A stretch of DNA of 64,000 bases, from contig NZ_OZ034915.1 in the NCBI RefSeq assembly GCF_964030655.1, forward strand, positions 558,001 through 622,000, given 5' to 3'. The translations under genes were made by a program, and so were the position numbers. This DNA is from Spiroplasma endosymbiont of Poecilobothrus nobilitatus. GTDB lineage: Bacteria > Bacillota_I > Bacilli_A > Mycoplasmatales > Mycoplasmataceae. Numbering within the stretch: the first letter of the stretch is position 1; the number at the start of each line of letters is the position of its first letter. Below the pieces are notes generated by a model. It ran no database searches. It saw only the letters and a list, made by a program, of their open reading frames with translations, and had not been told where the DNA came from. Positions 1 to 64,000 of this stretch are shown here, piece by piece.

Positions 1-93
1 AATATTATCTGCACAGTGGTATTTTTTCCCCATTGAAATTATAATACCGTTAGATAAACATTTATCGTGATAAATAGTGGATGTATATTGATA
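1..93 (-). mobile_element. IS-C fragment (IS3 family), 3' part of orfB
   Basis: Reverse-strand piece of the IS-C transposase near the second catalytic Asp (residues HSDHGYQYTS in better copies at 40488-40721 and 42109-42381). The window start cuts it on one side and IS-A copy A1 replaces its continuation at base 94. Too short to encode anything. Confidence 0.8.
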
Positions 94-1315
94 TGGAATG
101 GCAACACTTTTTATGACACTTTTTATATAGACATTTGTTTTCTAAAAGTAACTGGAGATAAATAATTTAAACTGCCATGAATTCGAATATTGTTATATCA
201 ATGCACAAAATCAAAAAGTTCGTATTTTAATTGTGTTAAATTTTTAAATTTTTTACCCTTAATAAATTCAGTTTTAAAAGTTTTGTAAGTTGTTTCAGCC
301 ACAGCATTATCATAAGGGCAGCCTTTATTGCTTAATGATCTTTTAATATTAAAAGTTATTAAAATTTCATCAATGATTTTATTTTTAAACTAATTACCAC
401 GATCAGTATGAAATAGAGTTATTTGATTTAATGGTCGTGTTATTTTATGAAAAGCTTGTTGGACCAGTTCGGCTGTTTTATTCGACCCAGCACTATAACC
501 AATTATTTCACGATTAAACAAGTCAATTAATAAACAAATATAATGTCATTTAGCGCCAACTTGAACATATGTTAAATCACTAACAATAACTTCATTAGGT
601 TTTTTGTTGTTAAATTGACGATTTAAAATATTATTAATTTGGTCATTATTGACTGTTGTTTTATGATTATGATATTTTAATTTGGTGTATTTAGAAACCA
701 AATTATTTTTGATCATAAAGAATCTGATTTTTCGCCGCGATAAGATGATATCTTTTCTGTTTAAAATAACTTTAATTTTGCGAGCCCCATAAATTTTGCG
801 ACTTTTATTAAAGGCACTGATAATTTCTTGTTCATAATTATTAACTTGCTTGTTAATACATTTATTAGTTTGATAATAATACGTTGATTTTGATAAACCC
901 AAAATCTTACATATTTTTCTTACTGAATATTTTGTTTTGTTGTTATTAATTATTGTTATTTTTTGACCATTATCAGTGCGGCTTGCTTTAAAATGTCATT
1001 TTCCATTTTCAAGTCTTTAAGTTCTTTTCGTAAAGTTATTATTTCATTTTCTTATAGTGTGCGATTGTCTTTTGCTTTAAATGAACCAGAATTATTATAA
1101 TTTTTAACTCAAATATAAATAGTTGGTTTTGGTAAATTATATTCTTGCCCTAGATTAATAACACTTTTACCATTTTTATATAGCATGACAATTTGTTTTT
1201 TAAATTCTTCAGAGTATGAAGTTTTATTTCCCATTTTTATATTCCTTCTTTCTTAATAATTTTATCTAATTTTGAAGTATATATAATTATGGTCCTAATA
1301 ATTGTAGCCTATCCA
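94..1315 (-). mobile_element. IS-A copy A1 (IS3 family), full length
   Basis: Complete 1222-bp element. The left end begins TGGAATGGCAACACTTTTTA and the right end finishes ...GTAGCCTATCCA; the ends are imperfect inverted repeats (TGGAATGGCAACA against TGGATAGGCTACA). The flanks share ATA but differ in origin: IS-C on the left, an IS-A end fragment on the right. Either deletion or recombination followed insertion. Confidence 0.9.
123..1234 (-). pseudogene. IS-A transposase orfA/orfB, copy A1 (broken)
   Basis: OrfA (about 956-1234) is a 92-residue helix-turn-helix protein starting MGNKTSYSEEF. OrfB is the DDE integrase-core transposase, reached by -1 slippage on the A6-T run at the orfA stop. 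Two premature stops break this copy: TLEE in orfA reads TL, stop, E (GAA to TAA), and DRGNEF in orfB reads DRGN, stop, F (GAG to TAG). Both are G to T on the coding strand. Confidence 0.85.
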
Positions 1316-1412
1316 ATATTCGAATTCATGGCAGTTTAAATTATTTATCTCCAGTTACTTTTAGAAAACAAATGTCTATATAAAAAGTGTCCTAAAAAGT
1401 GTTGCCATTCCA
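1316..1412 (+). repeat. IS-A left-end fragment, plus orientation
   Basis: About 97 bp identical to the terminal part of an IS-A in the opposite orientation to A1 (orfB C-terminus, stop and inverted end ...TTGCCATTCCA). It abuts A1 directly, so two IS-A ends lie back to back. Confidence 0.85.
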
Positions 1413-1467
1413 TTTATCTAATTTTGAAGTCTATATAATTACGGTCCTAATAATTGTAGCCTATCCA
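1413..1467 (-). repeat. IS-A right-end fragment (55 bp)
   Basis: The outer 55 bp of the IS-A promoter end (TTTATCTAATTTTGAAG...CTATCCA), cut off by the element end at 1412. The break point is the same position at which copy A6 is interrupted at 58492. Confidence 0.85.
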
Positions 1468-1726
1468 TTAATTACGCTTCATCCATCCATAGACAACTTT
1501 ATATAAAGAAAATAACCTTTTGGAACTCCAACCATCTTGTTTTTTTAGTGTCCGATATTGTTTTTTCGGTTTAACATCACTCTTTTTATAAAAACAAGCA
1601 AAAAACAAGCGCTCTGACATTTCACAAGTGATTAATCTTGTCGAGAATTAAAGAAATAAATAGGATAGTAAATCCAATCGCTTTCACACTTTCTTTAAGG
1701 CTTCGTGCCATAGATGAGTTATCCAT
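1468..1726 (-). pseudogene. Orphan coding remnant, function unknown
   Basis: On the minus strand an ATG at 1726 opens about 46 codons (MDNSSMARSLKESVKAIG...) with a hydrophobic stretch around residues 16-28. A frameshift in a run of T then switches to a basic C-terminus ending VVYGWMKRN at 1468. The second half uses TGG for tryptophan three times, unusual beside TGA-rich neighbours. I do not recognise the family. It lies between IS pieces and a small inverted-repeat element, so it is probably the cut-off end of a former chromosomal or plasmid gene. Confidence 0.4.
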
Positions 1727-1755
1727 CTTTAAGCATCAAAATATTAAGTTTTAGA

Positions 1756-1919
1756 TTGCATTATTCATCAGATAGTACCTTTATTAAAAATGATATTATT
1801 AGTTGTTAAACCGAAAAAAATATAATAAATCACAGAAAGGAAATTATAAATATTAACTAATTTTTAGGGAAAATAGGTTAATTTTTAATTTTAAAGATAC
1901 TATCTGATGAATAATGCAA
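1756..1919. repeat. 164-bp element with 26-bp terminal inverted repeats
   Basis: The left edge reads TTGCATTATTCATCAGATAG and the right edge is its reverse complement, agreeing over about 26 bp with one or two mismatches (GTACCTTT against GTATCTTT). The interior has no coding potential. No clear target duplication is visible in the flanks. It looks like a miniature inverted-repeat element or the ends left by a deleted IS. Confidence 0.6.
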
Positions 1920-1920
1920 A

Positions 1921-2011
1921 TAAAAAAATCGCTATGATAAGCGATTACTTTAATTTATATTTAATTACTTTATTTATATTTTTGTAAAACCTCAACTTTT
2001 TTCTTACTACC
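1921..2011 (-). repeat. Piece related to the 173-bp miniature element
   Basis: Read on the minus strand from 2011, GGTAGTAAG then AAAAAAGTTGAGGTTTTAC then AAAAATATAAATAAA matches both the left end and the inverted right end of the small element at 39297-39469. It interrupts the IS-D transposase after residues FHTNEMV, adding an unrelated tail to that frame. Confidence 0.5.
1922..1946 (-). terminator. Rho-independent terminator
   Basis: Minus-strand hairpin AATCGCT, loop TATCAT, AGCGATT followed by a run of U (the A7 run at 1922-1928 on the plus strand). It lies just after the end of the interrupted IS-D frame. Confidence 0.7.
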
Positions 2012-2784
2012 ATTTCATTTGTATGGAAATCTTTAACTATAGATAAATAATAGGTTTTATTATTTGTTAATAAATATGTTATATCTGTTCCTAATTTTTG
2101 ATTAATACTTGTTGTTGTAAAATCTTGATTCATTAAATTTTCATGACGATTACTACCAGATTTAAGCTTATAATTAAATCTTTTTACTCTAACAATTGAT
2201 TTTAAATTCATATTTTTCATATATCTATAAACAATTTGTGGCTTTAAGTTTAACTTATATATCTGATTAACTAAGAGTGTCAACATATTGTAACCATAAA
2301 TTTTCTTAAAATTTAATAATAGCGTTTTTATAATTGTCGCAATTTGACTATCTCATTTGTTAAAAGATTTCATACCATGATTAACTCATTTATAATATCC
2401 TGCTCTTGAAATATTTAAAATTTTACATAAATATTTAATCTTGTATTTTTTCTTCAAGTACCAAACCGTCTGAAATTTCTTCTTTTTCGATTTGGTTAAG
2501 AACTTTTTTACATCTTCAACAATTTTAATGTATTGAATTAATTCTTCTTTTGTCATTGCATTAAAATCAATATTTTTTGGTCGACCTGATCTACGAATTC
2601 CTTTAGATTCTTCCCCATTTCCTGGTTCTAAAGCAGCATCTCCTTTAATCGCAAGTTATCTTTTTCATCTAATTAATGTTGGATCTGCAATGTTAAATTT
2701 TTTAAAAGTTTTTGACTACCCATATTCTCGATAATATTTTAGAATATTTAATTTTTCTTTTTTTGTAAATCATTTTCCGCCCAT
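2012..2784 (-). pseudogene. IS-D transposase remnant (IS3 family)
   Basis: An ATG at 2784 behind a GAAAGGTG ribosome site starts an OrfA-like helix-turn-helix protein (MGGKWFTKKEKLNILKYYR). It runs into an OrfB-like region with an HTH_21-type N-terminus and the first catalytic Asp region (GTDITYLL). Two premature stops are present (after YREYG, and before LAIKGDAAL), and the C-terminal half, with the remaining catalytic Asp and Glu, is missing. A sister fragment is at 52525-53171. Confidence 0.7.
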
Positions 2785-2912
2785 AATAAAAACACCTTTC
2801 AATAAAATTATGACACAATCCTATTTTTTATGTGTCTATTTTATTTTGGGTGTTAAAAATAACTATTTTATTTTAGTAATTTTCAAAGGCCTTAATTGTC
2901 TTTAAAAAACCC

Positions 2913-2941
2913 TTATTTTATTGGAAAAAATGCGATATAAT
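2913..2941 (+). promoter_or_regulatory. Candidate metG promoter
   Basis: A TATAAT -10 box at 2936-2941 with a weak -35 (TTATTT, 2913-2918) at 17-bp spacing, 40 bp before the metG start. It follows directly after the mobile-element debris. Confidence 0.5.
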
Positions 2942-2980
2942 TTATATTGTTAAAATATATAACAATGAGAGGGATATATT

Positions 2981-4561
2981 ATGAGTCAAAACAAGAAATT
3001 ATTTTATGTTACAACCCCAATTTATTATCCAAGTGCGCAATTACATATTGGACATGCGTATACTACTACATTAGCTGATATTATTAATCGTTATAAAAAA
3101 ATGGCTGGTTATGAAACTTTCTTTTTAACAGGCAGCGATGAACATGGTGAAAAAATTGAAAAGAAAGTAAAAGCAGCAGGGGTAACACCATATCAATTTA
3201 CAACAATGATTGTTGATAATTTTAAATTATTATGAAATAAATTAGGAATTGAATATTCAAAGTTTATTCGTACTACTGATAAAGAACATGAAGTTGGAGT
3301 CCAAAAAATTTTTAGTAAATTATATAATAATGGGGATATTTGTTTAGGAGAGTATGAAGGTTTATATTGTGTTAGTTGTGAAGAATTCTTAATTGAAGCA
3401 CAAATTAATAAAGTAACAAACCAGTGCTTAGTTTGTGGTAATAAGACACAAAAAGTAAAGGAAGAAACATATTTCTTCAAAGTCTCAAAATATAGTCAAT
3501 TTTTAATTAATTATTATAATAATCATCCTGGTTTTATTGAACCAGAAGCAAGAAAAAATGAAATGTTAAATAATTTTATTTTACCCGGCTTAACTGATTT
3601 ATCTGTTACTAGAACAACTTTTTCCTGAGGAATTAAAACCTTAGAAAATGATAAACACATTATTTATGTTTGAATTGATGCATTATCAAATTATTTAACA
3701 GCATTAGGTTATTTATCAAATGATGAAACATTGTTTAATAAATTTTGAAATAATGGGGATGTTGAGATTTTGCAACTATTAGGAAAAGAAATTGCTCGTT
3801 TTCACACGATTTATTGGCCAAGTATGCTAGAAAGTTTAGGGTTACGTCAGCCTAATAAACTTTTATCGCATGGTTGAATTTTATTTAAAGATACTAAAAT
3901 GAGTAAATCAATTGGAAATGTTGTTGATCCATTATATTTAATTGATAAATATGGTCGAGATACATTACGTTTTTACTTAGGATATGAAATTCCAACTGAA
4001 AATGATGGTAAATTTTCTTATGAAATGTTTTTAGAATCATATAATGCTCATTTAGTTAATAATATAGGGAACTTGGTATCGCGAGTAAGTAATATGATTA
4101 GTAAATATTTTAATGGTCAGTTAGTAAAACAACAACAATTGGATAATGTGCTAATTGAAAGTTGCATCCAAGCGGTGCATAATTATCAGCACGCAATGGA
4201 TGCTTATCAAATTTCAGAAGGACTAAACATTATTTTAGAATTATGTAATAAGGCGAATAAATATATTGAAGAAAATAAACCTTGGGAATTAGAAAAAAAC
4301 GAAAAGATGGAGCAATTATATGAAACTTTAGCAATTTTAGCTTATACTATTATTGTTAGTGCTTTTTTATTGCAGCCAGTTTTAGTTGATAATGCTCAGA
4401 AAATTGCCGATTATTTTAATGTTAATTTAACTGATTTAACATTTGAAACAATTTTAACGCAAGAAATCATATATAATAAAAAGATAGAGAAAAAAGAAAA
4501 CTTATTTAATCGTGTTAATGTAGAACAAGAATTAAAACAAATTGAAGCAGAATTAAATTAA
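2981..4561 (+). CDS. metG: Methionyl-tRNA synthetase
   Basis: Charges tRNA-Met in the cytoplasm. 526 residues. Class I signature HIGH at residues 22-25, a zinc knuckle with two CxxC pairs (CVSC, then CLVC, about residues 126-147), and KMSKS at about 306-310. The C-terminus ends after the anticodon-binding helical domain, without the extra tRNA-binding domain found in longer bacterial MetG. Seven in-frame TGA codons read as Trp. ATG at 2981 follows GAGAGGG by 8 nt. First gene of a run with mnmG and cysS (26-bp gap to mnmG). Confidence 0.96.
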
Positions 4562-4586
4562 TAAAACTAGTAAAGGAGGGATTTTA

Positions 4587-6467
4587 ATGAAAAAATATGA
4601 TGTAATTGTAATTGGCGCTGGTCATGCTGGAGTTGAAGCAAGTTTAGTTGCAGCAAGAATGAAAAAGAATACATTATTAGTTACTTTGCATAAAGATAAA
4701 ATTGCATTAATGCCATGTAATCCCTCAATTGGTGGCCCAGCTAAAGGGATTGTTGTTCGTGAAATTGATGCCATTGGTGGTGAAATGGCAAAAGCAGCTG
4801 ATGCAACAGCTTTACAAATGAAATTATTAAATTCTTCACGAGGTCCTGCTGTATGAGCATTACGCGCTCAATCAGATAAGATTGAATATGCAAAATATAT
4901 GCAAAAAGTAATTGAAAAGCAAGATAATTTAGATTTATATGAAGGAGAAGTTCAATCTTTAATGGTTGATGATAACAATAATTGCTATGGAGTAATGTTA
5001 AAAGACCAAACACAATTTTTTGCAAAAAAAGTTATTTTAACAACAGGAACATATATGCAATCTTTAGTGTTACAAGGAATGACAAAAAAAGCAGAAGGAC
5101 CTGATGGTGACATTACAACAGCAGGATTATCAACCCATTTAAAACATTTAGGGTTTGAGTTATTTCGTTTAAAAACTGGTACACCAGCACGTGTTCTTAA
5201 TACTTCAATTGATTATAGTAAAGCACAACCAGAACCAGGAAGTGATTTGCAACTAGCCTTTTCTTATTCAGCAAAAACCTTTACACTATTACAAGAGCAA
5301 GAATTATGTTGATTAATTCATTCAACACCAAAAACACATAATATTGTGCAAAAAAATTTAACAGCATCAGCAATGTATTCTGGAAATGTAACAGGAACGG
5401 GGCCACGTTATTGCCCAAGTTTTGAAGATAAAATTGTGCGGTTTGCTGATAAACCACGTCATCAAATTTTCTTAGAGCCAGAATCAAAGAGTTTAAATAC
5501 AATTTATGTGCAAGGATTTTCAACTTCAATGCCAATTGATGTGCAAGAAAAGATGCTGCGTTCCTTGCCAGGATTTGAAAATGTTGAAGTTTTAAAATGA
5601 GCTTATGCAATTGAATATGATGCAATTGTACCAACACAATTAAAACATACGTTAGAAACAAAAAAAATTAAAAATTTATATACGGCGGGCCAAATCAATG
5701 GAACAAGTGGCTATGAAGAAGCTGCTTGCCAAGGTTTAATGGCTGGAATTAATGCTGTTTTAAGTATTGACCAAAAAGAACCTTTCATTTTACGTCGTGA
5801 CCAAGCTTATATTGGAGTGTTAATTGATGATCTAATTACAAAAGGAACAGAAGAACCCTACCGTTTATTAACTTCTCGTGCCGAATATCGTTTATTATTG
5901 CGCAATGATAATGCTGAAGAACGATTAAAAAATTATGCTTATCAATTTGGTTTAATTGATCAAAAAAGTTGAATCGAATATCAAAATAATGTGCAAAGTT
6001 ATAATGAAATAATGCAATTGTTAAAAGAAACTTATTTTACGGCAAAATCACCATTAATTCAAAAACTAACTAAATTAGGTGTTGCTAACATTACGGAACG
6101 TATTTCTGGTTATAATTTATTAAAACGACCAAATATTGAGTTAAAATATTTAGAGGAGGAGTTACCACCGTTAAATAATTTAAAATCATTTTTAAAACAA
6201 AATTTATTAATTAATATTCGTTTTGAAGGATATATTAAAAAAGAACAAGAAATTGTTTTAAAAACAATTAAGTTGGAAAATAAATTAATTCCAGTTAATT
6301 TGAATTATGACTTGGTAGATAACTTGGCACTTGAAGCGCGAGAAAAATTTAAAAAGATTAGACCAATTTCAATTGGTCAAGCGAATCGAATTTCAGGAAT
6401 TAATCCAGCTGATATTCAAATGCTGTTATTTTATTTAAAAAAAATGGAATTGGATGCAAATAGATAA
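4587..6467 (+). CDS. mnmG: tRNA uridine-5-carboxymethylaminomethyl modification enzyme MnmG
   Basis: FAD-dependent partner of MnmE that builds the cmnm5 group on U34 of tRNAs reading split codon boxes. 626 residues, normal length. Dinucleotide-binding motif GAGHAG at residues 10-15, the MnmG signature around [10 protein letters not shown], and the C-terminal helical domain that contacts MnmE. Four TGA-Trp codons. Strong ribosome site AAAGGAGGG 7 nt before the ATG. The stop is 11 bp before cysS, so the pair is co-transcribed. Confidence 0.96.
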
Positions 6468-6478
6468 GAGGGTGAAGT

Positions 6479-7816
6479 ATGAAATTATATAATACTTTGA
6501 CTCGTAATTTTACAGATTATGGTCAAGCAAAAAAAAATAATATTTATGGTTGTGGACCAACTGTCTATAATTACATTCATATAGGTAATGCCCGCGCAAT
6601 TATTACTGTTGATTTATTAGTTAGTTTTTTACAATTTCAACATATTGAGGTTAATTATATTCAAAATTACACGGATATTGATGATAAGATTATTGCTAAA
6701 GCAGCGGCAGAACATAAAACTGAACAAGAAATTGTAGAATTTTATATTAAAGCTTTTGAAGAAGATGTTTTTAATTTAAATGTTATAATGCCAGCGAAGC
6801 GAGTACGAGTAACAGACCATGTTAAAGATATTATTACTTTTATTCAAAAATTAGTTAAACTTAATGCTGCATATGAAGTTAATGGTAGTGTATATTTTGA
6901 TATTGCAAAATATCAAACACAATATGGACAATTAGCTAATAAAAAAATTTCAGAATTAGAAACTAATGTTCGAATTGAACATGATGCTAATAAGCATAGT
7001 CAATATGACTTTGCGTTATGAAAGCAAACAACCGAAGGAGTTTCTTTCCCCTTTTATGATCAAACGGGTAAATTATATCAAGGCCGCCCAGGTTGACATA
7101 CAGAATGTGCTGTCTTGATTGATAAATTTTTTCATAAAGAAACAATTGATATTCATGCCGGCGGAATTGATTTAGTTTTTCCTCATCATGAAAATGAACG
7201 AATTCAATTTTTAGCAAAAAATAATAAGGAAATTGCAAAAATTTGAATGCATAATGGACATTTAAATGTTGCTGATAAAAAAATGAGTAAATCATTAAAT
7301 AATACTATTTTAGTTCGTGATTTTATTAAATTATACGGAGCAAATACATTACGTTATTTGTTATATGCGACTAATTATACACAACCATTAAATGTAACAA
7401 AAACTTTAATTATTAGTGCACAAGGTGAAACCGAAAAGATTTTTAAAGTCTTAAAAGCAGTAAATTTATATTTAGCTGAATATGACTTAAATTATAATTT
7501 AGCACAACATGGTGACAATGTTAAGAAAGTTCTTGCTGAGTTAGCAAATAATTTAAATAGTCCAAATGTTTTAACTATTATTAGTAAAATGACTAAAATT
7601 ATTAATAATCAATTACGTGATAAAAAACTTAATTTACAACTTGCTAGCGATTTTTATAATATTATTTTTAATATTATGAATTTTAATTTTAAGTTACCAG
7701 TGATTAGTGGTGAAATTCGTAAATATTTATTAGAATGAATTAAGTCAAAAAATAATAAAGATTTTGTCAAAGCAGATGAGCTTCGTAAGGTTTTAGTAGA
7801 AAAAGATATTTTGTAA
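6479..7816 (+). CDS. cysS: Cysteinyl-tRNA synthetase
   Basis: Charges tRNA-Cys. 445 residues. Zinc-site Cys25 in [10 protein letters not shown], class I HIGN at 34-37, further zinc ligands in GWHTECAVL and HHENE, and KMSKS at about 268-272. Ribosome site AGAGGGTG before ATG 6479. In Bacillus-type genomes cysS, rlmB, sigH, rpmG, secE and nusG are neighbours, and the same order is kept here with trmFO between. Confidence 0.96.
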
Positions 7817-7817
7817 C

Positions 7818-8198
7818 GTAATTAAACAAAAAGAAATTAATATTATTGGCGCTGGGTTAGCAGGTTGTGAAATCGCTTATCAATTAGCAAAACGTGGTTT
7901 AAAAGTAAAATTATATTAAGAAAAAACATTATTTAAAAATCCAGTTCAAAAATTAGATACATTTGCATAATTAGTTTGTTCTAATTCTTTTCGTAGTGTT
8001 TCGAAAGAAAATGCAATTGGAATTTTAAAAGAAGAATTAAAGTTATTAGATTCTTTCATTTTAAAAACAGCTTATGATGCTCAAGTTCCTGCTGATGCAC
8101 TTAGTGTTGGCCGGGAGTTATTTTCACAAAAAGTTACAGCAACTTTAATAAATCATCCTAATATTACCATTATTTATGATTAATTTATTAAAATAGAT
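7818..8198 (+). pseudogene. trmFO: trmFO, 5' part (broken by stops and an IS)
   Basis: Encodes the start of the folate/FAD-dependent methyltransferase that makes m5U54 in the tRNA T-loop. The FAD motif GAGLAGCE and the family stretch LVCSNSFRS are clear. The start codon is lost (reads GTA), and three premature TAA codons fall where Glu is expected: KLY(E), DTFA(E)LVCSNS and IIYD(E)F. At 8199 the gene is cut by IS-B copy B1, and AAATAGAT is duplicated on both sides (8191-8198 and 10568-10575). Clearly dead. Confidence 0.92.
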
Positions 8199-8971
8199 TT
8201 TTAATTTTGTAGAAAACTCTTGATGAAATAAAAAAAATCATCAATATGATAACTTTAAAAGAAAATTATATAAACTTTTAATATTGTTATTTAACTTTTT
8301 TATACGTTAAAATATAATACCGATGATTGTTGGTTTGGCGTTAAACCTTTATGCTGGTATTTTCATTTTCAGTGATTTAAATAATTTTGAATGTTCGTGA
8401 AACATAAGCCATGATAATGAATTAATGATTCTTTAAGATTTGATTGTAATTTACTAATTTTATTTAACTTCCGATAACTAGCATCAGGATTTGTACTAGT
8501 TTTAGTTGCTAATAAAATAGAATTTGTTTGTTTTGCTACTAATAAATATAATGGTTGCATGTCAGAAATAATAATTGAATTTTCTTTGATTAATTGTTTA
8601 TTAATATTTTCAATAATTCACTGTTTTTGTAATCGTTTTGTGTTGGTTGATTTAACATAAATATTATTATTGCTATCAACAGCCATTTGAATACAACATT
8701 TAGTGTTGGTTGAAAATGAATCAAGATGAATTTTTCTTTTATCAAATTTATCTTTAAAATTACCTTTGTGGATTTCTTTAATAAATGTTTCATCGATTTT
8801 AATTTGGCCATTTAACGTTTTAAATTTTAATTGGGTGTTTTCTAATTGTTTTGATTTCATTATTTTTTGGCGATTATATCAAGCGGTTTTCGGTGATGTT
8901 TTAATAAAGTGGGAAATCATTTTACTAGATTGGCCTAATAATGAAATTTGAATCAATAAATTTCGCTGTTC

Positions 8972-10193
8972 TGGAATGGAAACACTTTTTAGGACACTTT
9001 TTATATAGACATTTGTTTTCTAAAAGTAACTGGAGATAAATAATTTAAACTGCCATGAATTCGAATATTGTTATATCAATGCACAAAATCAAAAAGTTCG
9101 TATTTTAATTGTGTTAAATTTTTAAATTTTTTACCCTTAATAAATTCAGTTTTAAAAGTTTTGTAAGTTGTTTCAGCCACAGCATTATCATAAGGGCAGC
9201 CTTTATTGCTTAATGATCTTTTAATATTAAAAGTTATTAAAATTTCATCAATGATTTTATTTTTAAACTCATTACCACAATCAGTATGAAATAGAGTTAT
9301 TTGATTTAATGGTCGTGTTATTTTATGAAAAGCTTGCTGGACCAGTTCGGCTGTTTTATTCGGCCCAGCACTATAACCAATTATTTCACGATTAAACAAG
9401 TCAATTAATAAACAAATATAATGTCATTTAGCGCCAACTTGAACATATGTTAAATCACTAACAATAACTTCATTAGGTTTTTTGTTGTTAAATTGACGAT
9501 TTAAAATATTATTAATTTGGTCATTATTGACTGTTGTTTTATGATTATGATATTTTAATTTGGTGTATTTAGAAACCAAATTATTTTTGATCATAAAGAA
9601 TCTGATTTTTCGCCGCGATAAGATGATATCTTTTCTATTTAAAATAACTTTAATTTTGCGAGCCCCATAAATTTTGCGACTTTTATTAAAGGCACTGATA
9701 ATTTCTTGTTCATAATTATTAACTTGCTTGTTAATACATTTATTAGTTTGATAATAATACGTTGATTTTGATAAACCCAAAATCTTACATATTTTTCTTA
9801 CTGAATATTTTGTTTTGTTGTTATTAATTATTGTTATTTTTTGGCCATTATCAGTGCGGCTTGCTTTAAAATGTCATTTCCCATTTTCAAGTCTTTAAGT
9901 TCTTTTCGTAAAGTTATTATTTCATTTTATTCTAGTGTGCGATTGTCTTTTGCTTTAAATGAACCAGAATTATTATAATTTTTAACTCAACTATAAATAG
10001 TTGGTTTTGGTAAATTATATTCTTGCCCTAGATTAATAACACTTTTACCATTTTTATATAGCATGACAATTTGTTTTTTAAATTCTTCAGAGTATGAAGT
10101 TTTATTTCCCATTTTTATATTCCTTCTTTCTTAATAATTTTATCTAATTTTGAAGTCTATATAATTATGGTCCTAATAATTGTAGCCTATCCA
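8972..10193 (-). mobile_element. IS-A copy A2, full length, inside IS-B
   Basis: 1222 bp with both inverted ends and a 4-bp target duplication GTTC (8968-8971 and 10194-10197). The undisturbed target can be read in copy B3. The left end carries GGAAAC in place of GGCAAC (C to A). Confidence 0.94.
9001..10112 (-). pseudogene. IS-A transposase, copy A2 (orfA broken, orfB intact)
   Basis: OrfA (9834-10112) has TLEE changed to TLE, stop (GAA to TAA). OrfB is open from the slippage site to 9001 and has the integrase-core acids in SDLTYV, HTD.GNEF and AVAETTYK; the Arg of HTDRGNEF is changed (HTDCGNEF). Because IS3 transposases act as OrfAB fusions, this copy should not make a working enzyme. Confidence 0.85.
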
Positions 10194-10567
10194 GTTCATA
10201 ATTTAAATGACTTCAATACGTAAAATTATCACGAAAAGCATCAAAACTAGCACGACATTTTTTGCATAAATATTTTTGTTTTCCTTCAGGATTATGACCA
10301 TTTTTAACACAATAAAAAGATTGACAATTAGGACATTTAATACCTTTATCCCTAAATTTTTGGTCAATTTCATTTAAGCGTTTTTGTTTTTTAATTAATT
10401 TTGCTTCTTTTTTGACTTTTTCATGAAATTCTAAAAATTGATCATCTGTTAAACTATTTATTAATTCTTCAATTATTTTTTCCATTAATTATTCACCTCT
10501 TATATTAAAAATATACCTAATTTTAGGTATATTTTATAAATACCAAGAGTTTTCTACAAAATTAAAG

Positions 10568-11472
10568 AAATAGATCCAAAACAAATTACTATTATTGCTG
10601 TTGGACCATTAGTGACAACAAATTTTGCTCTTGAACTTAAAAAGTTAGTTGGTAAGAAAGCATTGTATTATTATGATGGCTCAGCCCCAATTGTAACAAA
10701 AGCTGGAATTGATTTTTCAAAAGCATATTATGGCGCACGACATTCAGAACAAAAAGATTATATTATTTGTACATTAACAGAAGATGAGTTTAATCAATTA
10801 GTTACAGAATTAGTAAAGGCAAAACGAGCTCCTATTGCGGATTTTGAAAAATATTTTAGAGGTTGTCAACCAATTGAGATTATGGCACAAACATCACGAA
10901 AAATTCTTTTGAATGGACCAATGAGTAGTAATAATCTAACAGACAAAAATGGTAAGCAGCCATTTGCAGTGGTTCAATTACGACAATATAATGTCATTGA
11001 TAGTTTATATAATATCGTAGGTTGACAGACAAATTTAACATGGCCAGAACAAAAACGAATTATTACACAATTTATTCCAAGTTTAGCAGAAGTAGATATT
11101 GTTCGATATGGAGTCTTACATAAAAATAATTATATTAATTCACCAAAAGTTTTAAATCAATTTTTACAATATAAACAAAATAATAATATTTTTTTTGCTG
11201 GTCAAATTATTGGTGTAGAAGGTTATTTAGAATCGGTGGCAGCAGTTTTATTATGTGCTTTAAATGTATATCAATATGTAATGGATTTACCATTAATTAA
11301 ATTTCCTTCAGAAACTGTGTTGGGAGCATTAGTCAACTATGTTACAAATCCAAAACAACGATATTTAAAACCAACGAAAGCAAATCTTGGCATTATGCCA
11401 ACTTTAACAACTAAGTTTAAAAATAAAACAGAGAAAAATTTAGCACTTTATTCTCGGGTAATAAAAAAATAA
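10568..11472 (+). pseudogene. trmFO: trmFO, 3' part
   Basis: Continues the protein interrupted at 8198, from IDPKQITIIAVGPLVT to ALYSRVIKK. It includes the TrmFO C-terminal block (AGQIIGVEGYLESVAA, LGALVNYVT) and two TGA-Trp. The frame is open here, so decay is confined to the 5' part and the insertion. With no start signals of its own it is unlikely to be expressed usefully. Confidence 0.92.
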
Positions 11473-11502
11473 AAGAAACTATTAAAAAATATCAAATTAA
11501 AT

Positions 11503-11508
11503 TATAAT
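11503..11508 (+). promoter_or_regulatory. Candidate -10 box for rlmB
   Basis: TATAAT 61 bp before the rlmB start, in the gap after trmFO. No convincing -35. Confidence 0.35.
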
Positions 11509-11568
11509 ACTTATAAAGAAATTTATTAATATTGGTTATGGATAATAAAACAGGAAAAGGAAGAAAAT

Positions 11569-12303
11569 ATGCAAGAATATATATACATTTACGGAATTAA
11601 TCCTGTTGTGGAGTCATTACTAAATCCAGCAGTGAAAATTAATAAACTCTATTTATTACCACAAGGGAAAAAAAATGATTATTATTTGAAACTAGCTAAA
11701 AGTCGTCAAATTAAGGTTGTATTTTGTTCAACAGATAAAATGACAACTCTTGTACAAACTAGTAAGCATCAAAGTTTGGTATTGGAAATTTGAAAGCCAG
11801 AAAATTATTCATTAACTGCAATAACAACAAAAGCATTACAAAATAATCACCCATTTTTATTAGTCCTTGATCAAATTTCTGACCCACATAATTTTGGGGC
11901 AATTTTGCGTACTTGTGATTTGTTTAATGTTGATGGGGTTATTATTCTAGATAAACGCCAGGTTGATATTAATGCTACTGTTGCCAAAACATCTGCAGGT
12001 GCTTTTAATTATGTTCCAGTTTGTCGAGTAAATAATTTAACTAATGCAATTGAATATTTAAAAAAACAAGGGTTTTGAATTTATGCAACAAGTTTAACTA
12101 CAACAGCCCACAATGTAAGTGAATTAAAATATGATACGCCAATTTGTCTAATCGCAGGTAATGAAGGAACAGGGATTAGCACAAAGTTATTAAAGCATTC
12201 TGATTTTAATATTTATATTCCAACAACAGGTCATCTTGATTCTTTAAATGTATCGGTTGCTAGTGCTATTTTAATTTATCAAATTAAAATGTTGCAACAA
12301 TAA
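11569..12303 (+). CDS. rlmB: 23S rRNA 2'-O-ribose methyltransferase of the TrmH/RlmB family
   Basis: SPOUT-class enzyme that methylates a ribose in 23S rRNA (G2251 in E. coli). 244 residues. N-terminal substrate-binding domain starting IYGINPVVESLL, then the SpoU core with motif 1 (LDQISDPHNFGAILRTCD), motif 2 (IAGNEGTGIS) and motif 3 (IPTTGHLDSLNVSVASAI). Position next to cysS and a sigma-like gene matches rlmB (yacO) of Bacillus. Ribosome site GGAAGAAA before ATG 11569. Confidence 0.92.
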
Positions 12304-12337
12304 AATTTAATTTAGAAAGGATTTGACTATTATTACG

Positions 12338-12779
12338 ATGAATGAATATTAATTACTTTATTTATTTCAAGAAGGCCATAATCAAACAGCATTATTTAGT
12401 TTATATAAATTATATGTGCCATTTCTAGAAGAAGTTAAGCGCCGAACTTTTTATAAATATTTTGGTTTACCAATTGAATTAGCTGATTTAGAAAGTTTAA
12501 AGTATTTTTCAGTATTAGAAAGTGCCAAAATGTATAATCCCCATTCGTCAAAAAAATAAAAGACTTTATTTTTCAACGTTACACATGAGATATTCATAAA
12601 CAAATTCGTCAATTTTTTAATTTAAAAAATAGAGTTTTAAATTATTACATTAAATTAACTAATGAAAATATTACTAATCAAGATGATAATTTTTCAAATA
12701 AAATTGCTTGTTTTGATGAACAAAAACAAATTATTAAAATATTTTATCAACGATTATCACCATTAGAAAAAGAAATATT
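12338..12779 (+). pseudogene. Sigma-factor-like gene (sigH position), 5' part, broken
   Basis: Reads NEY, stop, LLYLFQEGHNQTALFSLYKLYVPFLEEV..., a sigma-70 region-2-like helical start, then loses frame in a run of seven A (12550-12556) and continues in another frame through QRYTWDIHKQIRQFF to RLSPLEKEI. The gene lies between rlmB and rpmG-secE-nusG, exactly where Bacillus keeps sigH. It has an early TAA, a frameshift and the IS-B insertion at 12780. The sigma assignment is from locus and region-4-like remnants, not a strong match. Confidence 0.65.
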
Positions 12780-12813
12780 CTTTAATTTTGTAGAAAACTC
12801 TTGATATTTATAA

Positions 12814-12837
12814 AATATACCTAAAATTAGGTATATT
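12814..12837. terminator. Hairpin in the IS-B leader
   Basis: AATATACCTAA, 2-nt loop, TTAGGTATATT: a perfect 11-bp inverted repeat 25 bp before the transposase start and 34 bp inside the element. All five IS-B copies keep it. It could stop transcription entering from outside or hide the ribosome site in read-through RNA. Confidence 0.6.
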
Positions 12838-12861
12838 CTTAATATAAGAGGTGAATAATTA

Positions 12862-13821
12862 ATGGAAAAAATAATTGAAGAATTAATAAATAGTTTAACA
12901 GATGATCAATTTTTAGAATTTCATGAAAAAGTCAAAAAAGAAGCAGAATTAATTAAAAAACAAAAACGCTTAAATGAAATTGCCCAAAAATTTAGGGATA
13001 AAGGTATTAAATGTCCTAATTGTCAATCTTTTTATTGTGTTAAAAATGGTCATAATCCTGAAGGAAAACAAAAATATTTATGCAAAAAATGTCGTGCTAG
13101 TTTTGATGCTTTTCGTGATCATTTTACGTATTGAAGTCATTTAAATTATGAACAGTGAAATTTATTGATTCAAATTTCATTATTAGGCCAATCTAGTAAA
13201 ATGATTTCCCACTTTATTAAAACATCACCGAAAACTGCTTGATATAATCGCCAAAAAATAATGAAATCAAAACAATTAGAAAACATCCAATTAAAATTTA
13301 AAACGTTAAATGGCCAAATTAAAATCGATGAAACATTTATTAAAGAAATCCACAAAGGTAATTTTAAAGATAAATTTGATAAAAGAAAAATTCATCTTGA
13401 TTCATTTTCAACCAACACTAAATGTTATGTTCAAATGGCTGTTGATAGCAATAATAATATTTATGTTAAATCAACCAACACAAAACGATTACAAAAACAG
13501 TGAATTATTGAAAATATTAATAAACAATTAATCAAAGAAAATTCAATTATTATTTCTGACATGCAACCATTATATTTATTAGTAGCAAAACAAACAAATT
13601 ATATTTTATTAGCAACTAAAACTAGTACAAATCCTGATGCTAGTTATCGGAAGTTAAATAAAATTAGTAAATTACAATCAAATCTTAAAGAATCCTTAAT
13701 TCATTATCATGGCTTAGGTTTCACGAACATTCAAAATTATTTAAATCTCTGAAAATGAAAATACCAGCATAAAGGTTTAACGCCAAACCAACAATCATCG
13801 GTATTATATTTTAACGTATAA
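12862..13821 (+). CDS. IS-B transposase, intact (IS1/IS1595-type zinc ribbon, DDE-type core)
   Basis: 319 residues with six TGA-Trp codons. A helical N-terminus (residues 1-45) is followed by a zinc ribbon with CPNC at about 50-53 and CKKC at about 74-77, a helix-turn-helix segment (SLLGQSSKMISHFIK), and a DDE-type core starting KIDETFIK (about residue 154), then ISDMQPLYLL (about 232) and a C-terminal FTNIQNYLNLWKWKY. The zinc ribbon plus DET is typical of the IS1/IS1595 superfamily; the exact family should be confirmed by profile search. Ribosome site AAGAGGTGA. Confidence 0.88.
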
Positions 13822-13921
13822 AAAAGTTAAATAACAATATTAAAAGTTTATATAATTTTCTTTTAAAGTTATCATATTGATGATTTTTTTATTTCATCAA
13901 GAGTTTTCTACAAAATTAAAA

Positions 13922-14056
13922 GAAATATTTCGGTTATGATTTGCTGGTGAAAATATTTATAATATTCACCACTTATTAGAGTTAAATTATCGTCAAGTTG
14001 ATAATGCAATGCAACGAATTATGCAAAAAACAAGAGATTTTTACAAAAATAGTTAA
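13922..14056 (+). pseudogene. Sigma-factor-like gene, 3' part
   Basis: After the duplicated GAAATATT the frame continues FRLWFAGENIYNIHHLLELNYRQVDNAMQRIMQKTRDFYKN. This resembles sigma region 4 or another helix-turn-helix in which a recognition helix follows YNIHHLLELN. It ends at TAA 14056, 54 bp before rpmG. It cannot be joined to its N-terminus, so the gene is dead. Confidence 0.65.
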
Positions 14057-14109
14057 TTAAGTATATGAATATTATTATTAATATACTATAATTAATTATG
14101 GTGAATATT

Positions 14110-14259
14110 ATGCGCGAAAAGATTATATTAGTATGTTCAGAATGTTTAAATCGAAACTATACAACATTTAAAAACAAAATGACACAAAAAGAACGATTAG
14201 AAATAAATAAGTTTTGTAAAACATGTAATAAACATACTAAACATAAAGAAACAAGGTAG
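14110..14259 (+). CDS. rpmG: 50S ribosomal protein L33
   Basis: 49 residues, standard length. Zinc-binding CSEC near residue 9 and CKTC near residue 38 (the zinc-bearing L33 form), with the family start [18 protein letters not shown]. An ATG 12 nt upstream is in frame, but 14110 gives the usual MREKI start. Heads the rpmG-secE-nusG set. Confidence 0.92.
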
Positions 14260-14268
14260 GTGTTTGCA

Positions 14269-14706
14269 ATGAAAAAAAATAAAAAATCAAAAAAGAACGT
14301 TAAAACTGTTTTAACAAAAAAAGAAAAAAAAGCGTTAAAAATTCAAAAGAAAAATGAGAAAGCAGCGCTAATTTTTCAAAAAAAAGCAAGTAAAACAGCG
14401 CCAATTCAAGTTGGGGCAAAAAAAGTAAGCACAACACCAGAGGTTGTTGAAAATGGTGAGCAAATTAAAAAAGGTCTTTTTAAGCGTAAAAATTCAAATA
14501 AAAGTAAAAAAACAAATTGAAAATTAGCTTTTCGTGAATTTCCTGTCAAAATGGCAAAAGAAGTCACAAGAATTCGATGAACAAGTAAGGGTAGTTTAGG
14601 GCACAAGTTTTTAATCACAATTTTATTTATTACTGCTTTTGCGGTGTTTTATTTAGTATTAGATTTAGTTTTACATCATTTACTAACTGTTGCTCGCATT
14701 ATATAA
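14269..14706 (+). CDS. secE: Preprotein translocase subunit SecE
   Basis: Essential clamp subunit of SecYEG. 145 residues: a very basic N-terminus of about 85 residues (KKNKKSKKNVK...), then the amphipathic region KMAKEVTRIRWTSKGSL and one C-terminal membrane helix (FLITILFITAFAVFYLVLDL). The basic extension makes it longer than the 60-70 residues of most Gram-positive SecE, as in other mollicutes. ATG 14269 sits 6 nt after AGGTAGGTG; an in-frame GTG at 14260 is less likely. Confidence 0.92.
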
Positions 14707-14737
14707 TAGATAAGTTTAAAAGGAGTAAAGTAAAGTA

Positions 14738-15391
14738 ATGTTAGGAAAAAACACAATAACAGATGAAATCATTGATAATGATAAAAGTGAAGACATAGAA
14801 ACTTTAGAAGATGTTACAAAGTACCCTGGAAAATGATATGTAATTAATTGTTATTCTGGACATGAAGACCGTGTTCGCGATGACTTAATTCAACGGGTAG
14901 AATCATTAAATATGAAAGACGTTGTTTTTGATATTAGAGTTGTAAAAGAGACAGTTTCAGCCAAAAAAGGTGGAAAACTAATAGAAAAAGAAAAAAATGT
15001 TTATCCAGGTTATATTTTTATTAATATGATTATGAATGATGAAGCTTGATATATTGTTCGGAATACAACAGGGGTTACTGGATTTATTGGCTCATCAGGG
15101 CGAGGAACAAAACCTTTTCCTTTAACAGATAAAGAAGCAAGGACAATGCTTTCAAAATCATTGGCAGTTAAAAAAACAGCAACACAGCAAGGAAAAAAAG
15201 TTAAAAAAGTATTTGTGGCAAACTTTGAAGTTAATGATTATGTTCGAATTTTATCAGGAACTTTTACTGATATGGAAGGACAAGTAACAAAAATTGACAC
15301 TTCAAAAGGGATTGCGATAGTAAATTTAGAAATGTTTGGTCGTTTGACACCTACTGAAGTTGAATTTGACCAATGTGAAAAAATTGGTTAG
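14738..15391 (+). CDS. nusG: Transcription termination/antitermination protein NusG
   Basis: 217 residues. NGN domain from KWYVINCYSGHEDRVRDDL (about residue 32) to TGVTGFIGSSG, then a C-terminal KOW domain with VNDYVRILSGTFTDMEGQV. About 30 acidic residues precede the NGN domain. Ribosome site AAGGAG 14 nt before ATG 14738. A terminator follows directly. Confidence 0.95.
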
Positions 15392-15394
15392 GTT

Positions 15395-15434
15395 AGCATA
15401 GCAAATTAATATTAATTTTTGTTATGCTTTTTTT
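15395..15434 (+). terminator. Terminator after nusG
   Basis: AGCATAGCAAA pairs with TTTTTGTTATGCT and is followed by T7. The glycosylase ATG starts 4 bp later, so the U-run overlaps its leader. Confidence 0.75.
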
Positions 15435-15437
15435 AAA

Positions 15438-16028
15438 ATGATAAATGTAAACCGTTTAACTGAGGATACTTTTTTTATGCGAAATGCTGTTGTTGCACGC
15501 GAACTATTAGGAAAATATTTAGTTCGAATTATTGATGGGAAAAAAATTATTTGTAAAATTATTGAAACTGAAGCTTATGATAGACCGGAAGATGATGCTA
15601 ATCATGGTTTTAACAATAAACGTAGTTCTCGTAATGAAACACTTTTTTGAAAAGGTGGCTTTGCACATTTTTTTCTCATTTATGGGATGTATCATTGTTT
15701 TAATATTGTTACTGACCAAGTTGATTTTCCAAGTGCAGTTTTATTATGCGATGGTGAAATTATTATTGATGAAACTGTTCCTAACTTTGTTTCAACACCA
15801 CGGTTAGCAAATGGTCCCGGAAAGTTATCGCGCTATTTAAAAAATACTAAAGCTGATGATGGCCTTTCTCTGCTAGAAAGTTCGGTTTTATATCTTGATG
15901 AAGATACAGCACCAACTGCAATTGAAATTACAACTACACCACCGGTCAACATTGAGTATGCAACAAATTTTAAATTAAAACCATATCGATTTTATATTAC
16001 AGATCATAAAGCAGTTTCAAAAAAATAA
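15438..16028 (+). CDS. DNA-3-methyladenine glycosylase (AAG/MPG family)
   Basis: Base-excision repair enzyme removing alkylated purines. 196 residues, normal for the bacterial AAG fold. Recognised from ARELLGKYLVR, the catalytic-Glu motif IIETEAYDRPEDDANHG, RNETLFWKGGFAH, YGMYHCFNIVT and RLANGPGKLSRYL. Two other methionines lie downstream but the family start is at 15438. No Shine-Dalgarno is visible within the terminator arm, so translation may be weak. It repairs alkylation, not 8-oxoguanine. Confidence 0.9.
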
Positions 16029-16037
16029 GAGGTTAAA

Positions 16038-16651
16038 ATGAATAAAGCAAAAAAAGCAGAAATTTGAAAGGTTCACCGGGAATTTACTTATCTTGAGATT
16101 AGCAATATGGGGGGCGTGTTCGTAATATTGTTGTAACAAAGAAAGTTAAGAAATTAAAGAAACCAAAAAACACTAATTATTATTTAATTTGTCGTAGTGA
16201 AGACGGAAAAACAAAAACAAGACCATTACATAAGTTGATTGTTGAGTTATTTATTGGTTCAGTTCCGCCAAATATGACAATTGATCATATTAATGGTAAT
16301 CCTCGTGATAATCGAGCAGAAAATTTAGAAATAGTTTCAAAACGAGAAAATACAATTCGGCAAATTAGGATGTGATCACATCCGCATAGTTTTTATAATC
16401 GATATTTAGTGGAAGCACATAGTGAGAAACGATGAATGTATCGTGGTGAACTATATAATTGAATTGAAATCTTAAAACTATTACATTCTCAAGGAATTAT
16501 TTACTATCAAGTGAAATGAAAAGGAAGTAGTAAAGGGCGAATTGGTCAATTACCAAATGGTGAAACAATTATGCGTGTCAAAAATATTGATTCTAATAAT
16601 GATGAAAATGATGATGATTTTAAAAAAAACTATTATGTTGTTTATTCATAA
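16038..16651 (+). pseudogene. NUMOD4/HNH endonuclease, frameshifted
   Basis: The N-terminus EIWKVHREFTYLEISNMG matches a NUMOD4 DNA-recognition motif, and RPLHKLIVELFIGSVPPNM, then TIDHINGNPRDNRAENLE, is a typical HNH nuclease core. Such free-standing homing-type nucleases are common in phages. The reading frame slips at a run of six G (16109-16114): before it the frame is M-G-G, after it VRNIVVTKK. One G lost or two gained would restore about 204 residues. It sits 10 bp after the glycosylase gene. Its last codons lie inside the following terminator. Confidence 0.75.
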
Positions 16652-16661
16652 TAGTTTTTTT
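16622..16661. terminator. Strong bidirectional terminator
   Basis: AAAAAACTATTATG, loop TTGTTTATT, CATAATAGTTTTTT: a 14-bp perfect stem with A and T runs on both sides. It separates the converging HNH gene and pncA and holds both stop codons. Confidence 0.9.
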
Positions 16662-17163
16662 AAAAAGTAATTTGTGGTTTAAATCCAGCACTAGCATTTA
16701 AGTCAATAATACCATGATAGTTTAATTTAATAGCATCAACAAGCGTTGCTGACATACAAACATCTATAGCAACACCAACAATGACCAAGTTAGTAACCTT
16801 GTGTTCTTGAAGAAATTCATGTAATCCATTTGAAGTATGATTATCACTAAAAAAACCACTGTAGTTATCAAAATCTTGTTGTGTTCCTTTTAAAATAATA
16901 TGGTCAAATTGAGATGTAGTTAATTTATATAACTCACTGCCAAATGTATTTACAATGCAATGCGGACCTCATTTAGCAAACGAACAATGATTATTAGGAT
17001 GAAAATCTTTTGTTGCAATAACTAAATCACCATTATGATGAAATTCATCAATTAAAGCAACAATTTTTTCATATAATTTTTCTGCCCCCGGAACATATAA
17101 TGCTCCCTTAGAATCAACAAAGTCATTTTGATAATCAACGACAATTAAAGCTTTTTTGTTCAT
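16660..17163 (-). CDS. pncA: Nicotinamidase (isochorismatase fold)
   Basis: Hydrolyses nicotinamide to nicotinate for NAD salvage. 167 residues. Catalytic Asp10 in VVDYQNDF, metal ligands in ATKDFHPNNH (Asp53, His55), Lys in ILKGTQ (about residue 95) and nucleophile Cys in VGVAIDVCMSAT. The only housekeeping gene on the minus strand here, transcribed away from rsmG. The ribosome site AAGGAG lies before ATG 17163. Confidence 0.92.
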
Positions 17164-17217
17164 TTTATACTCCTTTTAATTATTTCTTAAATATTTATAT
17201 ATTACCATATATATTGT

Positions 17218-17223
17218 TATAAT
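17218..17223 (+). promoter_or_regulatory. Extended -10 promoter for rsmG-parAB
   Basis: TGTTATAAT gives a TGn-TATAAT extended -10 box, 35 bp before the rsmG start, in the divergent gap between pncA and rsmG. Confidence 0.55.
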
Positions 17224-17258
17224 GTTAAAAGAAATTAAAAATTATGGGGGGGATATTG

Positions 17259-17957
17259 ATGATTAAATTAATTAAAACAGCGTTACCAGAATTAGAAATT
17301 AGACCTGAGCAAGAAAAACAGTTACAATTATATTATCAATATTTAGTTGAACAAAACCAAATTATGAATTTAACTACAATTATTAACGAAGACGAGATTT
17401 ATCTTAAACATTTTCTTGATTCAGGATTATTATTAAAAGAATTCTCATTTTCAAAGGATATGACAGTTAGTGATGTTGGTAGTGGCGCTGGTTTTCCGGG
17501 GCTTGTTTTAAAAATTCTTTGTCCAACAATTAAATTAACAATTATTGAAGCATTAGAAAAACGATGCTTATTTTTACAACGATTAGTGATGAAGTTGCAA
17601 TTAAGAAATGTTGAAATTATTCATGCTCGAGCAGAAGAATATAGTCGAGAGCATGCTGAGTTTTTTGAACTTGTTGTTTCTCGTGCTGTTGCTAATTTAG
17701 GAATGCTTTTAGAATTAGTAGTGCGAATGGTTAGAACATCGGGAAGGATTATTTGTTATAAAGGGCAAAATGTTAGGGTTGAATTACAAGCAGCGCAAAA
17801 AACTTTATCAGTTTTAAATTTAAAATTAGAAAAAATTCAACATGAAACAATTCCACAACTTGGTGAACGGAACATTTGTTATTTTATTAAGACAGGGGCA
17901 ACTGCAGAACCATATCCCCGTCGGTTTAATCAAATAAAAAAATTTCCAATTGGATAA
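17259..17957 (+). CDS. rsmG: 16S rRNA (guanine-527-N7)-methyltransferase
   Basis: 232 residues. SAM-binding motif VSDVGSGAGFPGLVLKI at about 71-87, an acidic ribose-contacting residue in IIEALEKRCLFL, and VSRAVANLGML. ATG 17259 is chosen over the in-frame ATG at 17244 because GGGGGGAT at 17246-17253 then sits at ribosome-site distance. Next to parA/parB as in many Gram-positive chromosomes. Confidence 0.94.
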   Translation: MIKLIKTALPELEIRPEQEKQLQLYYQYLVEQNQIMNLTTIINEDEIYLKHFLDSGLLLKEFSFSKDMTVSDVGSGAGFPGLVLKILCPTIKLTIIEALEKRCLFLQRLVMKLQLRNVEIIHARAEEYSREHAEFFELVVSRAVANLGMLLELVVRMVRTSGRIICYKGQNVRVELQAAQKTLSVLNLKLEKIQHETIPQLGERNICYFIKTGATAEPYPRRFNQIKKFPIG

Positions 17958-18016
17958 AGTGTTATATAATAATAATGTATAAAATTATCAGATGCAACGG
18001 AACAGAAAGGACAATT

Positions 18017-18787
18017 ATGGGAAAAATTATTGCAATCACAAACCAAAAAGGTGGCGTTGGTAAAACAACAACTTCGATTAACTTAGCGGCCGGATTGGCA
18101 CGTACTGGACGAAAAATTTTATTAGTTGATATTGATCCCCAAGGAAATGCAACAACAGGGACAGGTGCTAATAAAGAAGAAATTCATGAAAGTATGTATG
18201 ATGTTTTAGTTGGACAAATCCCATTAAAAAATATTATTATCTCAAATATTATGACTAATGTTGATTTAGCACCAGCAACCATTTCATTAGCGGGAGCAGA
18301 TATTTATTTGATGGAAAGAACAGAAGATAACCAAAGCATTTTATTGGAGCGGATTAAACCGGTTCGTGATAAGTATGATTTTATTTTAATTGATTGTCCT
18401 CCTTCTTTAGGGTTGATTAATCGAAATGCACTAGCTTGTGCTGATTCTGTTTTAATTCCAATTCAAGCAGAGTATTATGCTTTAGAAGGTTTGGCACAGT
18501 TATTAACAACAATTCATTTTGTACAAAAAATGTTTAATGAAAGTTTAGCAATTGAAGGAATTGTTTTAACAATGTTTGATTCACGAACAAAATTATCATT
18601 TGAAGTGATGACAGAAGTTAAAAAATATTTTAATGAAAAAGTTTATCGAACACATATTCCAAGAAATGTTAAAATTAGTGAATCACCATCACATGGTTTG
18701 AATATTTTTGAATATGATAAAGGTGGTGCAGGTGCAGTTGCTTATGAAGAATTAGCGAGAGAGGTGTTGGCAAACAATGGCAAGTAA
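18017..18787 (+). CDS. parA: Chromosome-partitioning ATPase ParA/Soj
   Basis: 256 residues. Deviant Walker A KGGVGKTT at 11-18, LVDIDPQGNAT, and Walker B FILIDCPPSLG. ATG 18017 follows GAAAGGA; an in-frame ATG at 17975 lacks a ribosome site. Its stop overlaps the start of parB by 11 bp, implying translational coupling. Lack of a plasmid-type N-terminal HTH and the location after rsmG argue for the chromosomal Soj. Confidence 0.94.
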   Translation: MGKIIAITNQKGGVGKTTTSINLAAGLARTGRKILLVDIDPQGNATTGTGANKEEIHESMYDVLVGQIPLKNIIISNIMTNVDLAPATISLAGADIYLMERTEDNQSILLERIKPVRDKYDFILIDCPPSLGLINRNALACADSVLIPIQAEYYALEGLAQLLTTIHFVQKMFNESLAIEGIVLTMFDSRTKLSFEVMTEVKKYFNEKVYRTHIPRNVKISESPSHGLNIFEYDKGGAGAVAYEELAREVLANNGK

Positions 18788-19673
18788 TACTAAGAGTCGA
18801 TTAAGTTCAAAAGGGCTAGATAAAATTTTTGGTGAAGGAATAAACGAAGTAATTAAAGGGATTGAAAGCAATGATGCATTAAAAGAGACAGCGAATGAAA
18901 TTGTATTAGCGGAAATTTTTCCTAATCCGCATCAACCCCGCAAAAATTTTAATGAAGAAGAATTAACAGAATTAGCACAGTCAATTAAAGAATATGGTTT
19001 AATTCAACCTATTATTGTGAAAAAAACGAATAATGGTTATTATTTAGTTGCTGGAGAGCGTCGTAGTCGGGCTGCCAAATTAGCAGGATTAACAACGATT
19101 CCAGCAATTGTTGTTGATTTTAATGATCAGCAGATGAAAGAAGTTGCTTTAATTGAAAACATACAACGGGTTGATTTAAATTCAATTGAAGAAGCTAATG
19201 CTTATAAAGAATTAATTGAGTTACTAGGATTAACCCAAGAAGAATTAGCACAACGAATTGGAAAATCACGAAGTCATGTCACAAATACGATGCGATTATT
19301 AAATTTACCAGCTGAAGCGCAAACCTTGTTATTAGAAAATAAAGTAACAATGGGGCAAGTTAAACCATTAATTAGTTTAAATGTTGACAAAAATGAATTA
19401 AAAAACATTATTAATAAGATTATTAATTTAAATTTGAATGCGCGTCAGGTTGAAGAATTAGCCAAAGAATATAATCCAAAAATAACGAAACCATTAATTG
19501 AAAATTCAGAGAAGGATTCATCAAAACGAGCTGTTAATGAATTTTTGGAAAATAAAATAATGCAAAAATTAGGAACAAAAGTAGTTATTGATACTGAAAA
19601 AATTGTTATCAAGTATACTGGAATTAAAGATTTAAACCGTATTTTAGAATTATTAGGTTTAATTGATGATTAA
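18777..19673 (+). CDS. parB: Chromosome-partitioning protein ParB/Spo0J
   Basis: 298 residues. N-terminal CTP-binding domain with IFPNPHQPRKNF and VAGERRSRAAK, the central helix-turn-helix (TQEELAQRIGKSRSHVTNTM), and a C-terminal dimer region (IVIKYTGIKDLNRILELLG). Binds parS and spreads with ParA. No parS-like 16-mer was noticed by eye in this window. Confidence 0.94.
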   Translation: MASNTKSRLSSKGLDKIFGEGINEVIKGIESNDALKETANEIVLAEIFPNPHQPRKNFNEEELTELAQSIKEYGLIQPIIVKKTNNGYYLVAGERRSRAAKLAGLTTIPAIVVDFNDQQMKEVALIENIQRVDLNSIEEANAYKELIELLGLTQEELAQRIGKSRSHVTNTMRLLNLPAEAQTLLLENKVTMGQVKPLISLNVDKNELKNIINKIINLNLNARQVEELAKEYNPKITKPLIENSEKDSSKRAVNEFLENKIMQKLGTKVVIDTEKIVIKYTGIKDLNRILELLGLIDD

Positions 19674-19694
19674 TTAATAGTAAGGAAGAACATA

Positions 19695-20795
19695 ATGGCA
19701 TTAAAAATGGGAATAGTTGGTTTACCAAACGTTGGTAAATCAACTTTATTTAACGCAATTACAAATTCACAAGTTGAAGCAGCTAATTATCCATTTGCAA
19801 CAATTAATCCAAATGTTGGGACAGTAGAAGTTCCTGATGAACGAATAGATACTTTAATTGCTCTTTGTGCTCCGCGCAAAGCAATTCATAGTACCTTTGA
19901 ATTTTATGATATTGCTGGATTAATTGTGGGAGCTAGCAAAGGTGAAGGTTTAGGAAATGCTTTTTTGCAAAATATTCGAGAAACTGATGCAATTTGTATG
20001 GTCATCCGTTGTTTTGATAATAAAGATATTACCCACGTTGAAGGAACAATTGATCCAATTCGTGATATTGAAATTATTAATTTAGAATTAATTATTTCTG
20101 ACCAAGAACAAATTAAAAAACGAATTGATAAAATTAGCAAAAAAGCACAAACTTTAAAACAAAAAGAAGATGTTTTTGAGTATGAATTATTATTAAAGTT
20201 AGCAACAGGATTAGAAGAAAATAAATTATTAAAAGATTTAACATTATCAGATGATGAACTAAAAGTAGCAAAGAATTTTAATTTATTAACAATTAAACCT
20301 TTTATTTATGTTGCTAATGTTGCAGAAAGTGATTTAAACCAACCAGATAATTTTTATGTTAAAACAGTTAAAGAATATTCTCAACAACAAGAAATCGAAG
20401 TAGTTGTTATTTGTGCTAAAATTGAAGAAGAATTATCAGCATTAGAACCAGATGATCGGAAGTTATTAATGGCTGATTATGGCATTAAAGAAGCTGGTTT
20501 AAGTCAATTAATTAAAAAATCTTATGCTTTATTAGGCTTACAAACATTTTTTACTGCTGGTAAGCAAGAAGTGCGAGCCTGAACTTTTAAAAAAGGAGCA
20601 ACAGCACCAATGTGCGCGGGAATCATTCATTCTGACTTTGAACGTGGTTTTATTCGGGCGAAAGTTTATTCTTATGCTGATTTAGTGCAATATGGCAGTG
20701 AAAAAGCTGTAAAAGAAAATGGACGTTTACGAAGCGAAGGGAAAACTTATGTTATGCAAGATGGCGATATATGTTTTTTTAAATTTAATGTTTAG
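19695..20795 (+). CDS. ychF: Ribosome-binding ATPase YchF (Obg family)
   Basis: 366 residues, full length. P-loop GLPNVGKST at about 9-17, switch FEFYDIAGLIVGASKGEGLGN, the NVAESD-type base-binding motif, and a C-terminal TGS-like domain with GDICFFKFNV. The ribosome site AAGGAAG precedes ATG 19695; the gap to ispF is 12 bp. Confidence 0.95.
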
Positions 20796-20807
20796 GGAGA
20801 AATAATA

Positions 20808-21266
20808 ATGCGAATTGGCAATAGTTATGATTTACATAATTTAAAAGTAGGAACTGGTTTTTATTTAGGAGGAATTTTTATTCCATGCCAATACCAAATT
20901 AAAGCTGTTTCTGATGGTGATATTTTGTTACATACAATTAGTGAAGCGATTATTGGAGCCTTAGGATTAGGTGATTTAGGGGAATGGTTTGATGAAACAA
21001 ATAAAAAACTTAATTCACAATTAATTTTAAAAAAAGCATTAACATTAATGGCTGAACAGAATTATCAAATTAGTAATATTGATGCAACAATTATTATTGA
21101 TGAACCACGCTTGCAAAAGAATAAAAAAGCAATTAAAACTAATTTACAAAAATTATTACAAATTACGGCTGAAAAAATTAACTTAAAAGCAACAACTACT
21201 GAGCAAAATTTTCCGAATATTATTCAAAGTTATACAACATTATTACTTTTAAAGCAAAATTATTAG
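20808..21266 (+). CDS. ispF: 2-C-methyl-D-erythritol 2,4-cyclodiphosphate synthase
   Basis: MEP-pathway enzyme that cyclises CDP-ME 2-phosphate on the way to isoprenoids. 152 residues. Metal-binding DLH near residue 9, [10 protein letters not shown] (metal His), LGDLGEWF and KATTTEQNF. Its presence implies MEP rather than mevalonate isoprenoid synthesis; the other steps are not in this window. The usual GH in the H-S-D-G-D motif is replaced by AVSDGD. Confidence 0.9.
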
Positions 21267-21292
21267 GTCAAAAGTTAGAATGGGGGATTAAA

Positions 21293-22741
21293 ATGAAACA
21301 AAAAGTCAGATTACGTTACGCGCCAAGTCCAACCGGATTTTTACATATTGGGAATACAAGAACAGCATTATTTAATTATTTATTTGCAAAACATTATGAT
21401 GGTGTTTTTGTTCTACGAATTGAAGATACAGATATTAAACGAAATGTTGAAGGAGCGATTGCGTCACAATTAGATAATTTGCGTTGATTAGGAATTGAAC
21501 CAGATGAAACAATTGATCGCCCAGGAGCTTATCGACCATATCGACAATTAGAACGGTTAGAACTTTATCAAAAATATGCGCAAAAATTATTAACAATAAA
21601 AAAAGCATATTATTGTTTTTGTACCCCAGCTGAACTTGAAAAAGACCGTAAAGCACAATTGGTAAAAGGATATCTTTCACCACGTTATAATCGTAAGTGT
21701 TGGCAATTAACTTCTGAACAAATTGTTAAAAAATTAGCAAAACAAAACCCATATAATTTACGTTTTTTTGTTCCAGATGAAGCAATTTATGATTTTAATG
21801 ATTTAGTCCGCGGCCCTGTTCATTTTGAAGGAAAAGATCTTGGCGATTGAGTCATTTTAAAATCAAATGGAATTCCAACTTATAACTTTGCGGTAGTAAT
21901 TGATGATATGTTAATGGAAATTAGTCATGTTGTTCGGGGAGAAGAACATATTTCTAATACACCAAAACAATTAATGATTTACGAAGCATTTAATGCAAAG
22001 CCACCAATTTTTGCTCATTTAACCTTAATTGTTAATGAACAACATAAAAAGTTATCAAAACGAGATAGTCATTTAATGCAATTTATTAGCCAATATCGAA
22101 CATTAGGATATTTACCAACAGCAATTTTTAATTTTATTAGTTTATTAGGATGATCGCCTCCGGGTACTGTTGAAATTTTTAGTCATGATGAATTAATTAA
22201 AATTTTTGATGAAACTCGATTTAGTAAATCGCCAAGTATGTTTGATGTTAAAAAATTAACTTGAATGAATAATTATTATCTTAAAGAAATGAATGATGAG
22301 AATTATCTAACTTTTGTCCGACCTTTTTTAGCAGAAAGCTATGATTTAACAAAAAAAACAACAGAATGAGTAAATATGTTATTATTAATTTATAAAAAAG
22401 AACTTCAATATGGGGCAGAAATTGTGGCCTTAACAAAACCATTTTTTGAACCAACAACAAAATTATCAACAACAACGCAAGCAGTGTTAACAGAATTGAG
22501 CGGTTATGAAGAAATGATAACATCTTTTAAAACAGCGTTAAGTCAATTGCTAGTTTGAGATGAACCAAATATTAAGCAATTAATTAGCAAAATCGGGGAA
22601 CAATATGCTATGAAAGGAAAGAAATTATTTATGCCAATTAGAATTTTTACTTCTCATCAAGAACATGGGCCAGAACTAGCCAAGGTTATTTATTTATTAG
22701 GGAAAGAACAAGTAATTAGTAATATTGCTAAATTACAATAA
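21293..22741 (+). CDS. gltX: Glutamyl-tRNA synthetase
   Basis: 482 residues. Class I HIGN at 18-21 and KLSKR (in [11 protein letters not shown]), the GluRS-type [13 protein letters not shown] start and the helical anticodon domain. Six TGA-Trp codons. A CxC (CFC) at the insertion domain lacks the full zinc set. Ends 7 bp before the HD protein. Confidence 0.95.
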
Positions 22742-22748
22742 CGAAAAA

Positions 22749-23978
22749 ATGAAATTACCACTAATAATCCGAGATAGTGTTCATGGCGATATTGAAATTA
22801 ATGAAGAAATTACCGTAAAATTAATTAACACTTCAAAATTTCAACGCTTGCGTCGCATTAGTCAATTAGCGGGGGGGCAATTTGTTTTTCCGAGTGCTTC
22901 GCATACGCGTTTTTCACATTGTATTGGTGTTTATCATTTAGTTAGTAAAATGCTAGAAACAACAAGTTTCCAAGAAATGTATAGTAAGCATGAACAATTA
23001 TTGGTTAAATTAGCAGGATTACTGCATGATGTTGGCCATGGTCCATTTTCACATACATTTGAAATGACTAATCACGTCACAAAACAGAATATTAGTCATG
23101 AAAATTATTCATCTTTATTAATTAAAAATCCAACAACAAATATTAATAAAATCTTAGCGGCCGAATTTAGTCCAGAAGAAATTAATGAACTATGTATGAT
23201 GATTGAAGGTAAACATCCGGACGGGGTTTTATCATCGTTAGTTTCTTCACAATTAGATGCTGACCGAATGGATTATTTATTACGTGATGGACAAACAAGT
23301 GGTGTAGGTTATAGTCATGTTGATACGCAGTGAATTATTCGGCATTTATTTATTAAAGATAAAAAGATTGTTTTTCCTTTAAAAGTACAGTATGCAATTG
23401 AATCATTTTTAATTGGCCGTTATCATATGTATAAGCAAATTTATTTACATCCACTAAGCATTGGATTTGATTTAACTTTCCAAATGATGTTCAAACGATT
23501 GTATGATTTATACCATAGCAACTATCAATTTAAAAATAAAGTAATTATTACTTTATTAATTCCAGTGTTGGAAGGAAAAATGATGAGTCCAGATCAATAT
23601 TGTACGTTGGATGATTATACATTATTTACATATTTAAAAATGTTAGAAAATGAAAATGATGAAATTTTAGTTACATTAATTAAAATGTTCACGACACGAA
23701 ATTTTCTGCAAAAAATAAACCCAGCAAAAAGAAATTTCGAAGAAATTAAAAATAATTTGATAAAAAAATATAAAAACCATTATAATTACTTTATGGTTGA
23801 ATATAACCTAAAACCAGTTAAATTATATGATAGTGATACTAAACCAATTTATATTGATACACCAAAAGGAATTAAATGCATTATGGAAGTTTCAGAAGTC
23901 TTAGCATTTAAAAATAATAGTAAAAAGACAGCAACAACAATTTGGTTTTCAATTGGAGAAAAATATGAAAATCATTGA
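22749..23978 (+). CDS. HD-domain phosphohydrolase (dNTPase-like, YwfO type)
   Basis: 409 residues. SAMHD1/YwfO-like order: RDSVHGDIEINEEI, FQRLRRISQLAG, SHTRFSHCIGVYH (first metal His), LLHDVGHGPFSH (the HD pair) and SSQLDADRMDYLLRDGQTSGV (distal Asp). The family hydrolyses dNTPs or other nucleotides; the substrate is not readable here. It precedes rpoE. ATG 22749 lies 7 bp after gltX with little ribosome site, suggesting coupling. Confidence 0.88.
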
Positions 23979-23996
23979 TAAGAAAGGTTTAAATTA

Positions 23997-24533
23997 ATGA
24001 ACGATAATGTAGAGTTATTAGAATTAGTGTATTCATATTTAAAAAAGAAAAAAAGTAGTGATACTTTTGAAAATATTTGAAATGATATTGCATCAAAAAG
24101 TGATGTAACAGTTCATGGAGTCAGCAAAGAAGATGTCATTGCAGAATTATATACTGATTTGGTGTTAGACAACCGTTTTGTGTTGACAAGTGAAGGTATG
24201 TGAGGGTTACGTGAGTTCTTAAAATATGATGAAATTAAAAAACAATATGATTATACTGACCAGTTTGAAACAACAGAAGAATTTGAAGATATTGATTTAG
24301 ATGAAGAGAAAAATGATGAAGAAGAATCATTAATTGATACTCTTGATTTTGATGATACATTAGATGATAATGATAACGAGGAAGATGATTTTGTTGAAAT
24401 AGAAGTTGATGATGATTTAATTGAAAATGATTATTCTATTGGTGATGACGATGAAACAGTAGCAGCTAAATTGGGTATTACAGAAGAAATTGACTGGAAA
24501 GCTCTTGAAAAAGAAATGGAAGAAAATAATTAA
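23997..24533 (+). CDS. rpoE: DNA-directed RNA polymerase delta subunit
   Basis: 178 residues. N-terminal winged-helix HARE-HTH domain (about residues 1-85, with GMWGLREFLKYDEI) and a long acidic tail rich in Asp/Glu (about 90-160), the two-part form known in Firmicutes. Recycles core polymerase and displaces RNA. Located between the HD protein and pyrG; rpoE-pyrG adjacency is conserved in Bacillus. Confidence 0.9.
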
Positions 24534-24543
24534 TACCAAGATT

Positions 24544-24589
24544 AAAGAGTGTTAGAAGTGACAACCCTGTTAATTTCTAAACTCTTTTT
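24544..24589 (+). terminator. Terminator between rpoE and pyrG
   Basis: AAAGAGT-G-TTAGAA pairs with TTCTAA-ACTCTTT (one bulge) and T5 follows. It lies 10 bp after rpoE and 29 bp before pyrG, so it may act as an attenuator. A pyrimidine-sensing mechanism is not demonstrated. Confidence 0.75.
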
Positions 24590-24617
24590 AATTTGAGGAT
24601 GAAAGGATGATAAGACA

Positions 24618-26213
24618 ATGGCAAAATATATTTTTGTAACTGGTGGAGTTGTCAGCGGCTTAGGGAAAGGCATTACAGCTTCTTCAATTTGTGTTTTATT
24701 AAAAGCAAGTGGATTAAATGTTTTTATGCAAAAATTTGATCCATATTTAAATGTTGACCCCGGAACAATGAGTCCTTATCAACATGGTGAAGTTTTTGTA
24801 ACAGCAGATGGTGCTGAAACAGATTTAGATTTAGGACATTATGAACGTTTTATTGATGAAAATTTAACAAAAGAATCAAATATTACTTCAGGACGAATAT
24901 ATAAAAATGTAATTGAAAAAGAACGTCGTGGCGAATATGAAGGTGGGACAGTTCAAGTTGTTCCCCATGTTACCAATGAAATTAAAAAGAAAGTTTATCA
25001 TGCGGCATCAACATCAAAAGCAGATATTATTATTACTGAAATTGGGGGGACAGTTTGGGATATTGAATCGTTGCCTTTTATTGAAGCAATTCGTCAAGTT
25101 CGCATGGAACAAGGACGAGAAAATGTTATTTATATGCATGTTTCATTAGTTCCATATATTGCAGCATCAAAAGAATCAAAGACAAAACCAACTCAACATT
25201 CAGTGCGAGAACTATTATCACTAGGGATTCAACCAGATATTGTTGTTGCTCGAACTGAACAAGTTTTAGAGGATAATGTCCTTGAAAAAATTGCGCTATT
25301 TTGTAATATTGAAAAAAATAATGTTTTAGTAGCTACTGATGTTGCTAGTATTTATGAAGTACCATTAAAAATGTATGAACAAAATGCTCAAATAGTAATT
25401 AGCAAGTTATTAAACTTAAAAATCACGAAAACTGATATGTCAGGATGAAAACTATTTGTTGAAAAAATTAATCACTCACAAGAAGTAAATGAGATTAAAT
25501 TAGTTGGAAAATATATTGAACTTCCAGATGCTTATTTATCAGTTAGTGAATCGTTACGAATTGCTGGATATGAAAATAAGGTTAAAATTAAAATTGATTG
25601 AATTAAAGCCGAAGATATTAATAAAAAAAATTACCAACAATTATTAAAAAATGCAAAAGGGATTTTGGTTCCTGGTGGTTTTGGTGAACGTGGTTTTGAA
25701 GGGAAAATTTTAGCATGTCAATTTGCTCGTGAAAATAACATTCCATTCTTTGGAATTTGTTTTGGGATGCAAGCAGCTGTAATTGAATTTGCCCGTAATG
25801 TTTGTCACATTCAAGATGCTAATTCTTCAGAATTAACAGAAACAAAAAATGCAATTATTGATATTATTCGTGGCAAAGATAAAACCGATGCTTTAGGAGG
25901 AACATTACGCTTAGGTAATTATAAGACAACTTTAGTTCCGAACACATTAGCACATAAGTTATATGGGAAAGATGAGATTTCGGAACGTCATCGCCATCGT
26001 TATGAATTTAATAATGATTATCGTGAACAATTAGCACAAGCAGGATTAGTATTTAGTGGTCTTTATGTTGAAAAAAACTTAGTGGAAGTTATTGAAATCC
26101 CAAACCATCCTTTTTTTCTTGCTGCTCAATATCATCCGGAGTTTACTTCTCGTCCAAATAAACCAAATCCATTATTTAATGGTTTTGTGCAAGCAGTAAT
26201 TAACAATAAATAA
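24618..26213 (+). CDS. pyrG: CTP synthase
   Basis: 531 residues. N-terminal amidoligase domain starting [18 protein letters not shown] with ATP/Mg sites, then a class I glutamine amidotransferase domain with nucleophile Cys in [12 protein letters not shown] (about residue 382) and catalytic His-Glu in [12 protein letters not shown]. Makes CTP from UTP and glutamine. Two TGA-Trp codons. ATG 24618 is preceded by GAAAGGATGA. Confidence 0.96.
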
Positions 26214-26281
26214 GATGAAAAATTTGAAAAAATAGGTAGATTTATATTAAGATTAAACCGTAGAAAGGTTGGAAATAAGTT

Positions 26282-27583
26282 ATGAGTGGTACAAATTATC
26301 GAACATTAGCGATTGTTGGGAGCCAGTGGGGTGATGAAGGAAAAGGCAAAATTACTGATTATTTTGCTCAACAAGCAGATGTTATTGTTCGTTGATCTGG
26401 TGGTGATAACGCTGGACATACAATTGTCATTAAAGGAACAAAATATAAGTTAAGTATTGTTCCTTCTGGTGTTTTTAATAAAAAATCAATTAATGTAATT
26501 GGAAATGGTTGTGTTGTTAATTTGCGTAAATTAGTTAGTGAAATTAATTATTTACAAGAACATGGTTTTGATTGTAAAAATTTACGAATTAGTGATCGTG
26601 CCCATTTAATTTTTCCATATCATATGAAAATTGATGAATTGCAAGAAGAGTATCGCCAGAAAGATTCAATTGGAACAACAAAAAAAGGAATTGGTCCTTG
26701 TTATCAAGATAAAGCAGAACGAATTGGGATTAGATTAGGTGATTTATTTGATGAAAAAGGATTTTTACAAAAATTAGAAAATAATTTAAAATTTAAAAAT
26801 GAAGTTTTAACAAAAGTTTTTAATAGTGAAGGGTTTGACCCAAAATTAATTTGAAAAGAATATTTGGCATTATTTCAACAAATTAAATCACTAGTAACTG
26901 ATACTTCAATTTTAGTTGATAATGCAATTCATACGCACCAAAAAGTTTTGTTTGAAGGCGCACAAGGAGTAATGTTAGACTTAGATCATGGTACTTATCC
27001 TTTCGTTACGTCATCAAATCCAGCAGCAGCTTCAATTCCTGTTGGTGTTGGGATTGCACCTCGTTATATTAACAATGTTTTAGGAATTGTTAAAGCATAT
27101 AATACTCGTGTTGGAACCGGACCATTTCCATCAGAAATTTTTGGAGAAGTTGAAACATATATTCGTGAAACAGGACGTGAATATGGGACTGTATCGGGGC
27201 GCTCCCGCCGAATTGGATGATTTGATGGTATTTTAATGAAACATTCGTTGCGAATTAGTGGTTATACTAGTATGACAATTATGTTATTAGATGTTTTAAC
27301 TACTATTAAGGAATTAAAAATTTGTATTGGCTATGAATATCAAGGACAACAAATTGAATATGTTCCAAGTACAATTAAAGAATATGAGATGTGTAAACCA
27401 ATTTTAATAACAATGCCAGGATGAGATGAGGACATTAGTAATGTTACAACATTTGAAGATTTGCCACATAATGCCCAACAATATTTAATGAAGCTAGAAG
27501 AAATTGTTGGTGTTCCAATTAGTTTATTTTCTGTTGGTCCTGACCGTGAACAAACTATTTTAATGAATAAGGAGATTTTTTAA
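26282..27583 (+). CDS. purA: Adenylosuccinate synthetase
   Basis: 433 residues. GTP loop QWGDEGKGK at 15-23, [24 protein letters not shown] and [12 protein letters not shown]. Converts IMP to adenylosuccinate. Its stop shares one base with the purB start (TAATG), so the two AMP-branch enzymes are translationally coupled. Confidence 0.96.
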
Positions 27584-28875
27584 TGATTGAACGTTATTTT
27601 GTTCCAGAGATTGGAAAAATTTGAAGTGATGAAAATAAATATAATACTTGAGCAAAAGTAGAATTATTCGTTTGTGAAGGATGGGCACAATTAGGATTAA
27701 TTCCCACAACAGATATTGAAAAAATTAAAACTAATTTAACAGTAAACTTACCACGAATGTTAGAACTAGAAGCTGAAACAAAGCATGATGTTGTTGCTTT
27801 TACTCGAATGTTATCAGAAACATTGGGACCAGAAAAAAAATGAATTCATTATGGTTTAACATCAACTGATATTGTTGATACTAGTCAAAATTATTTGGTT
27901 AAAGAATCAAACCATATTGTTAAAAAATATATGCTTGAATTAAAAGAGGCGTTAAAAGAAAAAGCTCTTACTTATAAAAAACAATTAATTATGGGTCGTA
28001 CCCATGGAATGTTCGCCGAACCAACCTCATTAGGATTGAAATTTTTACTTTGATATGCTGAATTAGAGCGTAATATTACGCGGTTTTATTCTGCAGGTTC
28101 AGCAATTGCTGTTGCAAAAATATCAGGTTCAGTTGGTAATTTTGCGCATGTTGAAGTTCAAGTTGAAGAATATGTGGCAAAACAATTAGGGTTAAACCTT
28201 GACCCAATTACAACGCAAGTAACATCACGTGATTATCATATTGCATTATTTACAAGTTTTAGTCAAATTGCTAGTTTGTTAGAAAAAATGGCGCTTGAAT
28301 TTCGTCATTTCCAACGTTCAGAAGTGGGTGAAATTGCGGAAGGATTTAGCAAAAGTCAAAAAGGTTCATCTTCAATGCCACATAAAAAAAATCCAATTAG
28401 TGCGGAAAATATTGCTGGTTTAGCTCGTTTAGTTCGTAGTAATATGAATGTTACATTTGAAAATAACTTATTATGACATGAACGTGATATTTCCCATAGT
28501 AGTAATGAACGAATTATTATCCCCGACACATATCATTTAGTAGTTTATTTATTGAAACGAATGATCGGTGTTATTAATAATTTGGTTGTTAGTACGGATA
28601 AAATTATTGAACATTTACAACAAACCAATCAAATTTATTTTAGTCAAGTTGTTTTAACAAATATTTTGAAAGAAACTAATTATTCACGAGAAGAAGTTTA
28701 TGATTTTATTCAAAAATGTACTTTAATCGCGCAACAACAGCAACTTGATTTTAAAAATGTTTTGATTGCTAATAATATAGCAAAATATTTATCCTTACCA
28801 AAATTAGAAAAATTATTTGATAACAATTATTTTTTACGAAATATTGAACAGATTTATCAACGAGTGCTAAATTAA
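27583..28875 (+). CDS. purB: Adenylosuccinate lyase
   Basis: 430 residues. Fumarase/aspartase-fold signature SSSMPHKKNPISAEN near residue 265, with catalytic His in MGRTHGMFAEPTSLG and a substrate-site LTSTDIVDTSQ. Completes AMP synthesis from purA's product. Nine TGA-Trp codons. A 15-bp gap leads into pth. Confidence 0.96.
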
Positions 28876-28890
28876 AAAAGGAGCGAAATA

Positions 28891-29460
28891 ATGAAGTTAA
28901 TTGTGGGTTTGGGGAATCCAGGCAATGAATATACTTATACAAGACATAATATTGGTTTTTTAGCCATTGCTAAGTTGGTAGATAAATTTAATTTAGCAAA
29001 GCCAAAAAATGCTTTTAATGCTTTAATATGAGAAACAACAATTAACAACGAGAAAGTTCTTTTTTGTCAACCACAGACTTTTATGAATCTAAGTGGATTT
29101 GCAGTTTATCAAATTAAACAATTTTATAAACTGACATTAGAAGATATTATTGTTATTTATGATGATAAAGATATTCCTTTCAATGTTATTAAGTTAAAAA
29201 AGAATAGTTCAAGTGCTGGTCATAATGGAATTAAAAATTTAATTCAAAAACTAGGTAGCGAAAATTTTTTACGGATTCGTTTAGGAATTGGTAAAGATGT
29301 CCAAATTCCAACCCGAAACTGAGTACTAGGAAAGTTTTATCCTACTCAGTTAGAACTTATTAATAATGATTTATTAGAAAGAGTTTATCAAATTATGGTG
29401 CAATATTTAGAAAAAGCAACTAGTTTTGAAAAATTAATGAGTATTTATAATGGCAAATAA
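28891..29460 (+). CDS. pth: Peptidyl-tRNA hydrolase
   Basis: 189 residues. [17 protein letters not shown] holds catalytic His near residue 20, with [17 protein letters not shown] (Asp) and [10 protein letters not shown]. Frees peptides from dropped tRNA. ATG 28891 follows AAAAAGGAGCG. Overlaps rsmI by 11 bp. Confidence 0.95.
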
Positions 29461-30358
29461 AATTAAACAATATAGTTTTAAAAGTAGTAATCCGAAAATT
29501 TACTTAATTGCAACTCCAATTGGTAATTTGCAAGAAATGACACCACGAGCAATTGAAGTTATTAAACATGATGTTCAAAAAATTTATTGTGAAGATACGC
29601 GTAACACGATTAAACTATTAAATTATTTTAATTGTAAAAAACAGTTAATTTCTTTAAACAAAAAAAATGAAATGCAACGCTTAACAGAAATTTTAAATGA
29701 TTTAGCACAAAACTTATCAATTGCAATTATTAGTGATGCCGGTTATCCACTGATTAGTGATCCAGGTTATTATGCTGTTAACCATATTTTGGAACATTAT
29801 CCCTATGATGTAATTCCTATTAGTGGCGCTAATGCTGCTTTAAACGCCATTGTTAGTTCGGGTCTTAATCCGCACCATTTTTTATTTTTTGGTTTTTTAA
29901 ATAAAGCAAAAACAAAAAAAATTAATGAATTAGAACAGTTGCTATCATTCCCATATCCTATTATTTTTTATGAAGCACCGCATCGAATTTTAGAAACATT
30001 AAAAATAGTTAAATCAGTTTTTGGCGAGCGTAAAATTGCCATTGGTAAGGAAATTACAAAAATTCATGAGCAATGATATCGTGGACAGTTAAGTGAAGTG
30101 CTTTTGTTTTTACAACAAGAAGAAAATGTTGCTTTTGGTGAGTATGTCCTTGTTGTTGATGGTGCGGGGAATCTTCCGGCTCCTGTTATTGCAGATGAAA
30201 TTTTAGTTGCTGAAATTGACCAATTAATTACAAAGCAAAATTATCGCGTTAAACAAGCAATTGATTTTGTTGCAAATAAATATAAAATTAGTAAAAATGT
30301 TTTATATAATAAATATCATCAGCAAAAGGAGCGCGATGGAAAAAACAGAACGAATTAA
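29450..30358 (+). CDS. rsmI: 16S rRNA (cytidine-1402-2'-O)-methyltransferase
   Basis: 302 residues, tetrapyrrole-methylase fold. YLIATPIGNLQEMTPRA, CEDTRNTIKLL, ISDAGYPLISDPGYY, PISGANAALNAIVSSGL and FYEAPHRILETL are the family blocks. The start overlaps the end of pth and the end overlaps the next gene by 23 bp. Confidence 0.94.
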
Positions 30359-31100
30359 ACACTTAGTGTTTTGCGGCATTCTCTTTATCTTAAAAATTAT
30401 TGTTTTACTCTTAACTTATTTTTATAGTTTATTTTATTATCAATTAAATTGATTAAGTTATTTATGATATTTTGTTAGTTGATGAAGTGTTCAAACTGAT
30501 TTTTTAATTTTATTATTTTCCTTCGGAGGATTAATTTACTTTACAAAATTACGAAATTGCCATTTTGTGGCAAACCAGTTTTTTATTTTATACATTGTCT
30601 TTGCTGCCTTGTTAACATTCTTATTTTTTACACTTGGGACATTTATTGGTGCCATTACTGGTGAAAAGTTTACTGCCAGTTGGCATAGCCTCGCAATTTA
30701 TTGAATTAGTACAACATTGCAACATTGATTGTGCCCAGCGATTTTTATTATCTATTTTTGCATTGTGGTAGAAAAAGAATGTATTAATTATAAAAATTTT
30801 TATTTACAAAAGTTATATAAGTTTTATCTTCATCCAATTTTTTATACTATTTTTATTGCTGTTCGAGAAGGAGTTTTATTATTAACTCCAATTGATGAAA
30901 AATTGTGAAATTATAGTACGCCAGCAAATAACTATTATGTACCATATTTTTTTCAAGATTTTCCCCGGTTAGAATATTATATTTTATATTTAATTGTGTT
31001 AAGTATAATTATTGCTTTATTAATAACATTCGTTGTTAATTTAAATAATTTATTAGTTAACCACCAAAAAATTAAAGAAAGTCAAGAAAAAATAAATTAA
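30336..31100 (+). CDS. Multi-spanning membrane protein, unknown function (Pr6Pr-like)
   Basis: 254 residues with six or so hydrophobic helices (about 9-30, 50-68, 80-104, 117-143, 160-172 and 220-243), Trp- and Tyr-rich, and a short charged tail. Eleven tryptophans, mostly TGA. The size and helix number resemble the mollicute Pr6Pr membrane family, but no catalytic motif is visible. ATG 30336 follows AAAAGGAGCG inside the end of rsmI, so expression is coupled to rsmI. Confidence 0.75.
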
Positions 31101-31170
31101 ATTTAAATAATTATTATTTTACGGTAAAATTGAAATACATAAAAATTATAGAAGAATAGAGGGATAAAAA

Positions 31171-32046
31171 ATGACAGAACAGAGTAATTTCTGAACAGAT
31201 GTTGAAAAAGGAATGATGAGTTATTTAACAAAATATATTAATCTTTTTGAAACATACTATTCAAAAGACACAGCGGAAAAAAATCCAAAAATAGAAGCTT
31301 TTTTAGCAGAAGAAAAGTTTAAAACTAATTTTGAAGATTTATTTAATTTTGTGAAAACAGAAATAAAACCATTATTTGATGATATTAGAGCAGAATATTT
31401 ACAAGATAAAAAACCAGAAGAAATTGATCAGAAAAAAGTTACAACATTAATTGAAGTAAGCAAATTATTTAACGCAATTATTCCATTGCCACGATTTTTA
31501 AATGATTTTATGATTAGTGCAAAAGAAACTAGTCCGGTTGATTTAAATAAACTTTTTGTAAATATGATGAAAGTAGAGATTGGTGAGTTAACAAAAATTT
31601 ATGATGATGAGATTAAAGATCTTGACCCGGCGCTTGATAAATGTTTAAAAGAGATTAATAATGCTAATGATGCCTTGGAAATTTGAAATTTAGTAAATCA
31701 ATTAGGTTTATTTTTACAACGTGATATTATGTTAACTGATTTTTCTCCTGAAAAAGAAGAAGAAAAGTTAAAAGGACAATTAGCAAATATTGATCAAATT
31801 GAAAAAGATTATAATGATGGAAAAATTAAATTACCAGAATTTAATAAAGAAAAAATTATTGAAGAGGTTCAAACATATCATAATTTTGTCATTGCATTAA
31901 GCCCGGAAAAACGATTAGAAATTGCTGAAAAAACAACAGAATATCGTAATAAAGTCGTTCCTTTAGTTCAAATTATTCAATGCTTACATGATTTATTAAT
32001 TAATATCTTAACTGCAACAAATATCATTAATACAGCAAAACAATAA
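31171..32046 (+). CDS. Spiroplasma-type hypothetical protein, cytoplasmic helical
   Basis: 291 residues, no signal peptide or membrane segment, mostly Glu/Lys/Leu/Ile-rich helices (MTEQSNFWTDVEKGMMSYL...). Family not recognised. ATG 31171 sits after AGAGGGATAAAAA. It has its own gap upstream (70 bp) and terminator downstream, so it is probably a single-gene unit. It is the last housekeeping-side gene before the mobile region. Confidence 0.75.
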
Positions 32047-32063
32047 AAATTTATTGTTTTTTT
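32037..32063 (+). terminator. Terminator of the 31171 gene
   Basis: AAAACAATAAA, 2-nt loop, TTTATTGTTTT followed by more T: an 11-bp stem overlapping the stop codon. Confidence 0.8.
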
Positions 32064-32303
32064 ATTTCTAGTGATAAAAAAATAATAAAAACTTGGTAGT
32101 ATTAATTATTCTTAGGTTTTTAATAAAATTAAGTAATTAGAAACAAATTAGGTTTCGATTATGACTAAATGATAACAAAATTTATAAAAAATTCAACTTC
32201 TTTTAAAAATATAATTTTTAGTTAAAAAATAATCTATAAAATTATGAATTTTGACACACTAAAAAATACTTTTTAAAGTTATTATTAATTTTACAATTTA
32301 AAT

Positions 32304-32966
32304 TTATAAACATAAAAATTGATTTTGAGATTGATTTAAATTAAAAATATTAAATTCAATTTTTTCTTTATTTTTATTAGTTTTATCAATTTTTTCTTCA
32401 TTGATTTGACTATTAAGTCTTAACATTGAAGTAATTAACATATTGATAAATGTTTCTTTACAATATATTTTCGCAACCCCGCCTTTAACAGCCTTAATAT
32501 AGTGGGATATATCGCCTTCCATATGACAACCAATATTATATTCTAATGCTTGATTTTCAATTCCTTCGTTATTATTTTTAATTAATTCAATAGTTTCTAA
32601 TAAAAATTTCTTTTTATTATCAATAACATAAGGTAAATGACACATTAAAAAATCTAATAATGCTTCATAATTTCCAGTAAAAAAATATATTTTTGCTAAT
32701 TTATATTTTAATCTATGAATTCGGTTTTTCTTACGATTTGGAAATAATTCTTTAAATCTTTTTACTAAATGAAATTTATCTAAACTATATGATACATTGT
32801 TATTTTTATATTTTGCTTTTATTGCTTTATAAATTTTTTTAATTTGTTTTTCACCATCACTTAATATTAATATTTTAGTATCTTCATTAATATCATAAGT
32901 ATTAATTAATTTAAAAATTTTATCAATAAAATTATCAATATTAGATTTATCATTTTTATTCATCAT
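32304..32966 (-). pseudogene. ISLre2/UPF0236-type transposase-like protein, C-terminal part
   Basis: 220 residues on the minus strand from ATG 32966. ILSDGEKQIKKIYKAIKAKY followed by YSLDKFHLVKRFKELFPNR and CHMEGDISHYIK are the conserved blocks of the ISLre2 (UPF0236, Mbov_0401-type) family, a DDE-like group often carried by mycoplasma integrative conjugative elements. The first 200 or so residues of the usual protein are missing, and the flanking minus-strand sequence before 32966 has stops. Truncated remnant. Confidence 0.75.
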
Positions 32967-33060
32967 TTGAAAAACGCCTTTTTATTTTTCATTTTTTTTC
33001 GTTGACTTTTTTTATAAATACCAACATGCATAGTTGAAAAAAATATTTTATTTTCAAGAC

Positions 33061-34155
33061 CGCACCCCAAAAAGTAAGTAAAATAAAAAAAGATTTTGTT
33101 AAATTTTTATAGGGGGTGCATTTTTATATGGCAAAAAAAGGACAAAAATATAACAAATATACATCAGAATTTAGAACAAAAATCATTGAGGAAATTAAAC
33201 AAAAAAGTTGTTGAATAGTAGCAAAACAATATAATATAAATGCAAATACAGTAGAATCTTGATGAACAAATCATAAAAAAGGAAAATTAAACAATCCTAA
33301 AGGACCTAAAATTTCTTTTGGCAAAAGAAATTTAGAATATTATAAAACAAGGTATGAATTATTAAAAAGCTCCATGACTTTTACAATTAAGAAAACTAAG
33401 AATAGTCTCTTTTATTAAACAAAATTGTCGTGAATATTCAATAAAATTATTACTAGAAGTAACAGGGTTAAAACGTAGTTATTGAGATAAATATAAAAAT
33501 TATGACAGTAGCAAAAAAGATAAAAAAGCAATAAATGATATTGTAAAAGTCTATGAATAAAATTTAAAACAATTTGGTTATCGAAGAATTACTAAATATT
33601 TAAAAGAAGATTATGGTATAAAATATAATTCAAAAAAAGTTTTAAGAATTATGCGTGATAATCAAATACAACATGAATATGTAAGAAAAATGAGAAGAAA
33701 AATAAAGTATAAACAGAATAAAGAAAAAAAGCTTATTGCAATATCCTGATTTAATTAATCGTAAATTCAATGATATAAAAACAAGGTTTTCAGCACTATA
33801 TACTGATGTAACATATTTAATTTGAAAAGGAGAAAGATATTATCAATCAACAATTATTGATGGATATACTAAAGAAATAGTTGATGTAAAGTGATCTAAA
33901 TATAATGACAATAAATTAGTAATGGATAATTTAAATGATGCAATTAATAAAATAAAATTAATAAAAAAAGATCTGAATGGAATAATAATTCACTCAGATC
34001 ACGGATATCAATATACATCCATTATTTATCACGATAAATGTTTATCTAACGGTATTATAATTTCAATGGGGAAAAAATAACACTGTGCAGATAATATTGT
34101 TATAGAAAGTTTTCATTCATTACTTAAGAAAGCTACAATCCATAATAAAATATAT
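33061..34155 (+). mobile_element. IS-C copy C2 (IS3 family), 3' end lost
   Basis: Begins CGCACCCCAAAAAGTAAGTA (TGCACCCC in copy C3) and runs to 34155, where IS-A copy A3 starts. The 5' leader holds an inverted repeat, GCACCCC against GGGGTGC about 45 bp later, just before orfA. About 310 bp of the 3' end seen in copy C4 is absent. Confidence 0.85.
33128..34155 (+). pseudogene. IS-C transposase orfA/orfB, copy C2 (broken)
   Basis: OrfA starts MAKKGQKYNKYTSEFRTKII (HTH). One A is missing from the A6 run near 33364 relative to C3, shifting the frame. OrfB shows GYRRITKYLKED, YTDVTYLI and HSDHGYQYTS but has GAA to TAA near 33558 and TAC to TAA near 34080. Cannot make an active enzyme. Confidence 0.82.
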
Positions 34156-35377
34156 TGGAATGGCAACACTTTTTAGGACACTTTTTATATAGACATTTGT
34201 TTTCTAAAAGTAACTGGAGATAAATAATTTAAACTGCCATGAATTCGAATATTGTTATATCAATGCACAAAATCAAAAAGTTCGTATTTTAATTGTGTTA
34301 AATTTTTAAATTTTTTACCCTTAATAAATTCAGTTTTAAAAGTTTTGTAAGTTGTTTCAGCCACAGCATTATCATAAGGGCAGCCTTTATTGCTTAATGA
34401 TCTTTTAAAATTAAAAGTTATTAAAATTTCATCAATAATTTTATTTTTAAACTCATTACCACGATCAGTATGAAATAGAGTTATTTGATTTAATGGTCGT
34501 GTTATTTTATGAAAAGCTTGTTGGACCAGTTCGGCTGTTTTATTCGACCCAGCACTATAACCAATTATTTCACGATTAAACAAGTCAATTAATAAACAAA
34601 TATAATGTCATTTAGCGCCAACTTGAACATATGTTAAATCACTAACAATAACTTCATTAGGTTTTTTGTTGTTAAATTGACGATTTAAAATATTATTAAT
34701 TTGGTCATTATTGACTGTTGTTTTATGATTATGATATTTTAATTTGGTGTATTTAGAAACCAAATTATTTTTGATCATAAAGAATATGATTTTTCGCCGC
34801 GATAAGATGATATCTTTTCTGTTTAAAATAACTTTAATTTTGCGAGCCCCATAAATTTTGCGACTTTTATTAAAGGCACTGATAATTTCTTGTTCATAAT
34901 TATTAACTTGCTTGTTAATACATTTATTAGTTTGATAATAATACGTTTATTTTTATAAACCAAAAATCTTACATATTTTTCTTACTGAATATTTTGTTTT
35001 GTTGTTATTAATTACTGTTATTTTTTGGCCATTATCAGTGCGGCTTGCTTTAAAATCTCATTTTCCATTTTCAAGTCTTTAAGTTCTTTTCGTAAAGTTA
35101 TTATTTCATTTTCTTCTAGTGTGCGATTGTCTTTTGATTTAAATGAACCAGAATTATTATAATTTTTAACTCAACTATAAATAGTTGGTTTTGGTAAATT
35201 ATATTCTTGCCCTAGATTAATAAAACTTTTACCATTTTTATATAGCATGACAATTTGTTTTTTAAATTCTTCAGAGTATGAAGTTTTATTTCCCATTTTT
35301 ATATTCCTTCTTTCTTAATAATTTTATCTAATTTTGAAGTATATATAATTATGGTCCTAATAATTGTAGCCTATCCA
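34156..35377 (-). mobile_element. IS-A copy A3, full length
   Basis: 1222 bp with both ends. ATAT flanks both sides (34152-34155, 35378-35381), but the left flank is IS-C and the right flank is the conjugative-element leader. Either the ATAT is chance or IS-C was deleted afterwards. Confidence 0.92.
34185..35296 (-). pseudogene. IS-A transposase, copy A3 (broken)
   Basis: In orfB the serines of LSKST have become stops (TCA to TAA, twice, near 34947-34957), so the N-terminus is cut off from the catalytic core, which is otherwise open (34260-34583). This is the most diverged copy, with most changes C to A or G to T. Confidence 0.85.
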
Positions 35378-35493
35378 ATATTTAAATTGTTATAAATACA
35401 ATTTATGCCCCACTAAATATTAGTATTAGTTATAAGTTTAATTTTTTTAAAAGCATTACATAAAAAAATTAAAAAATAATTATTAATTATCTA

Positions 35494-35529
35494 GCGGATT
35501 GATTGTATAAATAACAATAATCCGTTTTT
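35494..35529 (+). terminator. Terminator-like hairpin
   Basis: GCGGAT-TG-ATTGT pairs with ACAAT-A-ATCCGT, followed by TTTT. It lies inside the non-coding leader. Confidence 0.6.
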
Positions 35530-35599
35530 AATTTGTTAATACAAATAAATTAAAAATAAAAATTTAAAACTTAATATATAAGTGAATAAACACTATAAA

Positions 35600-35835
35600 A
35601 AAGCCGGCCTAGGCAAGCGCATTATTAGGGCGTGAGGAAGTATGTAAATAGGCGTTGGTTGTTGTGAAATAACTAAACGATAGTGGTGGATAAGGTTTGG
35701 GACATATCGAACCACAATAAAAATAGAGATAAGACCTTTATATTTTTTATCGTTGTAACTAGGGTGTGATTAGTGAGATAAAAAATTAAATAAGTCCGAG
35801 CGAGAACAGAAATGTTCGTGGAATAAAATCACATA
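35600..35835 (+). ncRNA. Candidate structured RNA or origin region
   Basis: Locally high G+C for this genome (AAGCCGGCCTAGGCAAGCGC and onwards), containing the palindrome GCCTAGGC and a long-range pairing GTGTGATT (from about 35763) with AATCACAT (about 35827) that encloses a GAAC/GTTC hairpin. No frame with a ribosome site is present. It may be a structured transcript or part of a plasmid replication region; the sequence does not decide. Confidence 0.35.
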
Positions 35836-35964
35836 TAAGATAGTTTTTAGTTTTGCTAATTCTAAATTCTATATACCTTATGGGGCTATTGTGTCAAAAT
35901 TAGCAACAAGCAATTTAATACAAACAAATAAATAACAAATAATTAAATATAGAAAGGAAATAAA

Positions 35965-36162
35965 ATGAGTCAAATTATTCAAAAAAGACCAATTAAGATT
36001 ATAACTTATACTTGTACATATTGTAATTTAAAACTTAAAACTCGTTTTAAACTTGAAAAATGTTATCAATGTAATAAAATATATCTTCAAAAACCAAAAT
36101 ACATCAAAAATAAAAACCATATTAGTAAATACAAAATAAATGGTATTGGTAAAGTATTTTAA
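35965..36162 (+). CDS. Small zinc-ribbon protein
   Basis: 65 residues, basic. Two CxxC pairs (CTYC near residue 17 and CYQC near 32) can form a zinc ribbon, with lysine-rich flanks. ATG 35965 follows AGAAAGGAAA at ideal spacing. First gene of the conjugative element, after a long leader and before two strong hairpins. A transcription-related or DNA-binding role would suit, but no family is recognised. Confidence 0.7.
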   Translation: MSQIIQKRPIKIITYTCTYCNLKLKTRFKLEKCYQCNKIYLQKPKYIKNKNHISKYKINGIGKVF

Positions 36163-36253
36163 CTTATAGTTTCATTTAATAATTGATAATTGCTTTTGTT
36201 AAAAATATCAAGTAAAATTATAAAGTAATTAAATATTTTAATTAAAAAATAGT

Positions 36254-36286
36254 GATACTAAATTGTTGCTTAGACAATTTAGTATC
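36254..36286. terminator. 13-bp perfect hairpin
   Basis: GATACTAAATTGT, loop TGCTTAG, ACAATTTAGTATC. There is no U-run after it; the next hairpin begins at the adjacent base. Confidence 0.7.
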
Positions 36287-36319
36287 GTGGAAACACTAGT
36301 ATAAACCTAGCGTTTCCAC
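36287..36319. promoter_or_regulatory. Second adjacent hairpin
   Basis: GTGGAAAC-A-CTAG, loop TATAAAC, CTAG-C-GTTTCCAC: 12 paired bases with one mismatch, next to the previous hairpin. Two strong stems with no U-run are more like a structured DNA site (single-strand origin, resolution or packaging site) than simple terminators. Confidence 0.6.
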
Positions 36320-36390
36320 AGACAATTTTAACATTTTTTATGGGAGTATTTTTTGGATACTGTTGTGAAATATGTTAGAAATTGTGTTGT

Positions 36391-36425
36391 GGGAATAGTG
36401 CTGTAATGCTATTCTCTTTTTTTAT
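36391..36425 (+). terminator. Terminator or attenuator before the adhesin-like gene
   Basis: GGGAATAG, loop of 10, CTATTCTC followed by T7, 33 bp before the ATG of the next gene. It may separate transcription units or attenuate the adhesin-like gene. Confidence 0.65.
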
Positions 36426-36457
36426 GAAAATATCAATTTCAGAAAGGAAATAAATAT

Positions 36458-38644
36458 ATGAAAAAATTACTAAGCTTATTAACCATATCAACCCTGACAG
36501 CAAACGTTCCCGCTCCGTTGCTCGCTAATAAAGTACAAGAGCGAGCAAAAAGTGATGTTGGTGCAACTGCCAAAGATGTCACAACTGGGTTTAATATAAA
36601 AATAAAAGAAACATTAAATAACTGAAAAAAAGTTTCTGCTAATGATAATCTTTTCAAAAATATTGATAATAAATATTATTTTGTTGTGTGACATGGTGAT
36701 CAAAATAATGCATGGAATATCAATAAATTTTATAATAGTTCTTGAGGTAATTATTATGCGGTAGATGAAAAATCACAAATACAACTTTTATTTAAAAATA
36801 ATAAATACTTTTTCGGAATAAAAGAATTTTATAATGATAAAAGTAAAAATAAAATTACTATTTCTAAAAATGAAGTATTAAATGTAATAAAAGAATTTGA
36901 CATTTATGATATTGATAATAATTTTAATTATATTAAATCAGTTTATCGTTGAGATGAAACAAATCAACCACCAACACCCAAAATTGATAGTAAAGGAAAT
37001 ATAACAGATTGAAATATTGATAAAACAAAATTTCAACAAGGAATTTCGTTTGCCCTTGTGGATGGTTTGAAAACATCAACTTGGTCTAACAATGGAATGC
37101 GTTTGACTGTGGATGGTGAAACAAACATCAATATCAATAACCCAAATGTTACGGAAATTTATTGAGATGGTGTTAAACAAAATATGTTAGAGCACAAAGT
37201 AAATATCAATGTTAAACCCGAAACTAGTGAAAAGACCCATAAATTAGTTATCAAATATGATATTAACGGAACAAAATACACCAGTGAAGATATTGATGTT
37301 GTTATGGCGGCGAAAATAGAACCAATCCAAACGCCAGCGCAACAAAATCTAAGTGATTTAGTCAAAATGATTGATTTAGGAAAAATTGAAAATAATAACG
37401 ATGACACTATTAAAACAAAAATAATTGAAAAGAATTCGCTTGCGATTGATTTTTCACAAATTAAAATAACTGACAAAACAGATACTCAAGCAACCTTATC
37501 AGCGATAGAAGGCATTAAAAGTTATCAAGGTTCGGTTGTCGTTAAATATAATATTTCATCAGCAACCACTGTTGACTTAAAGATTGATTTAACATCATCG
37601 TCAAGTGGTGTTCAAATAGATAAAAATTATTTGGCACAACTTGATAAAAGTAAAATGACAAATAAAGTTAATACATTTTACTATGCGAATGGAAAAAGTG
37701 TTATTAAAATCAAACAACCACCAACTGGAAATGTTATAACCGGTGTTGTTTATGGTTGTGATGAGCAATGAAATAAAACATCACATTCAAACCCAATTGA
37801 CCCAGTAAGTGGTTTAGAAATTGACAAGGGGCAGTATGGTTCGGTTGATGGTCGTTATTTAATTGAATTTCAACATAAAGATTTATCAACCCATACCAAA
37901 AATATTTATTTACAAATATCAGAGAAACAAAAAGTGTCCCATTATTGAGATACTGATAATGGCAAACATTTTGAACAGTGAGCAGAAGACAATGACAAAA
38001 ATAATATTCGTGGTTATAGTGCTAATCAATTGAATAATTTGTTTGAGTTATCGCAGACCTGAAAGCAAAGTTTAACACACTTAGATTTAAAGTTAGATAA
38101 CATTGTTGTTGATAACATCCAAAATGTTACCCAAGATGAAATCGATAACTATAAAACAAAGATGCTTGCTAGTGTAAAAGCACAAGTTGAAAAGTATGTG
38201 CCTGATGTTGTAGAAAATACCGATTATAAAATTCTTGTTGATAATCTTGTTTCGGGTGATTGAACGACAAGCAAAGATGTCAAAGTTCAAGCGGTCGATG
38301 GTAGTACAAAACTGTTGAGTTTTACCGCCAAAACAATTCCGGCGCAATCAAAAGAACAACCAATTTCACCAACCCCAAATCCAGAACCAACATCCGACAA
38401 TGAAAAAGTAAAATCGTTTTGAAAAATTGTGGGGATAGTTGCTGGTGCTATGGTTGGGTTTGGAACTGTGGCGATGCTACTATGAAGATATTTGTTGCGT
38501 CCTTGAAAAATGAAAGTACAAAATGAGCGTAGTGATAAAAAAGTAGCAGAACGTAGAGCACAGTGAGCGAAAGAAGAATCTGAAGCAAAAGTGAAAGCAG
38601 AACAAGAAAGCGAGGAAAAAAATAATGGTGGGGATAATTCTTAA
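36458..38644 (+). CDS. ARP-like surface protein with signal peptide and C-terminal anchor
   Basis: 728 residues. Signal peptide at the start (MKKLLSLLTISTLTANVPAPLLA). The middle has a domain seen in Spiroplasma surface proteins (NLSDLVKMIDLGKIENN, about residues 296-390), and near the end one repeat-like unit (TDYKILVDNLVSGDWTTSKDV, about 590-625) resembling the units of S. citri adhesion-related proteins. One membrane helix (WKIVGIVAGAMVGFGTVAML) precedes a basic/Glu-rich tail inside the cell. Plasmid ARPs sit beside TraE genes, as here. Many TGA-Trp codons and no disruption. Adhesion is inferred from family context. Confidence 0.75.
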
Positions 38645-38861
38645 TTTTTTGTTCAATAGTATTGTGGGAACAATATTTTTAGTTATATTTTGTGGTTCTT
38701 GCATTATTGGTATTGTGTCTGGTTTGGTAATGGGAATTCGGTTTTATTTCAAATCACCCATTGATAGTAAACAAAAATTAGAAAATAAAACCGATGATGA
38801 AGAACAGAAAGGTGGTGTTGGCGATGAATGCAACGCAACAGTTAGTAGAAAAAATTATTAA
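38625..38861 (+). CDS. Small membrane protein of the conjugative element
   Basis: 78 residues. Two closely spaced hydrophobic stretches (about 3-24 and 26-40), then a Lys/Glu-rich tail. It overlaps the end of the ARP-like gene by 20 bp and the next gene by 38 bp, with GAGGAAAAA as ribosome site, so expression is coupled. Family not recognised. Confidence 0.6.
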   Translation: MVGIILNFLFNSIVGTIFLVIFCGSCIIGIVSGLVMGIRFYFKSPIDSKQKLENKTDDEEQKGGVGDECNATVSRKNY

Positions 38862-39075
38862 TTATGGTAGTGCGTCGTTGATTGTGGTATCGTTTGCAGT
38901 GGCGATTATTTATTTATCGGTTTATTTTATTAGTGGTGCTGGTGATAAGACTAGTATGGAGCGTAAAGAAACAATCAAACGTGTTGGATGAACGTTTTTA
39001 TGTTTAGTTGGAGTGGTAATAACACCGACCTTTGTTTTGATTTTTAAAGATGGTATTATTGCTCATTTTGGATAA
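38824..39075 (+). CDS. Two-helix membrane protein, VirB2/TrbC pilin-like candidate
   Basis: 83 residues. An N-terminal amphipathic region leads to helix 1 (LIVVSFAVAIIYLSVYFISG), a charged loop (GDKTSMERKETIKRVG) and helix 2 (FLCLVGVVITPTFVLIF). Two helices with a short charged loop, upstream of VirB6- and VirB4-like genes, is the VirB2/TrbC pattern. Sequence alone is not diagnostic. The element is interrupted 30 bp later by IS-A copy A4. Confidence 0.55.
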
Positions 39076-39134
39076 ATAAAACAAATGCATTTAAAAAAGA
39101 AAAAGTGGAATGGCAACACTTTTTAGGACACTTT

Positions 39135-40427
39135 TTATATAGACATTTGTTTTCTAAAAGTAACTGGAGATAAATAATTTAAACTGCCATGAATTCGAAT
39201 ATTGTTATATCAATGCACAAAATAAAAAAGTTCGTATTTTAATTGTGTTAAATTTTTAAATTTTTTACCCTTAATAAATTCAGTTTTAAAAGTTTTGATA
39301 GTAAGAAAAAAGTTGATGTTTGTAAGTATAACAAACAAAATTAAATTTACTTATTAATTAAGTAATGCAAAAAAAATGCTTAATATTAGGTTTTTAGTAA
39401 ATTTATTTAATTTGTTTAGTTGTTTTTATTTATATTTTTTTGTAAAATCTCAACTTTTGTAATGCTATCAAAGTTTTGTAAGTTGTTTCAGCCACAGCAT
39501 TATCATAAGGGCAGCCTTTATTGCTTAATGATCTTTTAATATTAAAAGTTATTAAAATTTCATCAATGATTTTATTTTTAAACTCATTACCACGATCAGT
39601 ATGAAATATAGTTATTTGATTTAATGGTCGTGTTATTTTATGAAAAGCTTGTTGGACCAGTTCGGCTGTTTTATTCGGCCCAGCACTATAACCAATTATT
39701 TCACGATTAAACAAGTCAATTAATAAACAAATATAATGTCATTTAGCGCCAACTTTAACATATGTTAAATCACTAACAATAACTTCATTAGGTTTTTTGT
39801 TGTTAAATTGACGATTTAAAATATTATTAATTTGGTCATTATTGACTGTTGTTTTATGATTATGATATTTTAATTTGGTGTATTTAGAAACCAAATTATT
39901 TTTGATCATAAAGAATCTGATTTTTCGCCGCGATAAGATGATATCTTTTCTGTTTAAAATAACTTTAATTTTGCGAGCCCCATAAATTTTGCGACTTTTA
40001 TTAAAGGCACTGATAATTTCTTGTTCATAATTATTAACTTGCTTGTTAATACATTTATTAGTTTGATAATAATACGTTGATTTTGATAAACCCAAAATCT
40101 TACATATTTTTCTTACTGAATATTTTGTTTTGTTGTTATTAATTATTGTTATTTTTTGGCCATTATCAGTGCGGCTTGCTTTAAAATGTCATTTTCCATT
40201 TTCAAGTCTTTAAGTTCTTTTCGTAAAGTTATTATTTCATTTTCTTCTAGTGTGCGATTGTCTTTTGCTTTAAATGAACCATAATTATTATAATTTTTAA
40301 CTCAACTATAAATAGTTGGTTTTGGTAAATTATATTCTTGCCCTAGATTAATAACACTTTTACCATTTTTATATAGCATGACAATTTGTTTTTTAAATTC
40401 TTCAGAGTATGAAGTTTTATTTCCCAT
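39135..40427 (-). pseudogene. IS-A transposase, copy A4 (disrupted by the small element)
   Basis: OrfA and most of orfB are open; the small element at 39297-39469 breaks orfB after AETTYKTL, removing the last 48 or so residues including the terminal helix. Confidence 0.85.
39297..39469. mobile_element. 173-bp miniature inverted-repeat element
   Basis: Begins GATAGTAAGAAAAAAGTTGA; its reverse-complemented right end reads GATAGCATTACAAAAGTTGA. It is flanked by the 8-bp duplication AAAGTTTT (39289-39296, 39470-39477), where other IS-A copies have one. No coding frame. It must move with a transposase supplied in trans. A related piece lies at 1921-2011. Confidence 0.85.
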
Positions 40428-40508
40428 TTTTATATTCCTTCTTTCTTAATAATTTTATCTAATTTTGAAGTCTATATAATTATGGCCCTAATAATTGTGG
40501 CCTATCCA

Positions 40509-41240
40509 AGCTTTCTTAAGTAATGAATGAAAACTTTCTATAACAATATTATCTGCACAGTGGTATTTTTTCCCCATTGAAATTATAATACCGTTAGATA
40601 AACATTTATCGTGATAAATAGTGGATGTATATTGATATCCGTGATCTGAGTGAATTATTATTCCATTCAGATCTTTTTTTATTAATTTTATTTTATTAAT
40701 TGCATCATTTAAATTATCCATTACTAATTTATTGTCATTATATTTAGATCACTTTACATCAACTATTTATTTAGTATATCCATCAATAATTGTTGATTGA
40801 TAATATCTTTCTCCTTTTCAAATTAAATATGTTACATCAGTATATAGTACTGAAAACCTTGTTTTTATATCATTGAATTTACGTTTAATTAAATCAGGAT
40901 ATTGCAATAAGATTTTTTCTTTATTCTGTTTATAATTTATTTTTCTTCTCATTTTTATTACATATTCAGGTTGTATTTGATTATCACGCATAATTCTTAA
41001 AACTTTTTTTGAATTATATTTTATACCATAATCTTCTTTTAAATATTTAGTAATTCTTCGATAACCAAATTGTTTTAAATTTTCTTCATAGACTTTTACA
41101 ATATCATTTATTGCTTTTTTATCTTTTTTGCTACTGTCATAATTTTTATATTTATTTCAATAACTACGTTTTAATCCTGTTACTTCTAGTAATAATTTTA
41201 TTGAATATTCACGACAATTTTGTTTAATAAAAGAGACTAT
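40509..41240 (-). pseudogene. IS-C orfB, copy C3
   Basis: Integrase core with YTDVTYLIWKGERYYQ and HSDHGYQYTSTIYHD. GAA to TAA in GYTKEIVDV gives GYTK, stop, IVDV, and the C-terminus is cut by IS-A A4. Confidence 0.8.
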
Positions 41241-41251
41241 TCTTAGTTTGC

Positions 41252-41515
41252 TTAATTGTAAAAGTCATGGAGCTTTTTTAATAATTCATACCTTGTTTTA
41301 TAATATTCTAAATTTCTTTTGACAAAAGAAATTTTAGGTCCTTTAGGATTGTTTAATTTTCCTTTTTTATGATTTGTTCATCAAGATTCTACTGTATTTG
41401 CATTTATATTATATTGTTTTGCTACTATTCAACAACTTTTTTGTTTAATTTCCTCAATGATTTTTGTTCTAAATTCTGATGTATATTTGTTATATTTTTG
41501 TCCTTTTTTTGCCAT
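41252..41515 (-). CDS. IS-C OrfA (helix-turn-helix), copy C3
   Basis: 87 residues from MAKKGQKYNKYTSEFRTKII to KKLHDFYN. HTH_29-like organisation (IVAKQYNINANTVESWWTNH) typical of IS3-family OrfA. The only intact IS-C orfA in this window. An A6 run near its end is a plausible slippage site into orfB. Confidence 0.8.
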
Positions 41516-41587
41516 ATAAAAATGCACCCCCTATAAAAATTTAACAAAATCTTTTTTTATTTTACTTACTTTTTGGGGTGCAGTCTT

Positions 41588-42429
41588 GAATAGTCTCTTT
41601 TATTAAACAAAATTGTCGTGAATATTCAATAAAATTATTACTAGAAGTAACAGGGTTAAAACGTAGTTATTGAAATAAATATAAAAATTATGACAGTAGC
41701 AAAAAAGATAAAAAAGCAATAAATGATATTGTAAAAGTCTATGAAGAAAATTTAAAACAATTTGGTTATCGAAGAATTACTAAGTATTTAAAAGAAGATT
41801 ATGGTATAAAATATAATTCAAAAAAAGTTTTAAGAATTATGCGTGATAATCAAATACAACCTGAATATGTAAGAAAAATGAGAAGAAAAATAAAGTATAA
41901 ACAGAATAAATAAAAAATCTTATTGCAATATCCTGATTTAATTAAACGTAAATTCAATGATATAAAAACAAGGTTTTCAGTACTATATACTGATGTAACA
42001 TATTTAATTTGAAAAGGAGAAAGATATTATCAATCAACAATTATTGATGGATATACTAAAGAAATAGTTGATGTAAAGTGATCTAAATATAATGACAATA
42101 AATTAGTAATGGATAATTTAAATGATGCAATTAATAAAATAAAATTAATAAAAAAAGATCTGAATGGAATAATAATTCACTCAGATCACGGATATCAATA
42201 TACATCCACTATTTATCACGATAAATGTTTATCTAACGGTATTATAATTTCAATGGGGAAAAAATACCACTGTGCAGATAATATTGTTATAGAAAGTTTT
42301 CATTCATTACTTAAGAAAGCTACAATCCATAATAAAATATATAATTCACATGAAGAATATATACAAGATGTTATAAAATGAAATACATGATATTCAAATC
42401 GTAAAGAAAAAGATATAATTAAAAAATAG
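41588..42429 (+). pseudogene. IS-C orfB, copy C4
   Basis: Contains the full C-terminal half: YTDVTYLI, HSDHGYQYTS, the catalytic Glu in ADNIVIESFHSLLKK, and YSNRKEKDIIKK at the end. GAA to TAA near 41911 (QNK, stop) and the missing start make it non-functional. Confidence 0.8.
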
Positions 42430-42466
42430 TAAATACTTTTTATTAGTACTTACTAAAATGGGCGCA
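41588..42466 (+). mobile_element. IS-C copy C4, 5' part lost
   Basis: Begins within orfB (FIKQNCREYS...) immediately after C3 and ends at the IS-C right end (TACTTACTAAAATGGGCGCA, 42466), whose inverse matches the left end TGCACCCC...AGTAAGTA. It lands in a membrane-protein gene of the conjugative element. Confidence 0.85.
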
Positions 42467-42698
42467 CTATAGCAGACACAATCAAGGAAACTTTATTCAA
42501 CGAAGTGGTGGGGCGTTTGGTTTAACGCGTTGGGGTGTGGCAAAATCAACTACCGTTGCTAGTGCGGTTGTGTCGGTGCCAACAACAGTAAAGGGTGTGG
42601 GTCAGGGTTTTAAAAATGTTGCTAGCGGTCTTGGTAATTATATTAAGGATAGTGCGGTGAAAGGGTGAAACTTTGGCAAAGTACCAACTGATAAATAA
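42467..42698 (+). pseudogene. C-terminal end of a VirB6/TrbL-like gene, cut by IS
   Basis: Reads YSRHNQGNFIQRSGGAFGL...KGWNFGKVPTDK. A soluble Gly/Ser/Val-rich C-terminus of a protein whose N-terminal part is not present on the other side of the IS cluster. Placement between a pilin-like gene and VirB3/VirB4-like genes suggests a VirB6-type channel protein. No motif supports it beyond context. Confidence 0.45.
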
Positions 42699-42720
42699 AA
42701 GGCGATAAAGGAGTTGAAAA

Positions 42721-43077
42721 GTCATAGAACGAAATAATCAAATAGAACAAGATACACCCAAAATAATTACCAAAAAATCTAGTGAGGTTCGTTTTGTTTT
42801 TACTAATATTTTGGGTGGAATTGGTTGAGTGGAAGCGATTATTTTTTTAATCGGCCTTGTTATTGTTTTGATAACTATTGCGTTGCTTATAAAAGTGTCG
42901 TTGCTTGCAATGTTTGTTATTGTGTTTGTATTATTGTGGTTAACAATAATTTTGATTGTGCCAAAACGAAATAGTAGTGAAAAAGTTTATCAAGGTATTT
43001 GATGAGCAATTGAGCAATCAAGTATCTTTTTATGCGGAAAAACCGGAATAGTACAGAAATTAAAAATATTAATTTAA
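42721..43077 (+). CDS. VirB3/PrgI-like membrane protein, start codon unclear
   Basis: About 118 residues: charged start (IERNNQIEQDTPKII...), then VRFVFTNILGGIGWVEAII and two long hydrophobic helices, then a short soluble end. Small two-helix proteins before VirB4 are the PrgI/VirB3 pattern. AAGGAG is upstream, but the first codon at 42721 reads GTC; a mutated GTG is possible, so it may be a pseudogene. Overlaps the VirB4-like frame by 46 bp. Confidence 0.5.
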
Positions 43078-45317
43078 TTTCAGATGTTAAAAATAATATG
43101 CTTTATTTTAAAGATAATCGGGTTGCTAAAGTTTGAAAAATTACGGCAAAAGATATTTCGTTGTTGACTCAAAATGATCGAAATAATACTATTTATAACT
43201 TAGCAACTATTTTTAAAACATTGCGTTTAGATTTTGATATTGTCAAAATAGAACAACCATATAATTTTAATGCGCAGTATCAAAATTTAGTTCATGTTTC
43301 TAATAAGTGAGAATTCAATCAAGAAACTAATGCGAGTGTTGAAGAACAGTTATTAAATTATGGTGAACAGTTAAATCAAATTGAAAAAGATATACATTGG
43401 CAAGAAGCAATTTATTATTTAGTTGTGTATGATACAAATTATGAAAGTTTAGAACAACAAACGAAATACATTATTAATAACTATAATGCTGATATTAAAT
43501 TTTATTTAGCAAGTGAAAACGAAATAAAAACTATTATTTATCAGTTAACAAATCCATATTTTAAAGATTATGTTTTACCCAATAAAATAATACAAAAAAG
43601 TAATTATTTACAAGTTGATAATGGTTTTATGGGATTTTTATCGGTTAATTAATTTCCGTTGTTGGTAAATGATAGATGATTATTTAATTTAGGAAATTTA
43701 TTACAAACAAATATACAAATTAAATTACGTGACATATCAGAGCGAGAAAGTATGAAAATGTTAGACAAAGCAATTATGCGGGCTGAAATGCAAGAACCAC
43801 GCAAGGATAGTCAAAATATAAATTATCAGAATTATTTAGAAAATTTTCATACTTTGTTGTAATTGATACAAAATGGAAATGAAATAATAAAAATGGTCTC
43901 AGTTATTTTTACTTGTTATGGGAAAACAAAAGAAGAATTAAATAAAATTGTGAATACTTGTAAAAATCAATTAATTAAAGAACAAATAAAAATTAATCTC
44001 TTAAAGTATCAACAATTAAAATTTTATTTTAGTATTTTTAAAGATAATAAAAAAACTAAACATGTTTATCAAGAAATGGCAACGGTTTCAATTGCAAGTA
44101 GTTATCCGTTTGTATTGCCAACAACAAAAGATAACGGCGGTTTATTGTTGGGGGCGAACGAACATAATTCGCCAGTTATTTTTGATGTTAAACATCGTGA
44201 TAGTTTCCGTAATAGTAGTAATGTTGTTGTGTTTGGTTTAACAGGAAGTGGCAAAACGATGCATGTCAAAAAACAACTTAACTGATTATATTGTAATAAC
44301 GCAAAATTATATATTGTTGACCCTGAGCGTGATTATCATTCATTAGCAAATTACTATGGTGGAGAAATTATCCCTATTGGTAAATCTGGCAGGGCACGAA
44401 TCAACCCGTTAGAAGTGTTTGGAAATGACTTATTAGAACATATTTTATTGTTAGAACAATGATTTAAAATCTTATATCCAACATTACAAATAAGGGATGT
44501 TGCGGAATGACAAAAAACTTTATTAGCAGTTTATAAAGCAAAGAAAATCACACCGAAAACCGATTTTACAAAATTATCAGCAAAAGATTATCCAATTTTA
44601 ACAGATTTATATAACTATAATGAAAAACAAGAAAAAGACAAAGAACATAAATCAACCCTAAACTCTGTATTATGAAAGTTAACGCAAGGAGCGGATGGTT
44701 ACTTGTGAAATGGGGTAAGTACTTTATTGTTAAAAAGTGATTTAATTGTTTTTGATACCCACGAATTAACAGCAAACAAAAATCGGCAAAATGCTCAGTT
44801 GTTTTTAATGCTAGCGTTTTTAGATAAAGAAGTTAAGAAAAATAAAGAAAAAAATGAAACACTGCCAATTGCGGAGCAACAATGAATTTGTATTGCCATT
44901 GATGAATCCCACTTGTTGATTAATGAAAACAATGCCTTGGCGTTGAATTTTTTGTTTGAAATGACAAAGCGGATTCGAAAATATAACGGTATTTTATATA
45001 TTATTACGCAAAACATCGCCGACTTTATGGGTAACGCAAACATTAAAACCCAATCGTAAGGAATAATAAACAATTGTTTATATCAGTTTGTTCATCATTT
45101 AGCGCCAAGTGATTTAAGCGATTATGATGATTTAATTTCAGCTAGTGTAAGATTAAATCAATATCAAAAAGATATTATCGCTAGTGCGCCGGCGGGTGTT
45201 TGTTTGTTTACAATCGGGAGTAATCAACGTACAATTATTAATATTAAAACAAACCCAATTGAAATAAAAGCAATTGGGAATAATCGCGAAAAAGGCGAAT
45301 TCAAAATAAATATATAA
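43032..45317 (+). pseudogene. VirB4/TraE-type conjugation ATPase, broken by stops
   Basis: A single frame of 761 codons. Walker A VVVFGLTGSGKTMHVKK (about residue 405) and Walker B WICIAIDESHLLI (about 620), followed by TKRIRKYNGILYIITQNIADF, are VirB4 hallmarks. It would power T4SS assembly and substrate transfer at the membrane. Three premature stops: after GFLSVN (43650), after NFHTLL (43860) and after ANIKTQS (45057). No frameshift. The stops separate the N-terminal domain from the ATPase and remove the end of the motor, so it is dead. Confidence 0.88.
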
Positions 45318-45353
45318 AAAATAAGAAGTATGGAGGAATAATAAATATCAATT

Positions 45354-46589
45354 ATGAAAAAATTACTAAGTATATTAGGAGCAGTTAGTTTAACTGCAAC
45401 TGTAGCAAACAATTTCGTTGCTTGCGGTGCTGTAAAAACAAGAAAAAACAAACAAAGTGAAATTGATGATTTTAAACAACAATTAAAAGACAAACAAAGT
45501 GAAATTGATAGTTTAACAACATCTAAAACTAATTTAGAAAATGATAAAAAACAGTTAGCACAAAATTTACAAAACAAACAAATTGAAATTGATAGTTTAA
45601 CAACATCTAAAACTAATTTAGAAAATGATAAAAAACAGTTAGCACAAAATTTACAAAACAAACAAAGTGAAATTGATAGTTTAACAACATCTAAAACTAA
45701 TTTAGAAAATGATAAAAAACAGTTAGCACAAAATTTACAAAACAAACAAAGTGAAATTGATAGTTTAACAACATCTAAAACTAATTTAGAAAATGATAAA
45801 AAACAGTTAGCACAAAATTTACAAAACAAACAAATTGAAATTGATAGTTTAACAACATCTAAAACTAATTTAGAAAATGATAAAAAACAGTTAGCACAAA
45901 ATTTACAAAACAAACAAAGTGAAATTGATGATTTTAAACAACAATTAAAAGACAAACAAAGTGAAATTGATGATTTTAAACAACAATTAAAAGACAAACA
46001 AAGTGAAATTGATAGTTTAAACAATAATTTAAATAGGATAAAAAATAGTAATATAAAATTATTAAATGAAAAAATAGAAATGCAACAAAAAATCGATAAG
46101 ATAAATGCAGATAAAAAAAGTGAAATTGATGATTTTAAACAACAATTAAAAGACAAACAAAGTGAAATAGAAGAATTAAAAAAATCTATAACAAATGAAG
46201 AAATAATACGATTAAGAAAACAAGTTAATTTACAAAAAATAGATATAAGTAAATTTAATTTAACACAATTTACAATAGGCGTAATTGATATTTCAAAAAA
46301 ACAAATTGATAAAAATAATAATATTTATGTTGATGAAAATAAAATTAAAAAAGTTTTGAATAAACCTATTTTAAAACAATTGCAAGAAAAAGTTGATAGT
46401 TCTTTAACTGATAATGATTTTAATTTATTAATTCATGGGAATAATTCACTTATTGTTAATGGACTTGCATTTGTTGATCTAACATTTTCAAAAAAAATAA
46501 AAATAAAAATTAAGGGTATTAATAGAGCAAGAGAAGAAACCGGCTGACTAGATATTGATTTGCCTGCCGCAAGCTTAATTAATGATTAA
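45354..46589 (+). CDS. Coiled-coil lipoprotein with heptad-based tandem repeats
   Basis: 411 residues. Lipoprotein signal (MKKLLSILGAVSLTA...) with lipobox VACG, so lipid-anchored outside the cell at about Cys25. After that come five 28-residue repeats (KQSEIDSLTTSKTNLENDKK and 8 more), plus 14-residue units KQSEIDDFKQQLKD; 28 and 14 are four and two heptads, so a long rod is expected. The last 130 residues (RLRKQVNLQKIDISKFN...) form a different domain of unknown role. Ribosome site GGAGGAAT. Lies between VirB4 and the mob gene. A spacer or pair-stabilising role is a guess. Confidence 0.85.
45492..45911 (+). repeat. Five 84-bp tandem repeats inside the lipoprotein gene
   Basis: Units start at 45492, 45576, 45660, 45744 and 45828, nearly identical in DNA (most differences are AGT against ATT in the second Ser/Ile codon). 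Two 42-bp units follow at 45912-45995. Each unit keeps the frame, so changes in copy number alter length without loss of frame. Confidence 0.92.
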
Positions 46590-46647
46590 TTTTAAAAAAA
46601 GATTTTATTTTAATACAATTTATTTATTAAAACCATCTTTTTTATTT

Positions 46648-46672
46648 TAAGGTATAATGCGTTTATACCTTA
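46648..46672 (+). promoter_or_regulatory. Candidate oriT for the MobV relaxase
   Basis: TAAGGTATAA, spacer TGCGT, TTATACCTTA: a perfect 10-bp inverted repeat 70 bp before the mob start. It resembles the pMV158 oriT (stem TAAAGTATA, loop with GTGTG, TATACTTTA), where MobM nicks after TAGTGTG. Here the equivalent would be TAATGCG with cleavage before TTTATACC. The resemblance is from memory and not tested. Confidence 0.6.
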
Positions 46673-46742
46673 GAAAATTTAAATAATAAAATAAATAACT
46701 ATCAATATAAAAATAACCATATCAAAAATAACCTAGAGGGGG

Positions 46743-47990
46743 ATGACTTCTATGCAGAACAACACTATTGGAAAGAAAAAACGAGCAACTTTTTATTGTA
46801 CAGTATCACGAAACAAAAAAATCAACGGAAACTATAAACTCCAAAAAATGATGCAACACTTTATTAAAAAACACAACCCCAATAAATACAACAATTATAA
46901 TAAAATAACACAGTTATTTTATCAACCAAACAATAAAACATATAGTCAATATATTATTAATAATTTTAACTATTTACTAAAACAAAATACACGCCATAAA
47001 ACAAATTATAAGTTATCTGTAGCGCCAAATTTAAGAAAAGTTTCGTTAGAAAAGTTGCACAGTGGTATTCCAATTGAACAACTACGCGCTAGCAAAAACG
47101 ATGTTTATAAAAATGAAAACATTGACAACAATAAAACATATCTGAATGAATATATGTTTCGTGATGAAAATAATAACTGAGTAATTAAGAAAAACAATGA
47201 TTTAAGCAGAGAAGATAAAATCAACATTATCAATTGCGATAACCAATGATACCGCCAACAATTAAAAGAGGCATACGAAAAAGGGCTGAACAAGTCAATT
47301 ACAGTAAAATCTATCGTTAAAGCCGATAATGTGATCACCTTTACAAGAATAAGTTTATTAAAGCAAGGAATGACACCTAAAAATGTTGATATTATCCAAA
47401 AAGAATGAATTACCACTGTTAAAAATTATCTAATTAAAGATTTGGGAGAAGACTTACGCGGAATTTACTTACACATGGACGAAACAAACCCTCATTTTCA
47501 TTATCATTTTCTACCACGCAACCGTGAGCAAACAATTACTCGTGATATGAAAAACGGACAAGAAAGGGCGCAAATTCACCCCAAGGGTAAAATTGGTTCG
47601 AAAGGAATTATTACTAAACAACGGTTAATAAAAACCAATAATGACTTACGCGAATTATTTAATCAAAACCCAGTTTTAAAAAATATTGATTGAAGCCGAT
47701 TAAATAAATACGAACTTGCTTTAACTCGTGAAGGTCATTATGATAATGAAGATTTACATACTTATAAACGTGTTGAAAGATTAAAAGAAACATTACCTTA
47801 TGCTCGCCAACGTGAATATGAAGAAACTTTTAAAACAATGACAAACGAAGAGTTAGGGGTTTGTATTAAAAACATTAAAGAAGAAGCAAACTGAAAACTA
47901 AGCGCCATCAACAAAATAACCAACCAACGACAACAAAACAAAGAATATGAATTAGAAATAACACGCGAAAGAACAAAAACAGACAAATAA
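46743..47990 (+). CDS. mob: MobV-family (Pre/Mob) relaxase, intact
   Basis: 415 residues, four TGA-Trp codons, no disruption. Metal-binding motif IYLHMDETNPHFHYHFLP (about residues 239-256) matches the HxDE...PHxH signature of MobV enzymes, with VTFTRISLLKQGMTP upstream. It would nick the oriT strand and pilot single-stranded DNA. The start at 46743 follows AGAGGGGGA. C-terminal end is a charged helical segment. The only core conjugation gene of this element that remains whole. Confidence 0.88.
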
Positions 47991-48019
47991 GTTTTATTTG
48001 TCTTGAAAGGAAAAACGAT

Positions 48020-50038
48020 ATGAATAAAAACGGTTGAATGCTTTTTAAACAAGATATTCGTAAATTATTAAGAATAATATTATATTTTTTATTATTCCCC
48101 TACTACGTATTTTTTGCTTGACCGTGAAAATATAGTAAAACAAAAACAATTGATGATAAAAACGACCCAATGGACTACATCATTAAATTTGTTTGTTTTT
48201 TACCATTAATAATTTGTATAATAATAACAATTGTATTTTTAGGAGTTGGTTATTTTAAATTAAAAACAATTAATATTTATCAGTGAAAATATATTTTTAT
48301 TTGATTAATACCGCGCTTTCTTTTTCAAGGTATCTGTCATTTAATTTTATTAAAGTTAGGAAAAAATAATAAAAAGAAATGATTACAACATTATTATAAT
48401 TTTTGAAATAATCAAAAAAGTAAAAAATTGTCTGATCAATTAGCTAGCGGAAGATTAATGACCGAAAAAGAAAGCAACAATATTTTTACAACAATATTAT
48501 GAAACAAAAATAATGTTCTTGTTTATAACAATGAAAATAACCATGATATTGGTTTTATTGTTAATACTAATTTAAAACAAAATAATAGTGTTTTAGAATA
48601 TAAAATTATCAACGATATCGGACATAGTATTCTCATTGGTTCAACTCTGAGCGGTAAAACATCACTTATTATTAATCCGCAAATCCAAACCTTTGCTAAA
48701 AGTAGCATTCAACCAACAATGATAATCACCCGACCCCAAGGGCGAACTTTATAAACTGCATGGTACAAATTTAAAATCACAAGGGGTTATCAAATTTTTA
48801 AATTAGATTTGCGCAACGAAAATAGTGATTTTTGAAATCCGCTAGAAGAAGTTTGACACCAATGATAAGTTAGAAATCCTAATAAAAAAGAGAATATTGA
48901 ACTTGAAAGCGTTCGTAATCAAGCGCAAGATAAAATTGTTAAAATTATTGATATGATAATCCCATAAAGCAACGATAGTATTTGAAGTAATGGTGCTAAA
49001 AAAATATTAGAAGGAATAATTTTAGCAATGTTAGAACAAGCAGAATGAGATAATAATATAACCTTAGATAAGTTTAATTTTGCTAATATTCAATACAACT
49101 TAAATAGCGCGACTTATGAAAACTTAAATCATTATTTAGATAGTATTGAAACAAAAAGCAAAGAATTAAATTATCTTAGTCGGGTAATTGAAGTGTGTTG
49201 ATCTACCATTCGTGGGGAACAAAAAACAACGGAAGGAATTATTCAACAGTTAGCCAGTTCATTGATTGTTTTTGCTCAGTCAAAAATAAAAAATATTACT
49301 GCTAAAACAACAATTAAATTTGATAACAATGTTCCACAAGCAATATTTATTATTTTTCCTGATGAAGAAAAAAGAACCTATGAATTTATTTCCCTATTTA
49401 TTACTGAAACTTAAAGCAAATTAATTAATGATCTTGATAAAAGCAATATTGCAAAATATCATCGTCCAATTTACTATATTTTAGATGAATTTGGTAATTT
49501 TCCTAAAATACCCGTGATTAACCAAATGATAAGTATTGCAAGTGGTCGTAATATTCATTTTATGCTTGTCGTTCAGTCAATCGCCCAACTTGGCGAAAAA
49601 TACAATATTGCCACAAGAAACAATATTATTGCCAATATCACATACAAATATTATTTAATGAGCGGAAACAGTGAAACCCGCGAAACAATCGCTCGTGAAA
49701 TGGGATATACCGAAATCACCATTCAATCAACAAGCGAAAGTTTTACCAAGCAAAACAATATGCTTGGCGGGATTGCGTTATCACAAAATAAAACCAAACG
49801 CGAAGTTATGAGCGCCGAAGAATTAGCAACCCTTCCCTTTGGAAGCGCTGTTATTATTTAGCAACGCAACAAACCTTATTTAACTACTTTTGCTAACTTT
49901 TGAGATTTTACGCAATTTAAACCAAGTAAACAAATAACTAATGTCAAAAGTGCGACACTAAGTCGAGAACAAATCTTATATAATTTTATGCAGGCACAAA
50001 ACAACAACGCAACCAATGAAAAATTATATTTAGAATAG
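48020..50038 (+). pseudogene. VirD4/TraG-type coupling ATPase, broken
   Basis: Frame of 672 codons. N-terminal membrane helices (about residues 14-35, 53-75 and 91-112), Walker A GHSILIGSTLSGKTSL (about 200-215) and Walker B PIYYILDEFGNFPKIP (about 485-500) with MISIASGRNIHFMLVVQS after it identify a coupling protein. Premature stops occur near 48871, 48964, 49411 and 49859. Between about 48730 and 48795 the frame slips and returns (DPKGELYKLHGTN readable only in +1). Would deliver DNA to the T4SS; not functional now. Confidence 0.88.
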
Positions 50039-50099
50039 AGAAAAGAAGAAGAATTATTTTTTAATTATCATAAATACTTTAAAATTAATTAAAGTATTT

Positions 50100-51242
50100 T
50101 TTTAATTTTGTAGAAAACTCTTTATGAAATAAAAAAAATCATCAATATGATAACTTTAAAAGAAAATTATATAAACTTTTAATATTGTTATTTAACTTTT
50201 TTATACGTTAAAATATAATACCGATGATTGTTGGTTTGGCGTTAAACCTTTATGCTGGTATTTTCATTTTCAGAGATTTAAATAATTTTGAATGTTCGTG
50301 AAACCTAAGCCATGATAATGAATTAAGGATTCTTTAAGATTTGATTGTAATTTACTAATTTTATTTAACTTCTGATAACTAGCATCAGGATTTGTACTAG
50401 TTTTAGTTGCTAATAAAATAAAATTTGTTTGTTTTGCTACTAATAAATATAATGGTTGCATGTCAGAAATAATAATTGAATTTTCTTTGATTAATTGTTT
50501 ATTAATATTTTCAATAATTCACTGTTTTTGTAATCGTTTTGTGTTGGTTGATTTAACATAAATATTATTATTGCTATCAACAGCCATTTGAACACAACAT
50601 TTAGTGTTGGTTGAAAATGAATCAAGATGAATTTTTCTTTTATCAAATTTATCTTTAAAATTACCTTTGTGGATTTCTTTAATAAATGTTTCATCGATTT
50701 GAATTTGGCCATTTAATGTTTTAAATTTTAATTGGGTGTTTTCTAATTGTTTTGATTTCATTATTTTTTGGCGATTATATCAAGCGGTTTTCGGTGATGT
50801 TTTAATAAAGTGGGAAATCATTTTACTAGATTGGCCTAATAATGAAATTTGAATCAATAAATTTCACTGTTCATAATTTAAATGACTTCAATACGTAAAA
50901 TGATCACGAAAAGCATCAAAACTAGCACGACATTTTTTGCATAAATATTTTTGTTTTCCTTCAGGATTATGACCATTTTTAACACAATAAAAAGATTGAC
51001 AATTAGGACATTTAATACCTTTATCCCTAAATTTTTGATCAATTTCATTTAAGCGTTTTTGTTTTTTAATTAATTCTGCTTCTTTTTTGACTTTTTCATT
51101 AAATTCTAAAAATTGATCATCTGTTAAACTATTTATTAATTCTTCAATTATTTTTTCCATTAATTATTCACCTCTTATATTAAAAATATACCTAATTTTA
51201 GGTATATTTTATAAATATCAAGAGTTTTCTACAAAATTAAAG
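50100..51242 (-). mobile_element. IS-B copy B3, intact
   Basis: 1143 bp, 8-bp duplication AAGTATTT at 50092-50099 and 51243-51250. Inserted after the coupling-protein gene. Confidence 0.94.
50201..51160 (-). CDS. IS-B transposase, intact (copy B3)
   Basis: 319 residues with all elements of copy B2: zinc ribbon, HTH and IDETFIK core. A few substitutions (for example FNEKV for FHEKV). One of two intact IS-B transposases in the window. Confidence 0.88.
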
Positions 51243-51301
51243 AAGTATTTTAATTTTTATTTAATATATTTAATATATTTATGCTATTAATTTCTTTTAT
51301 T

Positions 51302-52524
51302 TGGATAGGCTACAATTATTAGGACCATAATTATATAGACTTCAAAATCAGATAAAATTATTAAGAAAGAAGGAATATAAAAATGGGAAATAAAACTTCA
51401 TACTATGAATAATTTAAAAAACAAATTGTCATGCTATCATAAAAATGGTAAAAGTGTTATTAATCTAGGGCAAGAATATAATTTACCAAAACCAACTATT
51501 TATAGTTGAGTTAAAAATTATAATAATTATGGTTCATTTAAAGCAAAAGACAATCGCACACTAGAAGAAAATGAAATAATAACTTTACGAAAAGAACTTA
51601 AAGACTTGAAAATGGAAAATGACATTTTAAAGCAAGCCGCACTGATAATGGCCAAAAAATAACAATAATTAATAACAACAAAACAAAATATTCAGTAAGA
51701 AAAATATGTAAGATTTTGGGTTTATCAAAATCAACGTATTATTATCAAACTAATAAATGTATTAACAAGCAAGTTAATAATTATGAACAAGAAATTATCA
51801 GTGCCTTTAATAAAAGTCGCAAAATTTATGGGGCTCGCAAAATTAAAGTTATTTTAAACAGAAAAGATATCATCTTATCGCGGCGAAAAATCAGATTCTT
51901 TATGATCAAAAATAATTTGGTTTCTAAATACACCAAATTAAAATATCATAATCATAAAACAACAGTCAATAATGACCAAATTAATAATATTTTAAATCGT
52001 CAATTTAACAACAAAAAACCTAATGAAGTTATTGTTAGTGATTTAACATATGTTAAAGTTGGCGCTAAATGACATTATATTTGTTTATTAATTGACTTGT
52101 TTAATCGTGAAATAATTGGTTATAGTGCTGGGCCGAATAAAACAGCCGAACTGGTCCAACAAGCTTTTCATAAAATAACACGACCATTAAATCAAATAAC
52201 TCTATTTCATACTGATCGTGGTAATGAGTTTAAAAATAAAATCATTGATGAAATTTTAATAACTTTTAATATTAAAAGATCATTAAGCAATAAAGGCTGC
52301 CCTTATGATAATGCTGTGGCTGAAACAACTTACAAAACTTTTAAAACTGAATTTATTAAGGGTAAAAAATTTAAAAATTTAACACAATTAAAATACGAAC
52401 TTTTTGATTTTGTGCATTGATATAACAATATTCGAATTCATGGCAGTTTAAATTATTTATCTCCAGTTACTTTTAGAAAACAAATGTATATATAAAAAGT
52501 GTCCTAAAAAGCGTTGCCATTCCA
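51302..52524 (+). mobile_element. IS-A copy A5, full length
   Basis: 1223 bp, one base longer than the other copies because of an extra C in orfA. Both ends present. No target duplication: IS-D remnant begins directly at 52525. Confidence 0.9.
51383..52495 (+). pseudogene. IS-A transposase, copy A5 (orfA broken)
   Basis: OrfA has SYSEEF changed to SYYE, stop (GAA to TAA, C to A nearby) and an inserted C near 51437. OrfB (about 51664-52495) is open and has all catalytic motifs. Not expected to give OrfAB. Confidence 0.85.
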
Positions 52525-53171
52525 GCACATATTGTTTATCGTTATATGAAAAATTTAGGAATTAAATCGGTAATTAATAAGAAAACCAAATTCAAATATC
52601 CTGAATCTACTGAAAATAGTAAAACTATTAAAAACTAATAAATATGGGAAACTTAAACGTAATTTTTATACCACTGACATTAATTTAATTTAATCAAGTT
52701 TTAGTTACTGATATAACATATTTACTTACTAGTAATAAACCATTTTATTTAACAATAATACGTGATATTCATAATGGTGAAATTATTGATTGAAATATTT
52801 CATCTAATTTTAGTAATGGTTTTGTTTTTAAAAGTCTTAAAAACGCTTGGGCTAAAAGAAATAAACCCAAAAATGTAATAAACCATAGTGATCATGGTAT
52901 TCAGTACATTAAACAAGAATGAAATATTTTAACTGGTCAATTAGATATGTGAATGTCAATGTCTCGGAAAGGCAATCCTGCTGATAATGGTTATTGTGAA
53001 ACGTGATTTAAATCTTATAAATATGAATGTTTAAATTTAATTCCTAAAAGCAACATAACAAAAGAAGTTTTAATGAAAGTTACACATAATTATGTAAATT
53101 TTTATAATAATTACCGTCCTTTAACAAAATTAAAAGGAATGAGCCCCGTTGAGTACAGACTTCATTCCTAG
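52525..53171 (+). pseudogene. IS-D orfB remnant (IS3 family)
   Basis: Starts in mid-protein (AHIVYRYMKNLGIKSVI), includes VTDITYLLTSNKPFYLTII, NHSDHGIQYIKQEW and ADNGYCETWFKSYKYECLN, and ends with NYRPLTKLKGMSPVEYRLHS. Several stops and a small deletion around 52640-52700. Complements the N-terminal IS-D piece at 2012-2784. Confidence 0.75.
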
Positions 53172-53537
53172 ATTTTTTTTCGTATCCATTTTTCTTGGCA
53201 ATTTCAAACTAAGCTTTTTTTCCGACTACCGAAAACTTTAAAGACTTGTTTTTAAAATTAAAAAGAATAATATAAAAGTATAAGGATAAAAAAAGTAAAC
53301 AATGGCATTTTTACTTATGCAATATCGAAAAGTGTATTGCTTAAATATATTTGATAAAAGGATAACATAATCAATCTTAAGTATATTTATTTAAATGGCA
53401 TTAAAGTACATTACAATTTGATAGGTATTCTGTGTATTTAACAGCAATTTGCATTTTTTAGTTTTGCATGTTTATCTTTAATTTTTATTAAAGGATTTTA
53501 ATAAAAATGGACATAGAAAGAGAAGAGGACAAGTAAC
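53172..53537. other. Non-coding gap before arcA
   Basis: 366 bp of AT-rich sequence without a frame. The only structure seen is the inverted repeat at 53481-53508; no convincing promoter pair was found. Confidence 0.6.
53481..53508 (+). promoter_or_regulatory. 12-bp inverted repeat upstream of arcA
   Basis: ATTTTTATTAAA, GGAT, TTTAATAAAAAT ends 29 bp before arcA. It could be an operator for an arginine regulator or an RNA hairpin; base composition makes chance possible. Confidence 0.35.
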
Positions 53538-54739
53538 ATGACAGAAAAATATGGTATTAATGTTTATTCAGAAATAGGTAATTTAAAAACAGTATTGTTA
53601 CATCGCCTTGGTGATGAATTAGCTAACTTATCACCAGATTTATTGGAACGATTATTGTTTGATGATACACCAGATTTAGCAGTTGCACAAAAAGAACATG
53701 ACTTTTTTGCACAAACTTTTAGAAACTTAGGTGTTGAGGTGTTGTATATTGAAAAATTATTCGTTGAAGTTTTAGACACTGATTCAAAAATGCGGAAAGA
53801 ATTACTAGAACAGTTTTTAAAAGAATCTGGCGCTAAAGAAGAATACATTAATAAGTTACGTACTTATTTAGGCAAATTAGATAATAAAGCTCTTGTTAAT
53901 AAAATGATAGCAGGGGTAACAAAATACGAGTTAGGAGTAGAAATTACAGATAATTATCCGCTAGCGGTTGATCCAATGCCAAATATTCTATTCCAACGCG
54001 ATCCATTTGCATCAATTGAAAATGTAGCAACTATTCATAAAATGTTTACGGTTACTAGAAATCGTGAAACATTATTTTCTGATGTTGTTTTAAGGCATCA
54101 TCCCCGTTTTAAAGGAAAAATTAATTTTTGATATGATCGTAATGAAAAAGAAACTTTAAAAGGTGGAGACATTTTAGTTTTAAATGCAAAAACATGAATT
54201 ATTGGTGTTTCACAAAAGACATCAATGGAAGCTATTAAAATAGTAGCAAAAAATTTAATTTAAAATGATTCAGTTAGTTATGAAAAAGTTATTGCATTAG
54301 ATTTGAAAACAAAAAATTGTGCTTTTATGCATTTAGATACTGTTTTTACTAATATTGATTATGATAAATTTATCGCACATCCATTAATTTTTGAAGCAAT
54401 GGGTGATTTTAAAATTTTTGAAATTACAAAAAATGGAGTTAAAGAAATTAAAGAAACAATTAAAGATTATTTATCATAAGAAGTTGGTAAGCCAGTTCAA
54501 ATTTTTAAATGTGGTTGAGAAGATCCAATTGTACAGGCAAGAGAACAATGAAATGATGGGACAAATGTTATTACAATTCGTCCTGGTGAAGTGATTTCCT
54601 ATTCAAGAAATCAAATTACAATTGAAATTTTAAAACAAGCTGGTGTTAAAGTGCGCGTTATTGATTCAGCTGAATTATCACGCGGATGTGGGGGAGACCT
54701 CGTTGTATGTCAATGCCAATTTGAAGAGAGGATATCTAA
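53538..54739 (+). pseudogene. arcA: Arginine deiminase (broken)
   Basis: Would convert arginine to citrulline and ammonia. Family motifs are present: EIGNLKTVLLHRLGDEL at the start, NILFQRDPFASI, LKGGDILVL, MHLDTVFTNID. Two premature TAA codons (after VAKNLI near 54262, after IKDYLS near 54480). Near the end GGGGGA-GA-CCTCG shifts the frame just before the catalytic Cys segment (RCMSMP), which is readable only in the other frame, ending at TAA 54739. No active enzyme is possible. Confidence 0.93.
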
Positions 54740-54778
54740 AATATTAATATTATATTTTAAAAGGAGAGAAAAAATAAT

Positions 54779-55783
54779 ATGGCTGTAAATTTAAAGGGAA
54801 GAAGTTTTCTAACTTTATTAGATTTCACGCAAAGAGAAATCTATTATTTATTAGATTTAGCAAGACAATTGAAATAAGAAAAATATGCTGGAACTGAGCA
54901 AAAACCATTAGATGGAAAATCTGTTGCTTTATTATTTGCAAAAGATTCAACACGAACAAGATGTGCTTTTGAAGTTGGAACATTTGTTTTAGGAATGCAC
55001 CCTGTTTATTTAGGGCCAAGTGGAAGTCAAATGGGAAAAAAAGAATCAATTGAAGATACTGCAAAAGTGTTAGGAAGAATGTTTGATGGAATTCAATTTC
55101 GTGGGTTTAAACAAACTGATGTTGAAGCATTAGAAAAATATTCAGGTGTTCCAGTATGAAATGGATTAACTGATGAATTTCGCCCAACTTAAATGTTAGC
55201 TGATATTTTAACATTGCAAGAAGAAAAAGGACAACGCAATATGAAAGGGATAAAATTTGTTTATTTTGGTGATTCTCGTTTTAATATGGTAAATAGTTAT
55301 ATGGTTGTTAGTGCTAAATTAGGAATGCATTTTGTTGCTTGTACGTCAAAGGATTTATGACCAAATGCAGAATTATTGAAAAAAGTACAAGCAATTGCAA
55401 AAGAACATGGTAGATCAATTATGTTAACTGAAGACCATAATACAGCGGCAAAAGATGCTGATGCAATTGCTACTGATGTTTGATTATCAATGGGAGAAGA
55501 ACCTGATGTTTGAGGAAAAATAATTAAGGATTTAACACCATATCAAGTAACAATGGAAAAAATGAAACAAGCAAAAGAAGATGCTATCTTTTTGCATTGT
55601 TTACCAAGTTTCCATGATGGAAATACTGATACTGCGCAACAAGTGATTAAACAATTTGGTGGAACTGGCGAATTAGAAGTTACTGATGAAGTTTTCCAAT
55701 CAAAATATTCACGTGTTTTTGAAGAAACAGAAAGTCGTTTACATACTATTAAAGCAGTAATGCTAGCAACAATTCGTGGTTAG
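54779..55783 (+). pseudogene. arcB: Catabolic ornithine carbamoyltransferase (broken)
   Basis: Would release carbamoyl phosphate from citrulline for ATP. 334 codons: [13 protein letters not shown] (carbamoyl-phosphate site), [20 protein letters not shown] and [14 protein letters not shown]. Two premature TAA codons, after ARQLK (54876) and after EFRPT (55191, CAA to TAA). Otherwise in frame and well kept, so inactivation looks recent. AAAGGAGAG precedes the ATG. Confidence 0.92.
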
Positions 55784-55818
55784 GTTATTAATTATGAAAG
55801 GTTAAAGGGGGTGCAAAA

Positions 55819-57318
55819 ATGGATGTAAAAAAGAAAAAAAAGTTTAAATTTAAATTGCCGACAGCATTTACAATTTTATTAGGAATTATGCTCTTAATTA
55901 TTATTGTCTCTTGAATTCCAGGAACAACTGGTCAATGAAAAGATGCTGATGGCGAACTTCAGAAAGGTGGGCCCGCAGGAATTTTTGACTTATTTTTAGC
56001 TCCGATGCAAGGATTTAAAAGTAAAGTTGATGTTATTGTCTTTATTTTAGTTTTAGGAGGTTTCTTAGGCATCGTTATTGAATCAAAAGCATTAGATGCC
56101 GGGATTGTGCGTTTAGTAGCAAAAATGAAAGGCCGTGAAATTTGAATTATTCCAATTGTAATGTTTTTATTTTCAGTTGGTGGTACAACTTATGGAATGG
56201 GGGAAGAAACAATCGCCTTATACCCAGTTATTATTCCTGTTTTATTAGCTGCTGGTTTTGATGTTTTAACAGCGGTAATGGCAATTTTATTTGGTGCTGG
56301 AATTGGTTGTATTGGTTCAACATTAAATCCGTTTGTTATCCAAGTTGCTGCTGCTGGTGTGCCCGATTTAACATCAACAACAGGAATTATTTGAAGAGCC
56401 GTGTCATGATTATTATTAACAGTGGGTGGAATTTCATTTGTTGTTTGATATGCGTTACGTGTTCGTCGTACACCAGGAAAATCACCATTATTTGATAAAA
56501 AAGATTTTTATGAAGCAGAATTTGCAATTGTTGATGATTTACCAGCATACAATGGTAAACGAAAAGCAATTATGGCAATTTTTATGATTAGTTTTGTCTT
56601 AATGATTTTTTTATTAATTGGATGGGATAAATTTGGAATTCCTGTCTTTGTTGATTTTACAAAATTAGTTAGTGAGCATGCCCCATTTATTGCGAATTTA
56701 TTTGCGCCATTAGGGCAATGATCATTTATGGAAATTTCAGCATTATTCTTTATTGCATCAATTATTATTGCATTAATTAATTGAAAAGGAGAAGAAAAAT
56801 ACGTTAATAGTTTTATCGGTGGTTTAGCTGATATTCTATCTGTTTGTTTGGTTATTGCCTTTGCAGCTGGGATTGGGTTTATTATGACAAATACTGGAAT
56901 GCAAAACAAATTAGTTAGTAGATTATCTGCACCAATGTCGAAATTAGGAAAAACAGGCTTTATTATGGTAGCCTTCTTCTTCTTTCTAATTATCTCATTT
57001 GTAATTCCATCTAGTTCAGGATTTGCCCAAACTGTTTTCCCAATTTTAGGTCCTGTTGCTAATGGGGTAGCAACTGGTTTAACATCAGGAACAATTACTG
57101 CCTTTTCATTCGCGAATGGAATTATTAATTTAATTTCACCAACAAGTGCAATTTTAATGGCAGCGTTATCAATTTCAAAAGTTCCTTATGGTAGTTTTAT
57201 AAAAGCATCATGACCATTAATTGTTGGAATTGTTGTTGTAACAATCATCTTGTTAGGAATTGGAACTTTATTACCAATTTCAAAAAATAGTCCTTGATTC
57301 TCAATGCCAGTTGAGTAA
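55819..57318 (+). CDS. YfcC-family transporter, arginine/ornithine antiporter candidate
   Basis: 499 residues with about 12 membrane helices and no disruption. The YfcC/ArcD-type family is recognised from PTAFTILLGIMLLIIIVSW, VLGGFLGIVIESKALDAGI, GGTTYGMGEETIALYPV, GIGCIGSTLNPFVIQVA and IPSSSGFAQTVFPILGP. Its place as third gene after arcA and arcB supports exchange of arginine for ornithine. Ten or so TGA-Trp. Ribosome site AAAGGGGGTG before ATG 55819. Confidence 0.88.
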
Positions 57319-57323
57319 GCAAG

Positions 57324-58492
57324 TGGAATGGCAACACTTTTTAGGACACTTTTTATATAGACATTTGTTTTCTAAAAGTAACTGGAGATAAATAATTTAA
57401 ACTGCCATGAATTCTAATATTGTTATATCAATGCACAAAATCAAAAAGTTCGTATTTTAATTGTGTTAAATTTTTAAATTTTTTACCCTTAATAAATTCA
57501 GTTTTAAAAGTTTTGTAAGTTGTTTCAGCCACAGCATTATCATAAGGGCAGCCTTTATTGCTTAATGATCTTTTAATATTAAAAGTTATTAAAATTTCAT
57601 CAATGATTTTATTTTTAAACTCATTACCACGATCAGTATGAAATAGAGTTATTTGATTTAATGGTCGTGTTATTTTATGAAAAGCTTGTTGGACCAGTTC
57701 GGCCGTTTTATTCGGCCCAGCACTATAACCAATTATTTCACGATTAAACAAGTCAATTAATAAACAAATATAATGTCATTTAGCGTCAACTTGAACATAT
57801 GTTAAATCACTAACAATAACTTCATTAGGTTTTTTGTTGTTAAATTGACGATTTAAAATATTATTAATTTGGTCATTATTGACTGTTGTTTTATGATTAT
57901 GATATTTTAATTTGGTGTATTTAGAAACCAAATTATTTTTGATCATAAAGAATCTGATTTTTTGCCGCGATAAGATGATATCTTTTCTGTTTAAAATAAC
58001 TTTAATTTTGCGAGCCCCATAAATTTTGCGACTTTTATTAAAGGCACTGATAATTTCTTGTTCATAATTATTAACTTGCTTGTTAATACATTTATTAGTT
58101 TGATAATAATACGTTGATTTTGATAAACCAAAAATCTTACATATTTTTCTTACTGAATATTTTGTTTTGTTGTTATTAATTATTGTTATTTTTTGGCCAT
58201 TATCAGTGCGGCTTGCTTTAAAATGTCATTTTCCATTTTCAAGTCTTTAAGTTCTTTTCGTAAAGTTATTATTTCATTTTCTTCTAGTGTGCGATTGTCT
58301 TTAGCTTTAAATGAACCAGAATTATTATAATTTTTAACTCAACTATAAATAGTTGGTTTTGGTAAATTATATTCTTTCCCTAGATTAATAACACTTTTAC
58401 CATTTTTATATAGCATGACAATTTGTTTTTTAAATTCTTCAGAGTATGAATTTTTATTTCCCATTTTTATATTCCTTCTTTCTTAATAATTT
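57324..58492 (-). mobile_element. IS-A copy A6, right end missing
   Basis: 1169 bp. The left end starts 5 bp after the transporter stop. The right end is replaced after TTAATAATTT by another IS start (TGGAATGGCG), so the outer 53-55 bp is lost. Confidence 0.9.
57353..58464 (-). CDS. IS-A transposase orfA/orfB, copy A6 (frames open)
   Basis: OrfA (58186-58464) and orfB (to 57353) show no stops; slippage at the A6-T run would fuse them. This is the only IS-A copy with both frames open in this window, but its own right end is missing, so it could act only on other copies. Confidence 0.75.
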
Positions 58493-58863
58493 TGGAATGG
58501 CGAGGGTTTTTTGGACAAATTTTATGTAGAATAATAATTTCTGTATTGCACTGGTGTTAAATAATTTAGTTTGCTATGAATTCGAATATTATTGTACCAA
58601 TTAATGTAATCAAATAATTCTAATTTAAACTGTTCAACGTTTTTAAATTTATTATTTTTAATAAATTCAGTTTTAAAAATTTTGTATGTTGATTCCGCAA
58701 CAGCATTGTCATAAGGACAACCTGGTTTACTGTAAAATTTTTGAATCCCATTTTTAACTAACAGGTTATAAATAAGATTATTATTGAATTCACTGCCTTG
58801 ATCAGTGTGAAATATTTTAATATTGCTTAATGAAAATTGAAGTTTATTAAAGCTGCTTTCAAC
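58493..58863 (-). mobile_element. Diverged IS-A relative, orfB 3' part
   Basis: Starts TGGAATGGCGAGGGTTTTTT and encodes on the minus strand [33 protein letters not shown] and WYNNIRIHSKLNYLTPVQY, clearly homologous to IS-A orfB but well diverged. Cut on the other side by IS-B copy B4. Confidence 0.82.
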
Positions 58864-60006
58864 CTTTAATTTTGTAGAAAACTATTGATATTTATAAAAT
58901 ATACCTAAAATTAGGTATATTTTTAATATAAGAGGTGAATAATTAATGGAAAAAATAATTGAAGAATTAATAAATAGTTTAACATATGATCAATTTTTAT
59001 AATTTCATTAAAAAGTCAAAAAAGAAGCAGAATTAATTAAAAAACAAAAACGCTTAAATGAAATTGATCAAAAATTTATGGATAAAGGTATTAAATGCCC
59101 TAATTGTCAATCTTTTTATTGTGTTAAAAATGGTCATAATCCTGAAGGAAAACAAAAATATTTATGCAAAAAATGTCGTGCTAGTTTTGATGCTTTTCGT
59201 GATCATTTTACGTATTGAAGTCATTTAAATTATGAACAGTGAAATTTATTGATTCAAATTTCATTATTAGGGCAATCTAGTAAAATGATTTCCCACTTTA
59301 TTAAAACATCACCGAAAACCGCTTGATATAATCGCCAAAAAATAATGAAATCAAAACAATTAGAAAACACCCAATTAAAATTTAAAACGTTAAATGGCCA
59401 AATTCAAATCGATGAAACATTTATTAAAGAAATCCACAAAGGTAATTTTAAAGATAAATTTGATAAAAGAAAAATTCATCTTGATTCATTTTCAACCAAC
59501 ACTAAATGTTATGTTCAAATGGCTGTTGATAGCAATAATAATATTTATGTTAAATCAACCAACACAAAACGATTACAAAAACAGTGAATTATTGAAAATA
59601 TTAATAAACAATTAATCAAAGAAAATTCAATTATTATTTCTGACATGCAACCATTATATTTATTAGTAGCAAAACAAACAAATTCTATTTTATTAGCAAC
59701 TAAAACTAGTACAAATCCTGATGCTAGTTATCGGAAGTTAAATAAAATTAGTAAATTACAATCAAATCTTAAAGAAACCTTAATTCATTATCATGGCTTA
59801 GGTTTCACGAACATTCAAAATTATTTAAATCTCTGAAAATGAAAATACCAGCATAAAGGTTTAACGCCAAACCAACAATCATCGGTATTATATTTTAACG
59901 TATAAAAAAGTTAAATAACAATATTAAAATTTTATATAATTTTCTTTTAAAGTTATCATATTGATGATTTTTTTTATTTCATCAAGAGTTTTCTACAAAA
60001 TTAAAA
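58864..60006 (+). mobile_element. IS-B copy B4, full length
   Basis: 1143 bp with both ends, but flanks differ (TGCTTTCAAC on the left, ATCTAATTTA on the right), so no target duplication remains. Confidence 0.92.
58946..59905 (+). pseudogene. IS-B transposase, copy B4 (two stops)
   Basis: DDQFLEFHEKVKK reads YDQFL, stop, FH, stop, KVKK: two GAA to TAA changes and one GAT to TAT within about 30 bases. The rest is intact. Confidence 0.88.
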
Positions 60007-60080
60007 ATCTAATTTAATTATTAAAGTTAAAAGGTTGGTCCTTAATAATAACCCTAATAGAAGAAAACATTATTTTATGA

Positions 60081-60086
60081 TATAAT
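60081..60086 (+). promoter_or_regulatory. Candidate -10 box
   Basis: TATAAT 34 bp before the 60120 start, after the IS-B end. No clear -35. Confidence 0.35.
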
Positions 60087-60119
60087 AAATATAGCGGTTA
60101 ATACAAGCAGGGTGAACAT

Positions 60120-61661
60120 ATGTGTCAAAATAGTAAGCAGGGTCATAACAGTAATTGTCACAATAATTGTCGGATTCATCATCCGATTTTTTTTAATTAT
60201 TGTCAATACCCTGTTTTTCCTCCTTACGGGTGTGAAACACCATCATTAGTAGTTCAGTATTCAATTCCAAAAGCGCCATATCCACCGTTATTTGTACAAT
60301 ATCAATATTCTCCAATTATTCAGTATCCAATGACGGGACTACAACCAAATCAAAGTTTTCCACTAGGACAAGCATATCAATATAGTCCTCATAATGTTGG
60401 ACAAAATTTTAATAATTTAGTAAATAATGCTAGAAGTAATGATAATTTTCAATATCACCCTGTTAGAGAAGAATATTATTTATCTCCTTATAATTCTCGT
60501 ATTCCATTAGGAACAGAACGATATTATAATGATTTTCGTCGTCCAAGTTTACCATTAAGTGCCGAAGAAGAATATAATTGAGCAGTACATATTTCTGATA
60601 TTTTGGATGAGTTTATTGGGCGTCATCGTAGTCGACCAAAATCTAATTTTGATGAATATCAAAACTTAAAACAGACATTAGATACTTCATTGCGTCATTT
60701 GCAAGAAGCAGAAGCACTAAATCAAAAGTTGGTTAATACTTGAGAAAAAAAAGTTGATAATTCAAGTAATAATGCAGCAGATTATAATTCAAGTAATAAT
60801 AATTCTGTACATTTGCCAACAGATAGTATTGATTATAAATTATTAAAGCCAAAATATGACCAATCTGATGCTTTAAATGAAAAAAATGTTTCTCCAATAA
60901 TTGTTAGTTCTGAACCAGAAAAAAGTTCATCTTTAACTGAAAATAATGTAGAAGATAAGTTTAATTTCCTTGATTTTGAAGATGATTCAGATAATAATTT
61001 TAATCCTGAAGATGATACACATAGTTTCTTTTTTAATGATGATGAATTTAAAATAGGAGATTCACCTGAAAAAAAAGACAATGATATTTCAAAAAATGAT
61101 AATGATGTTAATAAGGTTGCTGCTGAAGATATTCATGATTTTTTAGGTGTCAAATCACCAAACTTTGATTTAATGGAATCTAATCCAAAAATAATAGAAA
61201 CGGATGTTTTAGATGATGAAATAACCTTTGTTAATATTGACAAAGTAAAGGATACAAAACCAGCTTTCTGAACATATAATGATTATACAATTAAGACATC
61301 ATTAGGGGAAAAACAAGCTAGTGAGATTTATCCAAAAATATTTGATGAATATGGTCATCTTAAAATGGAACATTATAAAGCAATGGCCCAATTTGGGTTG
61401 ACAGAAAAACAATATGATCAATTAATTGAAAATTTTTATCATGCAAAAGAAAATAAAACAAAAAAAATTAAAAAAAATGAATTTGGAGTAGTTACTAAAT
61501 CAAAATTTAATGCTAAATCTTTTTGAATTACAATAAGTATTTTAGGTGTTATTTTATTATTAATTGCAATAACTGTTATTTTGTATTTTATTGTTCCTAG
61601 TGTTACTGAAGGAATTGATACAATAATCGCTAAAATAAAAAAATATTTTAATTTAGAATAA
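60120..61661 (+). CDS. Unrecognised tail-anchored protein, Pro/Tyr/Gln-rich N-terminus
   Basis: 513 residues. The first about 150 are rich in Pro, Tyr, Gln and Asn with several Cys/His at the very start (MCQNSKQGHNSNCHNNCRIH). A coiled-coil-like stretch (YQNLKQTLDTSLRHLQEAEA, about 180-205) and a strongly acidic Asp/Asn/Ser-rich region (about 260-350) follow. A C-terminal membrane helix (ISILGVILLLIAITVILYFI, near 470-495) has only a short tail. No signal peptide, so most of it probably faces the cytoplasm. The composition recalls mollicute cytoskeletal and terminal-structure proteins, but I see no known domain. Three TGA-Trp codons. Ribosome site AGGGTGA. Confidence 0.8.
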
Positions 61662-61668
61662 TAAATTT

Positions 61669-62810
61669 CTTTAATTTTGTAGAAAACTCTTGATATTTAT
61701 AAAATATACCTAAAATTAGGTATATTCTTAATATAAGAGGTGAATAATTAATGGAAAAAATAATTGAAGAATTAATAAATAGTTTAACAGATGATTAATT
61801 TTTAGAATTTCATGAAAAAGTCAAAAAAGAAGCAGAATTAATTAAAAAATAAAACGCTTAAATGAAATTGATCAAAAATTTAGGGATAAAGGTATTAAAT
61901 GTCCTAATTGTCAATCTTTTTATTGTGTTAAAAATGGTCATAATCCTGAAGGAAAACAAAAATATTTATGCAAAAAATGTCGTGCTAGTTTTGATGCTTT
62001 TCGTGATCATTTTACGTATTGAAGTCATTTAAATTATGAACAGTGAAATTTATTGATTCAAATTTCATTATTAGGCCAATCTAGTAAAATGATTTCCCAC
62101 TTTATTAAAACATCACCGAAAACCGCTTGATATAATCGCCAAAAAATAATGAAATCAAAACAATTAGAAAATACCCAATTAAAATTTAAAAAGTTAAATG
62201 GCCAAATTAAAATCGATGAAACATTTATTAAAGAAATCCACAAAGGTAATTTTAAAGATAAATTTGATAAAAGAAAAATTCATCTTGATTCATTTTCAAC
62301 CAACACTAAATGTTGTATTCAAATGGCTGTTGATAGCAATAATAATATTTATGTTAAATCAACCAACACAAAACGATTACAAAAACAGTGAATTATTGAA
62401 AATATTAATAAACAATTAATCAAAGAAAATTCAATTATTATTTCTGACATGCAACCATTATATTTATTAGTAGCAAAACAAACAAATTATATTTTATTAG
62501 CAACTAAAACTAGTACAAATCCTGATGCTAGTTATCGGAAGTTAAATAAAATTAGTAAATTACAATCAAATCTTAAAGAATCCTCAATTCATTATCATTG
62601 CTTAGGTTTCACGAACATTCAAAATTATTTAAATCTCTGAAAATGAAAATACCAGAATAAAGGTTTAACGCCAAACCAACAATCATCGGTATTATATTTT
62701 AACGTATAAAAAAGTTAAATAACAATATTAAAAGTTTATATAATTTTCTTTTAAAGTTATCATATTGATGATTTTTTTTATTTCATCAAGAGTTTTCTAC
62801 AAAATTAAAA
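61669..62810 (+). mobile_element. IS-B copy B5, full length
   Basis: 1142 bp with 8-bp duplication ATAAATTT (61661-61668, 62811-62818). Inserted 8 bp after the stop of the 60120 gene and 78 bp before topA. Confidence 0.94.
61751..62710 (+). pseudogene. IS-B transposase, copy B5 (stop and frameshift)
   Basis: TDDQFLEF reads TDD, stop, FLEF (CAA to TAA), and KKQKRLN is lost by CAA to TAA and a missing A near 61850. The remainder is open and matches B2. Confidence 0.88.
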
Positions 62811-62887
62811 ATAAATTTCAAAATAGTTTTTTAAAATATTATGTATAATAATTATTGATGTGTTTTAAAAAATAAAGGAGAGAAAAC

Positions 62888-64000
62888 ATGGCGCAGACGC
62901 TGGTAATAATGGAGTCCCCAACTAAAACAAAAGCAGTTGAAAAATATCTTGGCGAAAATTATTTAGTTTTATCATCAGAAGGACATAATCGTAATTTATC
63001 AACAAAAGGTGAGTATGGGTTAGGAGTAGATATTAAGACTTTTGAACCAAGTTATAAAATGGAACGTGGAAAAAAATGTTAAAAAATTAAAACAAGAAGC
63101 CAAACCAAAGCAGCAGATTTGGTTATTCTAGCAACCGACCCTGGCCGAGAAGGAGAAGCAATTGTTTATCATTTAAATGAAGTCTTAAATTGCGGTGAGA
63201 AATCCCGCCGTGTTTGCTTTAATGAAATTACAAAAGAAGCAGTGTTAGATGCATTTCAACATCAAACAGATCTAGATATGAATATGAATTTAGTTCATTC
63301 ACAAGAAACTCGACGAATTTTAGACCTTTTTATTGGTTTTCGCTTAAGCAAATTGTTACAGAAAAAGATTAAGTCAAAATCAGCAGGACGAGTACAATCG
63401 GTTGCTTTAAAGTTAGTTGTTGAACGAGAAAAAGAATGGCAAAACTTTGTGCCAGAGGAATATTGGACTGTTGAAGGATTATATAAAAAGGCAGCCGTTA
63501 AATTAACAAAATTTAAGGATGAAAAAATTGAATTAAAAGTAGAAGCAGATGTTCTAAAAGTTAAAAAAAGCTTTAAAAAAAGATTTTGTTGTTGTTCAAA
63601 TTAAAGAAAGTGAAAAACAACGAAAATCACCGAATCCGCATACTACTTCAACAATGTTACAAGAAGCAAGTAGTAAAATGGGTTTTGCTTCAAATAAAAC
63701 ATCATTAATTGCCCAGCAATTATATGAAGGAATTAAAGTTAAAGATAATATTACTGGATTTATAACATATCCGCGGACAGATTCAATTCGATTAAGTTAT
63801 AAGTTTGTTCAGGATGCTTTTGACTATATTACAATTAAGTATGGAACAGAATATTTAGGCGAAGTTAAAACACCACCAAAAAATAAAAAAATGTGCAAGA
63901 TTTTCATGAAGCAATTCGTCCAACTGATTTAACGATGACACCAGAAGCGGCAAAAGAATATTTAAGTCGTGATCAACTACGTTTATATAAAATTATTTAT
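62888..64000 (+). pseudogene. topA: DNA topoisomerase I, partial, with four poly-A frameshifts
   Basis: First about 370 residues of TopA, running off the window. TOPRIM start TLVIMESPTKTKAVEKYLG, DPGREGEAIVYHL, SAGRVQSVALKLVVEREKEW, and the active-site region ITGFITYPRTDSIRLS with the catalytic Tyr. The frame breaks at four A runs: one extra A at 63071-63076, one missing at 63102-63104, one extra near 63575, one missing near 63885. The pairs cancel. Ribosome site AAAGGAGAG. Loss of an essential enzyme is unlikely, so sequencing error or slippage must be considered. Confidence 0.8.

Follow-up and report, generated by a model that had tools for sequence, protein, structure and literature searches.

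The nick sequence of plasmid pMV158 is GTGTG/TT (PMC5863519), and its minimal oriT covers the 26 nt that precede the nick, IR1 included (PMC8264293, PMC5863519). Cleavage by the MobM relaxase takes place through a histidine-mediated attack (PMC8264293). MobM does not bind single-stranded IR2 stably, and shifts the extrusion of hairpins in such a way that the nick is left in single-stranded form (PMC5863519, PMC8264293); when bound to double-stranded IR2, MobM represses mob (PMC5863519). Motif I of the MobV family is HxxR and, for the related MobSag, the nick sequence has been mapped as GTGCG/TT (PMC5090054). In two papers on Spiroplasma plasmids, pSci-type plasmids are reported to have neither a relaxase nor, a putative IncP-like site on pSKU146 aside, any transfer origin (PMC2386487, PMC1318496).

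The DNA analyzed here, indicated as the window, is a stretch of 64,000 nucleotides from a Spiroplasma chromosome of 1,434,273 bp. At positions 46648-46672 it contains a perfect 10-bp inverted repeat, exactly as a previous sequence-only reading had described it: the left arm, TAAGGTATAA (46648-46657), and the right arm, TTATACCTTA (46663-46672), are separated by the five-base loop TGCGT (46658-46662). The repeat is present in a single copy in the chromosome, with up to three mismatches allowed, and the 25-mer folds at -6.1 kcal/mol, versus -0.5 in shuffled sequences (z -7.5). Perfect 10-bp inverted repeats with loops of 3-8 bases are no rarity in DNA this AT-rich: the window has 17 of them, versus about 3 expected in first-order Markov sequence, several of the 17 being copies of one IS-like palindrome. 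The stem alone is, for this reason, weak evidence, and the weight rests on the loop core and on the position. A terminator reading was rejected, as neither strand features a T-run after the stem.

The loop holds the nick core [G/A]TGNG|T, in the form ATGCG|TT (46657-46663): TGCG|TT equals the corresponding part of the MobSag nick sequence and resembles that of pMV158. By comparison with both, the nick is predicted on the + strand, between G46661 and T46662. The nic-like core delimited from the sequence, the published sites and alignments, TATAATGCGT (46653-46662, + strand; PMC5090054, PMC5863519), includes TATAAT (46653-46658), a -10-like hexamer located inside the repeat, just ahead of mob; a search for a -35 box at a suitable distance from it gave no match. 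Taken alone, the 10-mer core is unspecific, with 27 occurrences in its own genome. Seven bases separate GTATA and TATAC in the window, six in all 20 comparators: the agreement with pMV158 previously claimed for both the TG.G core and the stem spacing holds for the former, but not for the latter, the loop being one base longer.

Comparator hairpins were taken from other bacteria, ahead of MobV genes located on plasmids or in genomes. A covariance model of the MobV nick region, R1, from which the window was excluded, was built with thirteen distinct hairpins, which share the form GTATA-NNNNG[T/C]-TATAC (or GTCTA/TAGAC) and have outer arms that covary; two further loci (L033, L035) were left out, the orientation of their hairpins being unclear. 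The pMV158 oriT sequence used here was confirmed by identical plasmid sequences. When the window was scanned with R1 (filters off), the site obtained the top score, 26.8 bits for the strand of mob and 23.8 bits for the opposite one, the next-best locus scoring 17.3 bits. An oriT on the opposite strand was rejected, given this lower score and no visible hairpin on that side. In its own genome the site is followed by a runner-up at 18.2 bits, and it is the top match over 14 whole Spiroplasma genomes, with an E value of 0.066 per genome, which by itself is not overwhelming. Among 80 further GTDB MobV loci (241 kb), eight reach 26.8 bits or more: all such matches lie directly ahead of mob, the best one of each locus on the mob strand. 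R1 is regarded as specific, since each of these matches sits at a hairpin just upstream of mob. In a joint alignment of 21 sites, 94.4% of the stem cells are paired (80.4% in shuffles), with 22 two-sided changes (6 in shuffles); the window repeat obeys this covariation, its fourth pair being G-C, while it is A-T in pMV158.

The comparison with MobV oriT sequences, proposed as a check by the sequence-only reading, came out in its favor, a window-free model of 13 hairpins ranking the site first in its genome. Rank, specificity, stem covariation and nick-core match make the oriT reading well supported for the IR2/nic element, which may be described as an IR2-equivalent inverted repeat (46648-46672, + strand), with 9-10 bp arms flanking ATGCGTT. 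The left arm and hairpin of a MobV IR1/IR3 would be expected at 46617-46647 on the + strand, where folding reveals nothing comparable: at -45 to -1 of the nick no stem above chance is found, the best one having 6 bp, a 12-nt loop and -1.2 kcal/mol. Of the 17 folded comparators, 16 form a hairpin of -2.5 to -11.1 kcal/mol within the 45 nt preceding the nick, the exception (L064) featuring only a weak IR1. For lack of this hairpin, and with one extra base in its loop, the site corresponds to only the IR2/nic half of such an origin, and is not filed as a pMV158/MOBV1 oriT. What stands of the pMV158-like oriT originally proposed is the stem, the TGNG|T core, the strand and the place ahead of a MobV gene; the IR1/IR3 hairpin and the loop length do not fit. 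In the preferred reading the site works, or once worked, in the manner of a pMV158/MOBV1 oriT; its present function is doubtful.

Group A of the pMV158/MOBV1 origins shares with the window the palindrome TAA[A/G]GTATA..TATAC[C/T]TTA around [G/A]TGNG|T, the location ahead of mobV on its strand and the overlap with a -10-like element. The window differs from it not only in the missing hairpin and in the seven, rather than six, bases between GTATA and TATAC, but also in its chromosomal location and in the lack of a CATGGAAG-type box downstream of the repeat. A chromosomal setting is shared with oriTSag of IMESag-rpsI, as is the core (GTGCG/TT, aTGCG/TT in the window); oriTSag, however, features all three repeats, is functional and belongs to an intact element.

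The gene following the repeat (46743-47990, + strand) encodes a MobV-like relaxase of 415 aa, as indicated by Pfam, NCBIfam, a structure model and a motif check, and is the only MobV gene of its genome. Five TGA codons, read as Trp, require the Spiroplasma code (code 4). The open frame begins at ATG 46743, 70 bp after the repeat; ATG 46752, located 79 bp after the repeat and 9 nt after a ribosome-binding-like AGAGGGGG (46735-46742, + strand), is the likelier start. Repeat and gene are on the same strand at a distance of 70-79 bp, comparators being found within about 150 bp. The protein scores 28.8 bits with Pfam Mob_Pre, above the cut-off of 25.5 (1.3e-6), and 42.2 bits with NCBIfam MobV, below the cut-off of 100 (9e-11). 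The HUH motif (motif III, HxDExxPHUH) is complete, as HMDETNPHFH at residues 244-253, and the place of motif II, NY(D/E)L, holds TYLNEYM. HxxR was searched across all 415 residues and is absent, while H..R occupies motif I in 68 of 69 other aligned GTDB MobVs. Of the earlier claim of an intact MobV relaxase 70 bp downstream, the open frame, the distance, the Mob_Pre match and the HUH motif are therefore retained, and the intact motif set is not. In a mollicute, a MobV relaxase (MobV4) is also found on pMyBK1 of Mycoplasma yeatsii, which differs from the window in being a small plasmid, with three MobV motifs reported; the main text of that paper does not mention oriT (PMC3541243).

Where motif I should be placed depends on the method. 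According to a profile built on 25 MobV domains, it falls at E112QLR115, a placement which is uncertain and which superseded SKND, proposed by an early hand alignment; with a profile of 94 MobVs, the E112QLR115 reading scores 47.9 bits, versus 38-43 for constructs using N-terminal histidines. MAFFT, on 42 sequences, places Q81NTR84 there, and a structure-led reading allows H39FIK42, in a region where confidence in the model is low. The one firm point is the absence of HxxR anywhere. The attacking histidine of MobM is reportedly that of motif I (Pluta et al. 2017); Glu takes the motif I position also in two natural MobVs of the sample, L035 and L073. An AlphaFold model for which 41 MobV relatives were used reaches moderate confidence (pLDDT 65) and, with MobV sequences in its alignment, finds MobM chains as its best matches, above unrelated rows (Z 10.7, 182 residues, 4.0 A); the single-sequence model (pLDDT 37) is useless. 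The nucleophile is not fixed by the model, its N-terminal third being too uncertain.

The site is chromosomal, and lies between a broken virB4 and a broken virD4. Remnants of virB4 (Mbov_0397-family) occupy several frames at 42811-45059 (+ strand), where separate ORFs match NCBIfam VirB4_plasma (7.8e-114 and 3.1e-20). Between them and the repeat, an ORF at 45354-46589 (+ strand) encodes a repetitive lipoprotein, with tandem coiled-coil repeats and a Mollicutes lipoprotein signal; the IR1 arm may have been lost when this ORF was acquired. Directly downstream of mob, virD4/TraG remnants span 48020-49861 (+ strand) in several frames, with a TraG-D_C match (1.9e-19) at 49514-49861. The segment 48443-49992 is 90% identical to pSNTEN_3 (AP029042), a plasmid of the Nesidiocoris tenuis Spiroplasma, in which the mob just upstream has no match; a recombination boundary between mob and virD4 is possible. 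Elsewhere in the window, near-identical palindromes AAAATATACCTAATTTTAGGTATATTTT (or their core) are located at 10508-10535, 12814-12837, 51183-51210, 58896-58923 and 61703-61726; at least one adjoins an IS1595-like transposase ORF (50201-51160), and they are probably IS ends. A sequence at 50080-50200 (roughly 105-125 bp) has about 21 near-identical copies around the genome.

Conservation of the site in pSci plasmids, which had also been suggested as a check, was not observed: neither the site nor the mob gene was found in the pSci and other Spiroplasma plasmids searched, and searches of plasmids, of 320 genomes from the order and of GTDB contigs yielded no orthologue of either. Two weak relaxase matches in other Spiroplasma genomes (L003, L005) were discarded as AT-rich, non-coding stretches interrupted by many stops, near which a TATGATGAGT occurs by chance. 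In plasmids of S. poulsonii and of the symbionts of Nebria and Drosophila atripex, the distance from virB4 to the virD4 after it is about 12 bp or less, with no mob between. Other Spiroplasma chromosomes carry elements in the order Mbov_0399 - virB4 - methyltransferase - MobV - virD4, of which the mob-virD4 order is common to the window and the intact elements. The mob genes of these other Spiroplasma feature HNFR and are preceded, at 60-100 bp, by an IR1 hairpin, TTTTGGC-aaa-GCCAAAA, and then by a TATRATGAG-like core; the TATRATGAG located 60-80 bp before mob in four genomes (G002, G004, G007, G012) is aligned by MAFFT with the window core.

In eight Spiroplasma-group loci (L006, L008, L009, L015, L020-L023), an oriT-like arrangement in the 300 bp ahead of mob is followed by mob and virD4, and IR1 overlaps a wider repeat, GCCAAAA...TTTTGGC, around the TATRATGAG-like core; no published description of these regions was found. 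They resemble the window in the core 60-80 bp before mob and in virD4 after it, and differ from it in the presence of IR1, a long-loop IR2 and HNFR as motif I, their relaxases being only about 25% identical to that of the window.

Taken together, these data suggest that the repeat is probably the IR2/nic element of a MobV-type oriT, belonging to the adjacent mob within a decayed conjugative (ICE- or pSci-like) element. A purely fortuitous inverted repeat, in AT-rich DNA that happens to precede mob, is very improbable: the excess of 10-bp repeats and the E value leave room for coincidence, but the best match genome-wide would also need to fall less than 100 bp from the only MobV gene, on its strand, and E value, position and strand combined lower the probability, by our own estimate, to about 1e-5 or less. 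A repeat acting solely as an operator/promoter palindrome, overlapping the mob promoter and bound by Mob or another repressor without nicking, is rather unlikely. In its favor, TATAAT lies inside the repeat, MobM binding to duplex IR2 represses mob, and what remains without IR1 is exactly the part used by MobM for autoregulation. Moreover, in sister Spiroplasma genomes GTATA..TATAC palindromes, such as GTATAATTATAC, are found at promoters of unrelated genes and reach 22-24.6 bits with R1. Yet the site scores above all of these, no -35 box is found at a suitable distance, and the loop keeps TGCG|T, matching nick sites, which an operator does not need. In six loci (L078, L079, L080, L082, L083, L084), at about position 1501, GTATA..TATAC palindromes with TATAAT-like hexamers precede unrelated genes; such palindromes are possible operators.

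A functional, compact MobV oriT, in which IR2 alone suffices, the nucleophile is displaced or is not a histidine, and other Spiroplasma transfer genes provide mobilization in trans, appears improbable. The open frame of 415 aa with its complete HUH motif, the Glu at motif I in L035 and L073, and the weak IR1 of L064 are in line with it; but IR1 belongs to the minimal pMV158 oriT, 16 of 17 comparators have a hairpin at its place, L073 keeps a 10-bp IR1 in spite of its Glu, and the adjoining virB4 and virD4 are broken.

For the preferred reading, an IR2/nic element in a decayed element, the ancestral relaxase would have bound the palindrome and, upon melting of the supercoiled DNA, cut the + strand in the loop, at G46661|T46662. 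Since the palindrome carries the -10-like TATAAT just ahead of the gene, a relaxase bound to its duplex form would in addition keep mob repressed, in the way of MobM and the pMV158 IR2; by this analogy, the palindrome is probably also the mob operator. Efficient initiation of transfer at present seems doubtful: the IR1/IR3 hairpin is absent, the relaxase has no motif I, and VirB4 and VirD4 are no longer intact.

As the locus looks decayed, its own value is modest: the repeat is possibly a relic, or no more than a regulatory site of mob. The compact oriT, if real, would be a minimal origin at work in a wall-less bacterium, and would imply that catalysis within MobV can depend on another residue. 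The MobV relaxase of the window with its nic hairpin and the MobV-oriT-like regions of several other Spiroplasma genomes, taken together, suggest that MobV is one transfer system, at least, of the genus, and the nic hairpin and MobV-oriT-like regions are short sequences, open to direct testing.
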